Below, in pieces: positions 1 through 64,000 of a stretch of DNA of 64,000 nucleotides. The stretch is from Candidatus Gastranaerophilales bacterium. GTDB taxonomy: Bacteria > Cyanobacteriota > Vampirovibrionia > Gastranaerophilales > Gastranaerophilaceae. The number at the start of each line of letters is the position of its first letter. The stretch's first letter is position 1. Made by a program: the position numbers and the translations under genes. The notes beneath the pieces are model-generated. The model saw nothing but the letters and a program-made list of their open reading frames with translations, was not told the DNA's origin and did not search any database. The DNA is taken from contig CALUPV010000002.1 of the NCBI GenBank assembly GCA_944322745.1, forward strand, positions 248,001 through 312,000. Direction: 5' to 3'.

Positions 1-710
1 ATTTCACTTGCTCCGATTGCCGCCCTGTGCCTTGTTCCATATCTCCAACTGAGTTTAGGATCTTCTGTCAATGGTAATAATACACCGGCTGCTAATATTT
101 TATCTTTATGTATTACCATTGCTCCATCGTGCAGCGGGGTATTGGGAAAAAATATAGTTAAAATTAATTCAGTTGAGATATCAGCATTAATGGTTGTTCC
201 TACTTCATTATAAAAAGATTTATCTTGTTCTTTTTGAACAACAATAAGAGCTCCTCTTTTTACTCTACTGCAATACTTTACAGCTTCTGTAATTTCTTTT
301 ATTACATTTGTTTGTTTCTCATTATTATCTTTCCTGAATGAGAAAAAATTTTTTGCAACAAACTTTGTTTGTCCCAAATGTACCAGTAGTTTCCTTAATT
401 CTGGCTGGAATACAATTACCAAAGAAAGCAAAATACCGGTTAATAGATATTGCGCTATTTGACCTAAAATTTGAAATTCTAATGCTATAAGTATTGCACT
501 GAATATCCACGCTGCAATTATGAAAAAAAGTATACCTCTTACAAGTTTTTCTGCTTGTGTATTTTTTATAAATTTCATGTATATATATGAAATTATTAGA
601 ACTACTATAAGAATCTGAATGAAGTCTTTAAACGTAAAAGTTGTAGCCTTACCGATTATTTCGCTGCTGTTTAAAAAGTCACTATATAATTTCAATATTC
701 GCTCAAGCAT
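1..710 (-). CDS. cdaA: Diadenylate cyclase CdaA/DacA, 3' end cut by window edge
   Basis: Makes the second messenger c-di-AMP from two ATP at the inner membrane. Reading from the ATG at 710 gives 236 residues with no stop before base 1. The N-terminal ~100 residues hold about three membrane segments. The DAC domain follows and ends in the two diagnostic motifs, DGAMVI and GTRHRAAIG, which bind ATP/metal in this family. It starts 7 bases after the lysA stop, so the two are probably co-transcribed. In many bacteria cdaA is followed by cdaR and glmM, which would lie off the left edge. The identification is firm; only the C-terminal tail is missing. Confidence 0.93.
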   Translation of the reverse strand, partial: MLERILKLYSDFLNSSEIIGKATTFTFKDFIQILIVVLIISYIYMKFIKNTQAEKLVRGILFFIIAAWIFSAILIALEFQILGQIAQYLLTGILLSLVIVFQPELRKLLVHLGQTKFVAKNFFSFRKDNNEKQTNVIKEITEAVKYCSRVKRGALIVVQKEQDKSFYNEVGTTINADISTELILTIFFPNTPLHDGAMVIHKDKILAAGVLLPLTEDPKLSWRYGTRHRAAIGASE

Positions 711-717
711 TAATTAC

Positions 718-2043
718 CTAATTCAGCCTTTCAGGAACAACATCAGATTCACATAATTGCTCATATGTTTGTCTATTTATTATGATATCAGATTTTCCAT
801 TATTTACAAGTACTGCAGCTGCTTTTAAAACCCTGTTGTAATTGCTTGACATCGAATATCCGTATGCTCCTGTTGTGTAAAAACATATAGTATCCCCTTC
901 TTCTATTTCAGGAAGCATAATGTTCTTAGCAAGAATATCTCCTGATTCACAGTGTTTACCGGCAATTGTTACTTCTTCATCAGCAATACCATTTGGATTG
1001 TTTGCAATTTCGACTGTATATTTTGCTTGATATAAGCTTGGTCTTGCATTGTCAGACATACCGCCATCTACTGCTTGGTATTTCTTTCCGTTCGGAACTT
1101 TTTTTGAACTTCCGGCTGTATATAATGTTATTCCTGCTGTACCTACAATGCTTCTTCCCGGTTCAATGTAGACTATTGGTTCTTCTATTTCATATTTTTT
1201 TGAATGTTCTTTTATTGAAGAAATTATTGTTTCGGCTATTTCATATACAGAAATTGGGGAATCGTTTTGTGTATATTTAATTCCAAGTCCGCCGCCAAGA
1301 TTAATGGTGTGTAAATATATGTTATATTTGTCTTTTATTCTTTTTATTTCTTTAAATATTACTCCGACTTCATCAAAATATACTCGTTTCTCAAATATTT
1401 GAGATCCGATATGAGCGTGTAAACCTATTAAGCTTAAATTAGTATATTCTTCTTTTATTAATTCAATTGCTTCATCAATTTGTGTTAAGTCAAATCCGAA
1501 TTTCGAGTCTAGATGTCCTGTCTGTATATATTCATGTGTATGGCATTCTATTCCCGGGGTAATTCTAAGTAATATATTTATCTTTTTGTTATGTGATTTT
1601 GCGATATCATTGAGTAGTGCAAGTTCAAAAAAATTATCAACTGATATTGTTTCTATTCCGCATTCAAGCGCATAATTTAATTCATCATATGATTTATTAT
1701 TTCCGTTAAATAGGGTTTTTGACATTTCAAAACCGGAACTTTTTGCTGTATAAATTTCGCCACCGGAACATAAATCAAGACCAAAGCCTTCTTGTTGCAT
1801 GATTTTACAAATGGCTTTTGTCATAAATGCTTTTGCTGCGAACATCATTTTTATATTCGGATATTTTTCAAATGCTTTTTTATAGCTTTGTGTCATTGAA
1901 CGTATTGTTGCTTCGTCAAATACATAAAGAGGTGTGTTATATTTATTTGCTAATTCAACTAAATCACATCCTCCAATTTCTATATTACCTTTTTCATTAA
2001 TTTTTGTTGTTATTGGTTTAATGTTTTGGTTTGCGGTTTTCAT
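718..2043 (-). CDS. lysA: Diaminopimelate decarboxylase LysA
   Basis: Last step of lysine synthesis, converting meso-diaminopimelate to L-lysine with PLP. The 441-residue length is normal. Visible family motifs are FAAKA near residue 70 (PLP lysine), HIGSQI, the glycine-rich INLGGGLGI, YIEPGRSIV, the GGMSDNARP substrate loop, and CESGD with the later GAYGYSMSSNYN. A Shine-Dalgarno AAGGAG lies just upstream of the ATG at 2043. It leads an apparent operon with cdaA. With dapB at 12125 it shows the DAP/lysine route is present. Confidence 0.96.
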   Translation of the reverse strand: MKTANQNIKPITTKINEKGNIEIGGCDLVELANKYNTPLYVFDEATIRSMTQSYKKAFEKYPNIKMMFAAKAFMTKAICKIMQQEGFGLDLCSGGEIYTAKSSGFEMSKTLFNGNNKSYDELNYALECGIETISVDNFFELALLNDIAKSHNKKINILLRITPGIECHTHEYIQTGHLDSKFGFDLTQIDEAIELIKEEYTNLSLIGLHAHIGSQIFEKRVYFDEVGVIFKEIKRIKDKYNIYLHTINLGGGLGIKYTQNDSPISVYEIAETIISSIKEHSKKYEIEEPIVYIEPGRSIVGTAGITLYTAGSSKKVPNGKKYQAVDGGMSDNARPSLYQAKYTVEIANNPNGIADEEVTIAGKHCESGDILAKNIMLPEIEEGDTICFYTTGAYGYSMSSNYNRVLKAAAVLVNNGKSDIIINRQTYEQLCESDVVPERLN

Positions 2044-2091
2044 ATTATCTCCTTGTTAATCTCAGGATAATTTTATCATAAAGATTTTATC

Positions 2092-2119
2092 TTGATAAAA
2101 GTCATTAATGTATTATTAT
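2092..2119 (+). promoter_or_regulatory. Sigma-70 promoter of the 2127 gene, apparently leaderless
   Basis: TTGATA at 2092-2097, 16-base spacer, TATTAT at 2114-2119, then exactly 7 bases to the ATG at 2127. Transcription would start at or next to the A of the start codon. No Shine-Dalgarno sequence is present in the preceding 20 bases. Confidence 0.6.
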
Positions 2120-2126
2120 ATTAATT

Positions 2127-2690
2127 ATGAGAAAAATCTTATTATTTTTAACTTTATTTTTGTTTTTATCAATGAATGCTTTTGCATCTGAATTGGATTA
2201 TGATTCTTTGTATGATGCGGCTATGCCTTTTGAGTCAAGATTATATAATGATATAGATCCTTTTGAAGATGAAGATTCTATAAGATATGCTTGGTCTCCA
2301 TATCCTTTATTTAGAACATCTGCTTTTTTGTATTTTAAGGAATATACAATTGAACCGGGATATTATTCTATTGTCCCGAGAACTTTGCAAGGAAAAGATT
2401 ATATTTTATTTAAACAAAACGGTAAAGTTCAATTTATTATTCCTGTTGCAAAAAAAGAAAAAACACCTTTAAATTTTTATGAAGCAAATACTCCTAAAAT
2501 AAAAAAAACAAAATGGCAAAAATTTACTTCTGCTGTTAGAGAAAAGTTCTATAATACAGCAAAAGATTCTATGAGGTCGACTCCGCCAAGTTCTGTTGTT
2601 AATGTTGAAGTTGAGGTAAAATATATTATATTGACTTTATATTATGGCGAAAATAAGTATATTGCTTTATTCAAAAGAAGTCCTTATTGA
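2127..2690 (+). CDS. Small secreted or periplasmic protein, unknown
   Basis: 187 residues beginning with a clear Sec signal peptide (two basic residues, a hydrophobic core and a cleavage-like NAFA-S site near residue 21). The mature part starts with an acidic, tyrosine-rich stretch and then a segment that looks beta-rich; residues ~110-140 are basic. I recognise no domain. The start fits a leaderless mRNA: a good promoter ends 7 bases before the ATG. It is divergent from lysA and its 3' end overlaps the zinc-ribbon gene on the other strand by 7 bases. Function unknown. Confidence 0.7.
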   Translation: MRKILLFLTLFLFLSMNAFASELDYDSLYDAAMPFESRLYNDIDPFEDEDSIRYAWSPYPLFRTSAFLYFKEYTIEPGYYSIVPRTLQGKDYILFKQNGKVQFIIPVAKKEKTPLNFYEANTPKIKKTKWQKFTSAVREKFYNTAKDSMRSTPPSSVVNVEVEVKYIILTLYYGENKYIALFKRSPY

Positions 2691-2914
2691 TATTTGAAAA
2701 AGTTTTTGTTTTTTTCTAATCTTTTTTTTGTAACAACATATCCGCATTTTGAACAAGCAAATATATTCCCTGTTGAATCAATAGGCATAAAATTGTGTTT
2801 ACAGGTCAATATATCTTCAAGTTCTTCATTTTGAACGTTTGTAGTGTATGAATAATTTTTTTCTTGTTTCCTAAATTTTAAATATGTTTTAATAATTTTT
2901 TCAATTATGTACAT
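2684..2914 (-). CDS. Small zinc-ribbon-like protein
   Basis: 76 residues. The C-terminal half carries a probable metal site: a CKH motif near residue 38, then CSKCGYVV near residue 55, matching the CxxCG knuckle of zinc ribbons. The N-terminal ~20 residues are basic and amphipathic. Its ATG lies one base after the stop of the upstream prenyltransferase gene, so the two form an operon. Zinc binding is inferred from cysteine spacing only; no function can be assigned. Confidence 0.6.
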   Translation of the reverse strand: MYIIEKIIKTYLKFRKQEKNYSYTTNVQNEELEDILTCKHNFMPIDSTGNIFACSKCGYVVTKKRLEKNKNFFKYQ

Positions 2915-2915
2915 T

Positions 2916-3905
2916 CTATAAAATCTTACTTAATACCACTGCTATACATATTAACAATGTAAAAATAGAAAGCAAGTTTCTTACAATTAGAAATTTAATT
3001 AGAAAATTACGTTGCTCTCGAGTAACATTATGCTTTATTTTTGTATTGCCCATAAAAAAGTTTGTTTTTACTTCTTCTTGGGGGTTGTTTATGTGAATGA
3101 CCATTGTTTTGTATAACATAATTGCAGTAGGTAAACTGAGCAATGTTATAAGAAAATAAGGACTTAATTCTTTTATAAATACAGAGAGTATTATGTTTAT
3201 ATATGCTAATGAAATAATAAATATTAATAATAGAAAAGCGTTTCTTTCTGTTTTACATAATCTGCATAGTGTTATCTTTCTGTTCTCTTCATCATACTTG
3301 AAGTCCAAAAGCATATGATTGTGCAGTACCGCAACTGACAATAGTCCTGTAGAAAATGATATTAAGAGTATTTCTAATGAATAAAATCCGCACATTGTAT
3401 AAAATACTCCTAAATATAGCAAAGGAGAAAAAATGATTGCGACAATTAATTCTCCTAATCCTAAACACCCCAGTAATGGATATAATATACAAAGAATTGC
3501 AGAAGGAACGATTATGTATAGTAAATCTTTACCATATAAGCTTATAAAAAAAATTGCAATTATTAATGAAATAGAGAATAAAAGGAAAGAAACAGAATAG
3601 TATTGTTTTAAATTCAGTTTTCCTTCCAAAATACAAGCACATTTCCCTTCTTGAAAATTGATTTCTTTTTTTAGTCCTTTTTCTATTTGTTTTATTTCTC
3701 TTGTATAATCAATTGCATCATCAAAAAGATTTGTTGCTAGATGTAATGTTATTATCCCAATAAGGGAAATGATTCCGTAAAAAACATTTCCTTTCTGAAA
3801 CAGACCAAAAAGAAAAGGAACAAACCAAGACATTATTGAAATCGGAAGAGAATATGCTCTTAATGCAAGCAGCCAAACATTAAATATTTGAAAAAAAGAA
3901 TGCAT
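2916..3905 (-). CDS. UbiA-family polyprenyltransferase (MenA-like)
   Basis: Integral membrane prenyltransferase that joins an isoprenoid chain to an aromatic or other acceptor. About eight membrane segments are visible. The two aspartate-rich sites of the family are present: NLFDDAIDY (NxxxDxxxD type) and, later, LDFKYDEENRK. I place the start at the ATG 3905 (protein starting MHSFFQIF); an in-frame TTG at 3917 is the longer alternative. The arrangement resembles MenA (dihydroxynaphthoate prenylation), but no other quinone gene is in the window, so the acceptor is uncertain. Confidence 0.8.
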   Translation of the reverse strand: MHSFFQIFNVWLLALRAYSLPISIMSWFVPFLFGLFQKGNVFYGIISLIGIITLHLATNLFDDAIDYTREIKQIEKGLKKEINFQEGKCACILEGKLNLKQYYSVSFLLFSISLIIAIFFISLYGKDLLYIIVPSAILCILYPLLGCLGLGELIVAIIFSPLLYLGVFYTMCGFYSLEILLISFSTGLLSVAVLHNHMLLDFKYDEENRKITLCRLCKTERNAFLLLIFIISLAYINIILSVFIKELSPYFLITLLSLPTAIMLYKTMVIHINNPQEEVKTNFFMGNTKIKHNVTREQRNFLIKFLIVRNLLSIFTLLICIAVVLSKIL

Positions 3906-4248
3906 AAAAATGCCCAATCTTCACCAATATACTATAAGCATAACCCAAAAATAGAAAAAAAATATTAAATTTTGTTACAAAATAAAATCACTTATTTCTG
4001 AATGAAACTATAATAAAAAAAAACAATCAACTAGCCGAGGTTTAAATTTACAAAAAAATGTGTAACTTTCAAAAAAAATATGATATAATAATAAAACCAA
4101 GAACGATAAAGTGTTAATTGTACATTTTATTTGTTTTAAATAAATATTAATATTTTGTAAACAAGATATTAAAAAAGGCAATAAATTTAAATTATATTTT
4201 TTTATATATAAGTGATGGTAAGTAAGTAAATTTTTTGTCGGAGGAAGA
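3906..4248. other. Long AT-rich intergenic region between divergent genes
   Basis: About 340 bases with no supported gene. It carries the promoters of the prenyltransferase (a TATAGT-like -10 near 3933-3938 on the minus strand) and of the HEAT gene. Candidate plus-strand -10 hexamers are TATAAT near 4084 and a TATATA stretch near 4211. A good Shine-Dalgarno GGAGG at 4242-4246 precedes the HEAT start. I see no hairpin or riboswitch-like block. Confidence 0.4.
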
Positions 4249-5097
4249 ATGACAATAAGTGTGAACTCTAGAAAGAAACAGGCTAAAAAGTCTTTTGATG
4301 AATTATTGAATGATTTAAGAACAAGTAATTCTGAAAAAGTTAGATATAATGCAGCAAGAGTACTTGGAGAAATGGGTGATGCAAATGCTGTAGAACCATT
4401 AATTGATGTATTGAAAAATGACAGAAACGGTTCTGTTCGTTTATATGCAGCAAGAGCTTTAGGTGAACTTGGTGAAGTTTCTGCTACTATTCCATTAATT
4501 GAATCTTTACGAGAAGATCGAAATGTTGATGTTCGTGTTCGTGCAGCTCGTGCACTTGGTCGTTTAGGCGGTCGAGAAGTTGTTGAACCGTTGGTTGAAG
4601 CTTTAAATGATGAAAACCCTCAAGTTTGTATTACTGCTACTGATGCGTTGATTGAAATTGGTGATGTTGCTACTGACTCTTTAATTGAGTCTTTAGATAG
4701 CGAAAAAGTTAATGTAAGATGTGATGCAACTCGTGCATTAGGCGAAATTGGTAACCCAAAAGCTGTAGACTATATTATAAAAATGCTTAAAGATGAATGG
4801 GTTAATGTTAGAATTTATGCTGTGACTTCTTTAGGAAAATTAAATGATACAAAAGCAGTTCCTTCTTTAATAGAAGTTATGCAAAATGAAAAAGAAAATG
4901 ATTTAGTTAGAGCCGGTGCTGCTGCCGCTTTAGGTGTTCTTCGTGATCAAAGAGCTTTACTTCCTCTAAGAGAACTTATTGTTAAAGCTGAAGAACTCGG
5001 TGAATTAGAAGATACTGCTCTTAAGTCATTTAAGAAAATAATGGCTGCTAATTGGAAGCCTGTTAATGAAGGTCAAGCTAAAAAAATTAATGCTTAA
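4249..5097 (+). CDS. HEAT-repeat protein (PBS-lyase-type repeats)
   Basis: 282 residues made almost wholly of about seven HEAT-like repeats of ~31 residues. The recurring core is VRxxAARALGELG followed by a pair of helices containing AVxPLIxxL. No signal peptide or catalytic motif is present, so it is probably a cytosolic binding or scaffold protein. Such repeats occur in cyanobacterial phycobilin lyases, but nothing here points to pigment metabolism; the resemblance is to the repeat only. It is preceded by a strong Shine-Dalgarno sequence and a long leader, and followed by a strong terminator, so it is a single-gene unit, perhaps highly expressed. Confidence 0.85.
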   Translation: MTISVNSRKKQAKKSFDELLNDLRTSNSEKVRYNAARVLGEMGDANAVEPLIDVLKNDRNGSVRLYAARALGELGEVSATIPLIESLREDRNVDVRVRAARALGRLGGREVVEPLVEALNDENPQVCITATDALIEIGDVATDSLIESLDSEKVNVRCDATRALGEIGNPKAVDYIIKMLKDEWVNVRIYAVTSLGKLNDTKAVPSLIEVMQNEKENDLVRAGAAAALGVLRDQRALLPLRELIVKAEELGELEDTALKSFKKIMAANWKPVNEGQAKKINA

Positions 5098-5104
5098 ATA
5101 TTTC

Positions 5105-5132
5105 AAAAAATGCCCCAGATGGGGCATTTTTT
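5105..5132 (+). terminator. Rho-independent terminator after the HEAT gene
   Basis: A6 then TGCCCC, loop AGAT, GGGGCA, then T6. A perfect GC-rich stem 8 bases after the HEAT stop codon. Confidence 0.9.
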
Positions 5133-5199
5133 ATTGCTTATTTTTTGACATAAAGTTGTGTTTTATTTAGAATTATTATATGTAGATAGGGATTTATAT

Positions 5200-5922
5200 A
5201 TGAAAATAAGAGCAGAGAACCTTGTAAAAACTTATAACGACAGAACTGTTGTTAATGATATTTCTATAGAGGTTAATAAAGGCGAGGTTGTTGGTCTTCT
5301 TGGACCGAATGGTGCAGGTAAAACTACTACCTTTTATATGGTTGTTGGTTTGGTTAGGCCAAATTCCGGTAAAATTTATATTGATGATATAGATTTAACT
5401 AATTTAACTATGGATAAGCGCGCAAAACATGGTATTGGTTATTTGCCTCAAGAAGCATCAATTTTTAGAAAACTCTCTGTTGAAGATAATATTAAACTTG
5501 TTCTTGAACTAAATGATAAGTTAGATGCAAAGCAAAAAAAAGAGAAATTGGAAGAATTGCTGGAAGAATTTAGTATAAAAAAATTACGTGATACTTCTGC
5601 TGTTTCTTTATCAGGAGGAGAAAGAAGACGTGTTGAAATAGCAAGAGCATTAGCTGCAAGTCCAGAATTTATTCTTTTAGATGAACCTTTTGCCGGTATT
5701 GACCCTATTGCGATTGGTGAAATTAAAGATAATATAAAAATTCTTTCAAATAGAGGGCTTGGTGTTTTAATTACAGACCATAATCCTAAAGCTACCTTAT
5801 CTATTACTGACAGAGCTTATGTTATTTTTGACGGTAAGATTAAAATACAAGGTACCCGTGATGAAATTGCGAATGATTCCATCGCTAAACAATTTTATCT
5901 TGGAAAGGATTTTTCACTTTAA
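5200..5922 (+). CDS. lptB: LPS export ABC transporter ATPase LptB
   Basis: Cytosolic ATPase that powers extraction of lipopolysaccharide from the inner membrane. It has Walker A GPNGAGKTT (residues 35-43), the Q-loop YLPQEASIFRKLSVEDN characteristic of LptB, the signature LSGGERRRVEIARALA, Walker B FILLDEPFAGIDP and an H-loop ITDHN. I choose the ATG at 5200, which begins the conserved MKIRAENL; an in-frame GTG at 5158 would add 14 residues with no homologous counterpart. It overlaps the following permease start by one base (TAATG), showing translational coupling. Confidence 0.94.
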   Translation: MKIRAENLVKTYNDRTVVNDISIEVNKGEVVGLLGPNGAGKTTTFYMVVGLVRPNSGKIYIDDIDLTNLTMDKRAKHGIGYLPQEASIFRKLSVEDNIKLVLELNDKLDAKQKKEKLEELLEEFSIKKLRDTSAVSLSGGERRRVEIARALAASPEFILLDEPFAGIDPIAIGEIKDNIKILSNRGLGVLITDHNPKATLSITDRAYVIFDGKIKIQGTRDEIANDSIAKQFYLGKDFSL

Positions 5923-7025
5923 TGAAAATAAAATTGTTAGATAAATATATTTTTTCTCAAGTCTTTTTTGCTTGCTTTGGTTGTATCTTTATTTTTATGA
6001 TTGTATGGATAATGCCTGAAATCTTTCTAAAAACAGTACAAAAAGCAATTAGTGGTATATATACTATTGAAATGGCTGTTTCTATTCTTATATTTGAATT
6101 GCCAAAAGTATTAAATATTGCACTTCCTGTTGGAATGCTATTAGGTACTCTGCTTACTTTTGATAAGTTGAGCAAAGATTGTGAAATTACGGTTATGAGA
6201 GGCTCCGGTTTCCCCTTTTTTAGAATTATTTCATCCGTTATTTTAATAAGTATTTTTGCCATGTGCTTTACATTTATTATTGCTGCAAAATATTTGCCGT
6301 ATTCAGCTTGTAAATTGCGAGATATAAAGGGTGAAAATAGAGTTTCTCAATTTGTATTTCCTGTAAAAAACAAAGACGATTCAATGAATAAAATATTAAT
6401 TATTTCAAATTTTGATAATAATAACATTCGGGATGTTATTGTATTGAATTTTTATCAGAAAAATCAAAAAGGTTCAAGTTTACTTTCAAGTATTTTAGTT
6501 TCTGATTTTGTAAAATATAATCACAAAGATTGGACTTTAAATGTTGCAAAAAAATACAAAATATCAGAAGAAGGTATATTTAAAGAGATAGGTACTGTTA
6601 AGAATTTAAAAGTATTATCAGATGAAAGTGCTGAAAATGCTTATAAATTAATGAAGTATTCTATATATAGAGACAGAGAACTTACTAACCAACAAATATC
6701 AGAATATATTAAGCTTTTAAAACAAGAAAGAATGGATGATGAATATAGATTTATGTTAAATAAATATATTCAGCGTTTTGTTCATTCCTTTATGTGTATT
6801 TTATTTGCTATTTTGGGTTGTTTGTTAGGTTTTTCAAAGCCAAGAGAACAAAAATTTATTGGTATGTTAATTGCTGTAGGTATAATTTTCGCATATTACA
6901 TTACCATTCCGTTTTTTGATCTACTTGCCGAAAAAGCAGTTCTTTCACCTTGGGTTACTGCAATGATTGCTCCTACCGTTTCTATAGTGCTAATTTTAAT
7001 TTTAAAAAGAGTAAAGGATTTATGA
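5922..7025 (+). CDS. LptF/LptG-family LPS export permease
   Basis: 367-residue YjgP/YjgQ-family membrane protein, the transmembrane half of the LPS extractor that works with LptB. It has membrane helices at both ends (about residues 10-110 and 280-365) around a large soluble periplasmic domain, the usual family plan. The segment SKDCEITVMRGSG matches the coupling region that contacts LptB. Only one permease gene is next to lptB, and I cannot tell LptF from LptG by eye. A partner gene, if any, is elsewhere. It shares an ATGA overlap with the next gene. Confidence 0.9.
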   Translation: MKIKLLDKYIFSQVFFACFGCIFIFMIVWIMPEIFLKTVQKAISGIYTIEMAVSILIFELPKVLNIALPVGMLLGTLLTFDKLSKDCEITVMRGSGFPFFRIISSVILISIFAMCFTFIIAAKYLPYSACKLRDIKGENRVSQFVFPVKNKDDSMNKILIISNFDNNNIRDVIVLNFYQKNQKGSSLLSSILVSDFVKYNHKDWTLNVAKKYKISEEGIFKEIGTVKNLKVLSDESAENAYKLMKYSIYRDRELTNQQISEYIKLLKQERMDDEYRFMLNKYIQRFVHSFMCILFAILGCLLGFSKPREQKFIGMLIAVGIIFAYYITIPFFDLLAEKAVLSPWVTAMIAPTVSIVLILILKRVKDL

Positions 7026-7834
7026 TGTTTAATAAGAAAATTTTAGCCTTTTTACTTTTTGTTTATATGGTTATCTCTCCTGTTGTTGCATTTGCTTCTT
7101 GTCCGTATAAAATTGTGCAAGATCCCAAAGGTGTATATGTAATTGAAGCAAATCCGGCTAAGTCAAGGGCAAAATTACAGCCTGTTATTGTTTCCGAGCT
7201 TGAAACAAATAATGATGTTTATAAAAGATTACATCCAAGATTTATTGTAAATGCAGGTTTTTTTGATCCAAAAAATCAGAAAACGGTTTCATATGTTGTT
7301 ATAGACGGTGAGGTTATTTTAGATCCGAAACAAAATGAAAATCTAATGAATAATGTTGCATTGAAACCATATATTGATAAAATATTAAATCGTTCTGAGT
7401 TTAGAATCTTAGAGGATGATAAGGGGAAAATAACATATGATATTGCACATCACAATGATGCTGTTAAAGAAGGTTACAAACTAAAACATTCAATTCAAGC
7501 CGGTCCTATGTTAGTTCCTGAGTTAAAATTAGAAGAAGAATTTTTTATTTTAAAAAGAGATGGTAAGATAATTAGTGAGTCAGCTTCTTCTTTACATAAA
7601 TATGCTCGTACTGCAATTGGAATTAAAGAAAATAAAGTGTATATAATTATTGCAACTAACGATGAGCCAATGACTTTAGAAGAAGTTGCTAATTTTGCAC
7701 GTAGTCTTGGACTAGAAAAAGCAATGGCTTTTGATGGTGGCGGTTCTACTTCGTTTGATTCTCAAGAATTACATATAATTTCAGAAAAGGATAATCAAGC
7801 CAGAAAACTGAAATCATTCCTTATGTTAAAGTGA
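7022..7834 (+). CDS. Secreted phosphodiester glycosidase-domain (NAGPA) protein
   Basis: About 270 residues with a signal peptide ending near VVAFA, then a NAGPA domain. Recognisable parts are [26 protein letters not shown], a [17 protein letters not shown] helix, and the active-site-like [10 protein letters not shown] near the C-terminus. Family members act on sugar-phosphodiester linkages outside the cytoplasm, so a role in envelope polysaccharide turnover is plausible. The start is the ATG at 7022 (or 7025), overlapping the permease stop; a longer upstream start would lie within the permease gene and lack a signal peptide at the front. It ends 9 bases into convergent aroQ. Confidence 0.85.
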
Positions 7835-8263
7835 TTTCAAATAATCATATATTGCTATTAATCCAAGTTTATAGCTGTTAGCTCCGAATCCTGTAATTTG
7901 ACCAATACAGGCAGGTGCTGTTAGGGATGTTTTTCTGAATTCTTCTCTTGTATGAATATTTGATATGTGAATTTCAACAGTTGGAATTGATACTGCTAAA
8001 ATAGCATCTCTTATAGCAACGCTTGTATGTGTATATGCTGCCGGATTCATAACTATACCATCAAATATTTTCTTTGCTTCTTGAATTTTGGTTACTATTT
8101 CGCCTTCAATGTTGCTTTGATAGAACTCTATATCTATATTAAGTTTTTTTGCTTCTTCCGTTATGAAAGTTTCAATATCTTGTAATGTTTGATTTCCATA
8201 TTTATCTGGTTCTCTTGTTCCTAACAAATTTAAATTCGGTCCATTCAAAAATAATATTTTCAT
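7826..8263 (-). CDS. aroQ: Type II 3-dehydroquinate dehydratase AroQ
   Basis: Third step of the shikimate pathway, 3-dehydroquinate to 3-dehydroshikimate. At 145 residues it is the standard length. Motifs are [17 protein letters not shown] (with the catalytic tyrosine), [24 protein letters not shown] and [15 protein letters not shown] (catalytic histidine region). It is the last gene of manC-dxr-aroQ and overlaps dxr by 4 bases (ATGA). Confidence 0.96.
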
Positions 8264-9435
8264 TGATTTTCCTCATATTTTTTAATTAATTTTTTTGTTA
8301 ACTCTCTTACTTTTTCGTCTTCTATTAATATTTGATTAAGTGTTGGATTAGAAATTGATTTATAATCATCAAAAACTGATCTTGTAATTTTATATATATC
8401 TAAATATTTTATTTTATTTTCTAAGAATGCAAAAACTGCTTCTTCATTTGCCGCATTCATACAGATAGGATATGTACCTCCCAGTTTACCTGCTTTAAAA
8501 GCAAGTGATAATGAAGGAAATTTTTCATAATCAGGTTCATAGAATTCCAGTTTTCCTGCCTTTATAAAGTCAAAGCTTTCTGTTTCTATTCCTTCAATTC
8601 TGTTGGGATAAGTTAGGGCATATTGTATTGGAATATGCATGCTGGGTATACCTATTTGTGCAATTATACTTCCATCAATAAATTCTACCGCACTATGTAC
8701 ATAACTCTGCGGATGTATTACAATTTTTATATTTTCGTAATCAATGTTAAAAAGATGATGGGCTTCTATTACTTCAAGTCCTTTATTCATTAATGTTGCT
8801 GAGTCTACAGTGATTTTTTTTCCCATATTCCATCTTGGATGTGCTAATGTTTTATCTAAATTCGCATTTGCTAATTCGTTTTGTGTTGAAGTGCGGAATG
8901 GACCACCAGATGCGGTTATAATTAAGTTTTTTACACTTTTATTTCCGTTAATACATTGAAATATTGCGGAATGTTCACTATCTACAGGTAATATTTTAAC
9001 GTTATTTTCTCTTGCTAATTTCATTACTATATCACCGGCCATGACTAATGTTTCTTTATTTGCAAGTGCTATATTTTTCTTTTTCTTTATTGCTTCTATT
9101 GTCGGATTTAGTCCAATTTTACCGGATACTGCAACTAATAATGTATCTACCTCATCTAATGTTGCCAGTTCGATTAGACCTTCATCCCCATATAATATTT
9201 TTATTTTAGGAAATTCTTTTTGTAATTCAATTGTATCAGTTTCATTCTTTACTGATACATATTTAGGTGAGTATTTTTTCATTTGTTTTTTTAATAATTG
9301 AATATTGTTTCCTGCAGAGAATGCAATAATCTCAAATTTGTCAGGAAGTTTGTCTATAACTTCTAAAGATTGTGTTCCAATTGAACCTGTTGAACCTAAA
9401 ATTGCAATTTTTTTTCTCATTTTATGCTCTGCCAT
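8260..9435 (-). CDS. dxr: 1-deoxy-D-xylulose 5-phosphate reductoisomerase (Dxr/IspC)
   Basis: Commits DXP to the MEP isoprenoid pathway using NADPH. It has the N-terminal NADPH loop [24 protein letters not shown], the metal/substrate region [42 protein letters not shown] in parts, and HPQSYVHS. Length ~390 residues is usual. The start may be 9435 (MAEHK) or the ATG at 9420 ([10 protein letters not shown]); the latter abuts the manC stop and fits the family better. Isoprenoids made here would feed the UbiA-type enzyme at 2916 and MiaB-type tRNA modification. Confidence 0.95.
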
Positions 9436-10867
9436 ATATGTCTTCTAGTCGTTCAATATCGTTCTCATCTAAAATATCACCTTGCTGAATTTCCAAAACT
9501 TTTAATTGTTCAGTTCCAAAATTTTGCAACGAATGTATTTCTTCAATTGCTATATCAATACTTTCACCTGCTTGAAGTTTTACAAATTCTTTTCCTTTGA
9601 GTATTGTTGCTTCTCCTTCAAGAATAATCCAGTGCTCACTCCTGTGGTGATGCAATTGAACACTTAATTTTGCATTAGGATTAACTGTTATACATTTTGT
9701 TAAAAAACCATTGCCATTTTCTAAAACAGTATAATATCCCCAAGGTCTATATACTGTTTTATGTATTTCTCTTTTGGAAGAATTTTTTCCGTTCAATTTT
9801 TTATAAATATTCTTTATACTATTAGTATCTGCTTTATCACTAACTAATACAGCATCTTCTGTTTCTATCACAAATGTATCTTTTAATCCTAGAGTTGCAA
9901 CAAGTTTTGAAGTTGAATATACCATTGAGTTTTTCGAATCTATATCTAAAACATTGCCTGAGAAATAGTTTCCGTTTTCATCTTTTTTTGAAATCTCGTA
10001 AATTGCTTTCCAACTGCCAATATCTTTCCATTCTGTATTAAGTGGAATTATTGTTATTTTTTTACTTTTTTCCATTAATGCATAATCAATTGATATATCT
10101 TGAATCTTTTCATAATCATTTAAAGAAATAGAGGGGATTGTGTTTTCAATATTTTTATTAAAGATATTTTTATATATTTCAGGTGCATATTTTTTTAGTT
10201 CTGTGCAAAATGTTTCTGCATTATACATGTAAATACCAGAATTTACAAAAAATTTACCTTTTAGGTTATCTCTTTTCTCTTTACTTGAAGGTTTCTCAAT
10301 GAATTTTGTTACCTTTAATGCTGTTTCTTCTATTTCCGAAATTATTGCATTTTTTCTGGTTTTTATGTAACCAAAATCAGGATTAATTTCAGTTGTTTCT
10401 GTTCCAAAAGAGACGATGTAACCTGCTTTTGCAAGATTTATACCTTTCTCTATAAGTTTAGAAAACTCTTCTCTATTTGTTATTAATTGATCTGATGGAA
10501 CAGTAAGAACTATTGGTGATTCTGATGAGTAATTTAATTTGTCTTTAATATATTTTACTGCAATTGCCATAGCTGGTGCAGTATTTCTAAAAATAGGTTC
10601 TGTAATTATGTTATATTCTTTTTTTCTGCAAAACTTATCTTGTAGTACTTTTAGTTGTTCTTTTATTGAAGAAGCATACTTTACATTTGTTGTTGTAATA
10701 ATATTTTTATCGTCAACAATATTTGCCATATTTAGAAATGTTTTTTGGAAAAGCGTATATTCATCATCAAGTTTAAACATTTGTTTAGGAAACATTTCTC
10801 GTGACACAGGCCATAATCTGCTGCCTGAGCCGCCTGCCAAAATTATACAATACACAGATGCTACCAT
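9422..10867 (-). CDS. manC: Mannose-1-phosphate guanylyltransferase / mannose-6-phosphate isomerase
   Basis: Makes GDP-mannose. The 481-residue two-domain form comprises an N-terminal nucleotidyltransferase with ILAGGSGSRLWPVSRE and FPKQM, FIEKP, and NSGIYMY, followed by a C-terminal cupin (type II PMI) with RPWGYY, LHHHRSEHWIILEGEA and EIHSLQNFG. It supplies an activated sugar for polysaccharide or LPS. Shine-Dalgarno AGAGGAG precedes the ATG. It heads the manC-dxr-aroQ operon and is divergent from anmK. Confidence 0.94.
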   Translation of the reverse strand: MVASVYCIILAGGSGSRLWPVSREMFPKQMFKLDDEYTLFQKTFLNMANIVDDKNIITTTNVKYASSIKEQLKVLQDKFCRKKEYNIITEPIFRNTAPAMAIAVKYIKDKLNYSSESPIVLTVPSDQLITNREEFSKLIEKGINLAKAGYIVSFGTETTEINPDFGYIKTRKNAIISEIEETALKVTKFIEKPSSKEKRDNLKGKFFVNSGIYMYNAETFCTELKKYAPEIYKNIFNKNIENTIPSISLNDYEKIQDISIDYALMEKSKKITIIPLNTEWKDIGSWKAIYEISKKDENGNYFSGNVLDIDSKNSMVYSTSKLVATLGLKDTFVIETEDAVLVSDKADTNSIKNIYKKLNGKNSSKREIHKTVYRPWGYYTVLENGNGFLTKCITVNPNAKLSVQLHHHRSEHWIILEGEATILKGKEFVKLQAGESIDIAIEEIHSLQNFGTEQLKVLEIQQGDILDENDIERLEDIYGRA

Positions 10868-10954
10868 AACTCTCCTCTATACAGTTATTTATTATACAAT
10901 AAATACTTAAAATGTTGAAATTATTAATATCTTTTCTTATTTCTTTTCTAATCG

Positions 10955-10960
10955 TATAAT
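10955..10960 (+). promoter_or_regulatory. -10 element of anmK, apparently leaderless
   Basis: Perfect TATAAT ending exactly 7 bases before the anmK ATG (10968). No Shine-Dalgarno sequence lies between. The -35 is weak (T-rich stretch near 10932). Confidence 0.6.
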
Positions 10961-10967
10961 CAATTGT

Positions 10968-12095
10968 ATGAAAAATTTTAAAACAATAGTTTCATTAATG
11001 TCCGGTACTTCTGTAGATTCAATTGATTCTTGTCTTTTGAAAATTTTTGATGATTTGTCTTTTGAAATTATTGACAGTTATTCTTTGGATTATCCGGTTG
11101 AAATTAAAAAGAAAATACTTTCATTAGCAAATAATATCGGAAATATAAGAGATGTTTGCTTTATGAATTTTGTTGTTGGAGAATTGTTTGCTAAAACAGT
11201 TAATAATTTATTAAAGAAAACAGGAATTAAATATTGTGATATTGATTTTATTTCATCACATGGACAGACTATATATCATATTCCGTTTGAACAAAAAATT
11301 AGTGATGTTTCTACCCAAAGTACCCTACAGATTGGTGATATTTCTGTAATCTCACATAAAACAGGAATTATGACTGTTGGCGATTTCAGAACAAAAGATA
11401 TGGCTGCAGGCGGTCAGGGCGCTCCATTAGTTCCATTTGCTGATAAAATTTTATTTGGTCTGGATAAAAATAGGCTAATTCAAAATATTGGCGGTATTTC
11501 AAATGTAACTGTTTTATCTAAAAATTGTGATATTTTTGCTTTTGATAATGGTCCGGGTAATATGCTAATTGACTATTTTGTGCGAAAATTATATGATTTG
11601 CCGTTTGATAAAGATGGTGAAATTGCATCAAAAGGTAAAATTGATGAAAATTGGCTAAAGAAATTATTATTAGAAAAATATTATTCTTTAAACCCACCTA
11701 AAACTACTGGACGTGAACTATTTAACAATGAATATGCAGAAAAAATATATCAATCTGCACCAAAGAAAAAAGAAGATATTATTGCAACGCTTACGGCTTT
11801 AACTGCAAAAGTTATTACAGATTCTTACATTAATTTTATTTTACCTAAAACTAATATTGACGAAGTCGTGATTGGCGGCGGCGGAGCTTATAACAAAACA
11901 CTAATTTTATATATGAAAAATTATATCCCTGATTTGATAATTAAGACACATGAAGACTTTGGAATTCCTAATAAATTAAAAGAAGCGGTTGCTTTTGCCT
12001 ATTTAGGATATTTCACCTTGCAAAAACAACCGAATAATGTTCCATCTTGTACCGGAGCTGATACTAATGTAGTTATGGGAAAAATTTCATATTAG
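10968..12095 (+). CDS. anmK: Anhydro-N-acetylmuramic acid kinase AnmK
   Basis: Phosphorylates and opens 1,6-anhydro-MurNAc released during peptidoglycan turnover, giving MurNAc-6-phosphate. The 375-residue ASKHA-fold protein has the family-specific SLMSGTSVDSID at the N-terminus, SHGQTIYH, QIGDISVI, VGDFRTKDMAAGGQGAPLVP, NIGGISN, FDNGPGNM and VVIGGGGAYNKTL. It is a single gene with its own promoter, convergent with dapB. It shows that the cell recycles its wall. Confidence 0.95.
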   Translation: MKNFKTIVSLMSGTSVDSIDSCLLKIFDDLSFEIIDSYSLDYPVEIKKKILSLANNIGNIRDVCFMNFVVGELFAKTVNNLLKKTGIKYCDIDFISSHGQTIYHIPFEQKISDVSTQSTLQIGDISVISHKTGIMTVGDFRTKDMAAGGQGAPLVPFADKILFGLDKNRLIQNIGGISNVTVLSKNCDIFAFDNGPGNMLIDYFVRKLYDLPFDKDGEIASKGKIDENWLKKLLLEKYYSLNPPKTTGRELFNNEYAEKIYQSAPKKKEDIIATLTALTAKVITDSYINFILPKTNIDEVVIGGGGAYNKTLILYMKNYIPDLIIKTHEDFGIPNKLKEAVAFAYLGYFTLQKQPNNVPSCTGADTNVVMGKISY

Positions 12096-12122
12096 AATTT
12101 ATTATTTTTAAGTATAAATTCT
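12094..12122. terminator. Weak AT-only hairpin between convergent anmK and dapB
   Basis: AGAATTTA at 12094-12101 and TAAATTCT at 12115-12122 are perfect inverted arms around a T-rich loop. The stem has little GC, so termination strength is doubtful, but the position between two convergent stops fits. Confidence 0.4.
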
Positions 12123-12124
12123 AT

Positions 12125-12922
12125 CTATTGCATTATATTATCAAGCCCATATATAAATTCGTTATTGTCATTGATATATTTAACAGCAAGTAATACTCCT
12201 GCCATATAACAAGAACGCTCCATTGTATGATGTGCCAGTTTTAGTATTTGACCGGATGAGCCAAATATTACTTCTTGAGAAGCAATATACCCTGGCATTC
12301 TTACTGAGTGAATATGAATATTTGCTTCAGAATTTCCACCTCTTGAGCCTTTTATTAATTCTGTTTCAGGGCAATTGCCAAATGTAAAATCAGAATTTAC
12401 TTCAGCCATAAGTTGAGCTGTTTTTATTGATGTACCTGATGGTGCATCTTTCTTTTGATTGTGGTGTAATTCAATTATTTCAGCGTTATTAAAATATTTT
12501 GCTGCCTGCTTTGCAAACATCATTAGTAATACAGCACCTGTTGAAAAATTTGGTGCGATTAAACATCCCGTTTTATTCTCTTTTGTTAATTTTTCTATTT
12601 CTTTTAATTGATTTTCTTTTAACCCAGTTGTTCCTATTACTGATTTTACTTGATATTTTATATATGTACATACGTGTTCATATATTCCGGATGGTTGAGT
12701 AAAATCAACAATTACATCGGGTTTCTTTGTTTCTATGGCTTTTTCTATGTCGGTTTCTATTAAAATATTGCAAGCTTTTCCTGCTGCTGCAAGTCCTGCA
12801 TCTGTTCCTTCTCCAATGATATCTACAGCCATAACAAGTGTTGTAGCATCATCATTTAATACGGCTTTAACTACTTCTTTTCCCATTTTGCCTAGTGCAC
12901 CGACTACTCCTACTTTAATCAT
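12125..12922 (-). CDS. dapB: 4-hydroxy-tetrahydrodipicolinate reductase DapB
   Basis: NAD(P)H-dependent step of the DAP/lysine pathway. 265 residues; N-terminal Rossmann loop GVVGALGKMGKEVV, DVIVDFTQPSG, VIGTTGL, APNFSTGAVLLM and the catalytic EIIELHHNQKKDAPSGTS. A Shine-Dalgarno AAGGAAAG precedes the ATG. It is monocistronic here, with lysA 10 kb away. Confidence 0.96.
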   Translation of the reverse strand: MIKVGVVGALGKMGKEVVKAVLNDDATTLVMAVDIIGEGTDAGLAAAGKACNILIETDIEKAIETKKPDVIVDFTQPSGIYEHVCTYIKYQVKSVIGTTGLKENQLKEIEKLTKENKTGCLIAPNFSTGAVLLMMFAKQAAKYFNNAEIIELHHNQKKDAPSGTSIKTAQLMAEVNSDFTFGNCPETELIKGSRGGNSEANIHIHSVRMPGYIASQEVIFGSSGQILKLAHHTMERSCYMAGVLLAVKYINDNNEFIYGLDNIMQ

Positions 12923-13051
12923 TTTCTTTCCTTATATTAAAAACTCTTACTTTTAGATGATATCACGTTTTTTACTATTTGTTAAAAATTTTAATTATAC
13001 CTTGTTTAATATAGGAAAATATGTTAGGATATTACAAAAAAGAGGTGGGTA

Positions 13052-13279
13052 ATGAAAAAGTTTAATAAAAATTCACTCCTTAGTATTTATGACAAAATTA
13101 CTTCTGTTGGGGTTAATTTGTCTGTAATCTCAAGCATAATTAAATTTTTGGATGTTTCAATAAATGATAATACAAATTTTTCTAAGGCTGATGTTCATAA
13201 TCTTGTTATAACTCTAAAAAAAATGCACAATATAGTAATTAATGATTATTCCGAAATTGAAAAAATAATTGATACTTAA
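13052..13279 (+). CDS. Small hypothetical protein
   Basis: 75 residues, basic at the N-terminus, then two or three predicted helices separated by an asparagine-rich turn. There is no signal peptide, cysteine or known motif. Translation is supported by a good Shine-Dalgarno sequence (AGAGGTGGG) 5-8 bases before the ATG. It sits between dapB and another small gene on the same strand. I do not recognise it. Confidence 0.6.
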   Translation: MKKFNKNSLLSIYDKITSVGVNLSVISSIIKFLDVSINDNTNFSKADVHNLVITLKKMHNIVINDYSEIEKIIDT

Positions 13280-13340
13280 AATATTGACCTTTTAACTTTA
13301 ATTTATTAATATTTACTTATATTGTTAGTTAGGAGATATT

Positions 13341-13595
13341 ATGCCACAGCCATTCTCATCAGGTCCAATGAAAAAAAGAACTTCTGTTTTAGTCTTTCTT
13401 AAAGGGACTACTGCACCTTTAGTTTTATATGTTGATAGTCCTATAGATGTTTATGAGGAATTAGCTCAAATATTAAAGCAAAATTCTCCTACTCCAAAAT
13501 TAATAGAAAAAAATACAAACGGTCCTATTAGAAAAGTTTGTATTCTTTCTACCCAAATTTGCGCTGTTGCTTTGCAAGATGAGCAATACTTATAA
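13341..13595 (+). CDS. Small hypothetical protein
   Basis: 84 residues, cytosolic by appearance. After a proline/serine-rich start comes KKRTSVLVFLKGTTAPLVLY, a likely beta-hairpin, then VYEELAQILKQ (helix) and a second beta-rich stretch. The plan beta-beta-alpha-beta-beta would suit a small binding domain, but I recognise no family. A Shine-Dalgarno TAGGAGAT precedes the ATG. Its stop directly abuts the stop of the convergent CDF gene at 13596, with no spacer. Confidence 0.6.
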   Translation: MPQPFSSGPMKKRTSVLVFLKGTTAPLVLYVDSPIDVYEELAQILKQNSPTPKLIEKNTNGPIRKVCILSTQICAVALQDEQYL

Positions 13596-14282
13596 TTATT
13601 TCATATCCAGTAGGATTTTTGTTGTGTCTTTTATTAGTCCTGCTGCCCATTTTAATATTAGAATACCTCCAAGTATTCCGATGATTGAGTCTAGACTCGT
13701 GATCTGAAAATATTTTCCTGCAAGCAGTGCTATAATCGCTAATATTGATGTTAAAGCATCTGCCAATATATGTAAGTATGCTGCTTTATAATTGTAGTCT
13801 TCATCTGTGTGATTATGTTCTTTGTTTTCTTCTTCTGTTTTTTCGTGGCAATGCTTATGTTTGCTTTCCATTATAAAAATACATACTGTATTTACTATTA
13901 AACCTATAATTGCAACTAAGATTGCATCATCAAAATTAATTTTTAACGGATGTATGAATCTGTCTATTGCTTCAACTATTATCCAAAATCCTGTTAAACC
14001 TAAAAAAATTGAACTTGTGTAGCCCGCAAGTGTTCCTATTTTATCTGTTCCATTCTTAAATCTAGCTGAATTTGCCAGTTTTCTGGTTAATACATACGCT
14101 AAAAAGGTTAATGAAAGTGCAAGTGCATGTGTTCCCATATGGTAACCGTCTGCCAGTAATGCCATTGAGTTTGTAATGTATCCATATAAAATTTCTGCAA
14201 ACATTGCTATAATCGTGAATATAATTACAATCAATGTTCTCTTTTCATTTTCTTTGCAAATTTCTTCTTTGTGTTCGTGCAT
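13596..14282 (-). CDS. Short cation diffusion facilitator (CDF) metal exporter
   Basis: Proton-coupled divalent metal exporter. Six membrane helices; helix 2 has LLADGYHMGTHALAL and helix 5 has AAYLHILADALTSI, giving the H/D metal site typical of DmeF/CzcD-type CDFs. The loop before helix 5 is histidine-rich (HKHCHEK, EHNHTDED). The protein ends right after helix 6 and so lacks the usual cytosolic C-terminal domain. It is co-transcribed behind the MarR regulator (16-base gap) and is paralogous to the CDF at 14820. Zinc is my best guess for substrate, cobalt or nickel the alternatives. Confidence 0.88.
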   Translation of the reverse strand: MHEHKEEICKENEKRTLIVIIFTIIAMFAEILYGYITNSMALLADGYHMGTHALALSLTFLAYVLTRKLANSARFKNGTDKIGTLAGYTSSIFLGLTGFWIIVEAIDRFIHPLKINFDDAILVAIIGLIVNTVCIFIMESKHKHCHEKTEEENKEHNHTDEDYNYKAAYLHILADALTSILAIIALLAGKYFQITSLDSIIGILGGILILKWAAGLIKDTTKILLDMK

Positions 14283-14298
14283 ATATACCTCTATTTAA

Positions 14299-14745
14299 CT
14301 ATAATCTTTCACTTAAATATTGATTGTAGTTCTCTAAAAATTCTTTTATAATTTTTAACTTTTTTGCTTCTATTTTGTTGAAGTAGTTTAAATCTTCTGA
14401 ACAAAATGAGCTGTGTATTTTTTCGTGTTCATCAAATGCAATTTTGCCTTGCTTGGTTAAATTATAGTAGATTTCTTTTTTGTTCGATTTATCAGTATAT
14501 GTTTCTATAAAGCCTTTATTAATTAACTTTTTTATTATTTTACTTATACCGCCTCGCGTTATATTCAAAAGTTCTGATAATTTAGTTACATTTGCTCGCT
14601 CTATTGTGCCAATGTAATTGATGCAGTGCATTTCAGAAAAACTTAAATCCTTTAGTAATTCGCCTGATTTTTCTTTCAAATGTTTATCAATTTGTTCTTG
14701 TTTTCTTGCTATATCTTTTATTAAATCCAGAAGTTCTTCATTCAT
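14299..14745 (-). CDS. MarR-family regulator, AdcR/ZitR-like zinc ligands
   Basis: 148-residue winged-helix repressor type. The DNA-binding core is VTKLSELLNITRGGISKIIKKLINKGFI with the wing TDKSNKKEIYYNLT. His40, His107 and His111 (spacing HEKIH) fall close to the zinc ligands known in AdcR (His42, His108, His112), with His22/Glu25 near the AdcR Glu24 position. This suggests zinc sensing; that is inference. It lies between two CDF exporter genes and is followed by one in an operon. Two exact 18-bp repeats cover its promoter, so autoregulation is likely. Confidence 0.85.
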   Translation of the reverse strand: MNEELLDLIKDIARKQEQIDKHLKEKSGELLKDLSFSEMHCINYIGTIERANVTKLSELLNITRGGISKIIKKLINKGFIETYTDKSNKKEIYYNLTKQGKIAFDEHEKIHSSFCSEDLNYFNKIEAKKLKIIKEFLENYNQYLSERL

Positions 14746-14752
14746 AATAATA

Positions 14753-14770
14753 TTGTTTCCTTGTCAACAA
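14753..14770 (-). promoter_or_regulatory. Proximal copy of the putative MarR operator
   Basis: TTGTTTCCTTGTCAACAA on the plus strand. It has inverted ends TTGTT and AACAA with an 8-base centre. It overlaps the expected transcription start and the Shine-Dalgarno AAGGAA of the MarR gene. Confidence 0.6.
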
Positions 14771-14774
14771 TATT

Positions 14775-14803
14775 ATTATGACTCTATTTTGTTTCCTTGT
14801 CAA
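14775..14803 (-). promoter_or_regulatory. Sigma-70 promoter of the marR-CDF operon
   Basis: On the minus strand, TTGACA (14798-14803), a 17-base spacer, then CATAAT (14775-14780). The -35 box lies inside the distal operator copy, and the predicted start falls in or beside the proximal copy. Confidence 0.7.
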
Positions 14804-14806
14804 CAA
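14789..14806 (-). promoter_or_regulatory. Distal copy of the putative MarR operator
   Basis: Exact 18-base repeat of 14753-14770, displaced by 36 bases. It contains the -35 TTGACA of the marR promoter, so binding here would block RNA polymerase. Confidence 0.6.
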
Positions 14807-14819
14807 AAAATAAGAAATA

Positions 14820-15509
14820 TTAAGTAGTTTTCATATCTATAAGAATTTTTACTGTATTTTTTATTAATTTAAAGGCCCATATCATAATTAAAACAGCACC
14901 TAAAATACCGGTTAATGCATCTAAATGAATACAGTTGAATATTTTACCAAAAACAAGTGCAAAAATTGTTAAGATTGAAATTAAAACATCTGAAAGTATA
15001 TGTAGGTATGCTGCAAGATAATTATAATCTTTATTTTTGTACTTTTTATGTTTATGTCGTTGAAATTTGCCTTCCATAATTGCAACACAAATAAAATTAA
15101 TTATTAGTGCAAAAATTGCGGCATAGATTGCTTCTGTAAATTTAATTTGCTCAGGATGAAAGAATCTTTCTGCAGATTCAATAAATATATGAATACCTGC
15201 AAAAGTTAACATTAATGCGCTCGTGTATCCGGCTAAAACTCCTATTTTATCTGTACCGTTCTCAAATAATGGGGAATCTTTTAGCTTTCTTGATATAACA
15301 TAAACAATGTATGTAAGCCCAAGGGTTACAACGTGCATACCCATATGATAACCTTCAGCTAAGAGTGACATTGATTGAGTCAAATAACCGAAAACAATTT
15401 CTCCAATCATAGCAAAAATTGTTAATAACACTATAATTAGAATATTTTTTTCTTTTCGTAATCTTATAAGGTATTCAAGTCTTTTTTCGTGCATTTTATT
15501 TGCTTTCAA
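14820..15509 (-). CDS. Short CDF metal exporter, paralogue of 13596
   Basis: 229 residues with the same plan as its neighbour: six helices, helix 2 LLAEGYHMGMHVVTL, helix 5 AAYLHILSDVLISI, a basic/histidine loop (RHKHKKYKNKD) and no C-terminal cytosolic domain. Helix 2 has Glu in place of the usual Asp and keeps both histidines, so the metal preference may differ from the paralogue. Its start overlaps the kdsB stop by 14 bases, so it is expressed from the kdsB-side transcript rather than from the MarR promoter, which reads away downstream of it. Confidence 0.86.
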   Translation of the reverse strand: MKANKMHEKRLEYLIRLRKEKNILIIVLLTIFAMIGEIVFGYLTQSMSLLAEGYHMGMHVVTLGLTYIVYVISRKLKDSPLFENGTDKIGVLAGYTSALMLTFAGIHIFIESAERFFHPEQIKFTEAIYAAIFALIINFICVAIMEGKFQRHKHKKYKNKDYNYLAAYLHILSDVLISILTIFALVFGKIFNCIHLDALTGILGAVLIMIWAFKLIKNTVKILIDMKTT

Positions 15510-16224
15510 CTATTTTTTTAAATGCATTGAAATCTTCTATTGTATCTATACCTATTGCATTGTATTCAACAACTGAAGTTTTTATTTTCATACCGTTATA
15601 TAAGGCTCTTAATTGTTCAAGACTTTCTGCTTGTTCTATTTCAGGTTGTGGAAATTTTGTCATTTTGAATAATGCTTCACGTTTATAGCCATAAATTCCT
15701 ATATGTTTATAAAATTTGGCTATTCCCATATTTCTTTCGTAAGGAATTTTTGAGCGTGAAAAATACATTGCATATCCGTTTATATCCTTTACGCATTTAA
15801 CCATATTCGGATCATCTACATCTTCATTTTTGATTTCTGAAACAAGAGTAGATATATCTGCATTATTATCTTCTTTTAATAATTTTATAACTTCTTCAAC
15901 GCAAGATGTATTTATCATTGGTTCATCACCTTGCAAATTTATTATGTATGAAAGTTCAGGATATTTTTCTGCTACTTCGACTATTCTGTCACTTCCGCAT
16001 TTATGATTTTCTGATGTCATTTCTACATTTGCACCAAATGATTTTGCACAATCATATATTTCTTTATTATCAGTAGCAATAATTACAATATCTGCAGATT
16101 TTACTTGAATGGCTTTCTCCCATACCCATTGTATTATCGGCTTATTACACACCTTCAATAAAGGCTTTCCTTGTAATCTTTTTGAACCATATCTAGCAGG
16201 TATTATTATTGCTGTTTTTGACAT
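15496..16224 (-). CDS. kdsB: 3-deoxy-manno-octulosonate cytidylyltransferase KdsB
   Basis: Activates Kdo with CTP for LPS inner-core synthesis. Motifs: IIPARYGSKRLQGKPLL at the N-terminus, NLQGDEPMI, YFSRSKIPY and HIGIYGYKREAL. I start it at the ATG 16224 because GGGAGG lies 7 bases before it and MSKTAIIIPARYGS matches the family start; an in-frame ATG at 16254 would overlap prmA. With waaA at 54862 and lptB it shows Kdo-containing LPS. Confidence 0.95.
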   Translation of the reverse strand: MSKTAIIIPARYGSKRLQGKPLLKVCNKPIIQWVWEKAIQVKSADIVIIATDNKEIYDCAKSFGANVEMTSENHKCGSDRIVEVAEKYPELSYIINLQGDEPMINTSCVEEVIKLLKEDNNADISTLVSEIKNEDVDDPNMVKCVKDINGYAMYFSRSKIPYERNMGIAKFYKHIGIYGYKREALFKMTKFPQPEIEQAESLEQLRALYNGMKIKTSVVEYNAIGIDTIEDFNAFKKIVESK

Positions 16225-16225
16225 A

Positions 16226-17149
16226 TTAGTCCTCCCTTTGAACAACGAAAGCAATCCATTCTTTTTGTCTCATTTCTTCTATCATTTTTAAATTATTATT
16301 TTTGATTGCTTCTAATACAACATCTTCTTTTCCTTCAAGAATACCACTTAAAACTATTTTTGCGCCTTTTTTCATGATTCTTTTTAAATCAGGCATAATT
16401 GCTGCCAGTACATTATGTAGAATATTTGCAAATACAAAGTCATATTTTTCAGAATCTAAAATATCAGATGTTGCATTCTTAAATTTTATAGAAAGTTCTT
16501 GATTAACTTTTGCATTTATTTGAGCAGTTTCAACTGCTGTTTCATCTGTATCTACTGCATCTGCTTCTTTAGCACCAAGTTTCATTGCACATATTGCCAG
16601 AATTCCCGAACCGCAACCTATGTCTGCAATTATAGAGTTTTTTGCCATATATTTTTCACAAGCTTTGACACATAATTGCGTTGTAGCATGAGTGCCTGTT
16701 CCAAAAGCATTACCTGGATCTATATTTACAATGATTTCATTTTCTTTTGCTTCATATTTTTCCCAAGTTGGGCAGATTACTATTCTTTCTGATATTTTAG
16801 ACGGCTTCCAATGTTCTTTCCATTTTTTAGACCAATCTATTATTTCTTGTTTCTTTATTGAAACATTCCAGCTTCCTATATCACAATTAAAAATGTGTTT
16901 ATCAATCAAATCTTGTCTTTGTGCGTGGAAAAAAGCTTGTACGTTATCAAAATCCAATATATCTGCAACAATATATGCTTTTAATGTATTTTCAGTTGTT
17001 GATACAAGCTCTAAATTCTTATATTTTTCTTCTGCAGTTACAATACCTTCACATTCAAATTCTGTTTGAACAATATCGCAAACTATATCTGAACAAATAG
17101 GATTTATATCAATACATACTTCCCAATATGTTTTATTAACTACTGACAA
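16226..17149 (-). CDS. prmA: Ribosomal protein L11 methyltransferase PrmA
   Basis: SAM-dependent lysine methyltransferase for ribosomal protein L11. About 307 residues; the C-terminal half carries DPGNAFGTGTHATTQLC, IADIGCGSGILAI, and FANILHNVLAAIMPDL. The N-terminal domain is the L11-recognition part. The start codon is TTG at 17149, overlapping the accA end by 10 bases; no better ATG exists upstream. It ends one base before the kdsB start, so accA-prmA-kdsB are tightly coupled. Confidence 0.93.
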   Translation of the reverse strand: MSVVNKTYWEVCIDINPICSDIVCDIVQTEFECEGIVTAEEKYKNLELVSTTENTLKAYIVADILDFDNVQAFFHAQRQDLIDKHIFNCDIGSWNVSIKKQEIIDWSKKWKEHWKPSKISERIVICPTWEKYEAKENEIIVNIDPGNAFGTGTHATTQLCVKACEKYMAKNSIIADIGCGSGILAICAMKLGAKEADAVDTDETAVETAQINAKVNQELSIKFKNATSDILDSEKYDFVFANILHNVLAAIMPDLKRIMKKGAKIVLSGILEGKEDVVLEAIKNNNLKMIEEMRQKEWIAFVVQRED

Positions 17150-18090
17150 AATACACCCATTCTTCTGAATTTATTGTATCTTTCATCTCTCAAAGTTTTG
17201 GGTTCAATACCCTTTAATTCCTTGATTTCTTTTATAATTGCATTTTTTAATTCTTTGCCCATTGCTTCATAGTCATTATGGGCACCGCCTAAAGGCTCTT
17301 TAACAATTCCATCAATTATTTCAAGTTTCAGTAAATCTTCACTTGTGATTTTTAATGCTTCAGCAGCTACATCAGCTTTAGATGCATCTCTCCATAATAT
17401 TGAAGCACAGCCTTCTGGAGAAATAACAGTATAATAAGAATGTTCCAGCATTAATACTTTATCTGCTACTGCCAAACCTAAAGCACCACCACTACAGCCT
17501 TCGCCTGTGATAACCGCAATTATCGGAACATTTAGTTTTGCCATTTCTCTTAAGTTTACAGCTATAGCTGTTCCTTGAGCAGTTTCTTCCGCTTTCATCC
17601 CGGGATATGCCCCTGGTGTATCAATTAATGTAACTATCGGTAAATTAAATTTATTTGCGTGATAGAACAATCTTAATGCTTTTCTGTAGCCTTGAGGTTG
17701 TGGCATGCCAAAGTTATATATAAGATTTTCTTTTGTTGTTTTTCCTTTTTGTGTTCCGATTATAACTACACTTTGGCCGTCTATTTTTGCAATACCGCCT
17801 ATTATGGCTCTGTCATCAGTACCTTCTCTATCTCCGTGTAATTCAATAAAATCTGTTGTCATTAATTTTATGTAGTCTAAGAATGTCGGCCTATCGGCAT
17901 GTCTTGCTATTTGCAGTCTTTGTGCAGGAGTTAGCTTTGAATATAACTCTTTCTTATATTCTAAAGCTTGTTTTTCAAATGTTTCTATTTGATCTGATAC
18001 ATCCATACCTGATGACTCACTTATTTTTTTTAATTCTTGTATTTTTTCTTCTATTTCGTATAAAGGTTTTTCAAATTCTAAAATAGCCAT
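17140..18090 (-). CDS. accA: Acetyl-CoA carboxylase carboxyltransferase alpha AccA
   Basis: Alpha half of the carboxyltransferase that makes malonyl-CoA for fatty acid synthesis. 316 residues; hallmarks are LTPAQRLQIARHADRPTFLDY in parts, ELHGDREGTDDRAIIGGIA, RLFYHANKFNLPIVTLIDTP, GEGCSGGALGLAVAD and YTVISPEGCASILWRDA. Shine-Dalgarno TAGGAGAAG before the ATG. It is 9 bases downstream of accD, so both subunits are made together. Confidence 0.96.
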   Translation of the reverse strand: MAILEFEKPLYEIEEKIQELKKISESSGMDVSDQIETFEKQALEYKKELYSKLTPAQRLQIARHADRPTFLDYIKLMTTDFIELHGDREGTDDRAIIGGIAKIDGQSVVIIGTQKGKTTKENLIYNFGMPQPQGYRKALRLFYHANKFNLPIVTLIDTPGAYPGMKAEETAQGTAIAVNLREMAKLNVPIIAVITGEGCSGGALGLAVADKVLMLEHSYYTVISPEGCASILWRDASKADVAAEALKITSEDLLKLEIIDGIVKEPLGGAHNDYEAMGKELKNAIIKEIKELKGIEPKTLRDERYNKFRRMGVFCQ

Positions 18091-18099
18091 ACTCTTCTC

Positions 18100-18963
18100 C
18101 TACTTCGTATGCAAGCTAATTAATTTAGCTAATGTTGATTTTAAATCTGCCCTTGATGAAATCATGTCTATTTGACCGTATTTCATTAAGTAATTAGCTG
18201 TTTGGAAATCTGCCGGAAGACTTTGTCTTATGGTTTGTTCTATAACTCGTCTCCCTGCAAAACCTATTCTTGCATCTTGTTCAGCTATAATTATATCACC
18301 GAGTGTTGCAAAACTTGCAGTAACTCCGCCAAAAGTAGGTTCTGTCAGTACTGTAATATATAATAAACCTGCTTCATTTAATCTTGCAACTGCACAACTG
18401 GTCTTAGCCATTTGCATTAAGCTTAGTATACTTTCTTGCATTCTGGCTCCACCTGATGCTGTTATTGCTATCATCGGGATTTTTCTTTTTAATGCTTCTT
18501 CCATTGCAAGAGTGACTTTCTCGCCAACTACGCTCCCCATAGAACCGCCCATAAATTCAAAATCCATAACTGCTGCGGCAACTTCATGCCCGTCTATTTT
18601 TCCTACTCCTGAAATTACGGCTTCGTTCATATTTGTTTTTGCTTTTGCTTGAGCAATTCTTTTTTTATATGTTTCTGTATCTGAAAACTCTAGTGGATCA
18701 GCAGTTGTTATGTTTCCAAAAAGTTCTTCAAAAGAACCTTCATCAAATAGTTGATTAATACGTGTTCTTGCATTTATTCTGAAATGATAACCGCATTTTG
18801 GACAAACATCTAAATTTTCTTCTACTTCTTTTCTTAGTAATTGTGCATTACAGTTATAACATTTGACCCAAAGTTTACCTATACTGTCATCTATTTGTGC
18901 ATCTTGGTTTCTTCTTGCTATTTGCATTTCTTTTCGTTGTTCGAACCAATCCTTTACTGTCAT
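18100..18963 (-). CDS. accD: Acetyl-CoA carboxylase carboxyltransferase beta AccD
   Basis: Beta half of the carboxyltransferase. 287 residues with the N-terminal four-cysteine zinc ribbon (CYNC then CPKCGYHF), a crotonase-fold core with MDFEFMGGSMGSVVGEKV, ASGGARMQES, LTEPTFGGVTASFA and GFAGRRVIEQTI. It has a strong Shine-Dalgarno CGGAGGAAG. It heads the accD-accA-prmA-kdsB-CDF run; 115 bases separate it from argS. Confidence 0.96.
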   Translation of the reverse strand: MTVKDWFEQRKEMQIARRNQDAQIDDSIGKLWVKCYNCNAQLLRKEVEENLDVCPKCGYHFRINARTRINQLFDEGSFEELFGNITTADPLEFSDTETYKKRIAQAKAKTNMNEAVISGVGKIDGHEVAAAVMDFEFMGGSMGSVVGEKVTLAMEEALKRKIPMIAITASGGARMQESILSLMQMAKTSCAVARLNEAGLLYITVLTEPTFGGVTASFATLGDIIIAEQDARIGFAGRRVIEQTIRQSLPADFQTANYLMKYGQIDMISSRADLKSTLAKLISLHTK

Positions 18964-19078
18964 AAAAGACTTCCTCCGCTAATCTACTGGCTCTTTTGAG
19001 CTATATGCTTTTTTTTATTATTATTATACAACAAATATTTGAATGAGTAATATTATACTATTGTTTATAAGTTAATTT

Positions 19079-20848
19079 TTACATTTTTTCAGGTGCATCA
19101 ACTGCAATTATGTTCATTGCTGATTTCAAAATTAATGTTACTGCTTTTACAATCGAAAGTCTCGCTATTAAAAGCTTTTCATCTTCGACAAGAACTTTCG
19201 TATATGAATAAAATTGATGAAAACTTGCGGCTAGTTCTTGTAAATATTTTGTTAATAAGTAAGGTGTTCTATTTCTTGCTGCAGTTTGGACTACTGTTTT
19301 ATATTCTTCCAGTTTCAAAATTAATTTTTTTGTTGTTTCAATTACTTTTTCATCTCCACTTTGCCATAAAATTTCAAAGTCTTTTGAGTTTAATTCATTG
19401 ATTTTGTTTTCTAAATCAGTAATCGTTGCATTTTCTTTTGTTTTGTTAATTATATCGAATTTCTCCTGAACAGCGTGTCTTAAAATTGAACAAGCTCTTG
19501 CGTGTGCATATTGAACATAAAATACAGGGTTTTCATCTGTTTTTGATTTGGCTAGTTCTACATCAAAATCAAGTGTAGTATCAATGCTTCTCATAATCAT
19601 CCAGTATCTTGTTGCATCAACTCCTACTTCATCTATTAATTCATCAAGAGTTATCATTTTAGTTCTTTTTCCCATTCTAACTTGTTCACCATTCATAACT
19701 AAGTTAACAAGCTGACCTAAAAGAACTTCCAATGAGTTTGGATTGTATCCTAATACCTCTATAGATGCACGCATTCTTGGAATATAACCGTGGTGATCTG
19801 CTCCCCATATATTTATTAATGTATTAAAGCCTCTTTGTAATTTGTTGTAATGATATGCTATATCTGCAGTTAAATATGTATATGCTCCATCTGATTTCTT
19901 TATTACTCTGTCTTGATCATCACCATATTTTGATGAAGCAAACCATAGTGCTCCGTCTTTTTCATATAACACACCTAAATCATTCAGTTTCTTTATGCAT
20001 TCTTCTACTTTTCCTGATTCATGCAGTGTTAATTCACTGAAATAATTGTCAAAATGTGTATGGAAATTTTCAAGTAATGCTTTTTGCATACTTAACATTT
20101 TTAATCTTGCATATTTACAAATATACTTTAATAATTCAGTATCGAATTCACCATTATATTTGTTTTTAATTTCTTCTGCTTTTTCTTTTTCTTCTTTTAA
20201 AAATTCTTTAGCTACAGGTATAAGATATTCACCTGTATAGAAATTTTTTGCTTCTTCCTCATCTGTCGGAAAGTCTATATTTATATTTAATTCTTTTAAA
20301 ATTCTGATGTATAAGGATTTTCCAAGTTTTTGAATTTGACTTCCTGCATCATTTATATAAAATTCCTGATATACATCATATCCTGAGTATTTCATTACAT
20401 TTGCAAGTGTACTGCCCATTGCAGCCCATCTTCCGTGTCCTATATGAAATGGACCTGTAGGATTTGCACTTACATATTCAAGTATTACTTTTGAATTATT
20501 GCCAATATTATTTTTCGCAAAATCAAGTTTCTTTTCCAAAATTTCTGCAAGAATACTGTTTAACATATCGCTATGTAGTTTAAAGTTTATAAAACCAGCT
20601 GTTACATTTATATCAAAGTTTGTCTTTTCTATATTATCGGCAATTATTTCTGCTATTTTTGCAGGTGGAAGTTTTGCATACTTTGAAAGTGATGAGACAT
20701 TAACTGCAAAATCACCAAACTGAATATTTTTTGGAACTTCTGATTGCAAAGAAAATTCATCATCTTGTCCCATTTGTCCAAGACTTTTATTCTTAACCAG
20801 CTCTCTAATTGAAGCGTTAACTTTTTCCAAAAAATATTCTTTTAACAT
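19079..20848 (-). CDS. argS: Arginyl-tRNA synthetase ArgS
   Basis: Class I synthetase charging tRNA-Arg. 589 residues: N-terminal Arg-tRNA synthetase domain, catalytic domain with VSANPTGPFHIGHGRWA (HIGH motif), ADIAYHYNK, WGADHHGYIPRM, and RMGKRTKM in the KMSKS place, then a helical anticodon-binding DALR domain. A missing canonical KMSKS is common in ArgS. The ATG at 20848 has only a weak Shine-Dalgarno (AAGAAAG). Confidence 0.96.
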   Translation of the reverse strand: MLKEYFLEKVNASIRELVKNKSLGQMGQDDEFSLQSEVPKNIQFGDFAVNVSSLSKYAKLPPAKIAEIIADNIEKTNFDINVTAGFINFKLHSDMLNSILAEILEKKLDFAKNNIGNNSKVILEYVSANPTGPFHIGHGRWAAMGSTLANVMKYSGYDVYQEFYINDAGSQIQKLGKSLYIRILKELNINIDFPTDEEEAKNFYTGEYLIPVAKEFLKEEKEKAEEIKNKYNGEFDTELLKYICKYARLKMLSMQKALLENFHTHFDNYFSELTLHESGKVEECIKKLNDLGVLYEKDGALWFASSKYGDDQDRVIKKSDGAYTYLTADIAYHYNKLQRGFNTLINIWGADHHGYIPRMRASIEVLGYNPNSLEVLLGQLVNLVMNGEQVRMGKRTKMITLDELIDEVGVDATRYWMIMRSIDTTLDFDVELAKSKTDENPVFYVQYAHARACSILRHAVQEKFDIINKTKENATITDLENKINELNSKDFEILWQSGDEKVIETTKKLILKLEEYKTVVQTAARNRTPYLLTKYLQELAASFHQFYSYTKVLVEDEKLLIARLSIVKAVTLILKSAMNIIAVDAPEKM

Positions 20849-20928
20849 AATTTTGCTTTCTTAATGTCTGTACATTTATAAACTATAGCAAAAAAATGCA
20901 AAAGAAATAGAATTTTATAATAAAATAT

Positions 20929-21072
20929 TTATTCTTCTTTTTTATCTTTTAATTTTTTTTTAATACATAGGTCATAAATATCTATACTGTTATTAAACTT
21001 ATCTAAACTTCTTAAAAGTTTTCTAAGCTTTTTAATTGTACCGTCACTTGATAATGTAGTTTTAGTTTCCAT
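20929..21072 (-). CDS. Tiny hypothetical protein, paralogue of 21192
   Basis: 47 codons plus stop. The ATG at 21072 is preceded by GAGGA. The protein is lysine-rich; its middle reads LLRSLDKFNNSIDIYDLCIKK, which lines up with the small gene upstream (LDNIDNISSTVDIYKVII). It probably forms two short helices. No signal peptide or motif. Evidence for coding is the Shine-Dalgarno sequence and the similarity of the two products; function unknown. Confidence 0.5.
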   Translation of the reverse strand: METKTTLSSDGTIKKLRKLLRSLDKFNNSIDIYDLCIKKKLKDKKEE

Positions 21073-21191
21073 ATGTCCTCGAAATAAATAGAAAAAGCAT
21101 GCAAAAATAAAATACTTACCTTTTAGTATGTTATTCCACTTTTTATTTATAAATAAACTACATTACTTTACATTATTAATTTATATTTTAG

Positions 21192-21338
21192 TTATACGGC
21201 AGCAAGTGTGAGTTGCTCGTCAATAATAACTTTGTAAATATCAACAGTTGAACTGATATTATCAATATTATCAATATTATCAAGAAGTTTTTTTATTTCT
21301 ATGTCGAAATTCTGTGAGTTTAATAATTCATTACCCAT
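21192..21338 (-). CDS. Tiny hypothetical protein with DNI repeats
   Basis: 48 codons plus stop, ATG at 21338 with GGAGAAG upstream. The protein holds a short tandem LDNIDNIDNI made by a 9-base DNA repeat (about 21255-21285), then STVDIYKVIIDEQL resembling the 20929 product. It lies in an otherwise empty 590-base gap between argS and a methyltransferase gene. Function unknown; expression would need transcript or peptide evidence. Confidence 0.5.
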   Translation of the reverse strand: MGNELLNSQNFDIEIKKLLDNIDNIDNISSTVDIYKVIIDEQLTLAAV

Positions 21339-21435
21339 TATTTTTCTTCTCCAAAAACTAACTTATTTGTTATCGACAAAAAAAAATAAAACTTTAATAT
21401 TTTATAAAAGAGTTTACATATTATTACAATTGATT

Positions 21436-22197
21436 TTATAATTTAAAAAGTTCATACATTATAATTGAGGCACATACTGATAAATTCAGTGATTCTACAT
21501 TATTTTTCATCTTTAGTATTATATTTTTGTCAGCAATTTTGATAAGTTCGGATGATAAACCATTAGCTTCAGAACCAAACATAATAATGTATTTTTTTAG
21601 ATTTTTGCATTCTTCAATAGAATTTGTATTCTTTTCATATAATGCTGTTGAAATTTTCTCGAAATCTTTGAAATTGCTTTTGATTTCTTCTGTATCTTTT
21701 AGTTCTATTATAGGAATTCTAAAAAAATTACCTGCTGTTGAACGTATTACTTTGGGTGAATACATATCAACACAATTTTTATATAATATTATTCCATCTA
21801 TGCCGAAAGCTGATGCACTTCTTATAATTGTTCCTAAGTTACCAGGGTCACTTATTGAATCTAAAAGTATCAATTTATTTTTTTTTATAAAATCGTTTAT
21901 TTTATATTCTTTTTTCTTTGCAACTGCAAGAATTTCACAAGTCGAACTTGTTGTAGAAATTTTTTTCATTATTGATTCATCAATAATTTTTACAGTATAT
22001 TTTTCTGTTTCAAAATCTTTTAGCGCATATATTTCTTCTATATCAATATTATTTTCTATTAATTCTTCAATAGCTTTAATACCTTCAACAATAAAAAGAC
22101 CAAATTCATCTCTATATTTTTTTTGATGAAGTTTTACAATTTCTTTTATTTTATTTTTTGGAATGGCATTTATAGAAGACATGCATTTGCCTGCCAT
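21436..22197 (-). CDS. TrmH/SpoU-family RNA 2'-O-ribose methyltransferase
   Basis: SAM-dependent RNA methyltransferase of the SPOUT class. About 253 residues. An N-terminal RNA-binding substrate domain (LFIVEGIKAIEEL) precedes the knotted catalytic domain with motif 1 SDPGNLGTIIRSASAFGID, motif 2 IIMFGSEANGLSSELI and motif 3 LNLSVCASIIMYELF. The target (rRNA or tRNA position) cannot be told. The start may be 22197 or 22182; either overlaps the 3' end of the peptidase gene, indicating coupling. Confidence 0.9.
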   Translation of the reverse strand: MAGKCMSSINAIPKNKIKEIVKLHQKKYRDEFGLFIVEGIKAIEELIENNIDIEEIYALKDFETEKYTVKIIDESIMKKISTTSSTCEILAVAKKKEYKINDFIKKNKLILLDSISDPGNLGTIIRSASAFGIDGIILYKNCVDMYSPKVIRSTAGNFFRIPIIELKDTEEIKSNFKDFEKISTALYEKNTNSIEECKNLKKYIIMFGSEANGLSSELIKIADKNIILKMKNNVESLNLSVCASIIMYELFKL

Positions 22198-23825
22198 TTC
22201 ATATAGTAATATTTTTCATAATCGTTCATTGAAGAAAAATCAACTAGTTTAATCTCAAATGGAAAATGTGAAAAAGAATTCATTGTAATTTTATCTTCTT
22301 CATATTTCGCATATACTGTATTTTCTAACCTTATGCCTCCCCAACCTTCTTTGTATACACCTGGCTCTATTGAAAATACAGTATTTTCTATTATCTTGGT
22401 TTTTGCAGCATCAGATGATGAAACTCTCGGAGGTATTTCGTGTACACCGATTCCTACACCATGCCCGGTTCCGTGTGCAAATGCATAATCTTCTGTTATT
22501 GATTTTTCTATTGTTTCTCTTGCTATTTTATCTATATTATAATAAGCGGACTTTTTATTGTATTTATTATAACAAGCGTTTAAAAAGGCTTTAAGAACTG
22601 CAGTATATGCTGCTTTTTGTTCTGAATTTGGCGTACCTTTTATAAAAGTTCTTGTTGTATCTGTCGCAAGACCACCTTCATAGTATCCGCCATAATCTAT
22701 TAACAATAAGTCACCATCATTAACCATTTTTTCTTTTGATGGTGTTGAGTAGTGGATTATAGATGTGTTTGATCCCGCTGCTACTATTGGTTTAAAACTT
22801 AGCGATAATGCTCCATTTTCTTTCATTGATTTTATAAGTGCTTCATAATAGTCATATTCAGAGTATATTTCTTCTGAATTTAACATATCACATACAATTT
22901 TTAATGCTTTATCTGCTCTTTCAAAACAGTGTTTCAAATGGGCAATTTCATTTTCATTTTTTACGGTTTTATATAATTTGAAATAGCTTGGCAATATTTT
23001 ATTTGATTGGTTTAGCAATTTATAATCATAAATTGTTAATTGTTCTTCATCTATAAATAATTCTGTTTTTTCTAAATTTTTTAGTACTGCTTCATATTCA
23101 GATAAAGTCTTTACTTCAAAATATTCCCCAATATATGGGAGTGTGCAGTTTGTAAAAATAATTGCTTTATTTTCATTTATGATTGCTTTCGCTGGGAATA
23201 TTGCACTGTATTCAAAATCATATGAACGTAAATTTGTTAGATAAGCAATATCTTCAAGTGATGTTACTAAAATATTAAAATTACTACCTAAATATTCTTT
23301 TATTTTTGTATATTTCTCATCCGGAGTTATACCTGCAATTTCTGTATCAATTTTGAAAATATTGTAGTTTGTTTCTTTTATTGAGTCTTTTTTATATTCC
23401 ATTACAGGATCATTATTTAACAGTTTGATTGTTGAATTTTTTTGTTGCAGTTTTTTTGTTAAATTATCAAAGAATTTTTTTGATGTTTTTGTAGAAATAA
23501 TACCTAATTTGAAGTATGAAGGAACAATTTCAGTTAATGCATTTAAAAATGACTGTGAAAGAGGCATTTTTACGACCTCTATATATTCGTGATTAACTTG
23601 ATTGTCTGCTTGTTCATGATATCTTGTATCGACAAATAAATATATCTTATCTTGTGTAAATAAAACATCGCCGGTTGAACCTGTAAATTCTGTAAGATGA
23701 TATCTTGAATTCAATTCTAATAAATTATACTCAACAAGAAATTCATTTGTCGAGTTAACAACTAATCCGTCGATATCATTTTTTGACAGGAAATTTTTTA
23801 AATATTCTATTAATTTTATATCCAT
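22170..23825 (-). CDS. Xaa-Pro aminopeptidase (M24B), PepP-like
   Basis: Cytosolic metallopeptidase that removes an N-terminal residue before proline. 551 residues, the long three-domain form: two creatinase-type N-terminal domains and a C-terminal pita-bread domain. The five metal ligands are visible: two Asp in LLIDYGGYYEGGLATDTTRTF (in parts), His in AHGTGHGVGIGVHE, Glu in FSIEPGVY and Glu in GGIRLENT. Its start overlaps the end of the parvulin gene by one base, placing it in the parvulin-pepP-trmH operon. Confidence 0.93.
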   Translation of the reverse strand: MDIKLIEYLKNFLSKNDIDGLVVNSTNEFLVEYNLLELNSRYHLTEFTGSTGDVLFTQDKIYLFVDTRYHEQADNQVNHEYIEVVKMPLSQSFLNALTEIVPSYFKLGIISTKTSKKFFDNLTKKLQQKNSTIKLLNNDPVMEYKKDSIKETNYNIFKIDTEIAGITPDEKYTKIKEYLGSNFNILVTSLEDIAYLTNLRSYDFEYSAIFPAKAIINENKAIIFTNCTLPYIGEYFEVKTLSEYEAVLKNLEKTELFIDEEQLTIYDYKLLNQSNKILPSYFKLYKTVKNENEIAHLKHCFERADKALKIVCDMLNSEEIYSEYDYYEALIKSMKENGALSLSFKPIVAAGSNTSIIHYSTPSKEKMVNDGDLLLIDYGGYYEGGLATDTTRTFIKGTPNSEQKAAYTAVLKAFLNACYNKYNKKSAYYNIDKIARETIEKSITEDYAFAHGTGHGVGIGVHEIPPRVSSSDAAKTKIIENTVFSIEPGVYKEGWGGIRLENTVYAKYEEDKITMNSFSHFPFEIKLVDFSSMNDYEKYYYMKWQANACLL

Positions 23826-24109
23826 TAGTCTTTTTTATCTGTTAAGTATATTAAGTGATAACCGAATTGAGTTTTAATTGGGTTTGAAACATCGCCTACA
23901 TTCATAGAAAAAGCCGCTTCTTCAAATTCTTTAACCATCTGACCTTTTGTAAAATATCCCAAGTCTCCGCCATTTTGACCAGAGGGACATAACGAAACTT
24001 CTTTGGCTACTTGTGCAAAATCTTTCCCATTATCAATTTCTTCTTTAATTTTTAATGCTTCTTCTTCTGTTTTGACGAGTAAGTGACTCGCTTTTACAAA
24101 TGTTGTCAT
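23825..24109 (-). CDS. Small cytosolic parvulin (PpiC-type prolyl isomerase)
   Basis: 94 residues comprising one rotamase domain and nothing else. Family signature: ASHLLVKTEEEA at the start, FAQVAKEVSLCPSG, GGDLGYFTKGQMVKEFE and the end TQFGYHLIYL. No signal peptide, so it acts in the cytosol, unlike SurA/PrsA. Shine-Dalgarno TAGGAGAT before the ATG. Pairing with a proline-specific aminopeptidase is suggestive of a shared peptide/proline theme. Confidence 0.94.
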   Translation of the reverse strand: MTTFVKASHLLVKTEEEALKIKEEIDNGKDFAQVAKEVSLCPSGQNGGDLGYFTKGQMVKEFEEAAFSMNVGDVSNPIKTQFGYHLIYLTDKKD

Positions 24110-24217
24110 ATTATCTCCTATCTTAAAATTTAATTTTTATAAATTTTACTATTTTTATGAAGTATAACATGTACTTATTTTTTCAGCAAAAAAAATATTT
24201 ATGTGAATTATATAGTT

Positions 24218-25126
24218 ATGAATGTAACACAATTAATATCTGCCATTTCTTCTGCAAAGTGTTTGAGAAAAAACCTGTCTTCTCAGATAAATCCGAATAT
24301 TAGTATTCCAAATTCGCCAAATGATAGTTTTGAGATGAGTCTTTCTGCAAAACGCAATTTGCAGGCAAAAAAAATATTATCTCGTACAAAAAAGTTTGAT
24401 ATAGATTCATATAATTTCCTTTCCAAGTCCGAAAGGACAGTTTTAATGGCTACAAGCCTGCATGTACAAGATGCGGCAAAGCAATCAGTTAAAATGGGAC
24501 TTGCTGTAAAAAAACATTTGGATGAAAGATTTGGTGATGGTAATTATGTTTTTGTTAGTATAGGGACTTCACCTGCAGGTATTGGACGTGTTCTCGAATT
24601 TATGGGAGTAGAGACAAAATATATACCTATATCTGGTCTTAGTTTCTGTTCTCAAAATGATTATTATAAAAAGTTTGTTCCTCTATTCCCAAAGTATATT
24701 GACTTTCTTGATAATCAAGGAATTTCAAAAGAAAAGATAGAAGCTTCAGGAAAGACATATTTATTTTTTGATTATACCCGTTCAGGCAGGTCATTAAAAT
24801 TATTTCAAAAAATTATGCGTGAATATTTTGGTATAGATTGCAAAAATATAAAATATAAAAGTTTTGATTATGAGTGTTATTCTGCTTCTGCAAAAAAAAT
24901 TGATCCTGAAAAATATGCAGTTGATTATATAGATTTTTATGTTAATAAGGAACACATTGCAGAATTTGCTGGAGTTGATCATCTTCCGTTATGGGAATTG
25001 GATAAGATTGAACGTTGCAAAACTTTTGAATCGGAAAACTCTAAAAGATTTAATTTCTTGATTATTGATATGTTGAAAAGAAAAAAGTTATTAAAATATA
25101 ATCCGAAAAATAAAAACACTTTATAG
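24218..25126 (+). CDS. PRTase-like protein, unknown
   Basis: About 302 residues. The N-terminal ~40 residues are low-complexity (Asn, Ser, Pro). The middle has FVSIGTSPAGIGRVLEFMG and then TYLFFDYTRSGRSLKLF, which resembles the phosphoribosyltransferase PRPP loop (hydrophobic strand, acidic residue, then SGRS). The usual second acidic residue is absent, so catalysis is uncertain. I prefer the ATG at 24218 over an in-frame GTG at 24203; neither has a clear Shine-Dalgarno. Divergent from the parvulin gene and followed by a membrane glycosyltransferase-like gene. Confidence 0.6.
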   Translation: MNVTQLISAISSAKCLRKNLSSQINPNISIPNSPNDSFEMSLSAKRNLQAKKILSRTKKFDIDSYNFLSKSERTVLMATSLHVQDAAKQSVKMGLAVKKHLDERFGDGNYVFVSIGTSPAGIGRVLEFMGVETKYIPISGLSFCSQNDYYKKFVPLFPKYIDFLDNQGISKEKIEASGKTYLFFDYTRSGRSLKLFQKIMREYFGIDCKNIKYKSFDYECYSASAKKIDPEKYAVDYIDFYVNKEHIAEFAGVDHLPLWELDKIERCKTFESENSKRFNFLIIDMLKRKKLLKYNPKNKNTL

Positions 25127-25177
25127 TATTATACTATAATAATCGAATGCTATGGTTAAACGTAAACAGGTATTTTT

Positions 25178-26782
25178 ATGTCGAAGTCTGTAAATTATAT
25201 CTTTTTTTCTTTATTAGTAATTTTTTGCCTCGTTTTTACATTCCTATACTTAAAAAATGAAAGTCCGATATATGCTTGTGATTTGTTTGATCAAAATCTC
25301 TTTTATTATGATTTCGGTAATTTGCTTTTAAATAATCCACAAGAATTTTTTAAAGAATTTTTTTATTCAATATATTCCTTAAACAGAAATCCATTTCTAA
25401 ATGTATTCTTATTACCTTTCTTTTTTATTTTTAGAGAAAGCAGATTTGGTTATATTTTGGCTGTTGAGATTATGTTTATGCTTCCAGCTATGTATTTGAT
25501 TTTGAACTTGGTAAAAAAGTACTTTATATATGAATCTTTAGTTAGTAGTAAATTATATATGTTTTTATTATATTCATCTATTTTCCTTTTTCCTATGATA
25601 TGGGTGTCTGTTTTATCAGGGATACCTGATATCTGCGGTATTGTTTTTATTTTATTTTCTTTTCATTTGTATTTTTTATATAAATTTGATAATAAGATTT
25701 CATTTAAAGTTATTATTCTATTGGCAATTTTATTATATTTATCTTTTTTGGTAAGAAGGTGGTATTCCGTTGTAATTTTAAGTTTTCTTTTGTCTATATT
25801 TATTGAAAATGTAATTAATTCAATTATTAATTTTGATAATATTAAATCTTTTTTGAAAAAGAATTTAATGACTATATTGAATATATTAATAATTTCAATG
25901 ATAGTTACAGTCTTGGCTTGTATTTTTCAAAGGGATTATGTATGTTCAATATTTAGTAAAGAAATAGCTGAGCGAGCTGTGTATTCTTTAAATTATAACC
26001 AAATTCCTTTTTTGACATATCAAAGTTTGGGATATTTTTGCATTATCTTTTCTGTTTTGGGTATTATTTTTAATATAAAAAATTCAAAAGCAAGGTTTAT
26101 TATATTTAATTTAGGAATATATGTTTTTTTATTTCTTGTTGTTATGAATAATCAGTTATTATGGATTAATCATTATTTATATATTGCATTTTGTACTGTA
26201 ATATTTTATATTTTGGGGTTATCATTTATTTTAAAGATTATTCCCAACAGTATTATAAGAAATATAGTAATTGTTCTTTTTATAATTTTTAATTTTGTAA
26301 ATTTTCTTACATTTTATTCATTTGAAAAACCTCGTTTTCTGGAAAAAATATTGCCTACAAATCAATATTATCCTGTTAAGAATCCAAATTTTGAAAAAAT
26401 TTCAAAGTTATTAAAGTATTTTGAATTTCAATATTCAAAAAATAAAGATATAAAAGTTGTACAATACGGATTAAATAAATCATCCGGATATTATCAATTT
26501 AGGAGTATTTCACCCAAAAGCGATTTTGCCAGAAATAATGTACTTCCTGAAATTGTTTTTGATTCAGATATAACATACTTAAATCAAGATACAGATTATA
26601 TTATTTTATTATCCCCTTTAGGTCTTTTCTCTGATAAAAAGTATAGTACAAAACTTATTGAATTATCTAATCAGCTTTTGAATAATTACGGTATCGGAAA
26701 GAATTATGAGTTAATAAAAGATATGGAGTTAGATGGGGAACAACCTGCAAATTTAAAATTGTATAAAAAAATTAAAGACTAA
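25178..26782 (+). CDS. Multi-spanning GT-C-like membrane protein
   Basis: 534 residues with about ten to twelve membrane helices filling residues 5-400, then a soluble C-terminal ~130 residues. An acidic motif in the first outer loop (ACDLFDQNLFYYD) is where GT-C enzymes using polyprenyl-phosphate sugars keep their catalytic aspartate, and VRRWY follows later. This is consistent with a lipid-linked-sugar glycosyltransferase decorating LPS or protein. No exact family is recognised. It lies 25 bases before miaB, which has its own promoter. Confidence 0.65.
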   Translation: MSKSVNYIFFSLLVIFCLVFTFLYLKNESPIYACDLFDQNLFYYDFGNLLLNNPQEFFKEFFYSIYSLNRNPFLNVFLLPFFFIFRESRFGYILAVEIMFMLPAMYLILNLVKKYFIYESLVSSKLYMFLLYSSIFLFPMIWVSVLSGIPDICGIVFILFSFHLYFLYKFDNKISFKVIILLAILLYLSFLVRRWYSVVILSFLLSIFIENVINSIINFDNIKSFLKKNLMTILNILIISMIVTVLACIFQRDYVCSIFSKEIAERAVYSLNYNQIPFLTYQSLGYFCIIFSVLGIIFNIKNSKARFIIFNLGIYVFLFLVVMNNQLLWINHYLYIAFCTVIFYILGLSFILKIIPNSIIRNIVIVLFIIFNFVNFLTFYSFEKPRFLEKILPTNQYYPVKNPNFEKISKLLKYFEFQYSKNKDIKVVQYGLNKSSGYYQFRSISPKSDFARNNVLPEIVFDSDITYLNQDTDYIILLSPLGLFSDKKYSTKLIELSNQLLNNYGIGKNYELIKDMELDGEQPANLKLYKKIKD

Positions 26783-26794
26783 CTCTTTTTTATG

Positions 26795-26800
26795 TATAAT
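26795..26800 (+). promoter_or_regulatory. -10 element of miaB, apparently leaderless
   Basis: TATAAT ending 7 bases before the miaB ATG (26808), with a weak TTAAAG 17 bases upstream. No Shine-Dalgarno sequence precedes the ATG. Confidence 0.55.
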
Positions 26801-26807
26801 TGTTTCT

Positions 26808-28130
26808 ATGAAGAAATTATATATAGAAACTCTGGGTTGCCAGATGAATAAGTCAGACAGTGAAAGAATAGCGGGAATTCTTTCTCATTTTGACTATGTT
26901 GAAACGGATGTTGAAAAAGAAGCTGATTTATTAATCATAAATACATGCAGTATTCGTCAATTGTCAGCTGATAAAGCATATAGTAAATTAGGAGTTTGGG
27001 GGAAATGGAAAAAATCTCGTCCTGAATTAAAAATTGCTATTTGTGGATGTGTTGCACAGCAAGATAAAGAAAAAGTTAGAGTTAGGGCTCCTTATGTTGA
27101 CTTGGTTTTTGGCACGCATAATATTTACCAATTACCTGAATTAATAAAAAAAATTGAAAATAATGAGAAAGTTTGTGCTATAACCAATAATCCGGTTGTA
27201 TGTAATCAAAATGATTTTAAGATATTAAGAAAAAAAGATTCTGTTAATGCATGGATACCAATAATTGAAGGCTGCAATAATTTCTGCACATATTGTGTTG
27301 TACCTTTTACAAGAGGCAGAGAAAGAAGCAGATATCCTGAAGAAATAATACAAGAAGCTAAAAATATTATAAAAGAAGGTTTTAAAGAAATTACTCTTTT
27401 AGGTCAAAATGTTGATAGTTACGGAAAAGATTTAAAGGATAAAAACATTACTCTAGCTAATCTTTTGCGCGATTTAAATAAATTAGATGGTGAATTTCGC
27501 ATTCGTTTTGTTACTTCATATCCTTCAGATATTACTGATGACTTGATTGATTCAGTTAGTGAATGCAACAAGGTTTGTAAGTATTTTCATATTCCTATGC
27601 AATCAGGGAATTCTCGTATACTTGCTGAAATGAACAGACATTATTCAAAAGAGCAATATTATGAGATTGTTTCTAAAATAAGGAAGCGTTTCCCTAATGT
27701 AGCTATAACAAGTGATTTTATAGCTGGTTTTCCTAGTGAAACAGAAGAAGAGTTTCAAGATACTTTAAATGCAATTGATGAATTAGAGCTTGATTATTCA
27801 AATACTGCGGCATATTCTCCGAGAATATTTACTAAAGCTGGAAAAATGGTTGATAAGTTTATTTCTGAAGACGTTAAGTATGAAAGATTAGAAAGACTTA
27901 ATGAAAAAAATCGTGAAGTTTGTTTAAAATCAAACGAAAAGTTTGTTGGAAAAGTACTTAATGTTTTAGTTGAAGGTAAAACTGAAAAAGAGGGAATTGT
28001 TGTTTTAAACTCAAGAGCAGGTAATAACAAAATTGTACATTTTGTTGATGATACAAAAAATATTGGTGATTTTGTTAATGTTAAAATTACAAAAGCCCAG
28101 ACTTGGTGTTTATATGGGGAGTCTGTTTAA
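26808..28130 (+). CDS. miaB: tRNA i6A37 methylthiotransferase MiaB
   Basis: Radical SAM enzyme that adds a methylthio group to i6A37 of tRNAs reading UNN codons. 440 residues: UPF0004 domain with the auxiliary cluster cysteines C11, C47 and C81; radical SAM core with C156, C160 and C163 (EGCNNFCTYC); a C-terminal TRAM domain. TRGRERSR after the cluster is the MiaB-type motif rather than RimO. The partner MiaA is not in this window. Confidence 0.95.
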   Translation: MKKLYIETLGCQMNKSDSERIAGILSHFDYVETDVEKEADLLIINTCSIRQLSADKAYSKLGVWGKWKKSRPELKIAICGCVAQQDKEKVRVRAPYVDLVFGTHNIYQLPELIKKIENNEKVCAITNNPVVCNQNDFKILRKKDSVNAWIPIIEGCNNFCTYCVVPFTRGRERSRYPEEIIQEAKNIIKEGFKEITLLGQNVDSYGKDLKDKNITLANLLRDLNKLDGEFRIRFVTSYPSDITDDLIDSVSECNKVCKYFHIPMQSGNSRILAEMNRHYSKEQYYEIVSKIRKRFPNVAITSDFIAGFPSETEEEFQDTLNAIDELELDYSNTAAYSPRIFTKAGKMVDKFISEDVKYERLERLNEKNREVCLKSNEKFVGKVLNVLVEGKTEKEGIVVLNSRAGNNKIVHFVDDTKNIGDFVNVKITKAQTWCLYGESV

Positions 28131-28208
28131 TTAATTTTTTATATTAGCACTATATATTCTACTTGTGTTTAGTTTATTATTTCTGGCATGTTGTGTTAAT
28201 CTTTAGTT

Positions 28209-30059
28209 ATGAAAAATTTCAGAAAAATAATTCTTATTTTAGTATTTGTTCTAATTATCATGGTATCTTGTTTTAGAGTTGACAATGGTAGGCAAAATAT
28301 TAGTTCCAAAGTTGATAATAATATAAAAAGTGTTTATGTAAAAAAGCTGTATAAGCCATATAGTACAGAATTTTATGATGGAGTAGATTATAAAATGTCA
28401 AGGTCACCTGTTGGAAAATATGGAGGACAAATAGTTTCTTCAACAATTGGAGAAGGTCCAAAAACATTTAATCCTTGGGTGTCAAAAGATGCTACTTCTT
28501 CTCAAATTGGGGATTTATTATATGATTCTTTGTTTACAACTGACCCGGATACTGGTGATGTTATTCCAAATCTAGCAAAGAAAATGACAGTTTCGGACGA
28601 TTTAAAAACATATACAATTAAATTACGTAGAGGCGCAAAATGGACAGATGGTAATGAAATAACTGCGGATGATGTTGTCTTTACTTGGAATGAAATTATT
28701 TTGGCAGGGTTTGGTAATACTTCATTAAGGGACTCGGTTCTTATTGATGGTGAATATCCGAAAGTAAGGAAGATAGATAAATATACGGTAGAATTTACAA
28801 TAAAGAAACCTTTTGCTCCATTTCAAAGATTTGTTGGTACTTCTATAGCACCGGCTCATATATTCAGACCTGTGATAAGAAAAGGTAAAAGATATTTTGA
28901 TTCATTTTTAGGTACGACTACTAATCCTAAAGATATTGTTTCTTCCGGAGCTTTCATGTTGGAAGAGTATGTTCCTGCTCAACGAGTTGTGTTAAAAAGA
29001 AATCCTAATTACTATTCTATGGATGAAAATCACAATAAACTTCCATATATAGATAAGTATGTAATTTTAATTGTTGGTGATCTGAATAATGAGTTATTAA
29101 AATTTGAATCGGGTGAGCTTGATGTTATTTCTGTTAGAGGCAAAGATTTGCCCAGATTTAAAGAAAAAGAAAAAAAATCTGATTTTAAAATTTATAATCT
29201 TGGTCCAAATACCGGAACTATGTTTATTACTTTTAATTTGAATACTAGAAAAAATAAAAACGGAAAACCATATGTAAATCCAATGAAGCAGAAATGGTTT
29301 AATGATTTAAATTTTAGAACAGCTATAGATTATGCAATTGACAGAAATTCAATGGTATATAATGTTGCAAATGGTGTTGCACAACCTTTATTTACGGCAG
29401 AATCACTTTCTTCAATTTTCTTAAATGAAAATATTGCCTCAGGTCATGAAAGAGATATTGAATATGCAAAATCTCTTTTAGCAAAATCAGGTTTTTATTG
29501 GGATAATAAAGGTTATTTGCATGATAAAGATGGTAATGAAGTTGAATTTAATTTATATACAAACGCAGGGCAAACTGAGCGTGAGGCTTGCGGGGTCATG
29601 GTTAAAGAAGATTTAAGAGATTTAGGAATAAAAGTTAACTTTAAACCTATTGAATTTAATTCACTTGTAAGTAAGATAATGACTACATCTGATTGGGAAG
29701 TTATTCTTATGGGGTTAACAGGAAGCCCATTAGAACCTCATAGCGGAAAGAATGTTTGGTATTCAAAAGGGCATCTCCATTTGTTCAATATGCGTTTTAA
29801 TGACGACAAAAACGATGTCGTATTACCTTGGGAAAAAGAACTTGATGAAATTATTGAAAAAGGTGCTTTGGAACTTGATTTTTCTAAAAGAAAAGCAATT
29901 TATGATAAATATCAACAAATAATATATGATCAAAGACCTATTATATATTTATATTCCCCTCTAACTATAATGGCTATTAGAAATAAGATAAAAAACCTTC
30001 ATCCAACGGCATTGGGAGGGGCTTTTCATAATCTTGATGAAGTATATATTGATCAATAA
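28209..30059 (+). CDS. OppA-type peptide-binding lipoprotein
   Basis: Periplasmic solute-binding protein of ABC peptide importers (SBP_bac_5). 616 residues. Lipoprotein signal peptide with lipobox ending in Cys21 (IMVSC). The mature protein shows LRRGAKWTDGNEITADDVVFT, FAPFQRFVG, SSGAFMLEEYVPAQRVVLKR in parts, DLNFRTAIDYAIDRNSMV and YDKYQQIIYDQRPIIYLY, all typical of the family. No permease or ATPase genes are adjacent, so it is an orphan binding protein or its partners lie elsewhere. Confidence 0.93.
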   Translation: MKNFRKIILILVFVLIIMVSCFRVDNGRQNISSKVDNNIKSVYVKKLYKPYSTEFYDGVDYKMSRSPVGKYGGQIVSSTIGEGPKTFNPWVSKDATSSQIGDLLYDSLFTTDPDTGDVIPNLAKKMTVSDDLKTYTIKLRRGAKWTDGNEITADDVVFTWNEIILAGFGNTSLRDSVLIDGEYPKVRKIDKYTVEFTIKKPFAPFQRFVGTSIAPAHIFRPVIRKGKRYFDSFLGTTTNPKDIVSSGAFMLEEYVPAQRVVLKRNPNYYSMDENHNKLPYIDKYVILIVGDLNNELLKFESGELDVISVRGKDLPRFKEKEKKSDFKIYNLGPNTGTMFITFNLNTRKNKNGKPYVNPMKQKWFNDLNFRTAIDYAIDRNSMVYNVANGVAQPLFTAESLSSIFLNENIASGHERDIEYAKSLLAKSGFYWDNKGYLHDKDGNEVEFNLYTNAGQTEREACGVMVKEDLRDLGIKVNFKPIEFNSLVSKIMTTSDWEVILMGLTGSPLEPHSGKNVWYSKGHLHLFNMRFNDDKNDVVLPWEKELDEIIEKGALELDFSKRKAIYDKYQQIIYDQRPIIYLYSPLTIMAIRNKIKNLHPTALGGAFHNLDEVYIDQ

Positions 30060-30289
30060 GTAATTATTATTTAAAGATAATTTTTTTTTAATATCTTTTT
30101 TATTTGCTAAATTTCAATTTCGCAAATTTTTAGTAGTTCTAAACAATCTTTTTACAAAGTATTTTAATAAAAAACAAAAGATAATTATTAACATTTGTAA
30201 ACCTGATTTTTTTTGTTTAGCATTTTGAAAAAAAAAAAAAACTTTATATAAAAGTAAAAAGTATTTACTAAAAACGAGGAGGAAAAGGG

Positions 30290-31093
30290 ATGAATGCAAA
30301 TTCATTGGGTACAAATGTTGCTGGGATTAATCAGGTTCCAGAGGTAAAAAAAGAACAGGAAAAAGCTGTTAAAAATACCGTTGAAGAACAGTTAATTGAT
30401 TTTTCATTTTCAGGAAATACAAGCTCTGAGATTGGTGATGTGCTTATTTCAACTGAAGATTATTTACCGGATATGGATACCGATGGAGATGGACAAGTTA
30501 TCAAAAATGAAATTATTGAATTCATAAAATCATTATTTCACAAAGATGAAAATGCAGATTTAACAGATAAGTTAGATGCAAATGGCGATGGTGTAATAAC
30601 TCAAGAAGAAGTTGATACATATAACAAAGCAAATCCGAGTGAAGAATTAGATAAAACCGATTTGGAAACAATAGACGAAGTTGTTGAAGAAGAAGAAAAA
30701 GATTATTTACCTGAACTAGATGCTAACGGTGATGGTAAAGTTTCTGAAGATGAAATTCTTGGATTCTTTGAGGAAAAACTTAAGGGATCTGAGGAGGAAG
30801 AAGATATATCAGCTAAAATTGATGCTAACGGTGATGGTATAATTACCCAGGAAGAATTGGATGATTATAACTACAGAACTCAAGATATAAGAGGTGAATT
30901 AGATGCTAATGGTGACGGAATTATAACTCAAGATGAAGTTGATAATTATAATAAAGGAAACGAAGGTAAAGAGGAAGATACTCCATTTACTCCAATTAAC
31001 CCATTTGGTCCTGGTTTCAGCTTGGAAGGTGATGGAAAATTTACTCTTAAACCTCTAGATATATCTTTTAGACAAGAACATATACTATGTTAA
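30290..31093 (+). CDS. Protein with five EF-hand calcium loops
   Basis: 267 acidic residues. Five canonical 12-residue calcium loops are visible: DTDGDGQVIKNE, DANGDGVITQEE, DANGDGKVSEDE, DANGDGIITQEE and DANGDGIITQDE, the repeats ending in VDxYN. All have Asp at 1, 3 or Asn, Asp at 5 and Glu at 12, so calcium binding is very likely. There is no classical signal peptide; the N-terminus is MNANSLGTNVAGINQV. Strong Shine-Dalgarno (GGAGGAAAAGGG). About 230 bases upstream are gene-free and A/T-rich. Role unknown; a secreted or surface calcium-binding role is my inference. Confidence 0.85.
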   Translation: MNANSLGTNVAGINQVPEVKKEQEKAVKNTVEEQLIDFSFSGNTSSEIGDVLISTEDYLPDMDTDGDGQVIKNEIIEFIKSLFHKDENADLTDKLDANGDGVITQEEVDTYNKANPSEELDKTDLETIDEVVEEEEKDYLPELDANGDGKVSEDEILGFFEEKLKGSEEEEDISAKIDANGDGIITQEELDDYNYRTQDIRGELDANGDGIITQDEVDNYNKGNEGKEEDTPFTPINPFGPGFSLEGDGKFTLKPLDISFRQEHILC

Positions 31094-31175
31094 AAGTAGA
31101 GTGACTCAACTTTCTATATAAATATATTTGATTACAAACATTAAAAGACCTTAAAGGTTATTAAGAGAGAATTCT

Positions 31176-31183
31176 CCCCCCCC
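31176..31183. repeat. C8 homopolymer tract
   Basis: Eight consecutive C bases just after GAGAATTCTC, in a genome where runs of C are rare. It lies 83 bases after the EF-hand stop and just before a terminator, so it is not in a coding frame I can support. Confidence 0.6.
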
Positions 31184-31187
31184 ATAT

Positions 31188-31223
31188 AAAAGATGTACAT
31201 TATTAATTTAGTGTACATCTTTT
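31188..31223 (+). terminator. Hairpin terminator downstream of the EF-hand gene
   Basis: Perfect 12-base arms AAAAGATGTACA (31188-31199) and TGTACATCTTTT (31212-31223), with T-rich end. It separates the EF-hand gene from the glycosyltransferase gene. Confidence 0.75.
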
Positions 31224-31279
31224 AAATATTTTTATAATAAAATCTTTTAATTTCTTTTAAATATTGATAATATGTTGGA

Positions 31280-32227
31280 ATGAATAAAGTTTTGGTTATA
31301 TTGTCTGACAATAATAAAGGTAAATTTATTTCAAAGGGCTTTTCTTCTGCGTTTAAAGATTTATCTTATTTTGTATATGAAAAAAAAATATATGATTTAA
31401 ATGTTGAAGAAATAAAAAAAATTAGTCCTAAAATAATATTCATTTTTTGGACTGATGTTACACAAGTCGATGCATTATGTAATTTTCTTCAAAATTACAA
31501 TTCTTCTGATTCGATTTTTATACACTGTGCAGATCTATTAAAAGATATTGCTTTTGATTGTATAAATAAAAAAAATCATTACTTATTTTATTCTGATTCA
31601 AAATCAAAAAGAAATAAGTATATACCTGCAATTGATTCAAAAGAATATAAGACAAAGTTTAGGGGTTTTAATTATGATATAACCTTTTCCGGTAATCCTG
31701 CATTTAGACATAGAGAATTAATTTTAGCAAAATTGATATATAATTTTGGACCTATCAATATATTTTGCAGGTCTTTTGATTTTTATAAAAGTGTAGAAGA
31801 AATACAAAAACTAAAAATATTTGATGATTATTTTCTTGAAATATATAGGAATTCATACAGAGGCTATGTTGAGACACAAAAAGAACTTTCAAAAATATAT
31901 GCTTCTTCTAAAATAAATATTGATATGGCCAAAGATTGTGATAAAAGTATTAGTTACAGATGCCTTGAAATATTGGCATCAGGTGGTTTCTTGATAGCTC
32001 CAAAAAGCAAAGAGCTTATTACTAAGTTTGAAGATGGAATAGATCTTGAAACATATTTGAGTACTGATGAACTGGTAGATAAAATAAGATTTTATCTTTC
32101 TAACCTAAATATTGCTCAATATATTGCAATCAATGGTAAAAAGAATACAGTTAGTAATCATTCTTTTTATGATAGACTAAAGAAGATGTTAAAGGTGATT
32201 TATGGTAAAAATTTTAGTAATAGATGA
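31280..32227 (+). CDS. CgeB-like GT-B glycosyltransferase
   Basis: 315 residues. An N-terminal Rossmann-like half is followed by a C-terminal half with GNPAFRHRELIL, IYASSKINIDMAKD, SYRCLEILASGGFLIAPK and a final helix, the pattern of Glyco_trans_1_2 / CgeB-type glycosyltransferases (E in RCLEILASGG is the nucleotide-sugar contact in GT-B folds). Probably transfers a sugar onto a surface glycan or protein. A GATAAT lies 8 bases before the ATG, so the mRNA may be nearly leaderless. The response-regulator gene begins inside its last 26 bases. Confidence 0.75.
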   Translation: MNKVLVILSDNNKGKFISKGFSSAFKDLSYFVYEKKIYDLNVEEIKKISPKIIFIFWTDVTQVDALCNFLQNYNSSDSIFIHCADLLKDIAFDCINKKNHYLFYSDSKSKRNKYIPAIDSKEYKTKFRGFNYDITFSGNPAFRHRELILAKLIYNFGPINIFCRSFDFYKSVEEIQKLKIFDDYFLEIYRNSYRGYVETQKELSKIYASSKINIDMAKDCDKSISYRCLEILASGGFLIAPKSKELITKFEDGIDLETYLSTDELVDKIRFYLSNLNIAQYIAINGKKNTVSNHSFYDRLKKMLKVIYGKNFSNR

Positions 32228-32915
32228 TGATGTAGCTATTAATGAGCTTATAAAAGTAAATTTGGAATTAGCTTTTTATAAAGTAATTACTGCTCTTGAC
32301 GGAAATAAAGGTTATGCCTTAGCAAAACAAGAATTACCTGATTTGATAATATTAGACGTTATGATGCCTGAAGTAGACGGGTATACAGTTGCAAAAAGAA
32401 TAAGAGAAAATGAAGAAACAAAAGACATACCAATAATCATGCTTACAGCATTAAATATGCTTCAAAATAAGGTACAGGGGTTTAATATTGGTGTTGATGA
32501 TTATTTGTGTAAACCTTTTGAAATGGAAGAGCTCTTAGTGCGAATAAAAGCATTGCTTAAAAGGACGAATAATATCCCAAAATCTTTTGCGGTTAAAGAG
32601 GTCTTGACACAAGGTGATATTACTTTAATTCCTGAAACATATTCTATTGAAATTAATGGACAACAAGTTAAAGTTACTCCAATAGAGTTTGATATTGTAA
32701 ATTTGTTAATGCAAAATTATGGAAATATGGTATCAAGTGCAAAAATATTGAATGATGTTTGGGGCTATTCTGCAGATGATGCAGTAGAAACAATAAGAGT
32801 CCATATGCGTCATATCAGAACAAAAATTGATAAAATTTCTAACGGTAAAAAATACATAGAAACAATTTATGGCGGGGGATATAGGTTAGTTCCTGACGGC
32901 TCGGCAAAAAAATAA
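32202..32915 (+). CDS. OmpR/PhoB-family response regulator
   Basis: 237 residues. Receiver domain with the acidic pocket near residues 8-10 (VIDDD), phosphoacceptor Asp in LIILDVMMPEVDGY, Thr in IIMLTA and Lys in DDYLCKPFE. C-terminal winged helix ends VETIRVHMRHIRTKI and YGGGYRLV. The overall pattern resembles cyanobacterial RpaB, but paralogues cannot be separated by eye. It overlaps the glycosyltransferase gene by 26 bases and starts with the Shine-Dalgarno AAGGTGA. No histidine kinase is adjacent. Confidence 0.93.
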   Translation: MVKILVIDDDVAINELIKVNLELAFYKVITALDGNKGYALAKQELPDLIILDVMMPEVDGYTVAKRIRENEETKDIPIIMLTALNMLQNKVQGFNIGVDDYLCKPFEMEELLVRIKALLKRTNNIPKSFAVKEVLTQGDITLIPETYSIEINGQQVKVTPIEFDIVNLLMQNYGNMVSSAKILNDVWGYSADDAVETIRVHMRHIRTKIDKISNGKKYIETIYGGGYRLVPDGSAKK

Positions 32916-32962
32916 TAATTAACTTATGAGCAAAAAAAAATATTTTTATATTTAATCAAAGT

Positions 32963-33337
32963 ATGAAAATTATCGGTACTCAAAATTCTGTATTTAATTT
33001 TTGTTCAAAGAAAACATTTAAAAAAATGTTTGATAAGTGTGCATATTCTGGCGAAGGGTTTGCACCATATGATACAAGGACAATTGAACATATAATTCCT
33101 GTTGTAAAAGGTGGTGAAAATGAATTTTCTAATTATTTAGTTGTTAGAAGAAGTTGGAATATGGACAGAAGTGATCAGCCCTTGGATGAATTTATAAAAG
33201 AAAATCCTCAAGTAAAAGAAAATATAGTTGCAGCTGTTAATTCGAAAGAAGGTCAAATAATTGAAGGTATAAATTGGGCTGATGAAGTTAAAAAGACTTT
33301 GTTAAAAGAAATAGGATATGATATTTTCAAGCAATAA
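32963..33337 (+). CDS. Small HNH-like protein
   Basis: 124 residues. Centre reads TRTIEHIIPVVKGGENEFSN, with the H-x-x-P and GGxNxxxN pattern of HNH nucleases; a later R-x-x-W-N-x-D-R replaces the third histidine. A Cys-based zinc pair is missing (one CAYSG only). It may be a nuclease, or a degenerate domain used for binding. It stands alone with no partner methylase or toxin gene. Ends next to a bidirectional terminator. Confidence 0.6.
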   Translation: MKIIGTQNSVFNFCSKKTFKKMFDKCAYSGEGFAPYDTRTIEHIIPVVKGGENEFSNYLVVRRSWNMDRSDQPLDEFIKENPQVKENIVAAVNSKEGQIIEGINWADEVKKTLLKEIGYDIFKQ

Positions 33338-33338
33338 A

Positions 33339-33364
33339 AAAGGTTGATATTAGTATCAACCTTT
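33339..33364. terminator. Bidirectional terminator
   Basis: AAAGGTTGATA (33339-33349), 4-base loop, TATCAACCTTT (33354-33364); A-run before and T-run after. Serves the convergent HNH-like and serine-rich genes. Confidence 0.8.
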
Positions 33365-33378
33365 AACATTTTATATTT

Positions 33379-34671
33379 TTATTTTTGTTTGAAATCAAAC
33401 TCTATTTTTGCTTCAATAGTTGCTTCACTTACAAATTTGTTATAAGTAATACTATCAGGATCTTCTCCATTATTTTCCTGCTTATAGGTACTAATTTTCT
33501 CTTCAAGAATTTCATCAAATTTTTCTAACTTTTCTTTATATTCTTGCGAACTAAGTATATTTCCGTCTGTAAAGCTTATTTCATATTCAACGCCATTTAT
33601 TCTTATTGTTGAAGATGAACTACCACCGGTAGAACCTAATCCATTCTTTTCTATTAAAGCCAGATTGTCTTCAAAGCTTCTTGACCCACCCCATTGACCT
33701 GGAGCATCCCCATTTGCTGTATAGACAGCTCTTACTGCTGTTGATACATCTAATGTATTTTCACTGTATAAATCAGCAATCGTACTTGTGCCTTCGAATT
33801 CGCCATTATTTATCATCATTTCAAGATTATCCATTAACTCAAAATAATCATCTTCTCTTCCGATAAAGTCAGCTTTAGAAATACATTCATATCCGCCTAA
33901 TGTATCAAGAATGCTTGAAAGATTTATTTCTGCACCATTTGCAACACCATCAGGAATTAAACAATCAGAAAAAATCATGCTTCCTTTTTTACCATTCTTA
34001 TCTGTCAAAATTTTTGCGTCTTTATCATAAACAGCATCGTAAACTTCATCATATATTGCATTGATTTTCTCTTCATCATTTCCTGCTTCTGCAATCTTTG
34101 CTTTTAAATCATCAGGCAGTTCTACTAATGAAAAGGAATATGTTCTGTTTTGCCAACTTGAAGCATTCCCAACTGCATCAATTCTAATACCTAATAAAGC
34201 AAGTTGTTTTACACCAATAGAATCTTTTGTTCCGAATAAGTTTCTTAAGTTTTGATCGCCTGCATTATTTATTACTTCTTCAAGTTTTTCTTGAATATAT
34301 AAATCTAATTCGCTATCGAAAGATAAAGCAATTGCATCGGCAATCTGAACATTTTCTTCATCACCGGTAATTTGTCCGTCACCGTCAACGTCCATTGTGA
34401 CCAGCCATTCTTTATTTTGAAGAAATTCTTCGATTCTATCATATCCGTCTACTATATTTCTGTTAAATAATTTATCATAATTTCGCAAATCATATACACA
34501 TTCTTTTGCACTAGAATATTTTTTTTCATTTTGCTCATATTTTTCAAAAATTGAATAATATGAGTTATTGCTTGAAGAAGATGATGAACTTCCTCTGCTG
34601 GAACTTGAAGAACTTGATGAACTTGAACCACTGTACTTCTGTTTTATTGCTTCATAAGAAATTTGTGCCAT
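33379..34671 (-). CDS. Serine-rich protein with one EF-hand loop
   Basis: 430 residues. Residues 14-37 are nearly all serine, written with mixed serine codons, so it is selected at protein level rather than being a simple DNA slip. A canonical calcium loop DVDGDGQITGDE follows at ~residue 95. The rest is a mostly acidic, helical domain I do not recognise. No signal peptide. Shine-Dalgarno is weak (AAGAGA). Upstream at 34749 lie two TTTCTTAA repeats 10 bases apart. Possibly a surface or secreted linker-type protein; function unknown. Confidence 0.75.
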   Translation of the reverse strand: MAQISYEAIKQKYSGSSSSSSSSSSRGSSSSSSSNNSYYSIFEKYEQNEKKYSSAKECVYDLRNYDKLFNRNIVDGYDRIEEFLQNKEWLVTMDVDGDGQITGDEENVQIADAIALSFDSELDLYIQEKLEEVINNAGDQNLRNLFGTKDSIGVKQLALLGIRIDAVGNASSWQNRTYSFSLVELPDDLKAKIAEAGNDEEKINAIYDEVYDAVYDKDAKILTDKNGKKGSMIFSDCLIPDGVANGAEINLSSILDTLGGYECISKADFIGREDDYFELMDNLEMMINNGEFEGTSTIADLYSENTLDVSTAVRAVYTANGDAPGQWGGSRSFEDNLALIEKNGLGSTGGSSSSTIRINGVEYEISFTDGNILSSQEYKEKLEKFDEILEEKISTYKQENNGEDPDSITYNKFVSEATIEAKIEFDFKQK

Positions 34672-34748
34672 AATATTTCTCTTTCTCTTTTATCCTTATA
34701 TAGATAAAGTATATTTGATAAATTAAATTAACAATTAAATATAAAATA

Positions 34749-34766
34749 TTAAGAAAAATTAAGAAA
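34749..34766 (-). promoter_or_regulatory. Two TTTCTTAA direct repeats, 10-base period
   Basis: On the minus strand TTTCTTAA occurs at 34759-34766 and 34749-34756, one helical turn apart, about 80 bases upstream of the serine-rich gene. Helical-turn direct repeats are typical OmpR-family sites. A TTCTTAA also sits in both promoter blocks at 58919 and 59688. Confidence 0.35.
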
Positions 34767-34960
34767 CACATATGTGAACATATAAAAAATATATCTTTTA
34801 TGTTTCTTGTAGTGTATCATTAATATATATTATTTTGTATATTTGGAGATTTTATCATTCTGTGTGATGTTGTAAAATGTATACAAATTTTAAATATTAG
34901 TTTATTTTTTAATTATAATATATAATTGTTTCTTGTATTTGGTAGTAAAAGGAGAGTACA

Positions 34961-37381
34961 ATGATATTTTTTGAAAAATGCCAAAGCTCTGTTAAAAAGT
35001 TATTTGCTGCGTTCGCATTAGCTATTTTTATTGGAGTACCGGCATTTGCCGGAGAGGCAAATCTTGTAGTTCCAAAGATTGAAGGAGACAATTTTAATCT
35101 TTTAGTTGCTGGTATTATTGTTTCTGTTCTTGGTCTTATATGGGGGCTTATTGCTTATGGACAAATTAAATCAGTTAAAGCTCATAAAGCAATGATAGAA
35201 ATAGGTAATACTATTTTTGAAACATGTAAAACATATCTTATCCAACAAGGAAAATTTTTAATTGTATTAGAAATTTTAATTGCAATTTGTATTGCATTTT
35301 ATTTTGGTTTCTTGCAAGAAATGTCAGTTAAAAATGTCTTAATTATATTAATTGCATCTGTTGTTGGTATTTTAGGTTCATATGGTGTTGCTTGGTTTGG
35401 TATAAGAATGAATACTTTAGCAAATGCAAGAACATCATTTACTGCACTTAAAAATAAGCCTTTGGATATTTTGAATATTCCTTTAAAAGCAGGCATGAGT
35501 ATTGGTGTATTATTGGTAAGTGTTGAACTTATTGTAATGCTTACAATCTTGTTGTTTGTTCCGGGGCATTTGGCAGGTGCTTGTTTTATCGGATTCGCAA
35601 TTGGCGAATCATTAGGAGCTTCAGCACTTCGTGTAGCAGGTGGTATTTTTACAAAGATTGCCGATATTGGATCTGATTTGATGAAAATTCAATTTGGAAT
35701 AAAAGAAGATGATCCGAGAAATCCCGGAGTTATTGCTGATTGTACCGGTGATAATGCCGGAGATTCAATAGGACCTACTGCAGACGGATTTGAAACATAT
35801 GGTGTTACAGGAGTTGCTCTTGTTAGTTTTATACTTTTAGGTGTTTTCCCTGAATATCAAATTCAACTATTAACATGGATTTTCGTAATGAGATACCTAA
35901 TGATTATTACTTCTGTGGTTGCATATGGAGTAAATAATTTGTTAAATAAAGTTCTTTTTGGCAAAAAACCAGATTTTGACTTTGAAGCTCCTTTGACAAA
36001 TTTAGTTTGGTTAACATCTATATTATCAATTGCTATGACTTTTGGAGTAAGCCATTATTTACTTGGGACAATGCCAAATAATTTATGGTTAACTCTTTCA
36101 ATTATAATCAGCTGTGGTACATTAGGTGCTGCTTTAATTCCTGAATTTACAAAGGTGTTTACTTCACCAAAAGCGAAACATACTTCAGAAGTTGTTACTG
36201 CCTCAAAAGAAGGTGGTGCTTCATTGACAATATTATCAGGTATAGTATCCGGTAATTTTTCTGGTTTTTGGATAGGTCTTGTAATTGTTGCATTAATGAC
36301 AATGTCATATTTTGCAAGTTTACATATACCTTCAGAAATAATGATTTATTCATCAGTATTTGCATTTGGTTTAGTTGCATTTGGTTTCTTGGGAATGGGG
36401 CCTGTTACAATTGCAGTTGATAGCTATGGTCCGGTTACTGATAATGCTCAATCAGTTTATGAATTATCATTGATTGAAGAAATTCCAAATGTAGCTGATG
36501 AAATAAAAAATGAATTTGGATTTGAGCCAAACTTTGATAATGCAAAGAAATTTCTGGAACAAAATGATGGAGCCGGTAATACATTTAAAGCTACATCAAA
36601 ACCTGTATTGATTGGTACAGCTGTAGTTGGTGCTACAACAATGATTTTCTCTTTGATTTTAGTTATAAAAGAAACATTGGGAATTGAACCTGAAGCAATT
36701 TTAAATTTATTAAATCCATATACAATTTTAGGCTTGTTAATGGGTGGTGCTGTAATATATTGGTTCTCGGGTGCTTCTATGCAAGCAGTTACTACAGGTG
36801 CATACAGAGCCGTTGAATATATTTCAAACCATATTAAGCTGGGTGAATGTGATGATAAAAAAGCAAATGTAGACAATTCAAAAGAAGTTGTAAGAATTTG
36901 TACTGAGTATGCGCAGAAAGGTATGTTAAATATATTTATTGCATTATTTGCTTTTGCACTTGCATTTGCGTGTTTATCAGCTCCAATGGCTGAAAACGTA
37001 AATCCTGTATCCTTCTTTGTAAGTTACTTAATAGGGATTGCTGTTTTTGGTTTATTCCAAGCTGTATTTATGGCAAATGCCGGCGGATGTTGGGATAATG
37101 CTAAAAAGATTGTAGAAGTTGATTTATGTGAGAAAGGAACACCGTTACATGATGCAACAGTTGTTGGTGATACAGTTGGTGATCCATTTAAAGATACTTC
37201 ATCTGTTGCAATGAATCCAATTATTAAATTTACGACATTATTCGGTTTACTTGCTATGGAAATTGCGATTGCTCCTTCTTTTAAGGAAGCTGCTCCTATT
37301 GTAGGTGTAGTCTTATTTATAGTTGCAATTGTCTTTGTCATACGTTCATTCTATGCAATGAGAATACCGACAGATAAATAA
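34961..37381 (+). CDS. hppA: Membrane-bound ion-translocating pyrophosphatase, divergent
   Basis: Couples hydrolysis of pyrophosphate to pumping H+ or Na+. 806 residues, about 16 membrane helices; residues ~1-30 look like a cleavable or extra first helix (ending VPAFAG). The core motif is DDPRNPGVIADCTGDNAGD, near-consensus but with Cys261 where Asn is usual. The K+-dependence position reads GNTFKATSK, with Lys543, the residue that marks potassium-independent enzymes. VVGDTVGDPFKDTSSVAMNP closes the active site. Shine-Dalgarno AAAGGAGAG before the ATG. Confidence 0.93.
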   Translation: MIFFEKCQSSVKKLFAAFALAIFIGVPAFAGEANLVVPKIEGDNFNLLVAGIIVSVLGLIWGLIAYGQIKSVKAHKAMIEIGNTIFETCKTYLIQQGKFLIVLEILIAICIAFYFGFLQEMSVKNVLIILIASVVGILGSYGVAWFGIRMNTLANARTSFTALKNKPLDILNIPLKAGMSIGVLLVSVELIVMLTILLFVPGHLAGACFIGFAIGESLGASALRVAGGIFTKIADIGSDLMKIQFGIKEDDPRNPGVIADCTGDNAGDSIGPTADGFETYGVTGVALVSFILLGVFPEYQIQLLTWIFVMRYLMIITSVVAYGVNNLLNKVLFGKKPDFDFEAPLTNLVWLTSILSIAMTFGVSHYLLGTMPNNLWLTLSIIISCGTLGAALIPEFTKVFTSPKAKHTSEVVTASKEGGASLTILSGIVSGNFSGFWIGLVIVALMTMSYFASLHIPSEIMIYSSVFAFGLVAFGFLGMGPVTIAVDSYGPVTDNAQSVYELSLIEEIPNVADEIKNEFGFEPNFDNAKKFLEQNDGAGNTFKATSKPVLIGTAVVGATTMIFSLILVIKETLGIEPEAILNLLNPYTILGLLMGGAVIYWFSGASMQAVTTGAYRAVEYISNHIKLGECDDKKANVDNSKEVVRICTEYAQKGMLNIFIALFAFALAFACLSAPMAENVNPVSFFVSYLIGIAVFGLFQAVFMANAGGCWDNAKKIVEVDLCEKGTPLHDATVVGDTVGDPFKDTSSVAMNPIIKFTTLFGLLAMEIAIAPSFKEAAPIVGVVLFIVAIVFVIRSFYAMRIPTDK

Positions 37382-37390
37382 ATTATAAAA

Positions 37391-37428
37391 AAAAGAAAGG
37401 GCAAGAAATTTTTCTTGCCCTTTCTTTT
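37391..37428. terminator. Strong bidirectional terminator
   Basis: Arms AAAAGAAAGGGCAAGAAA (37391-37408) and its perfect complement (37411-37428), flanked by A- and T-runs. Serves hppA and the convergent pentapeptide gene. Confidence 0.9.
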
Positions 37429-37445
37429 TTCTAAAAAACCAAATA

Positions 37446-37964
37446 TTAATAGTCAGAAACAGAACTTTCTTCTTCTTCTTCCGAATCTTCTTTATTATAA
37501 TTTGTGTCAAAGTCATCTGGCAAAAGATCATTATCTGGCCAAATAGTTGTTTCATCTGCTCTCGTTGCAGCCAAATTATTACTTGCAGAAAAATCAGAAT
37601 CTGTTAAATCTGCTTCTTTAACAATACATCCGGCCATGTCTGCATCTGTAAAATTGCAATAATTTACTGTTGCATAACTATAATCTGTACCATTTAATAT
37701 TGCTTCAGAAAAATCACTTTCTATGATATTTGCTCTTGTAAAATCTGCTGCATTTAAATCTGCTGCAGTAAAATTACAGTTAGAAAGATGGGCATCCGTA
37801 AAAGATGTACCGGCCAGTTCCGTGTTTGAAAAATCTATTTCTTCTAAAGTAATGTTTGAAAAATCCAGTTCTGTCAGGTCAAGCTCCTCAACAGATTTCT
37901 TATATGAATTATACTCTTCAGGATTTTTAATAATTAATTCTGCGAGTTCTTCTTTTGAATACAT
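37446..37964 (-). CDS. Pentapeptide-repeat protein
   Basis: 172 residues. About 18 tandem five-residue units of the A(D/N)LXX type span residues 30-140 (for example SNCNFTAADLNAADFTRANI), which form a right-handed quadrilateral beta helix. The C-terminal tail is acidic (EDSEEEEESS). It lacks membrane or catalytic parts. Such proteins can mimic DNA and protect gyrase, but many have unknown roles, so no function is claimed. Strong Shine-Dalgarno AAAGGAGAA upstream. Confidence 0.9.
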   Translation of the reverse strand: MYSKEELAELIIKNPEEYNSYKKSVEELDLTELDFSNITLEEIDFSNTELAGTSFTDAHLSNCNFTAADLNAADFTRANIIESDFSEAILNGTDYSYATVNYCNFTDADMAGCIVKEADLTDSDFSASNNLAATRADETTIWPDNDLLPDDFDTNYNKEDSEEEEESSVSDY

Positions 37965-38163
37965 TTAATATTCTCCTTTTTTTCTCTACCTCATAATATA
38001 TACTAACCATATTCTTATTCCACAATTGTATAATTTTATAACATTATTATTTTCTTATTTATTTTTTTATTGTCAAGATTTTATATTTTAAGGGCAATTT
38101 TTTTTTCTTGTTTGTTTTTATATTAACATAAGGGTGGTTTTATAAGGTCTTGTTATTTTGAGT

Positions 38164-38970
38164 ATGTTTAATAAGGTAGGACAAATTAATATTGCTAATA
38201 CTGGTAATGTGCCTAGTTCAAGCTTAGGAAAAAATAAACCTGTGTTTAACTCTTATTCCTTTCAAAAGGATATATATGTTAAATCAGTACCAGTAAAACA
38301 AGCTACAGTATCAAAAAACAATACAACATTACCTATATCAAGTTTTTATTCTCCGAAACAACTTTTAAATGCATATTTAAATCCTTCATATTTGAATTTT
38401 TTGGTTAATACAAATCCCAATATAAATGATATATTAAGTTCAAAGGGTATACAAACAAAGGTTTATCCTGAAAATGTAAGAAATATAATAAATTCACATA
38501 TAACAACAACGACGGCTTTTGCTCTTCAGATTGCAAATACAATGGAACTTTCTCAATCTGATAAACAAGTTTTGGAACAAGCATGTGTTTTTCATGATAT
38601 TGGAAAAGTTTTGATTCCTAAAGAAATAATAGAAAAACACGGAATTTTAACAAGTGAAGAAAAACAAATAATGAGTTTACATGCTGAATTAGGTTCTGAA
38701 TTATTATCATCAACCGGAATAAATGAAAGAGTTATTAACTTAGTAAAAAACCACCATAATGCAGGTAACAATACAGATATATTAGGACAAATACTGTCTG
38801 TCGCTGATATATATTCAGCGCTAAGAGAAACCAGAAGCTATAAAGAAGCTTTAACGGAAAGTGAAGCATTAAAAATCTTAGACCAAAAAGCCCAAAATGG
38901 GGAAGTAAGTACAGAAGTAGTAAATGCTTTAAAAGCATCTTTAAATTCAAAATCTGTAAATGCTGCATAA
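38164..38970 (+). CDS. HD-domain phosphohydrolase, HD-GYP-like but degenerate
   Basis: 269 residues from the ATG at 38164 (an in-frame TTG at 38158 is the longer alternative). The first ~100 residues are Asn/Ser/Pro-rich and unrecognised. Then an HD domain: HDIGK, HAELGSELL, NHH and VADIYSALRETRSYK. The layout (HDxGK, HxxxG, HH, and the following ADIYSALRETR helix) is that of HD-GYP phosphodiesterases, but the GYP motif is replaced by NAGNNTDILG. It may cleave a nucleotide messenger; substrate unknown. Confidence 0.78.
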   Translation: MFNKVGQINIANTGNVPSSSLGKNKPVFNSYSFQKDIYVKSVPVKQATVSKNNTTLPISSFYSPKQLLNAYLNPSYLNFLVNTNPNINDILSSKGIQTKVYPENVRNIINSHITTTTAFALQIANTMELSQSDKQVLEQACVFHDIGKVLIPKEIIEKHGILTSEEKQIMSLHAELGSELLSSTGINERVINLVKNHHNAGNNTDILGQILSVADIYSALRETRSYKEALTESEALKILDQKAQNGEVSTEVVNALKASLNSKSVNAA

Positions 38971-38998
38971 AAAAAGAACCCTGAAAAGGGTTCTTTTT
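38971..38998. terminator. Bidirectional terminator
   Basis: AAAAAGAACCC (38971-38981), loop TGAAAA, GGGTTCTTTTT (38988-38998), directly after the HD gene stop and facing rpmB. Confidence 0.9.
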
Positions 38999-39009
38999 GT
39001 TTTTTAATT

Positions 39010-39201
39010 TTATATAGCTCTCTGAACTTTTCCTGCTCTTAAGCAAGAAGTGCATACTTTAACTCTTTTTACAGTGCCATTTTCAATTATTTTTACTGAT
39101 TGCAAATTAGGACTTTGTCTGTACACATGATGTTTATGAGAGAATGAAAGTTTTGCTGCTTTCAAAGGTTTTTTTCCGCAAACTGCGCATTCAACTGACA
39201 T
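39010..39201 (-). CDS. rpmB: Ribosomal protein L28
   Basis: 63 residues, the usual length for bacterial L28. Cys residues at C7 and C10 (CAVCGKKP), then SFSHKHHVYRQSPNLQ and a second CxxC-like pair with VCTSCLRAG. The four cysteines indicate the zinc-binding (C+) form. Shine-Dalgarno GAAAGGAAAT before the ATG. Stands alone, convergent with the HD gene. Confidence 0.95.
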   Translation of the reverse strand: MSVECAVCGKKPLKAAKLSFSHKHHVYRQSPNLQSVKIIENGTVKRVKVCTSCLRAGKVQRAI

Positions 39202-39364
39202 TTTATATTTCCTTTCAAATAATTTCTTATAGCTTGATGATATAAGAAAAAAAAGTAATAATCAAGCCTTTTTTCCATCTTATATTAAATATTCTAAACA
39301 AAACGAGAAAACAAGGTGTTATAAGGGCATTTTTGTAATAGAATATAGTTGAGGAATATTAGGG

Positions 39365-40411
39365 ATGAAGATTGATGGTTTAACAGTTAGAGAGAGAATT
39401 GAAAAAAAAGAAGAACTTTTTTTATCTCCGCTGGCAACAAGAAGCTCTAATACAAAAGGTCGAAACAGATATGAACTTCCTTGTGAACTAAGAACAGAAT
39501 TCCAAAGGGATAGAGATAGAATACTACATTCAAAGGCTTTTAGAAGATTAAAGCATAAAACACAAGTTTTCTTTTCTCCTTATGATGATCATTTTAGAAC
39601 CAGAATGACACATACTTTAGAGGTTTCACAAATCGCACGAACAATTTCCAGAGCATTGGATTTAAATGAAGATTTAACTGAAGCAATATCGTTAGGTCAT
39701 GATTTAGGGCATACTCCATTTGGACATAGCGGTGAAAGAGTTCTTAACGAATTAATGCCTAACGGGTATAAACATAATGAACAAAGTGTAAGAGTTGTAA
39801 CTTTCATTGAAGATTTAAATTTGACACAAGAAACATTAGACGGTATTTTAAATCATTCGTATGATTGTTGTCCATCAACTCTTGAGGGACAGGTTGTTAG
39901 GTTGTCTGATAAAATTGCTTATATAAATCATGATATTCAAGATGCAATAAGAGCAAAGATAATTTCTAACGATGATATTCCAAAAGAAAGTGTTGAGTAT
40001 TTTTCTACAACAAATAGAATAAGACTAACTAAAATAGTTAATGATATTGTTGAAAATAGTTATGGCAAAAATAAAATAATAATGTCAGATGAATGCTTCG
40101 AACAATTTATAAAACTTAGAACTTGGATGTTTAATCATGTTTATGATAATTCACCGGCTAAACAAGCAGAAGATAAAGCTCAAAATGTTATAAAAAGACT
40201 ATTTGAGTATTATTGTGAAGAATTAAATCGCATATATCTTTCTTCTGAAGAGGAAAATATAATGCAAACTGTCTGCGACTATGTTTCAGGAATGACAGAT
40301 AGATATGTCCTAATTAAATTCAAACAAAATTTTTTGCCGGAACCATTGAAACAACAAAATAATGATGAATTTTTGTTTAAACTTGCACGTATGAATGGAC
40401 TTAATAAATAA
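39365..40411 (+). CDS. dgt: Deoxynucleoside triphosphate triphosphohydrolase, Dgt-like
   Basis: Releases tripolyphosphate from dNTPs, helping to balance pools. 348 residues with an HD site: RMTHTLEVSQIARTISRAL (first His), SLGHDLGHTPFGHSGE (HD pair), and a later Asp (LSDKIAYINHDIQDA). RAFRRLKHKTQVF near the N-terminus is family-typical. It stops one base before the dnaG start, in a dgt-dnaG-rpoD unit linked to replication and transcription. Confidence 0.93.
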   Translation: MKIDGLTVRERIEKKEELFLSPLATRSSNTKGRNRYELPCELRTEFQRDRDRILHSKAFRRLKHKTQVFFSPYDDHFRTRMTHTLEVSQIARTISRALDLNEDLTEAISLGHDLGHTPFGHSGERVLNELMPNGYKHNEQSVRVVTFIEDLNLTQETLDGILNHSYDCCPSTLEGQVVRLSDKIAYINHDIQDAIRAKIISNDDIPKESVEYFSTTNRIRLTKIVNDIVENSYGKNKIIMSDECFEQFIKLRTWMFNHVYDNSPAKQAEDKAQNVIKRLFEYYCEELNRIYLSSEEENIMQTVCDYVSGMTDRYVLIKFKQNFLPEPLKQQNNDEFLFKLARMNGLNK

Positions 40412-42295
40412 ATGATTACAAATAAAACTTACGATGAAGTAAAAGCTGAAATAAAAAGTCGTTTGGATATACTGGATGTAGTCCAGTCAAGAGTGGTTTT
40501 GAAAAAAAAAGGTCAGAATTATTGGGGATGTTGTCCTTTTCATAATGAAAAGACACCTTCTTTTTGTGTGAATGTTCAAAAAGGTATATTTAAGTGTTTT
40601 GGCTGTGGAGAAAGCGGGGATGCAATTAGTTTTCTTATGAAAATTAATAATCAGTCTTTTCCTGAAGTTATAAAAGATTTAGCTATTCAATTTGGAATAG
40701 AGCTTCCAACAGCTTACGGAAACTCAAAACAATATAGTGAAGAGAAACAACAAGTAAAATCAATACTTGAAAAAGCGTGTGAATATTATCATAATAATTT
40801 GTTAACATTAGCAGAAGCAAAACCTGCTCTTAACTATTTGTTAGATAGAGGTATAACAGAAGAAATTATAAAAGAATATAAGTTAGGGTATTCAAAAAAA
40901 GAATATACCGATATACAAAAGCAATATAAAGCTGATTACACTCCAACAATAATGGAAAAATCAGGATTAGTTGTAAAAACAGAAAAAGGTGATTTTGTAG
41001 ATAGGTTTCGTCATCGAATAATGATTCCAATAAAGGATGAATCAGATAGTGTAATAGCCTTTGGGGCAAGAGCAATTGATTCAAACCAAAATCCAAAATA
41101 TTTAAATTCTCCGGATACTATTCTTTACAATAAAAGCCGAACATTATATGGCATAAATGTAGCTAAAAATAAAATTATAGAAGATGATTATGTAGTTATA
41201 ATGGAAGGGTATTTTGATGTAATATCAGCGCAAGCTGCAGGATTGAAAAATGTTGTGGCTTCTTGTGGTACAGCTTTGACAGTTGATCATGTAAAATTAA
41301 TTGCAAAATATTCAAAATCAAGAAAAATATATTTAGCTTTTGATACTGATTCAGCAGGACTGAAAGCTACACAAAGAAGTACTGATGTTATAAAAGAAGC
41401 ATTTGCAGGACTTGGTGAGCTTAAATTTTATGATCAATCTTATTCATCATTGTCAGACAATAAATATACTTGTGAAATCCGTGTAATAGCACCTTTTGAC
41501 AGTAAAGACCCGGATGAATTTATACGTGAATTTGGTATTGAACAGTATAAAAAATATATAAAAAAAGCACCTTTATTGCTAGATTTTGAATTGGAACAAA
41601 TATTAAAAGATTATAAAAACGACTTTTCTCCAACGGATAAGTTAAATTTAATAAAAAAAATCATGCCTTTAATCGAGGAAATTCCTAATAATATAGTTCA
41701 AAATGAATATATAAGGCTTGTTGCTGACAGAATAAAAGTTGATGAAAAAGCCTTAATTAGGGAAATAAATCGGAGTAAATTTGTGCAAAGCACTATTAGT
41801 AGGGATTATTCACCAATTGTAACAAAAACTTCAAATATTTGTGAAAAAGCACAAAAAAATTTATTAAGCTTGTTTCTACTTGGTGGTAATAATGTAGACG
41901 TAAATTATCTTTCGGAAATTATAAAAAATGTTAAATTTATAGATAAAAACTTAATTATTATTCGAGAAGCAATTGACAAATTGTCATGTCAGATAAATAA
42001 TGATGTGGATAAACTTATACAGTCCCTGTATACACAATTTGCTGAGGATAACGGATTAAAGGATATAATAACAGATTTAATATATATAGCTGATAGCTTT
42101 AAAGGACTTTCAGATAAGGATTTTAGAGCTGTAGTGCAAGAGAACAAGACAAAAATTCTACAATATCAAGTAGATTGTGAGAAGAAGGAACTTGCTTCTA
42201 AATACAAAAATTTAAATGATGATGATGTAGAATCTATGCAGTTTCAAATGCAGTTAAGAGAAAAGATTAGAAATAAGCAAAAAATCGGAGAATAA
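40412..42295 (+). CDS. dnaG: DNA primase DnaG
   Basis: Makes RNA primers at the replication fork. 627 residues. N-terminal CHC2 zinc finger ([12 protein letters not shown] with CFGCGESGD), RNA polymerase core and TOPRIM domain ([26 protein letters not shown]), then a less conserved helicase-interacting C-terminus. It is directly downstream of dgt and 5 bases before rpoD, the macromolecular-synthesis arrangement. Confidence 0.96.
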
Positions 42296-42300
42296 CTTTA

Positions 42301-43410
42301 ATGAGCAAAAAGAAAATTTCAGATTTATCAATAGTCGGAATTATGGACGAAGAAGAAACATTAGAAAACGAAGCTTCAGAATCATCAGGTATAATCCTAA
42401 TGACAGAACCTGATTCTATCAGTCGTGATGGCATGGACGTTCTTATGAACTCAGAAAGAAATAAAATTATTGATACCATGGAGAATGAAGATTTATTCTC
42501 AGGTGATATTACTGATGAAGATGATGAAGAAGATGTGTCTCTTACTGATGCGCTGCTTCCCAAAGGTGTTTCTTTTGATGATCCTGTAAGAATGTACTTA
42601 AGAGAAATCGGTCGTATTAAACTGTTGACTGCAGAACAAGAAATTGATCTTGCAAAAAAGATTATTCAAGGCGGAAATGCCGGAGTTATAGCTAAAAGAA
42701 AACTTGTACAAGCAAATTTAAGACTTGTTGTAAGTATTGCAAAGAAATATGTCGGTCGTGGTATGTTATTCTTAGATCTTATTCAAGAAGGCAATTTAGG
42801 TTTAATAAGAGCTGCTGAAAAATTTGACCATGAAAGAGGTTATAAGTTTTCTACTTATGCAACTTGGTGGATTCGTCAAGCAATTACAAGAGCTATAGCA
42901 GACCAAGCAAGAACTATTCGTATTCCTGTTCATATGGTTGAGACTATAAACAAATTGAAAAAAGTAACAAGAAAATTAGCTCAAGAACTTTCAAGAAAAC
43001 CAACGGAAGAAGAATTGGCTGTTGAAATGAATATTTCTGTTCCAAAATTAAGAGAAATAATAAAAGTTGCTCAAGAACCTTTATCATTGGAAACACCAAT
43101 TGGTAAAGAGGAAGATTCCAGGTTAGGTGATTTTATAGAAGATAAAGATGCGGATGCACCGGTTAAAACGGTTGCTCAAGAATTATTAAGAGAAGACTTG
43201 GCAGAAGTATTAAGCGGTTTATCTCCAAGAGAAAGAGACGTACTTCGTCTAAGATTTGGTATGGATGACGGCAGACAAAGAACATTAGAAGAAGTTGGAC
43301 AATTGTTTGGTGTTACAAGGGAACGTATCAGACAAATTGAAGCTAAAGCTCTAAGAAAACTAAGACATCCAAACAGAAGTAAAAGATTAAAAGAATATAT
43401 TGAGGTATAG
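42301..43410 (+). CDS. rpoD: Primary sigma factor RpoD/SigA
   Basis: Housekeeping sigma-70 factor. 369 residues: acidic N-terminus in place of a clear region 1.1, region 1.2 ([17 protein letters not shown]), region 2 ([20 protein letters not shown] with [10 protein letters not shown]), region 3 and region 4.2 ([20 protein letters not shown]). The region 2.4 and 4.2 sequences predict standard TATAAT/TTGACA recognition, which agrees with the promoters noted elsewhere in the window. Confidence 0.96.
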
Positions 43411-43439
43411 AAAAAAGGGGATTTTAAATCCCCTTTTTT
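43411..43439 (+). terminator. Terminator of the dgt-dnaG-rpoD unit
   Basis: AAAAAAGGGGATTT with its perfect complement ending in T6 directly after the rpoD stop. Confidence 0.9.
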
Positions 43440-43483
43440 GTAATATTATGTATTGGAGCAATTAAATTTTTGTATAAAAAATA

Positions 43484-46120
43484 ATGAGAAATAATAAGCA
43501 ATTAATATTAAAATTTACTATATTTTGTTTTTGTTCAATAGCTATTTTGTATGCTGTTTATCTTTTTATATTACCGTCTGTTTTAAGTTCGAAATTGTTT
43601 GTAAATAAAATAAATTCATTTATTTCTCATACTACAGGAATTAAAGTTCAAGCTGACAAGTTTAGTTTTGTTTCATATCCTAGCTTAGTGTTTGATTTAG
43701 AGTTTGATAAATTACAAATATACATACAAGAAACGGAACTTTTAAATGCAAAAGATGGCTATTTAAAATTTGATATAAAAAATTTATCTTTAAATAAGAT
43801 AAATATTGATTATGTTTTCATAAATGAAAATGGAATAAAAAGAATTTTTAATAAAAATTCTGCAAAAAAATCTTATAATTTTAATTCTAAAAAAATACCA
43901 GAAATAAGTATAAAAAACGCCGAAATTTGGATGGATAAAGACGGTATAAACAGTATATTTATTACTGTATCAAATTTAAAACTGATAAAAAATGGAGAAA
44001 ATTCAGTCTGTGTATTTGAAGCAGAAATAATATCAGATTTGTTTCGTAACTTAATAAACATAGGAAAAAAAGGTTACTTATACTTTCAAAATGATTCTTT
44101 ATATGCAAAGGATTTACAAATATTAATTGGTGTATCAAAGTTAAATTTAAATGGTAAAATTATTGACTTTAATAAGAATAATGAATTTACAATTAAAGGT
44201 CAGAATATTCCAATTTCAGATATAAAAGCCTCATTGTTATATTTTCAAAAAATAAAAGATTCTTCTAAAAAGTTTATAGAAAATTTCTATGATTTTTCAG
44301 GGGAAATGGATGTAGATGTATATGTCAAAGAAAAAGGGCTTTTTGGTAAGTGTATAGCAAAAAATTTATCTGCGAAAACAGTTCTTTTTGATGTACCCAT
44401 ATTTTTTAAGAAAGTTGATTTTATATTTGATAAAGATAGTCTTCAAGCTTCGGAAGCAGGTACTTTGGGCGGTGAAGAAGTTCATACCTCTTTTAAAATT
44501 AGTAATATGGGAACAAAAAATCAAGAGGTTATAGGTAATGTTTATTCTAATTTAACGAATAAATCTGTTTCAAAGTATGTTCCTTATTTATCACTTCAAG
44601 GTTATGCTGCAACCAGTGTTGATTATAGTGTTAAAAATAAAAAAATTAATGTGAATTATCTGCTAAAGTTGAAAAAACATTCTGATATACATTATAAAAA
44701 TGCATATTTAGGATTAATTGATAAAAACCGTAGATTGTTTGTAAAAACATTAAAAGAAAATAATACATTAAAGATTTTACACTACGATTACTCAATACAA
44801 GAAGGAAGTAATATTTCAAATATTATTTTAGGAAATGGATTATTTATTAAGCGAAACGGTCATTTAGTCCCATCATATATTACTTGCAAAACAAATGATT
44901 TTGCACCTGTTTCGGTAACCGGTTCTTTTGGTCGCTATATTAGTGGCGGTTATTTTAATGGTAATTTGAAGTATGATTTTGAAAAAGAGCTTTTGACAGG
45001 AATTTTTATGCTTAAAGATTCTCTATATAAAGATTTTTATATTAATAAAGCCAATGTTATTGCTGATTCTTCTATAATGAAAATTATTGCAAATGGTAAG
45101 TACTTAAATTCAGTCTTTGAAGCTAATTTAGAAGCTGAAAATTACTTCGTTAATAAAATTCACGTTTATAATATGGAATTATTTTTGGATAAATATATAT
45201 TTAAAACAGATAATAAAAAAAGAAAAATAACAAAGCAACAAAACTCTTTGAAAATACCTGCTCCACCAGAAAAACTAGATTTAGACATTGATAATTGGAT
45301 TATAAGACTTAATAAAATTAAAAGAAAAAAATTAGAACTAAATAATATATTTATTGAGGGTAGTTTAAAAGATAATATATTTTCTTTCGCTGTTCCTAAG
45401 ATATTTTTTGCAAAAGGAACTATTAATGCTAACGGTATATATGATTTTAAAGAAAAAACTTCAGATATCATTTTCATAGCAAAGGATATAGATTCTAACA
45501 CTGTAGCAGATGTTATGTTTGATTTGCCTAATCAAATTGAAGGTAAAGCCAATGCTACTTTGCATGCCGAAACTACAAATTCTTTTGATAAAGTTAAAGC
45601 GTATGCTACTTTCTCTTTAGTTGAGGGATATCTTCCTAAGATTGGAAGTACTGAATTTATACTAAAAAAGTCTAAGAATTTTAGAAGACCTTTAAAGTTT
45701 AAATTATCTGATATTATTAATATTGATATAAAAAATATGAAAGCTCTGAGTTCAAATTTAAACGGAAGTTTTTGTTTTGATAATGATTCTATATATAATG
45801 CAAAGATTACATCATCACAAAAATATTTGTCATTATTAGTTGAAGGTGATTATAATTTTGATTCTCAACAAGCTGATTTAAGTTTATTTGGTAAATATAA
45901 TAACCAGGAAATGGGAAAAGTTAAGATTCTGTTTGTACCATTATCTTGGATTTTTAAGTTTGTATTTAAACCTGAAAACACAATAGATTTATACAAAAAT
46001 AAGTTAAAAGAAGTTCCGCCTATAGTTGCGGAACCACAAGAACAAAGTGCATTCAGAGTTAAAATAAATGGAAACTTAAATAAAAATGATGTTAAAGTTG
46101 AGCTGAAAAGTATTATTTGA
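43484..46120 (+). CDS. AsmA-like envelope protein
   Basis: 878 residues. One N-terminal membrane helix (residues ~8-30) anchors a very long periplasmic beta-rich body with an AsmA-type N-terminal segment (FVNKINSFISHTTGIKV) and a C-terminal AsmA-like domain with repeated DG/G-turn strands. Proteins of this AsmA/TamB type carry lipid between membranes. It has no Shine-Dalgarno; TATAAA lies 5 bases before the ATG. It overlaps the WG-repeat gene by 8 bases at its 3' end and is paralogous to 47005. Confidence 0.82.
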   Translation: MRNNKQLILKFTIFCFCSIAILYAVYLFILPSVLSSKLFVNKINSFISHTTGIKVQADKFSFVSYPSLVFDLEFDKLQIYIQETELLNAKDGYLKFDIKNLSLNKINIDYVFINENGIKRIFNKNSAKKSYNFNSKKIPEISIKNAEIWMDKDGINSIFITVSNLKLIKNGENSVCVFEAEIISDLFRNLINIGKKGYLYFQNDSLYAKDLQILIGVSKLNLNGKIIDFNKNNEFTIKGQNIPISDIKASLLYFQKIKDSSKKFIENFYDFSGEMDVDVYVKEKGLFGKCIAKNLSAKTVLFDVPIFFKKVDFIFDKDSLQASEAGTLGGEEVHTSFKISNMGTKNQEVIGNVYSNLTNKSVSKYVPYLSLQGYAATSVDYSVKNKKINVNYLLKLKKHSDIHYKNAYLGLIDKNRRLFVKTLKENNTLKILHYDYSIQEGSNISNIILGNGLFIKRNGHLVPSYITCKTNDFAPVSVTGSFGRYISGGYFNGNLKYDFEKELLTGIFMLKDSLYKDFYINKANVIADSSIMKIIANGKYLNSVFEANLEAENYFVNKIHVYNMELFLDKYIFKTDNKKRKITKQQNSLKIPAPPEKLDLDIDNWIIRLNKIKRKKLELNNIFIEGSLKDNIFSFAVPKIFFAKGTINANGIYDFKEKTSDIIFIAKDIDSNTVADVMFDLPNQIEGKANATLHAETTNSFDKVKAYATFSLVEGYLPKIGSTEFILKKSKNFRRPLKFKLSDIINIDIKNMKALSSNLNGSFCFDNDSIYNAKITSSQKYLSLLVEGDYNFDSQQADLSLFGKYNNQEMGKVKILFVPLSWIFKFVFKPENTIDLYKNKLKEVPPIVAEPQEQSAFRVKINGNLNKNDVKVELKSII

Positions 46121-46982
46121 TTTTTGATTTAAGCCTTTTCTTCACATCAAATAAAGGACCATTATTAGGATTTCTTACATATCTATAATAATTTCTTGCA
46201 TAATAGAATGGGTACTTTGGAAGCCAAGAAAATTTTATAAATATAGAGACCGTTTCTGCGCCTTGTGATAGCATTAATTGATCTATTGTATCTTCATGTG
46301 CGGGAGATATTGATGAAAAAACTTTGATTAAGTAGTCAGTAAATGAAACAACGGAATATCCTGAAACAATACCGGTATTTACAACAACATTACTAACTTT
46401 GAAATCAGGATTGTCTTTCACTGTCTTTACATCTTCAGGCAGAGTAAGAGTATCTGATGTGACTTGTTCTATTTCGTACCAATTCCCATTATACTGCAGT
46501 CTCATAATATTGGGCTTTGGCATATAAATATCGTCAAATATATTTTCAAGTATTACTCTGCCTTCAAAATCCGATACACCATACTTAAAATTATCATAAG
46601 TCAAAAGCATTCCGCCAAAAAGCAAATCTATAGAATCATAAACAGGGGGAATAACTGCAAAACCTGTTTCATCATACAATCCAAAATCACCATAGTTCCC
46701 AAGTTTTGCATATTTTCCCAAAACTCTCTCAACATGCCTGTATTTTATCGGTACTAAAGTTTCACCTTTGGAATTTATTATTCCAAATTTGCTTTTTTTC
46801 TGAACTATAAATCCATTTTCACCGAGTCTTATAATTTTATTATATTTTGGTTTAACAACAATATTTTGAAATTGATCTTTTATTCCAAATTTACCTTCTT
46901 CACAATATATTTCAACACTTGCAAAAGATAAATTTTGCAAATAAAAAAATATTAAGACTGTAAAAAATAATAACTTTTTCAT
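46113..46982 (-). CDS. Secreted WG-repeat protein
   Basis: 289 residues with a signal peptide (cleavage near NLSFA-S). The mature part has about four degenerate WG-type beta repeats: EGKFGIKDQFQNIVVKPKY, KFGIINSKGETLVPIKY, DFGLYDETGFAVIPPVY and KYGVSDFEGRVILEN. The second half (residues ~180-289) is different and unrecognised. It sits between two AsmA-like genes and is divergent from the second with only 22 bases between start codons. No Shine-Dalgarno. Confidence 0.85.
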   Translation of the reverse strand: MKKLLFFTVLIFFYLQNLSFASVEIYCEEGKFGIKDQFQNIVVKPKYNKIIRLGENGFIVQKKSKFGIINSKGETLVPIKYRHVERVLGKYAKLGNYGDFGLYDETGFAVIPPVYDSIDLLFGGMLLTYDNFKYGVSDFEGRVILENIFDDIYMPKPNIMRLQYNGNWYEIEQVTSDTLTLPEDVKTVKDNPDFKVSNVVVNTGIVSGYSVVSFTDYLIKVFSSISPAHEDTIDQLMLSQGAETVSIFIKFSWLPKYPFYYARNYYRYVRNPNNGPLFDVKKRLKSKIK

Positions 46983-46988
46983 AATTTT

Positions 46989-46994
46989 ATTATA
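46989..46994 (-). promoter_or_regulatory. Extended -10 of the WG-repeat gene, leaderless geometry
   Basis: On the minus strand TGATATAAT (an extended -10, TGn-TATAAT) ends 6 bases before the ATG at 46982. There is no Shine-Dalgarno and only 22 bases before the divergent AsmA-like start, so the promoter must overlap that gene's 5' end. Confidence 0.55.
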
Positions 46995-47004
46995 TCATGA
47001 TGAT

Positions 47005-49755
47005 ATGAAAAGATTCTTTTTAAAATTATTTATATCTGTTGTTATTTTGTTAATTGCAATATTATTTGCATATGTAAAAGTTTTACCCTTTGCGGTATCA
47101 AATAATCATGTAATATCATTGGTTGAAAAATCAGCTAAAAAGTTTTCTGATGTAGATATTGAAATTAAAGAACCTGTCTTAAAAACAGGGTTGAATCCAA
47201 TAATAGAATTTAAAACGGACAAGATATTTGTCTCTAAAAAAAACGAAAAGCTTTTTGCTGTTAGTGATTTTGATGTATCAATATCTTTAGATGAAATTTT
47301 CAAAAAAAAGATTAAAGTAAATAGATTTGGAGCTGATAAGTTCTTTTTAGATATAGATAATTTACTTCGTGCTTTTAAGATTGAAAATTCAAATTCATCA
47401 TCTCAAAAATCTGATTTCTATTTTGATTTATACGATTCAATTCTTTTCTTAAATGAATGTTATGTTTCATATCTTTTGGATAATGGTACAAAAGTCAGGT
47501 TAAAAGCAACAAATTTAAATGTTGACAATACTCAGAAAATCGAAAGATTTGTCCATATTAATTTTGATGGTGAAATTATAAAAAATAACAGAACTGTAAC
47601 TTTTTCTTTCAAAGATGAAGATAAAATTGTAATAAAGAATAAACACATATATGTTAATGATTGTCCTTTAACAATAAATCATTCAAAAATGTTTTTTAAT
47701 GCTGAAGCTTCCAGAGAAAAAGGTTATAGGCTAACTATATATGCAAAAAGATTCTTTATTCCGGATGTAATAAAACTTTTAAAAACAAATGTTGTAGAAA
47801 ATAATATAGATGATGTATTAATCTTTTTGAAGAGAATTTATGGCGATTTTGATTTCAGTGTAACTCTTACAAAAAATGATTTAAACGGTAATATAAAGTT
47901 AAATAAACTTTCTTCAAAGTTAACAGCACTTGCAAATATGCCGTTTACTCTTTCTCAAGGAAATATTCAAATCACTAAAAATAATCTTATATTAAAAGAT
48001 TTCAAAGGTTTCTATGATAATAATCCATTAAATGAATTTTGTTTTAAAGGTACTGTCGCTGATTATATGAAAACGGTTGATACTCATATTGATATGTCAG
48101 TTCTTTTAACAAATGATTTTGTAGGAAAGTATTTATCTGAAACAGCAATGATACCTTTAACATTAGTAGGTAAAGATAAAGCAAAAATATTAATTCATTC
48201 TCTTGGTGCAAATACAGATGTAACATTGATGGGAAAAATTTCAAAAGGCAATGATGTTTTAGTTGATGGTGCTTCTTTAAGTCCTGTTAATTATGATAGA
48301 GCATTAAAAGCTGATGTACATGTAAAAGGTGATATTGTAAATATAGAAACAATTAATTACTATATAGCAAAAGAAATCAATAGGGAGTCAAAAGGAATAA
48401 AGCCAATTTTGACTTTAAATGGCAATATGAGAATTTCTGATGCAAAGATATTAGATTTAGGGTTTGACATTCCCAATCCTTTACCGAGTGAATTTTTGAA
48501 TGTATTAATTGGTCAACGTTTGTTTAAGGGTGGTAAATTTTCAGGTAATATGCACTATATTGATAATGGTGATTATCCTGTTATAACCTCAGATTTAACT
48601 GCAGAGTCAATCAGAATTCCATCACAGCGATTAGTTCTTAAAAATGGAAAAATTAGCACTGATAAAAATTTAATTAAAATAAATGCTGATGGTAAATTTA
48701 GAAGAAGTTCATATATATTTAACGGTGAAATTGTAAATGCAATTAAATATCCAATAATTATTAAACATACTGATTTAACTATCGATAATTTAGATATAGC
48801 AAGAGTAATGAAGGCATTTTCTCAGCCTGTTCAAACGCCTTCTCTTACGGAAGAAGTTGTCGATGAAGAAAATGACGACGATGTTGCAATGACTTTTGAT
48901 GTAAAAAACTTGATAGTTGAAGAATCTCTGGTACATATAATAAAAGGTTCATACAAAGAAATTAATTTTGCAGATGTCAAAGCAAAAATGTCGTTGGATA
49001 AAGATAGCGTATTCAAATTAAAGTCAAACCGATTTGAAATTGCAGAAGGGCACTCGTCTGCTGATATTAATTGTGATTTAAAAAATCAAAAATATAATAT
49101 AAAGCTTGGTATTAAAGATGTTAACTCTGATTTGATGTCAACAGCTATACTAAATTTAAAACGTGAAATTTCTGGTAAAGCTAGTGGTTTAATTGATTTA
49201 AATACAGATGATTCTTTAAAACTAAATGGAGCAATAAAATTCGTTGTAAAGGATGGTACAATTCAAAAAATCGGTTTGATAGAATATGTATTAAAATTTG
49301 CAGCTTTATTTAGAAATCCATTGGCTATGATAAGTCCTTCAATATTTTCAGATTTGGTTAATATTCCTGAGGGTAATTTTGATAAAATTACCGGAGATTT
49401 AAAATTAAAAAATAATAAAGTAGAATTAATGAGAATAAAATCGCAATCTCCGCAATTGAGTGCATATATTGTCGGTTCATATAATTTGGAAAATAGTGAT
49501 GCAATTTTGCGTATATATACCAAATTTACGAATAAAAATAAAGGATTTGCAGGATTTCTAAGAAATATTTCCTTAAACAGTTTAGCAAATAGAATACCGT
49601 TAAATAGTAGGAATGATGCCAACTATTATGCTGCAGAATTATCACAATTGCCTCCTATTGATGCAGATGAAAAAGATTGTCAGATTTTTCTTACTAAAGT
49701 GGATGGTGATGTAGAACATAATAATTTTATATCTTCATTGAAAAAAATTAAATAA
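47005..49755 (+). CDS. AsmA-like envelope protein, second copy
   Basis: 916 residues, same plan as 43484: an N-terminal membrane helix (LFISVVILLIAILFAYV), long beta-rich periplasmic body, and AsmA C-terminal region (ISGKASGLIDLNTDDSLKL, then FVVKDGTIQKIGLIEYVL and GDLKLKNNKVEL). Likely inner-membrane-anchored lipid-transport or envelope-assembly protein. There is no Shine-Dalgarno; a TATATC lies 8 bases before the ATG. Followed closely by the tRNA gene. Confidence 0.82.
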   Translation: MKRFFLKLFISVVILLIAILFAYVKVLPFAVSNNHVISLVEKSAKKFSDVDIEIKEPVLKTGLNPIIEFKTDKIFVSKKNEKLFAVSDFDVSISLDEIFKKKIKVNRFGADKFFLDIDNLLRAFKIENSNSSSQKSDFYFDLYDSILFLNECYVSYLLDNGTKVRLKATNLNVDNTQKIERFVHINFDGEIIKNNRTVTFSFKDEDKIVIKNKHIYVNDCPLTINHSKMFFNAEASREKGYRLTIYAKRFFIPDVIKLLKTNVVENNIDDVLIFLKRIYGDFDFSVTLTKNDLNGNIKLNKLSSKLTALANMPFTLSQGNIQITKNNLILKDFKGFYDNNPLNEFCFKGTVADYMKTVDTHIDMSVLLTNDFVGKYLSETAMIPLTLVGKDKAKILIHSLGANTDVTLMGKISKGNDVLVDGASLSPVNYDRALKADVHVKGDIVNIETINYYIAKEINRESKGIKPILTLNGNMRISDAKILDLGFDIPNPLPSEFLNVLIGQRLFKGGKFSGNMHYIDNGDYPVITSDLTAESIRIPSQRLVLKNGKISTDKNLIKINADGKFRRSSYIFNGEIVNAIKYPIIIKHTDLTIDNLDIARVMKAFSQPVQTPSLTEEVVDEENDDDVAMTFDVKNLIVEESLVHIIKGSYKEINFADVKAKMSLDKDSVFKLKSNRFEIAEGHSSADINCDLKNQKYNIKLGIKDVNSDLMSTAILNLKREISGKASGLIDLNTDDSLKLNGAIKFVVKDGTIQKIGLIEYVLKFAALFRNPLAMISPSIFSDLVNIPEGNFDKITGDLKLKNNKVELMRIKSQSPQLSAYIVGSYNLENSDAILRIYTKFTNKNKGFAGFLRNISLNSLANRIPLNSRNDANYYAAELSQLPPIDADEKDCQIFLTKVDGDVEHNNFISSLKKIK

Positions 49756-49795
49756 TTAAACAAAAAAATATATTTGTATTAGAATATAAATATAA

Positions 49796-49866
49796 TCCCG
49801 TTTCGTCTAATGGTAGGACGCAAAACTCTGGATTTTGCTATTGAGGTTCGAATCCTTGAACGGGAG
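49796..49866 (+). tRNA. tRNA-Gln, anticodon CUG
   Basis: 71 bases. Acceptor TCCCGTT pairs with AACGGGA and G is the discriminator base. Anticodon stem CAAAA/TTTTG encloses the loop CTCTGGA, giving CUG. The T-arm has GGTTCGAATCC. CCA is not encoded. CUG is the minor glutamine anticodon in so AT-rich a genome, so a UUG isoacceptor is expected elsewhere. Confidence 0.92.
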
Positions 49867-49889
49867 TTTTTATTTTGAAGGAGTAAGTC

Positions 49890-50093
49890 ATGTTTCATGT
49901 AATTACAGAAAGAGATTATTCTGAGTTTTCAAGAAAACAAATTGGTGAATATACAAGTTTTGAAAAAGCTTTAGAAGTAGCTCAAAATGCCATAAAAGGA
50001 AAAGAAGGTTTAAGATATATAATTGAAAAAACAGATGGTCATATTGATAGTTACGGAAATCAAATTGTAACTGTTGTCGCAGAAAGTGAGTAA
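49890..50093 (+). CDS. Small hypothetical protein after tRNA-Gln
   Basis: 67 residues: YSEFSRKQIGEYTSFEKALEVAQNAI is a likely helix, then a beta-hairpin ending in QIVTVVAE. No cysteine, signal peptide or known motif. Shine-Dalgarno GAAGGAG with good spacing supports translation. It could be co-transcribed with the tRNA. Confidence 0.65.
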   Translation: MFHVITERDYSEFSRKQIGEYTSFEKALEVAQNAIKGKEGLRYIIEKTDGHIDSYGNQIVTVVAESE

Positions 50094-50095
50094 TT

Positions 50096-51172
50096 CTAAT
50101 ATTTAAATCTTTTTGCTCCATATCTATGGTGTTTATAGAGTTCTTTGATATCTTTATCAAAATATTTAAAATGAATTTTCTTTTTTAATTTTATAAAGGG
50201 ATTATCCTTTTCTATTTGTTTATCATTTGTATTCTGGAAATAAAAAGAATAAAACTCCGTTATAAAATTTTGTTTTAGAGCAATATTATTCATTTCTTGA
50301 GCTAGATTAATAAAATAATTATCAATTTTATAATTTGTAACTCGGGAATATCGTGCATCAATATCTATAATTAGATTTCTGACTCCAAGATTTTTTGCTA
50401 TTTTTAGAAATTTTTTAAATTCCGATATATTGTCATTATATGTTGGAATAATAATGTATTTTAACCTTATTGCATCACGAGATTTTTCTGTAGCTGCATA
50501 TTTTTTTAGACTGTTTATTACTCTATCAAAAGCATTAACACGCTTTATTTTATAAAATGTTTTTTTGCAACCACAGTCAAGAGATACAATAATATATGTT
50601 GTCGCTTTATCCATTGCTTGAAAGAGTTTTTCTGAGTATTTAATCGCATTAGTTGGAACAAATACTCTTGCATAATTATTAACAGCAAAAAGGTCTAACA
50701 GTTCATCACATTCATGATATATAGTAAACTCTCCCCCACCAATATGAAGTTCACATCCTTTTTTTATAATTCCTTGCTCTTTAAATGATTTCAGAACCGG
50801 AAGAATTTTGTATGTATTATTTGTTCTTTCATATAGTTCATGGTTATTTGTACAATATATACAATCAGCATTACAAATACTAAAATGAGTAATTGTTATA
50901 TAATCTATGTATTCTTCGTCATCCCAATCTTGTTCTTCTATATGATAACAAGAATAACACTCTTTTGGACAGCTACCTTTTTTAAATAAAGAAACATGTT
51001 TATTAATTCTTTCAAATAAATCATCTTTGGATATTATTTGACCATTATAATTATCATAAATCAATGGAGGAACTTGTCCATCGATTTGATCGACAGGCGA
51101 AAAACAGCAAGACGTTAATATATCATTAAAGAAACATAAACCGTGTTTTAATATTTTACAACATTTGTACAT
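50096..51172 (-). CDS. Radical SAM protein with extra N-terminal cysteine cluster
   Basis: 358 residues. The radical SAM motif is C100-x3-C104-x2-C107 (SICNADCIYC), followed by ELHIGGGEFT. A second CxxxCxxC lies at C68-C72-C75 (CPKECYSC), and there are pairs C4-C5 and C22-C23. The N-terminal set resembles SPASM/twitch auxiliary cluster ligands placed before the core instead of after. Substrate unknown. It follows ribH on the same strand, but has its own TATAAT 6 bases upstream, so expression may be separate. Confidence 0.85.
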   Translation of the reverse strand: MYKCCKILKHGLCFFNDILTSCCFSPVDQIDGQVPPLIYDNYNGQIISKDDLFERINKHVSLFKKGSCPKECYSCYHIEEQDWDDEEYIDYITITHFSICNADCIYCTNNHELYERTNNTYKILPVLKSFKEQGIIKKGCELHIGGGEFTIYHECDELLDLFAVNNYARVFVPTNAIKYSEKLFQAMDKATTYIIVSLDCGCKKTFYKIKRVNAFDRVINSLKKYAATEKSRDAIRLKYIIIPTYNDNISEFKKFLKIAKNLGVRNLIIDIDARYSRVTNYKIDNYFINLAQEMNNIALKQNFITEFYSFYFQNTNDKQIEKDNPFIKLKKKIHFKYFDKDIKELYKHHRYGAKRFKY

Positions 51173-51178
51173 AAGTTA

Positions 51179-51184
51179 ATTATA
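51179..51184 (-). promoter_or_regulatory. -10 element of the radical SAM gene, inside the ribH 3' end
   Basis: TATAAT on the minus strand ending 6 bases before the ATG (51172) and overlapping the ribH stop. No -35 or Shine-Dalgarno is clear. Confidence 0.45.
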
Positions 51185-51644
51185 TCTTAGATATCAAATT
51201 TGACATTTCAATTGCAGATTTAGCAGCATCTGCTCCTTTATTTCCTGCTTTTGTACCGGCTCTTTCAATTGCCTGTTCTATATTATCGCATGTTAAGACA
51301 CCGAATATAACCGGAATATCGGTTTCCAAGCTGACAGATGCAACGCCTTTAGAAACTTCTGCACAAACATAATCATAATGTGATGTAGAACCCTTTATAA
51401 CTGCACCAAGAGCTATTATTGCATTATATTTACTTGTTTTTGCAGCTTTTTTAGCAATTAAAGGAATTTCAAATGCTCCTGGAACCCATAATATATCAAT
51501 ATTTTCTTCTTTTACTCCGTGGCGCATCAGTTCATCAATTGCACCAGATAATAATTTTGAACTTATAAATTCATTAAATCTTGCTACAATAATACAAAAC
51601 TTCTCATTATTTACAGTTAACATTCCTTCTATAATATTTGGCAT
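51180..51644 (-). CDS. ribH: 6,7-dimethyl-8-ribityllumazine synthase RibH
   Basis: Penultimate step of riboflavin synthesis. 154 residues; motifs [42 protein letters not shown] and [19 protein letters not shown]. Shine-Dalgarno AAGGAGAT before the ATG. Only ribH and ribF of the pathway are here; no FMN-riboswitch-like sequence precedes either, and the gap is only 89 bases. Confidence 0.95.
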
Positions 51645-51733
51645 ATAATCTCCTTAATCTTTTATATACATTTGATTTTACAATATTAAAAAAAAATATA
51701 AAAGTTATACAAATAAATATTTACATGTTTTTT

Positions 51734-52681
51734 CTAAAAATGTCTTAGAGAAAATTCAAAATGTCCTTTTAAAAAATATTTATATATTTCAACAAATGCG
51801 ATATCTCTATTTATTTGAGCTTTTAGTTTTTCTATATTATCAAATTTCATTTGATTTCTTATTTTTGTTATGAACTCTATTCTTATTTTTTCACCGTATA
51901 TATTTTGGTTGAAATCCAGAATATGAACTTCAGTCTTTTCTATTGTTGAGTTATTTACGGTTGGAGCAAAACCATAGTTTAATATTCCATTATATTTTTT
52001 GTTTAAAATAGTTACTTCTACAAAATATACACCGTGTGGAATTTTAATTTTTTCGGCAGGGTAAACAATATTTGCACTTGGATAACCTAATTTTCTTGCA
52101 AGCTGTTCTCCTTTTATAACAAAACCGTCTATAAAAAATTTGTACCCAAGTAATTCATTAGAATTTGGGAAATCACCAAGATGCAAAAAATTTCTTATAT
52201 TAGAACAGCTGACTATATTATTTTTGACAACGAAAGGAGGAATTTCAAAATACTTATAGTTATATTTTTCTTTGTTGTTTCTCAATAATTCACTATTACC
52301 TTCTTTATTAAATCCAAAATGGTGGTTAAATCCTGTTGTAATAGCTATTGGTGAAAAATACTTTATTAATATATTTTGAAGATAATCATTTGCTCTTATT
52401 GAAGCAACATCATCAAAATTTAATAGTACAAGATTATCTATACCAATCTTTTCCATTAAGTTTATTTTTTCTTCTAATGATAATATCTGATCTATTTTTT
52501 CACCTGTAAGACTATTTAATGGATGTGTCTTAAATGTTATTACAGTTGATTCGACATTATTTTCTTTTGCAATATTTATTGCATTCTTAAGGACCAATCG
52601 GTGTCCAAGATGTAATCCATCAAAAAAACCAAGTGCTATAGATGATTTATTAATATATGTTAATTCATTCCAAATACGCAT
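51734..52681 (-). CDS. ribF: Bifunctional riboflavin kinase / FAD synthetase RibF
   Basis: Makes FMN then FAD. About 315 residues from the ATG at 52681: N-terminal nucleotidyltransferase with ALGFFDGLHLGHRLVL, FNHHFGFNKEG and SCSNIRNFLHLGD, C-terminal flavokinase with LGYPSANIVYP, PHGVYFV and EVHILDFNQNIYGEKI. An upstream start at 52810 would overlap the divergent glycosidase gene and add an unrelated segment, so I reject it. TATAAT lies 6 bases before the ATG and there is no Shine-Dalgarno. Confidence 0.93.
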   Translation of the reverse strand: MRIWNELTYINKSSIALGFFDGLHLGHRLVLKNAINIAKENNVESTVITFKTHPLNSLTGEKIDQILSLEEKINLMEKIGIDNLVLLNFDDVASIRANDYLQNILIKYFSPIAITTGFNHHFGFNKEGNSELLRNNKEKYNYKYFEIPPFVVKNNIVSCSNIRNFLHLGDFPNSNELLGYKFFIDGFVIKGEQLARKLGYPSANIVYPAEKIKIPHGVYFVEVTILNKKYNGILNYGFAPTVNNSTIEKTEVHILDFNQNIYGEKIRIEFITKIRNQMKFDNIEKLKAQINRDIAFVEIYKYFLKGHFEFSLRHF

Positions 52682-52687
52682 AATGTA

Positions 52688-52693
52688 ATTATA
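52688..52693 (-). promoter_or_regulatory. -10 element of ribF, apparently leaderless
   Basis: TATAAT on the minus strand ending 6 bases before the ribF ATG, with TTCAAC 17 bases upstream as a weak -35. It decides the short start of ribF. Confidence 0.55.
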
Positions 52694-52739
52694 GACAAAA
52701 ATCAAATCATGTTGAATACTTAAAGAAAGAGACATATAT

Positions 52740-54857
52740 ATGCTTAATACATCCAGAATAAAAAATATAAATAAGATAAAAACCCCTTGTGTCTTTGATA
52801 CTTGGAACAACCATTTTGGAGCATACTTTTTGGAAAATGGAAATTCATTTTTCAGATTGTATACCTTTTCAGATGTGAAGAAAGTAGAAATTGAAGTAAA
52901 ACCTTCAAATAAATCTATTTTAAGATATGAGATGAATTATTCAGGAGGAGGTATATGGAGTCTGGAACTTCCATTTGGAACAGTTAAAAATGGAGACAGA
53001 TATCGCTTCTTAATTGATTATAAAGATGAAACTTTCCAAGTAAAAGATCCTTGTTCGATGTGGCAAGATTCTTATTTTAAATGGTCAAGAATATATGATC
53101 ATTCTTTATTTAATTGGACTGATAAAAAATGGATGTGCTGCGAGAATGAAAAGAGAATAAGTCGTTTAGCGAACCAAATGAACGGATTAACACCTGTAAG
53201 TGGTCTAAGAATATATGAGTTACATATTGGCACCTTTACTGACGAAGGGACTTTTCTTTCTGCAAAAGAAAAAATTGAAAGACTTTCTGAAGAATTGCAT
53301 TTTAATACAATTGAAATCATGCCGGTAGAAAATACATATTCTTTTAACTGGGGATATGATGGTGTTGATAAATATGCACCGAATCATACATATGGAACAC
53401 CCGATGATTTAAAAGAGCTTATTAATTATGCGCATAAATGTGGTCTTAACGTGATTATGGATATAGTTCCGAATCATTTAGGACCGGATATTGCAGAATT
53501 GCAAAAAACAGGACCATATACTGATGGAGAAAATTGTTTTGGTTATAAGTTTAATTTTGAAAAAGATGAAAATTGTGTTCAAGTAAGAGATTTTATAATC
53601 GGAGCTGCTTTAAATTGGATAATAAATTATCACTGTGATGGTTTGCGTGTTGATATGACCAAATTTATGTGCAGTGATTATACAATGAAACAAATGGTGG
53701 CAGAAATTAATTTTCACGCACCTGATGCCTTTTTAATTGCAGAAGATGGTAGAGATAATGATACAAGAGTTATACAACCATTCCCATATTTTGAAAAAGA
53801 AGAAAATGAATTACATCATGAAGCATATATAGAAAAAATAAGAAGAAATAATATTTCGCTTTCTGCTTTGGGTTTTGATTCAGAATGGGATTTCCCCTTT
53901 CATAAAGAAATAGCATCAATGATATTAGGCTCTTGGGATTGCAGGATAAAAAATTTATCTTCTTTTGATTATTCATTGAGAGCTGCTCAAACAAGAGTTA
54001 AATATCCAATGAGTCACGATGAAATAGGGAATATTGATGGTACTCGCTTAATTTCCAAAGTTGTTGTTAATGAATTAAACCTTAGAAATAAAATGATAGA
54101 TTGCTCTGAGAATGAAAAGTGTAAGTTAATGGCGCATGCTTCACATAGAATACTTGTATCTTTGGTTACCGGTCAATTAGAAAATATGTCTGCTGAGGAG
54201 CGAATTAAGTTCTATAATAAAAATAAAATTGCAGTAGATATACCTGTTGAACAAGTCAAAGAGGCATATTTTAAAGCTATACAAATGCATATGCTCGCGA
54301 TTGGAAAGGTATATTCAATTCCAGGACCCAAGATGATATTTCAAGGTGATGAATCTGCAAATTTATCTTATTTTAAATTTTTTAGAAAATTCTCAATCGG
54401 ACCTGAGACTTATCTAAAAGAAAAAGGATATGAGCCGGGGCTGCCTGCTTTTCTTGATTCTAAACTCTCAGCAGTTAAAGTTTCTGATAAATATTCTTAC
54501 ATTAATAAATGTGTTGAAGAATATGTCAGGGATTTAAATTTATTATGCGAACATTACATAGCTCTTTCTTCGGGTCATATAGAAAAAACATTTGTTTTTG
54601 AACAGTCAGATACTCATGCTGTTCATTGTAAAAAAATATATAACGAAGTTTTTTCAATTTCTAATTTTAAATCAACCTCATATTATAAGAATTACGGAAT
54701 TATGTTCCCAAAAGGAAGGTGGAAAGAAATATTTAATTCAGACAGGCTTGAATATTTTGGTGAGAACAAATACTTAAATGAAGACAGCATTAAAGAAAAT
54801 TTTTCATATATTTCACTGCCTTCATATGGGATTGTTTTCTTTGAAAAAGTTGTGTGA
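52740..54857 (+). CDS. GH13 enzyme, branching-enzyme / TreZ-like
   Basis: 705 residues: N-terminal CBM48-like beta domain, then a (beta/alpha)8 GH13 core. Nucleophile Asp305 (DGLRVDMTKF), acid/base Glu335 (LIAEDGRD) and Asp427 (MSHDEIGN) are all present, plus IMDIVPNHLG. Residue order and length recall glycogen branching enzyme and malto-oligosyltrehalose trehalohydrolase; I cannot separate them by eye. It implies storage of an alpha-glucan. Divergent from ribF, with a weak Shine-Dalgarno AAAGAAAGAGA. Confidence 0.85.
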   Translation: MLNTSRIKNINKIKTPCVFDTWNNHFGAYFLENGNSFFRLYTFSDVKKVEIEVKPSNKSILRYEMNYSGGGIWSLELPFGTVKNGDRYRFLIDYKDETFQVKDPCSMWQDSYFKWSRIYDHSLFNWTDKKWMCCENEKRISRLANQMNGLTPVSGLRIYELHIGTFTDEGTFLSAKEKIERLSEELHFNTIEIMPVENTYSFNWGYDGVDKYAPNHTYGTPDDLKELINYAHKCGLNVIMDIVPNHLGPDIAELQKTGPYTDGENCFGYKFNFEKDENCVQVRDFIIGAALNWIINYHCDGLRVDMTKFMCSDYTMKQMVAEINFHAPDAFLIAEDGRDNDTRVIQPFPYFEKEENELHHEAYIEKIRRNNISLSALGFDSEWDFPFHKEIASMILGSWDCRIKNLSSFDYSLRAAQTRVKYPMSHDEIGNIDGTRLISKVVVNELNLRNKMIDCSENEKCKLMAHASHRILVSLVTGQLENMSAEERIKFYNKNKIAVDIPVEQVKEAYFKAIQMHMLAIGKVYSIPGPKMIFQGDESANLSYFKFFRKFSIGPETYLKEKGYEPGLPAFLDSKLSAVKVSDKYSYINKCVEEYVRDLNLLCEHYIALSSGHIEKTFVFEQSDTHAVHCKKIYNEVFSISNFKSTSYYKNYGIMFPKGRWKEIFNSDRLEYFGENKYLNEDSIKENFSYISLPSYGIVFFEKVV

Positions 54858-54861
54858 TATT

Positions 54862-56115
54862 CTAGATTCTTTCCAATACGTAACTTATAGCACCTTTATT
54901 TTCATCAAAAACTGATTTCGCATTTTTGCAAAATTCACTGTATTCATTTTGATTATTGTATAAGTTTGTCAGACTATTAATAAGTTCTGTTTCATCATTT
55001 ACAATTTTTGCGCATTTTTTATCAGTAAGAATTTTATATACATCTTTGAAATTAAAAGTAGATGGACCTGAAATTACAGGTTTATTCCATATTGTTGCTT
55101 CAAGAGGATTATGACCTCCTGTGCCAGAGAAACTTCCTCCAATATAAGCAACATAACATATTGAAAATAATTTTGATAACTCTCCCATTGTATCAAGCAG
55201 AATTATTTCATTATCAATAAAATTATCATTTTTTGAACGCTTACCCCATTTTAGTCCTGATTCATCTAAAAGTTTAACTACTTCTTCATATCTTTGAGGG
55301 TGTCTTGGAGCAATTAACAATTTTGAATCCGTATATTCTTTTTTCAATTCTTTAAAAGCATTTAAAACAATTGAATCTTCAGGATTATGCGTACTTGCAG
55401 CTATAAGAACACGATAATTTATAGTTTTTAACTCATTTTCAAATTTTTGAATTTCATTTGTAGTTAAATTGGGTGTTATATCAAATTTCAAATTTCCCAT
55501 TACTTCCACTTTATCATCTTTTGCTCCGATATCTATAATTCTTTCTGCATCATCATTTGATTGCATAAAGATTTTTGTATATTTGTTTAAAATTGGAGAT
55601 AGAAATAATTTGATTTTTTTATAACCATTATATGAATGTGGTGAAATTCTGCCGTTTACACAATATACATTTATTCCTTTTAATTTAGCGATAGATATAA
55701 AACAAGGCCAAATTTCTGTTTCTGCAATAATTATTTTTTGCGGTTTAAAAGTATTAAAAAATGATAATACGCTAAAAAAGAAATCATATGGAAAGTAAGT
55801 AATTTTATCAGCTATATTTTTAAATACTTTTTGTGCAATTTCTTGACCTGTTTTTGTAGTTGTTGTTATTACAATAATTTCATCCGGATGTTTTTTTCTA
55901 TATTCTGTTACTAAATCTTTTATAGCATTTGTTTCGCCTACAGATACTGCGTGGAAAATCGTTGTATTATTACGTTTATTTATTTTAAAAGAATAAAATC
56001 CAATTTTCTCAAAAAAACCGGCTCTAAACTTAGGTTGTATTATAAATGCTATTATTATAAGCGGGATAAATATTATTGTTAAAAGAATTAAAACAATATT
56101 ATACAGAATTATCAT
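54862..56115 (-). CDS. waaA: Kdo transferase WaaA (KdtA)
   Basis: Attaches Kdo to lipid A precursor. 417 residues: one N-terminal membrane anchor, HAVSVGETNA (with a catalytic acidic residue), ETEIWPCF, CVNGRISPHSYNGY, and the GT-B nucleotide site IGGSFSGTGGHNPLEA. Starts 1 base after the secA stop; co-transcription with secA is likely. Together with kdsB and the Lpt genes it shows Kdo-containing LPS. Confidence 0.94.
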   Translation of the reverse strand: MIILYNIVLILLTIIFIPLIIIAFIIQPKFRAGFFEKIGFYSFKINKRNNTTIFHAVSVGETNAIKDLVTEYRKKHPDEIIVITTTTKTGQEIAQKVFKNIADKITYFPYDFFFSVLSFFNTFKPQKIIIAETEIWPCFISIAKLKGINVYCVNGRISPHSYNGYKKIKLFLSPILNKYTKIFMQSNDDAERIIDIGAKDDKVEVMGNLKFDITPNLTTNEIQKFENELKTINYRVLIAASTHNPEDSIVLNAFKELKKEYTDSKLLIAPRHPQRYEEVVKLLDESGLKWGKRSKNDNFIDNEIILLDTMGELSKLFSICYVAYIGGSFSGTGGHNPLEATIWNKPVISGPSTFNFKDVYKILTDKKCAKIVNDETELINSLTNLYNNQNEYSEFCKNAKSVFDENKGAISYVLERI

Positions 56116-56116
56116 T

Positions 56117-58813
56117 TTAGTTATCTTCGTCCTTGTTATCCATCATTATTGTTTGTTCGGGATCCTCAAATCCTTCCGGCATACCATATTGTTCAGGCGT
56201 AACTATTTGTATCCCGAACTTTGTTCTGAATAAGTGTTTTACTGTTTCACTTTGAATGTCATACATCATATTATTAAATAGATCATAAGCTTCTTTTTTG
56301 TATTCAAGTAATGGATTCTTCTGCCCGTATGCTCTTAAACCTATACCATCACGTAGCATATCAATGTTATGTAAATGATCTATCCATCTATTGTCAACAA
56401 CTCTAAGTAATAAATCTTTTTCAAGTTGTCTCATTACATTATCAGACGAAAAAGGTTCTTCTTTTTTATGATTTAAATTATATTGTTCAGCAACTGTATT
56501 ATAAAATTCAACAGTTTTTGTTTCATGTTCTTTATATGCCTCAAGTGCAAAATCCCTTATTTTTGCATAAACATTTTCGTACTTGAGTCCTTGAATATCT
56601 TTGACTTCAATGAAAGATAATTGTGGGATTTCGGAATGAATTTCTTTTGTAAGAGAAACTAAATCTTCATAAATATATTCATCAGGATTCATTCCCGGGG
56701 CAATATATGTTTTAAGCAGTCTATCTACTTCTCTTTCTATCATATAGACAATATCTTCTCTTAAGTCATTTTCTTCAAGAACCCTATTTCTTTGTGCATA
56801 AAATTTCTCACGTTGTAAATTCATAACATCATCATATTCAAGTACACTTTTTCTTGCATCAAAGTGGAAAGTTTCAACTTTCTTTTGATTACTTTCAATT
56901 TGTCTTGTAATAAGCCTGTTTTCAATAGCCATATCTTCTTCAATGTTAAGAGTATTCATAAGCGCCATTATTTGTTGACCGCCAAAAATTCTCATTAAAC
57001 TATCTTCAAGCGATAAGAAGAATCTAGTTGAACCAGGGTCCCCTTGCCTTGCTGCACGACCTCTTAATTGGTTATCAATACGTCTTGATTCATGTCTTTC
57101 TGTACCAATAACATGTAAACCGCCAGCTTCAACAACTTTTGCGTGTTCTTCTTCAGTTATTTTTCTTGTTCTTTCAAGAACTTCATTTTTTATTTCTTCA
57201 TAATTTTGAGTATTTTCAGGTGTAATACCTTTTTTTACAAGTTCTTCTTTTGCAAGATATTCAGGGTTCCCGCCAAGTAATATGTCAGTACCTCTACCTG
57301 CCATATTCGTTGCTATTGTAACTGCACCATAACGACCTGCTTGAGCTATAATATATGCTTCCTTTTCGTGGTGCTTAGCATTTAATATATTGTGTTTAAT
57401 CCCACGTCTTTTCAATAAATCTGAAACCAGTTCGGATTTTTCAATACTGATTGTACCAACTAAAACAGGTCGTCCTGTTTTATTCATTTTTATTATTTCA
57501 TCAACAACTGCAAGATATTTTATTTTTTCTGTTTTATATATGATATCAGGTAAATTTATTCTAATATCAGGCTTATTTGTTGGGATTTGAGTAACCTCAA
57601 GGTTGTAAATTTTACCGAATTCAGCTTCTTCGGTCATAGCTGTACCTGTCATACCGGCTAATTTCGGATATAATCTGAATAGATTTTGGAATGTAATACT
57701 TGCCAGAGTTTGTGTTTCATCTTGAATTTTTACGCCTTCTTTTGCTTCGACTGCTTGATGAAGTCCATCTGACCAGCGTCTTCCTTCCATCAAACGTCCT
57801 GTAAATTCATCAACAATAATGATTTCACCATTTTTAATTACATAGTCAGTATTTAAATGGAAAAGTTCTTTTGCTTTTAAAGCTTGCAAAAGATGATGTG
57901 CGTATTGGTTGTTAATATCGAATAAATCTTTAATTTCAAGTATTTCTTGAGCTTTATCTATACCATCTTCCGTTAGAATAACATTTTTATTTTTTTCATC
58001 GACTTCGTAGTGTTTTCCTTTTGATAATTGTGGTGCAACAGCAGCCATAGTTCGATATAGTTCGGCTGATTTATCAAGTCTACCGCTTATTATTAAAGGT
58101 GTTCTTGCCTCATCAATTAATATACTGTCAACTTCATCTATTATTGCGTAGTTATATGGTCTTTGAACTCTTTGTTCAACAGAAGTTGCCATATTATCTC
58201 TAAGATAGTCAAATCCGAATTCATTATTTGTTCCGTATGTTATATCACATTCATAAGCTTGTTTCTTTAAATGAAAACTTTCATAGTCATTCATTCTGGA
58301 CAAAATAACGCCAACACTCAAACCAAGAAACTTGAATATTTTTCCCATCCATTCACTGTCTCTTTGTGCTAAGTAATCGTTAACAGTAACAATATGCACA
58401 CCTTTACCTGTTAATGCATTTAAGTATGCAGGCAGAGTTGCAACAAGAGTTTTTCCTTCACCTGTTCTCATCTCTGCAATTTGACCCTCGTGTAAAAAGA
58501 TACCGCCTAAAAGCTGAACGTCAAAGTGTCTCATGTTAAGAACACGTTTCCCAGCTTCTCTTACAGTTGCAAATGCTTCAGGCAGAATAGAGTCTAATAC
58601 TTGTTTTTCAAGTTCTCTATCTTTTTTTATATCATCAGATTTTTGTCTGTTTGCCAGTATATTTCTAAATTCTATAGTTTTATTTCTTAATTCTTCATCA
58701 GAAAGTTTTGCAAATTCAGGTTCCAGTGCATTTATGTGTTCCACAACCGGCATCATTTTTTTTATTTTTCTATTATTTGGATCGCCCAATAATTTTAGAA
58801 GTAGATCAATCAT
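56117..58813 (-). CDS. secA: Preprotein translocase ATPase SecA
   Basis: Motor of Sec-dependent secretion. 898 residues: Walker A MRTGEGKTLVATL, DEVDSILIDEARTPLIISG, preprotein cross-linking domain, AGRGTDILLGGNPEYL, helical scaffold and wing domains. The C-terminus ends in an acidic tail and lacks the zinc-binding CxCx8CH domain seen in many SecAs. Good Shine-Dalgarno AGGGAGA. It would export the many signal-peptide proteins of this window. Confidence 0.97.
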   Translation of the reverse strand: MIDLLLKLLGDPNNRKIKKMMPVVEHINALEPEFAKLSDEELRNKTIEFRNILANRQKSDDIKKDRELEKQVLDSILPEAFATVREAGKRVLNMRHFDVQLLGGIFLHEGQIAEMRTGEGKTLVATLPAYLNALTGKGVHIVTVNDYLAQRDSEWMGKIFKFLGLSVGVILSRMNDYESFHLKKQAYECDITYGTNNEFGFDYLRDNMATSVEQRVQRPYNYAIIDEVDSILIDEARTPLIISGRLDKSAELYRTMAAVAPQLSKGKHYEVDEKNKNVILTEDGIDKAQEILEIKDLFDINNQYAHHLLQALKAKELFHLNTDYVIKNGEIIIVDEFTGRLMEGRRWSDGLHQAVEAKEGVKIQDETQTLASITFQNLFRLYPKLAGMTGTAMTEEAEFGKIYNLEVTQIPTNKPDIRINLPDIIYKTEKIKYLAVVDEIIKMNKTGRPVLVGTISIEKSELVSDLLKRRGIKHNILNAKHHEKEAYIIAQAGRYGAVTIATNMAGRGTDILLGGNPEYLAKEELVKKGITPENTQNYEEIKNEVLERTRKITEEEHAKVVEAGGLHVIGTERHESRRIDNQLRGRAARQGDPGSTRFFLSLEDSLMRIFGGQQIMALMNTLNIEEDMAIENRLITRQIESNQKKVETFHFDARKSVLEYDDVMNLQREKFYAQRNRVLEENDLREDIVYMIEREVDRLLKTYIAPGMNPDEYIYEDLVSLTKEIHSEIPQLSFIEVKDIQGLKYENVYAKIRDFALEAYKEHETKTVEFYNTVAEQYNLNHKKEEPFSSDNVMRQLEKDLLLRVVDNRWIDHLHNIDMLRDGIGLRAYGQKNPLLEYKKEAYDLFNNMMYDIQSETVKHLFRTKFGIQIVTPEQYGMPEGFEDPEQTIMMDNKDEDN

Positions 58814-58918
58814 TCTCCCTAATCTCCGATAATATTGTATTTATGAGAATTTTATCATATAAACTTTTTTTTTGAATAAAGATTAATAATATATTAATTT
58901 TTTATTTTTATTGTAAAA

Positions 58919-58988
58919 TTTTCTTAATAAAAAGTCTTAAAAAAGCAAAAATCAACATTGATTGATTTAATTGTTGTAGAATTATAAT
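58919..58988 (+). promoter_or_regulatory. Promoter block shared by the tandem paralogues, copy 1
   Basis: TTTTCTTAA..., TCTTAAAA..., GCAAAA, ATTGATTG, then TATAAT at 58983-58988. Nearly the same order recurs at 59688-59751. TTCTTAA and TCTTAA are 13 bases apart in both. Confidence 0.55.
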
Positions 58989-59007
58989 ATGTAGGAAAGG
59001 TAAAGTC

Positions 59008-59628
59008 ATGAGTATTTCTGCAATTAATTGTACACCAATAAAACCTCAAGCATCATTTGGTTCAGCACAAGGTGTAGATGAGGCGCAAAAAGTTTTAGAA
59101 TTATCAAGACAATTAAATGATTCATTTACTTGCAGTAATTGTAGTAATGGGGATTGTGATAATGAAAAAGTTACTAATAAACATCCTCTTCAAACTGCTA
59201 TTTCTGTTTTAGGTGCTTGTGCAACGATGTTTGCATTAGGTAAAGGTGCAGGTAAAGGTGTTGTTGCTTTAGCAAAGAAAGTTCCTGCTTCTGCAAAAGA
59301 AAATATATTGAACACAGGTAAAAAAGCTGTTTCTGCAATTTCTGAACAAGCTGCTAAATTACCAAAGAATGAAAAAGTATCAACAATTTTATCTAACACT
59401 GTTGGTAAAGCATTTAACAGAGCAAAAGATGTTGTAATGAAAAATCCTGAAAAATCATTTACAACTGCAGCAGGTGTTTTAGCTGCAACAACTTTAGTAC
59501 CTTCTATTGCAACTGCTGATGGTAATAAAGATGGTGTTGCCGATATTGCTCAAAATAATATTAATGCATATGCAAGTGCTTTCAAAAAAGCTGAAATATT
59601 TTCAGATATGATTAATGCATTATCTTAA
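59008..59628 (+). CDS. Unknown protein, SFG-tag family, copy 1
   Basis: 206 residues. The N-terminus MSISAINCTPIKPQASFG resembles that of the next gene. Features in order: SFG at residues 17-19; a cysteine-rich turn (CSNCSNGDC) near residue 43; a hydrophobic, glycine-rich segment (AISVLGACATMFALGKGAGKG); a basic helical region; a second hydrophobic segment (AAGVLAATTLVPSIATA); then a calcium-loop-like DGNKDGVADIAQNN. No classical signal peptide. It might insert in a membrane or be exported by an unusual route; I recognise no family. Confidence 0.75.
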   Translation: MSISAINCTPIKPQASFGSAQGVDEAQKVLELSRQLNDSFTCSNCSNGDCDNEKVTNKHPLQTAISVLGACATMFALGKGAGKGVVALAKKVPASAKENILNTGKKAVSAISEQAAKLPKNEKVSTILSNTVGKAFNRAKDVVMKNPEKSFTTAAGVLAATTLVPSIATADGNKDGVADIAQNNINAYASAFKKAEIFSDMINALS

Positions 59629-59646
59629 TATTTCTAGAAATAATAT

Positions 59647-59677
59647 AAAAAAGAGAACTGTTTAAGTTCTCTTTTTT
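59647..59677 (+). terminator. Terminator between the tandem paralogues
   Basis: AAAAAAGAGAACT (59647-59659) and AGTTCTCTTTTTT (59665-59677). Perfect 13-base arms, so the two paralogues are separately transcribed. Confidence 0.9.
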
Positions 59678-59687
59678 ATTTGTTAAT

Positions 59688-59751
59688 TTTTCTTAACAAT
59701 ACATCTAAAATAGGCAAAATTAAATATTGATTGCATTATATGAATTATAAA
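59688..59751 (+). promoter_or_regulatory. Promoter block shared by the tandem paralogues, copy 2
   Basis: TTTTCTTAA, TCTAAAAT, GCAAAA, TATTGATTG, then GAATTATAAA with TATAAA at 59746-59751. The distance from TTGATT to the -10 is 13 bases here and 19 in copy 1. Confidence 0.5.
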
Positions 59752-59775
59752 AGTCTCTTTTAGAAAGGTAAGAAT

Positions 59776-60390
59776 ATGAATATTTCTGCATCACAATCAA
59801 TTCCTGTTAAAGAACGTACTTCATTTGGTAAAGAATATCAAGTAGAAGATGTCGAACATGTAATGCAATTGACAAGAGAATTGAATGATAGTTTTCAAAG
59901 AGCTGAAGAGCCTGAGCATAAATCAGTCGCTGGTATTTTTGCTTCAGTTGCTGGTGCAATATTAACTATGTTTATTTTAGGTAAATGTGCTGCTTCAAAG
60001 ATAATGACAGCATTCCCAGGTATAACAACTAAATTAGGCTCAGCAATCAGAAAAGGTGCTAATGTTGTAAGAGATTATTCAGATGATGTTGCCAAAGGTG
60101 CTAAGTTACAAAAAGGTGGGAAATATACACAATTTGTTGGAGACAAGGTATCTAAAGCAGAAAGTTTCTTAAGAAAAAATTATATAAAATTAAGAGATAA
60201 ATCAGGGGCGGAAAATCTTATAACTAATGCTGCCGGTTTGACTGCAGTTGCGACTATTGCACCTGAAGTTATTTCGGTAGATGGTAATAATGATGGTGTT
60301 TCTGATATTGCTCAAAAAAATGTTAATGCATATAAAAATGCATTGAGAAATGTCGGTATTATTTCTGAAATTGTAGAAGCACTTGCATAA
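59776..60390 (+). CDS. Unknown protein, SFG-tag family, copy 2
   Basis: 204 residues, paralogous to 59008. N-terminus MNISASQSIPVKERTSFGK; a hydrophobic glycine-rich segment (GIFASVAGAILTMFILGKC) at the same place; a second hydrophobic segment (AAGLTAVATIAPEVISV); then DGNNDGVSDIAQKNVNAYKN. It lacks the cysteine-rich turn of copy 1. Identity is highest in the last ~45 residues and the SFG tag. Shine-Dalgarno AGAAAGG. A terminator follows. Function unknown. Confidence 0.75.
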   Translation: MNISASQSIPVKERTSFGKEYQVEDVEHVMQLTRELNDSFQRAEEPEHKSVAGIFASVAGAILTMFILGKCAASKIMTAFPGITTKLGSAIRKGANVVRDYSDDVAKGAKLQKGGKYTQFVGDKVSKAESFLRKNYIKLRDKSGAENLITNAAGLTAVATIAPEVISVDGNNDGVSDIAQKNVNAYKNALRNVGIISEIVEALA

Positions 60391-60416
60391 AAAAGTAATA
60401 AGAATATTTAAAAAAT

Positions 60417-60446
60417 AAAAACTGACTATGTTAATAGCCAGTTTTT
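60417..60446. terminator. Hairpin terminator with one mismatch
   Basis: AAAAACTG-A-CTAT with ATAG-C-CAGTTTTT; one mismatch in the stem, T6 at the end. It lies between the second paralogue and convergent lysR-type gene. Confidence 0.7.
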
Positions 60447-60460
60447 TAAATACAATTATT

Positions 60461-61351
60461 TTATTTTAGATTATTTACCTCATATAATCTTTCCAAAAAT
60501 ATTTTAGCACATTTTGAAATTGGATGATTTTTCTTCCAAGCAACAAGAATACCTGCCTCCAATGACGGTTTTAATGGTTTAAAGCTAAGTTTAGAATTTC
60601 CGGTTAAATTAATTAATCTATCAATACATAAAGCATAACCAAAACCTTCTTCAACCATAATAGAAGCATTAAATAACAAGTTATATGAACCGATAATATT
60701 TAATTTTTCAAAATCATAGCTAAGCCAGCCGGAAATTAAATTTTTTACTAAATATTGCCTGGATGTTAATATTGGTATATTTTTCATATCATTTGGCTCA
60801 ATAAATTCTTTATCAGCCAGTAAAGAGTCTTTTCTCATTAAAAGTCCCCATCGGTCTTTTTCATTCAATTGAATAAAACCATACTCTTTTTTATCAATCG
60901 GCTCAATAAATAGCCCAAAATCCAAAAGTCCTTTATCAAGTTTTTCTCTTACATCTTCACCATTTCCGCTATAAAGATGATATTTAATATTCGGATATAT
61001 TGCAGATAATTCTTTGACTGTTCTTGCTATTATACGCATTGCTTCAGTTTCGCCGCCACCAATGTATATATCTCCTGTCAAATTCTTTTCATCAAATAAG
61101 AATTCCGACTCTGTTTTATTTGCTAATTCAACAATTTCTTGTGCTCTTGCTTTTAGAAGTTTTCCGTCATCTGTTAGTGTAACTTTCTTATTTCTTTTAC
61201 CTCTAACCAACAGCTTTGTTTTTAATTCATTTTCAAGATCCATTAACTGCCTTGACAATGTTGGCTGAGTTATATGCAAAACATCTGCTGCTTTTGAAAT
61301 ACTTTGCTCTTCTGCTACTGCTAAAAAATATTTTAAAACTCTAATTTCCAT
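60461..61351 (-). CDS. LysR-family transcriptional regulator
   Basis: 296 residues. N-terminal winged helix EIRVLKYFLAVAEEQSISKAADVLHITQPTLSRQLMDLE in parts, then a two-lobe effector domain (GDIYIGGGETEAM, LDFGLFIEP). CynR-type subgroup by general look. Divergent from the CMD-cupin gene with 118 bases between, which is the normal layout for the operon it controls. Start fits a leaderless message, with -10 TAAAAT 6 bases before the ATG. Confidence 0.93.
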   Translation of the reverse strand: MEIRVLKYFLAVAEEQSISKAADVLHITQPTLSRQLMDLENELKTKLLVRGKRNKKVTLTDDGKLLKARAQEIVELANKTESEFLFDEKNLTGDIYIGGGETEAMRIIARTVKELSAIYPNIKYHLYSGNGEDVREKLDKGLLDFGLFIEPIDKKEYGFIQLNEKDRWGLLMRKDSLLADKEFIEPNDMKNIPILTSRQYLVKNLISGWLSYDFEKLNIIGSYNLLFNASIMVEEGFGYALCIDRLINLTGNSKLSFKPLKPSLEAGILVAWKKNHPISKCAKIFLERLYEVNNLK

Positions 61352-61357
61352 ACATTT

Positions 61358-61386
61358 ATTTTAACCACTTATTATATGCTCGTCAA
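61358..61386 (-). promoter_or_regulatory. Promoter of the LysR gene overlapping its operator
   Basis: On the minus strand TTGACG (61381-61386), 17-base spacer, TAAAAT (61358-61363), then 6 bases to the ATG. The -35 lies within the LysR-type palindrome, so self-repression is expected. Confidence 0.6.
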
Positions 61387-61393
61387 GCATATA
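61373..61393. promoter_or_regulatory. LysR-type operator palindrome
   Basis: TATATGCT and AGCATATA, perfect 8-base arms around a 5-base centre (CGTCA). The inner sequence holds the T-N11-A box of LysR proteins. It lies between the two divergent starts. Confidence 0.7.
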
Positions 61394-61469
61394 TAATTAT
61401 ACAATATAGGTATTTGCTATTTTATAGAAATAGATAAATAATGAAAATACAGAAAATGAGGTTATATAT

Positions 61470-62711
61470 ATGTTTAAGAAATTATTTTCAATTCTAATGT
61501 TATTATTTTTATTTCAATTTAATTATCTTGAAGCACTTTCTATAGAAAGGAAAACAAATACAATGAATAAACAAACAAGAGAAGATATTTGTAAAACAAA
61601 TTATGAAAATTTATTTAAAACAAATTGGGAGCCAAATACTGGCTCTGACCCTGAAATGATGAGTATTTTACAGAAATATATTTTTGGTGATATCTTCACA
61701 ATAGGAAACTTAGATAATAAAACAAGAGAAATGGTAACGGTAACATCTCTTACGGTACAACAAACACTTCCGCAATTAAAAGCACACATAAATGCACTTT
61801 TAAATACAGGTGCAACACCACTTGAAGTAAGAGAAATAATTTATCAATGTGCACCATTTATTGGGTTTCCAAAAACTCTTAATGCTATTGAAATTATGAA
61901 TCAAGTTTTTATTGATAAAGGAATTAATTTACCGATTGAAAGTGCAACCACAACTAATGAAACAAACAGATATAATTTGGGCAAAAATATACAAAATCCC
62001 ATATATGGGGATGAAATAGAACAAGCACTTAGCTCTGTTCCTAACAAAATGGGAAAAAATGTCAGTAATTTACTTACAGAAGTTTGCTTCGGCGATTTTT
62101 ACACAAGAAAAGGACTTGATATAAAAACAAGAGAATTGCTTGTTCTTGCGATATTAACAACGACTGGCAACACAGATACTTTGAAAAGTCATATTAAAGG
62201 AAACTTAAAAATAGGAAATTCAGAAGAAGAAATTGCTGCAGTTATAATTCAATGTATGCCATACTCAGGTTTTCCAAATGCAATAAAAGCACTTAAACTT
62301 TTACAAGATGATGAAAAGGAAGAATTAAATCAACCATTCAAAAAAGGAGAAATAAATCCTTACAATAAATTTTTCACAGGTACAACACATCTGAATATGC
62401 TTGTAGAGAAAGATGAGATATGGAATTCATCAATAGGAAACGTAACTTTCGAAAAAGGAAGTCGAACTAATTGGCATAAACACTCAGGAGGACAAATACT
62501 TCTGGTAACAGCAGGGGAAGGCAGATATCAGGAAAAAGGTAAACCTATCCAAATACTAAAACAAGGTGATGTTGTAAAAATTCCAATAGATGTAGTTCAT
62601 TGGCACGGAGCTGCACCAGACAGTGATTTTGCACATATTTCAATTGAAACAAACATTCCAAACAATCAAACAACTTGGCTAGAACCTGTAAAAGATAATG
62701 AATATAAATAG
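61470..62711 (+). CDS. Secreted double-CMD plus cupin fusion protein
   Basis: 413 residues. A hydrophobic N-terminal segment looks like a signal peptide (cleavage near residue 23). Two carboxymuconolactone-decarboxylase-like units follow (residues ~45-140 and ~175-270, with [21 protein letters not shown] and [20 protein letters not shown]), then a C-terminal cupin with [19 protein letters not shown] and VHWHGA. The CxxC of peroxidase-type (AhpD) members is absent from both units. Reaction unknown. Shine-Dalgarno GAGG. First gene of an operon under the LysR regulator. Confidence 0.88.
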
Positions 62712-62718
62712 AGGTAAT

Positions 62719-63285
62719 ATGGATTTAAATGAATTTCTAACTTATTTAAACAGCGGAAAAGAAGTAACCGCAAAGTCTGATATACACATTTATATGACAT
62801 ATTTGGCCGAAGAGGCAAGGAGACTATCAGATGAATTAAACAATAAATATAATCCTCCTGAAAAAGTACAAGAATTATTTTTTAACTTAATTAATAAACC
62901 AATTGATAAAACTTTTCGTTTATTTCCGCCTTTTTATACTGATTGCGGAAAAAATATAAATATTGGGAAGAATGTTTTTATTAATTCTTGCTGTCATTTT
63001 CAAGATCAAGGCGGAATTGAAATAGGTAACAATGTATTAATCGGGCACAATGTAGTAATTGCGACTTTAAACCACAACCAAAATCCAAAACTAAGAGCAT
63101 CTATAATACCAAAGAAAGTAAAAATAGGTAATGATGTTTGGATTGGTTCAAACTCAACAATTCTTCCCGGAGTCACTATAGCAGATGGGGCAATAATTGC
63201 TGCAGGTGCTGTTGTAACAAAAGATGTAAAGAAAAATACTATTGTAGGTGGTAATCCTGCTAAGTTTATAAAATCTGTTGCCTAA
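62719..63285 (+). CDS. Left-handed beta-helix O-acetyltransferase (maa/lacA-like)
   Basis: About 188 residues. The C-terminal half has hexapeptide repeats typical of LbH acyltransferases ([56 protein letters not shown]). N-terminal helix-rich segment as in maltose/galactoside acetyltransferases. I start it at 62719 because GAGG lies at 62711-62714; an ATG at 62698 overlaps the upstream gene. Acetyl-CoA-dependent sugar O-acetylation is the expected reaction. Confidence 0.92.
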
Positions 63286-63304
63286 CATTTTAAAAGGAGA
63301 AAAA

Positions 63305-64000
63305 ATGATTAAAAAATTATTCGCGGTAATTTTACTATTTTTATTATTTATAGGAGTAAATAATATGGCTAAAGCAAAAACAAATGAAGGGAATAAAATA
63401 TTCAAACAAAGTAACAAAGTAGAAATAAAGAAAGTAAAATTCCAGAACAGATTTGGAATTACCCTTGCCGGAGATATGTATATTCCGAAAGCAATAAAAA
63501 AAGGAGAGCAATATCCTGCAATAGCGATATCCGGTCCATTTGGAGCAGTAAAAGAACAAGCTTCAGGGTATTATGCTCAAACATTATCGGAAAAGGGCTT
63601 TATAACTTTAGCATTTGATCCTTCATACACAGGAGAAAGTAGCGGAAAGCCAAGAAATATTGCATCGCCAGACATAAACACGGAAGATTATAGTGCTGCA
63701 GTTGATTTTTTAAGCAATCAAAAAAATGTTGATGCTGAAAAAATAGGAATACTTGGCATATGCGGTTTTGGAGGTTTTGCACTAAACGCTGCTCAAATTG
63801 ATACCAGAATAAAAGCTACAGTAACATCCACAATGTACGATATGACAAGAGTTAGTGCAAAAGGATACAATGATTCAATTGATGAAACAGGAAGATATAA
63901 ATTAAAACAAGAATTAAATAAACAAAGAACGGAAGATTTTAAAAATAAAACATTTGCTAAAGCAATAGGCTTACCTGAAAAACTTACAGGTAATGAACCT
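63305..64000 (+). CDS. Alpha/beta hydrolase, 3' end cut by window edge
   Basis: 232 residues in frame to the last base, no stop. N-terminal hydrophobic segment (probable signal peptide, ending near ANNMAKA). Then a dienelactone-hydrolase-like fold: VKFQNRFGITLAGDMYIPK, AIAISGPFGAVKEQASGYYA, and GILGICGFGGFAL with Cys153 at the nucleophile elbow. Shine-Dalgarno AAAAGGAGA before the ATG. Third gene of the LysR-controlled operon. Confidence 0.85.
   Translation, partial: MIKKLFAVILLFLLFIGVNNMAKAKTNEGNKIFKQSNKVEIKKVKFQNRFGITLAGDMYIPKAIKKGEQYPAIAISGPFGAVKEQASGYYAQTLSEKGFITLAFDPSYTGESSGKPRNIASPDINTEDYSAAVDFLSNQKNVDAEKIGILGICGFGGFALNAAQIDTRIKATVTSTMYDMTRVSAKGYNDSIDETGRYKLKQELNKQRTEDFKNKTFAKAIGLPEKLTGNEP

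What the first reader, a model, noticed from the sequence alone, without database searches (positions are those of the whole stretch)
59008..60390. Tandem paralogues of an unclassified family: SFG tag, two hydrophobic segments, DGNxDGVxDIAQ loop
Two adjacent genes of 206 and 204 residues share MxISA...P(I/V)K...(A/T)SFG, a glycine-rich hydrophobic segment (TMF(A/I)LGK), a second (AAG...AT(L/I)(V/A)P) and a calcium-loop-like end DGN(K/N)DGV(A/S)DIAQ(N/K)N(I/V)NAY. No known domain fits, and neither has a classical signal peptide. Separate strong terminators and own promoters suggest independent, possibly high expression. The combination looks like a lineage-specific surface, export or membrane-active protein family.
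Basis: partly seen in the sequence, partly recalled or inferred. Interest (0 to 1): 0.66.

Follow-up and report, generated by a model that had tools for sequence, protein, structure and literature searches.

The report
Putatively exported twin proteins, gut bacteria
Two neighbouring genes in an uncultured gut bacterium make related small proteins found only in its order; they share a near-frozen start sequence and a calcium-loop-like motif, and may be exported through a tail-less flagellum-type secretion machine that nearly all sampled relatives carry.

Summary
Window 59008-59628 and 59776-60390 are tandem paralogues (37% identical) of a protein family found only in the order Gastranaerophilales, without Pfam, NCBIfam, PDB or phage match. 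All 35 sampled genomes of the genus carry 1-3 copies. Across 49 diverged members only the starting Met, Phe17 of the N-terminal leader (MxISAxNC[TS]PIKPxSF(K)G) and a D-x-[DN]-x-[DN]-G-[VI]-x-D loop stay nearly fixed. The leader evolves about three times more slowly at protein level than the rest. It is not unique to the family: unrelated orphan and enzyme-like proteins of the order begin with a similar ...SF(x)G leader. That motif is enriched 3.9-fold at protein starts (p=5e-7, tuning set included), and none of the 26 carriers has a Sec-like start. Following this led to a larger fact: FliP, FlhA and FlhB were found in nearly every sampled genome of the order (145/146, 98/98, 40/40), including the flagellin-less window genome, which also has rod genes: a filament-less flagellar-type type III secretion apparatus. 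Best explanation (inferred, about 0.33): the pair are membrane-active substrates of that apparatus, addressed by the leader. Family, leader and apparatus genes are shown; export is not.

The parts
58905..59006 (+). conserved upstream block of gene A (TTGTAAAxTTTTxTTAA ... GCAAA ... ATTGATTGxTTTAATTGxxGTAGAAT ... AAGGT), candidate promoter/operator and ribosome-binding site
   Evidence: nhmmer hit E=3.7e-17 with a model of 24 upstream regions (gene A's own among them); no other strong hit besides gene B in 464 kb of own genome
59008..59628 (+). gene A, 206 aa
59008..59061 (+). gene A N-terminal leader MSISAINCTPIKPQASFG
   Evidence: codons 2-17: 21% nonsynonymous pairwise differences against roughly 47-89% in later 20-codon blocks; F17 in 46 of 49 members
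59185..59241 (+). gene A hydrophobic segment 1 (residues 60-78, mean hydropathy 1.39)
59458..59514 (+). gene A hydrophobic segment 2 (residues 151-169, mean hydropathy 1.37)
59518..59553 (+). gene A calcium-type loop DGNKDGVADIAQ
   Evidence: loop pattern in 48 of 49 family members
59645..59679 (.). bidirectional terminator-like hairpin between the genes
59675..59772 (+). conserved upstream block of gene B
   Evidence: nhmmer hit E=4.2e-8 with the same upstream model; gene B's upstream was not in the model
59776..60390 (+). gene B, 204 aa, tandem paralogue
59776..59829 (+). gene B N-terminal leader MNISASQSIPVKERTSFG
59926..59982 (+). gene B hydrophobic segment 1 (residues 51-69, mean hydropathy 2.18)
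60217..60273 (+). gene B hydrophobic segment 2 (residues 148-166, mean hydropathy 1.44)
60280..60315 (+). gene B calcium-type loop DGNNDGVSDIAQ
60417..60446 (.). terminator-like hairpin after gene B, shared with the convergent LysR-type gene
   Evidence: reported on the - strand only

Best explanation
The two genes encode small, mostly helical, membrane-active proteins that leave the cell without Sec. The conserved N-terminal leader ending in SF(x)G is an export signal, also used by other proteins of this order, and is read by a filament-less, flagellar-type type III secretion apparatus that the order carries. Outside, where calcium is plentiful, the C-terminal D-x-[DN]-x-[DN]-G-[VI]-x-D loop binds calcium, and the two hydrophobic helices with the Lys-rich amphipathic region between them associate with a membrane or envelope. 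Shown: the family, its restriction to the order, the frozen leader, the loop, similar leaders on unrelated non-Sec proteins, the export genes, the absence of flagellin in the sampled genus members. Inferred: that the leader is an export signal, that this apparatus reads it, calcium binding, and membrane activity.
For: Family: 125 of 383 genomes at E<=1e-3; all 35 sampled genomes of the genus; no convincing hit outside the order. Leader and loop are the only near-fixed features in 49 members; selection on the leader acts on protein, with 31% synonymous and 21% nonsynonymous differences. Unrelated proteins carry the motif: 26/1946 protein starts against 37/10847 later windows, 3.9x, p=5e-7; 0/26 have a Sec-like hydrophobic start against 378/1948 of all genes; control cyanobacteria 0/222. 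Carriers include a 5'-nucleotidase and an alpha-amylase-domain protein, and an M16 peptidase has SFRG near its start, classes often exported elsewhere; most others have no Pfam match. Export apparatus: FliP 145/146, FlhA 98/98, FlhB 40/40; flagellin 54/146 and none in this genus; own operons with SctQ/FliN-like, FliO, FliQ, FliR, rod FlgB/C/F/G-like, FliE, FliF, FlhA, FliI. Tagged genes lie near the FliP operon in two genomes.
Against: No secretion, localisation or calcium data exist. The held-out leader test gave 3.6x but p=0.02, missing the pre-set p<0.01; the p=5e-7 set includes the sequences on which the pattern was tuned. The leader is on only about 1% of proteins. The pair is not next to the export genes. 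The apparatus is found throughout the order but the family is not (22 of 52 genera at E<=1e-3). Known type III signals are usually degenerate (own knowledge). Both AlphaFold models are unusable (mean pLDDT 35 and 36). Mean hydropathy of the segments in gene A (about 1.4) is low for transmembrane helices.
Confidence: 0.33

Rival explanations
1. They are intracellular, inner-membrane-associated structural or stress proteins. The SF(x)G leader is a short binding motif that docks proteins to a cytosolic partner or the membrane and has nothing to do with export.
For: Long-standing chromosomal location next to secA and folP or rel/spoT in several genera; no secretion gene nearby; weak hydrophobic segments and Lys-rich amphipathic helices; the only PDB profile hits are generic helical bundles and apolipoproteins.
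Against: Similar leaders also start a 5'-nucleotidase and an alpha-amylase-domain protein and an M16 peptidase has SFRG near its start, types often found outside the cytoplasm; the loop resembles calcium loops usually found outside cells; the leader was never seen with a Sec-like start.
Confidence: 0.3
2. The leader is an export signal, but for another route (an uncharacterised transporter, vesicles, or the type IV pilus/secretin machinery), not the flagellar-type apparatus.
For: Same leader evidence as above; no direct link of leader to the FliP/FlhA apparatus; a short secretin-N-like gene sits between fliQ and fliR (the resemblance is recalled, Pfam gave no match).
Against: The one export apparatus tested here is near-universal in the order and has no filament in this genus to build; tagged genes lie near its operon in two genomes. 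Other secretion systems were not searched for.
Confidence: 0.2
3. They are the translocator (membrane pore) proteins of the apparatus, the counterpart of the two-hydrophobic-segment translocators of injectisomes.
For: Two hydrophobic segments, no Sec signal, tandem copies, and presence in every sampled genome of the genus.
Against: No significant match to a Pfam family in any of 49 members; the segments start about 90-97 residues apart, not a close hairpin; no convincing member in many genera that do have the apparatus.
Confidence: 0.08

Closest known systems
Thrombospondin type 3 / bacterial DxDxDGxxD calcium repeats (PF02412)
   Same: Loop spacing D-x-[DN]-x-[DN]-G-[VI]-x-D with Q or E at position 12
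   Different: A single copy, no repeat array; Pfam gives only one member at E=0.022
Substrates and effectors of type III secretion systems
   Same: No Sec signal, conserved N-terminal leader with a fast-evolving body, and an export apparatus in the genome
   Different: A recognisable short motif shared by unrelated proteins is unusual; export not shown; no chaperone identified
Two-segment translocators of injectisomes (SctE type)
   Same: Two hydrophobic segments in a helical protein, no Sec signal
   Different: About 205 aa, segments far apart, no Pfam match
Chlamydial inclusion membrane (Inc) proteins
   Same: N-terminal export region plus two hydrophobic segments (resemblance recalled, not tested by sequence search)
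   Different: Inc segments form a close bilobed pair; here they start about 90 residues apart, with a calcium-type loop after the second
Partial flagellar gene set of the gut melainabacterium MEL.A1 (Di Rienzi et al. 2013, PMC3787301)
   Same: Flagellar genes without filament, cap, hook-filament junction, L and P rings
   Different: Read there as ongoing genome reduction; here its core is found across the order, and flagellated genera carry a second, longer FliP, which points to a retained, separate apparatus

Membership tests
Thrombospondin type 3 repeat (PF02412) | Pfam profile match and tandem repeats of the loop | tested here: not met
   One member of 49 at E=0.022, none significant; single loop
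EF-hand | Helix-loop-helix with hydrophobic residue at loop position 8 and Glu at 12; Pfam match | tested here: not met
   Hydrophobic residue at position 7, Asp at 9, Gln or Glu at 12; no EF-hand hit for the pair or among the families listed for 49 members
Sec-exported protein | Hydrophobic N-terminal signal peptide | tested here: not met
   The two strongest hydrophobic stretches start after residue 47 in all 49 members; N-terminus polar. No dedicated signal-peptide predictor was available
Type III secretion substrate | Encoded in a genome with a type III export apparatus | tested here: met
   FliP, FlhA, FlhB, FliQ, FliR, FliF and FliI hits in own genome
Type III secretion substrate | N-terminal export signal without Sec features | tested here: inconclusive
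   Frozen leader, similar ones on unrelated non-Sec proteins; whether it directs export is unknown
Type III secretion substrate | Secreted in an apparatus-dependent way | not testable with these tools
   Needs an experiment
Injectisome translocators | Profile match to a translocator family | tested here: not met
   No significant Pfam match for 49 members; none in NCBIfam for the pair
Chlamydial Inc proteins | Two hydrophobic segments in close bilobed arrangement | tested here: not met
   Segments start 91 (gene A) and 97 (gene B) residues apart
Flagellum (own genus) | Flagellin | tested here: not met
   PF00669 absent in own genome and in the 6 other genus members sampled, present in 54 of 146 genomes of the order

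The most novel reading that the evidence does not exclude
The order Gastranaerophilales carries a dedicated filament-less flagellar-type secretion apparatus, kept beside the true flagellum in motile genera, which exports proteins marked by a conserved N-terminal SF(x)G leader. Such a short, readable signal shared by unrelated substrates would be unusual for type III secretion. The pair in this window are among its most conserved, calcium-loop-bearing, membrane-active substrates.
Probability: 0.27. Interest if true: 0.85.

Novelty: new variant of a known kind. Interest (0 to 1): 0.6.

Why it matters
If right, gut-dwelling non-photosynthetic relatives of cyanobacteria, known largely from MAGs, have a conserved protein export machine whose substrates can be listed from sequence by their first residues. 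That would make open questions testable: what these bacteria send out into the animal gut, and whether a flagellum stripped of its filament serves as a secretion system. If only the family and leader are right, it is still a new order-specific protein family and a new N-terminal sorting motif.

Tried and rejected
One DNA pattern had a wrong spacing and missed even the pair. An exact pattern for MxNP[IVM]xFG gave 6 hits against 0 in the reversed control in 146 genomes: in the right direction but rare, so the leader is not a single fixed string. Looser first patterns showed little or no enrichment. Weak profile hits in four photosynthetic cyanobacteria (E 1.5e-4 to 8e-4) were judged chance from score alone. 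Sigma-70 scan: nothing above chance. Phages: no match. Literature in the held library: no report found of this leader or of type III secretion in Gastranaerophilales. Considered and dropped: bacteriocin or toxin pair (no immunity-like gene among the flanking open reading frames) and phage origin.

Full report
What is there. The window lies in a 2.04 Mb MAG. Its nearest named matches are Gastranaerophilales MAGs, including a Candidatus Avigastranaerophilus record. Two adjacent + strand genes, 59008-59628 (206 aa) and 59776-60390 (204 aa), sit between secA (- strand) and a convergent LysR-type gene. They are 37% identical. A terminator-like hairpin separates them. Neither matches Pfam or NCBIfam; no Pfam family matches the 49-member family significantly, and PDB hits are generic helical bundles and apolipoproteins only.

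The family. A two-row, then a 12-row, then a 49-row profile found homologues in the order only: 125 of 383 genomes at E<=1e-3. A phylum-wide sample added only four photosynthetic cyanobacteria at E 1.5e-4 to 8e-4, which I treat as noise; hits of similar strength inside the order are equally unsure. All 35 sampled genomes of the genus have one to three copies. The tandem is old: a tree groups A with A and B with B across two genus lineages. Chromosomal position is often kept: secA on one side and folP on the other in several genus members and nearly so in a second genus; rel/spoT and folP in two more.

Anatomy. In 49 members, down to 18-25% identical to gene A, the near-invariant positions are Met1, Phe17, Asp171, Gly176 and Asp179. 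Phe17 belongs to a leader of consensus MxISAxNC[TS]PIKPxSF(K)G. Codons 2-17 differ nonsynonymously in 21% of pairwise comparisons and synonymously in 31%, while later blocks are 47-89% nonsynonymous, so the protein sequence of the leader is under selection, not the DNA. The three Asp/Gly positions belong to a loop D-x-[DN]-x-[DN]-G-[VI]-x-D, present in 48 of 49. Two hydrophobic segments lie between, starting 91-97 residues apart in the window pair. Both AlphaFold runs failed in confidence but agree on helices and an unstructured leader.

Regulation. The ~100 bases before each gene share a block with TTGTAAAxTTTTxTTAA, GCAAA and ATTGATTGxTTTAATTGxxGTAGAAT. A profile of 24 upstream regions finds gene A's region (which was in the model) and gene B's (which was not, E=4.2e-8) and nothing else convincing in 464 kb of the genome. 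This suggests a dedicated promoter, though which factor binds is unknown.

The leader is shared. Reading sampled stretches of related genomes showed unrelated proteins beginning with similar leaders: MTNPVSFGSTYK, MINPISFGSTYK, MSNISFTGN, MKINQISFKG, MINNSNISFRG. With a pattern fixed beforehand, new stretches gave 6/357 protein starts against 9/1921 later windows: 3.6-fold, p=0.02, short of the p<0.01 I had set. Over all 2.07 Mb, tuning set included, it is 26/1946 against 37/10847, 3.9-fold, p=5e-7; none of the 26 has a Sec-like hydrophobic start, against 378 of 1948 genes overall. A small cyanobacterial control gave 0/222. Some hits in the list look like chance (for example a glycosyltransferase-like L165:511). 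Carriers with known domains are a 5'-nucleotidase and an alpha-amylase-domain protein; an M16 peptidase with SFRG at its start was met beside a family member and is not in the counted set, nor is the amylase, whose leader just misses the counting pattern. Most other carriers scanned are orphans, some with features recalled from effector families (a GNC...H...D arrangement in L098:1226, HETGH in L103:6695); these last are impressions, not tests.

The apparatus. Looking for a route, I searched FliP and found it in 145 of 146 genomes, FlhA in 98 of 98 and FlhB in 40 of 40. Genomes with two FliP copies generally have one of about 250-280 aa and one of about 214-240 aa; sampled members of this genus have only one, of the shorter kind. 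Flagellin is in 54 of 146, and in none of the seven genus members sampled. The window genome holds, at C6:15998-19935, a SctQ/FliN-like gene, fliO, fliP, fliQ, a short unnamed gene and fliR, and at C2:149108-159453 FlgF/G-like, FlgG-like, FlgB, FlgC, a lytic transglycosylase, FliE, FliF, two unnamed genes, FlhA and FliI. Di Rienzi et al. (PMC3787301) saw a filament-less flagellar set in MEL.A1 and read it as genome reduction. Its retention across the order argues instead for a function. Hook and ring genes were not searched here.

How it probably works. I put together: a leader under strong protein-level selection, with similar leaders on unrelated proteins that lack Sec signals; a retained export apparatus with no filament to build; a loop of calcium-binding type; and hydrophobic segments around Lys-rich helices. 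The economical reading is that A and B are exported by this apparatus and act at a membrane outside the cytoplasm, with calcium folding the C-terminus after export. Each link from leader to apparatus, and from loop to calcium, is inferred. The main rival is a cytosolic docking motif with proteins that stay inside.

Verdict. The more interesting result is outside the coordinates: an order-wide filament-less export apparatus and a candidate leader for its substrates.

Noticed in passing
G000:C6:15998-19935 (L174/L175) and G000:C2:149108-159453 (L025): Filament-less flagellar-type export and rod gene set in a genome without flagellin; FliP, FlhA and FlhB found in nearly all sampled genomes of the order.
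   Followed up: partly
order-wide, e.g. G073:C3:317649-318671: Besides full-length FlhA, many listed genomes have a second ORF of about 490-500 aa that matches only the C-terminal half of the FlhA profile (positions ~300-655). Function unknown.
   Followed up: no
window 30290-31093 (+): 267-aa protein with several EF-hand-type loops (DANGDGVIT and similar), a tag-like FSFSGN at about residue 38 and no signal peptide.
   Followed up: no
L025:1953-5882 (G000:C2): Homologue-like ORF of a tagged alpha-amylase-domain protein (L094:5561), judged by eye; its own leader (PAFTG) appears only if translation starts upstream at a non-ATG codon, so leader counts may be low estimates.
   Followed up: partly
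L066:4641-4901 and L072:4544-4834: Small ORFs of 86-96 aa, with a hydrophobic C-terminal segment, directly downstream of the family gene in two genomes of another genus; possible partners.
   Followed up: no
L088:14504, L132:7329, L166:17112: Apparently a second SF(x)G-leader family (about 345-395 aa, several hydrophobic segments, no Pfam match) in three genera, grouped by eye.
   Followed up: no
L175:8658-9812 and L125:17933-18346: Leader-bearing orphan genes close to the fliP operon in two genera (NISFG, VISFG, PINFNG).
   Followed up: partly
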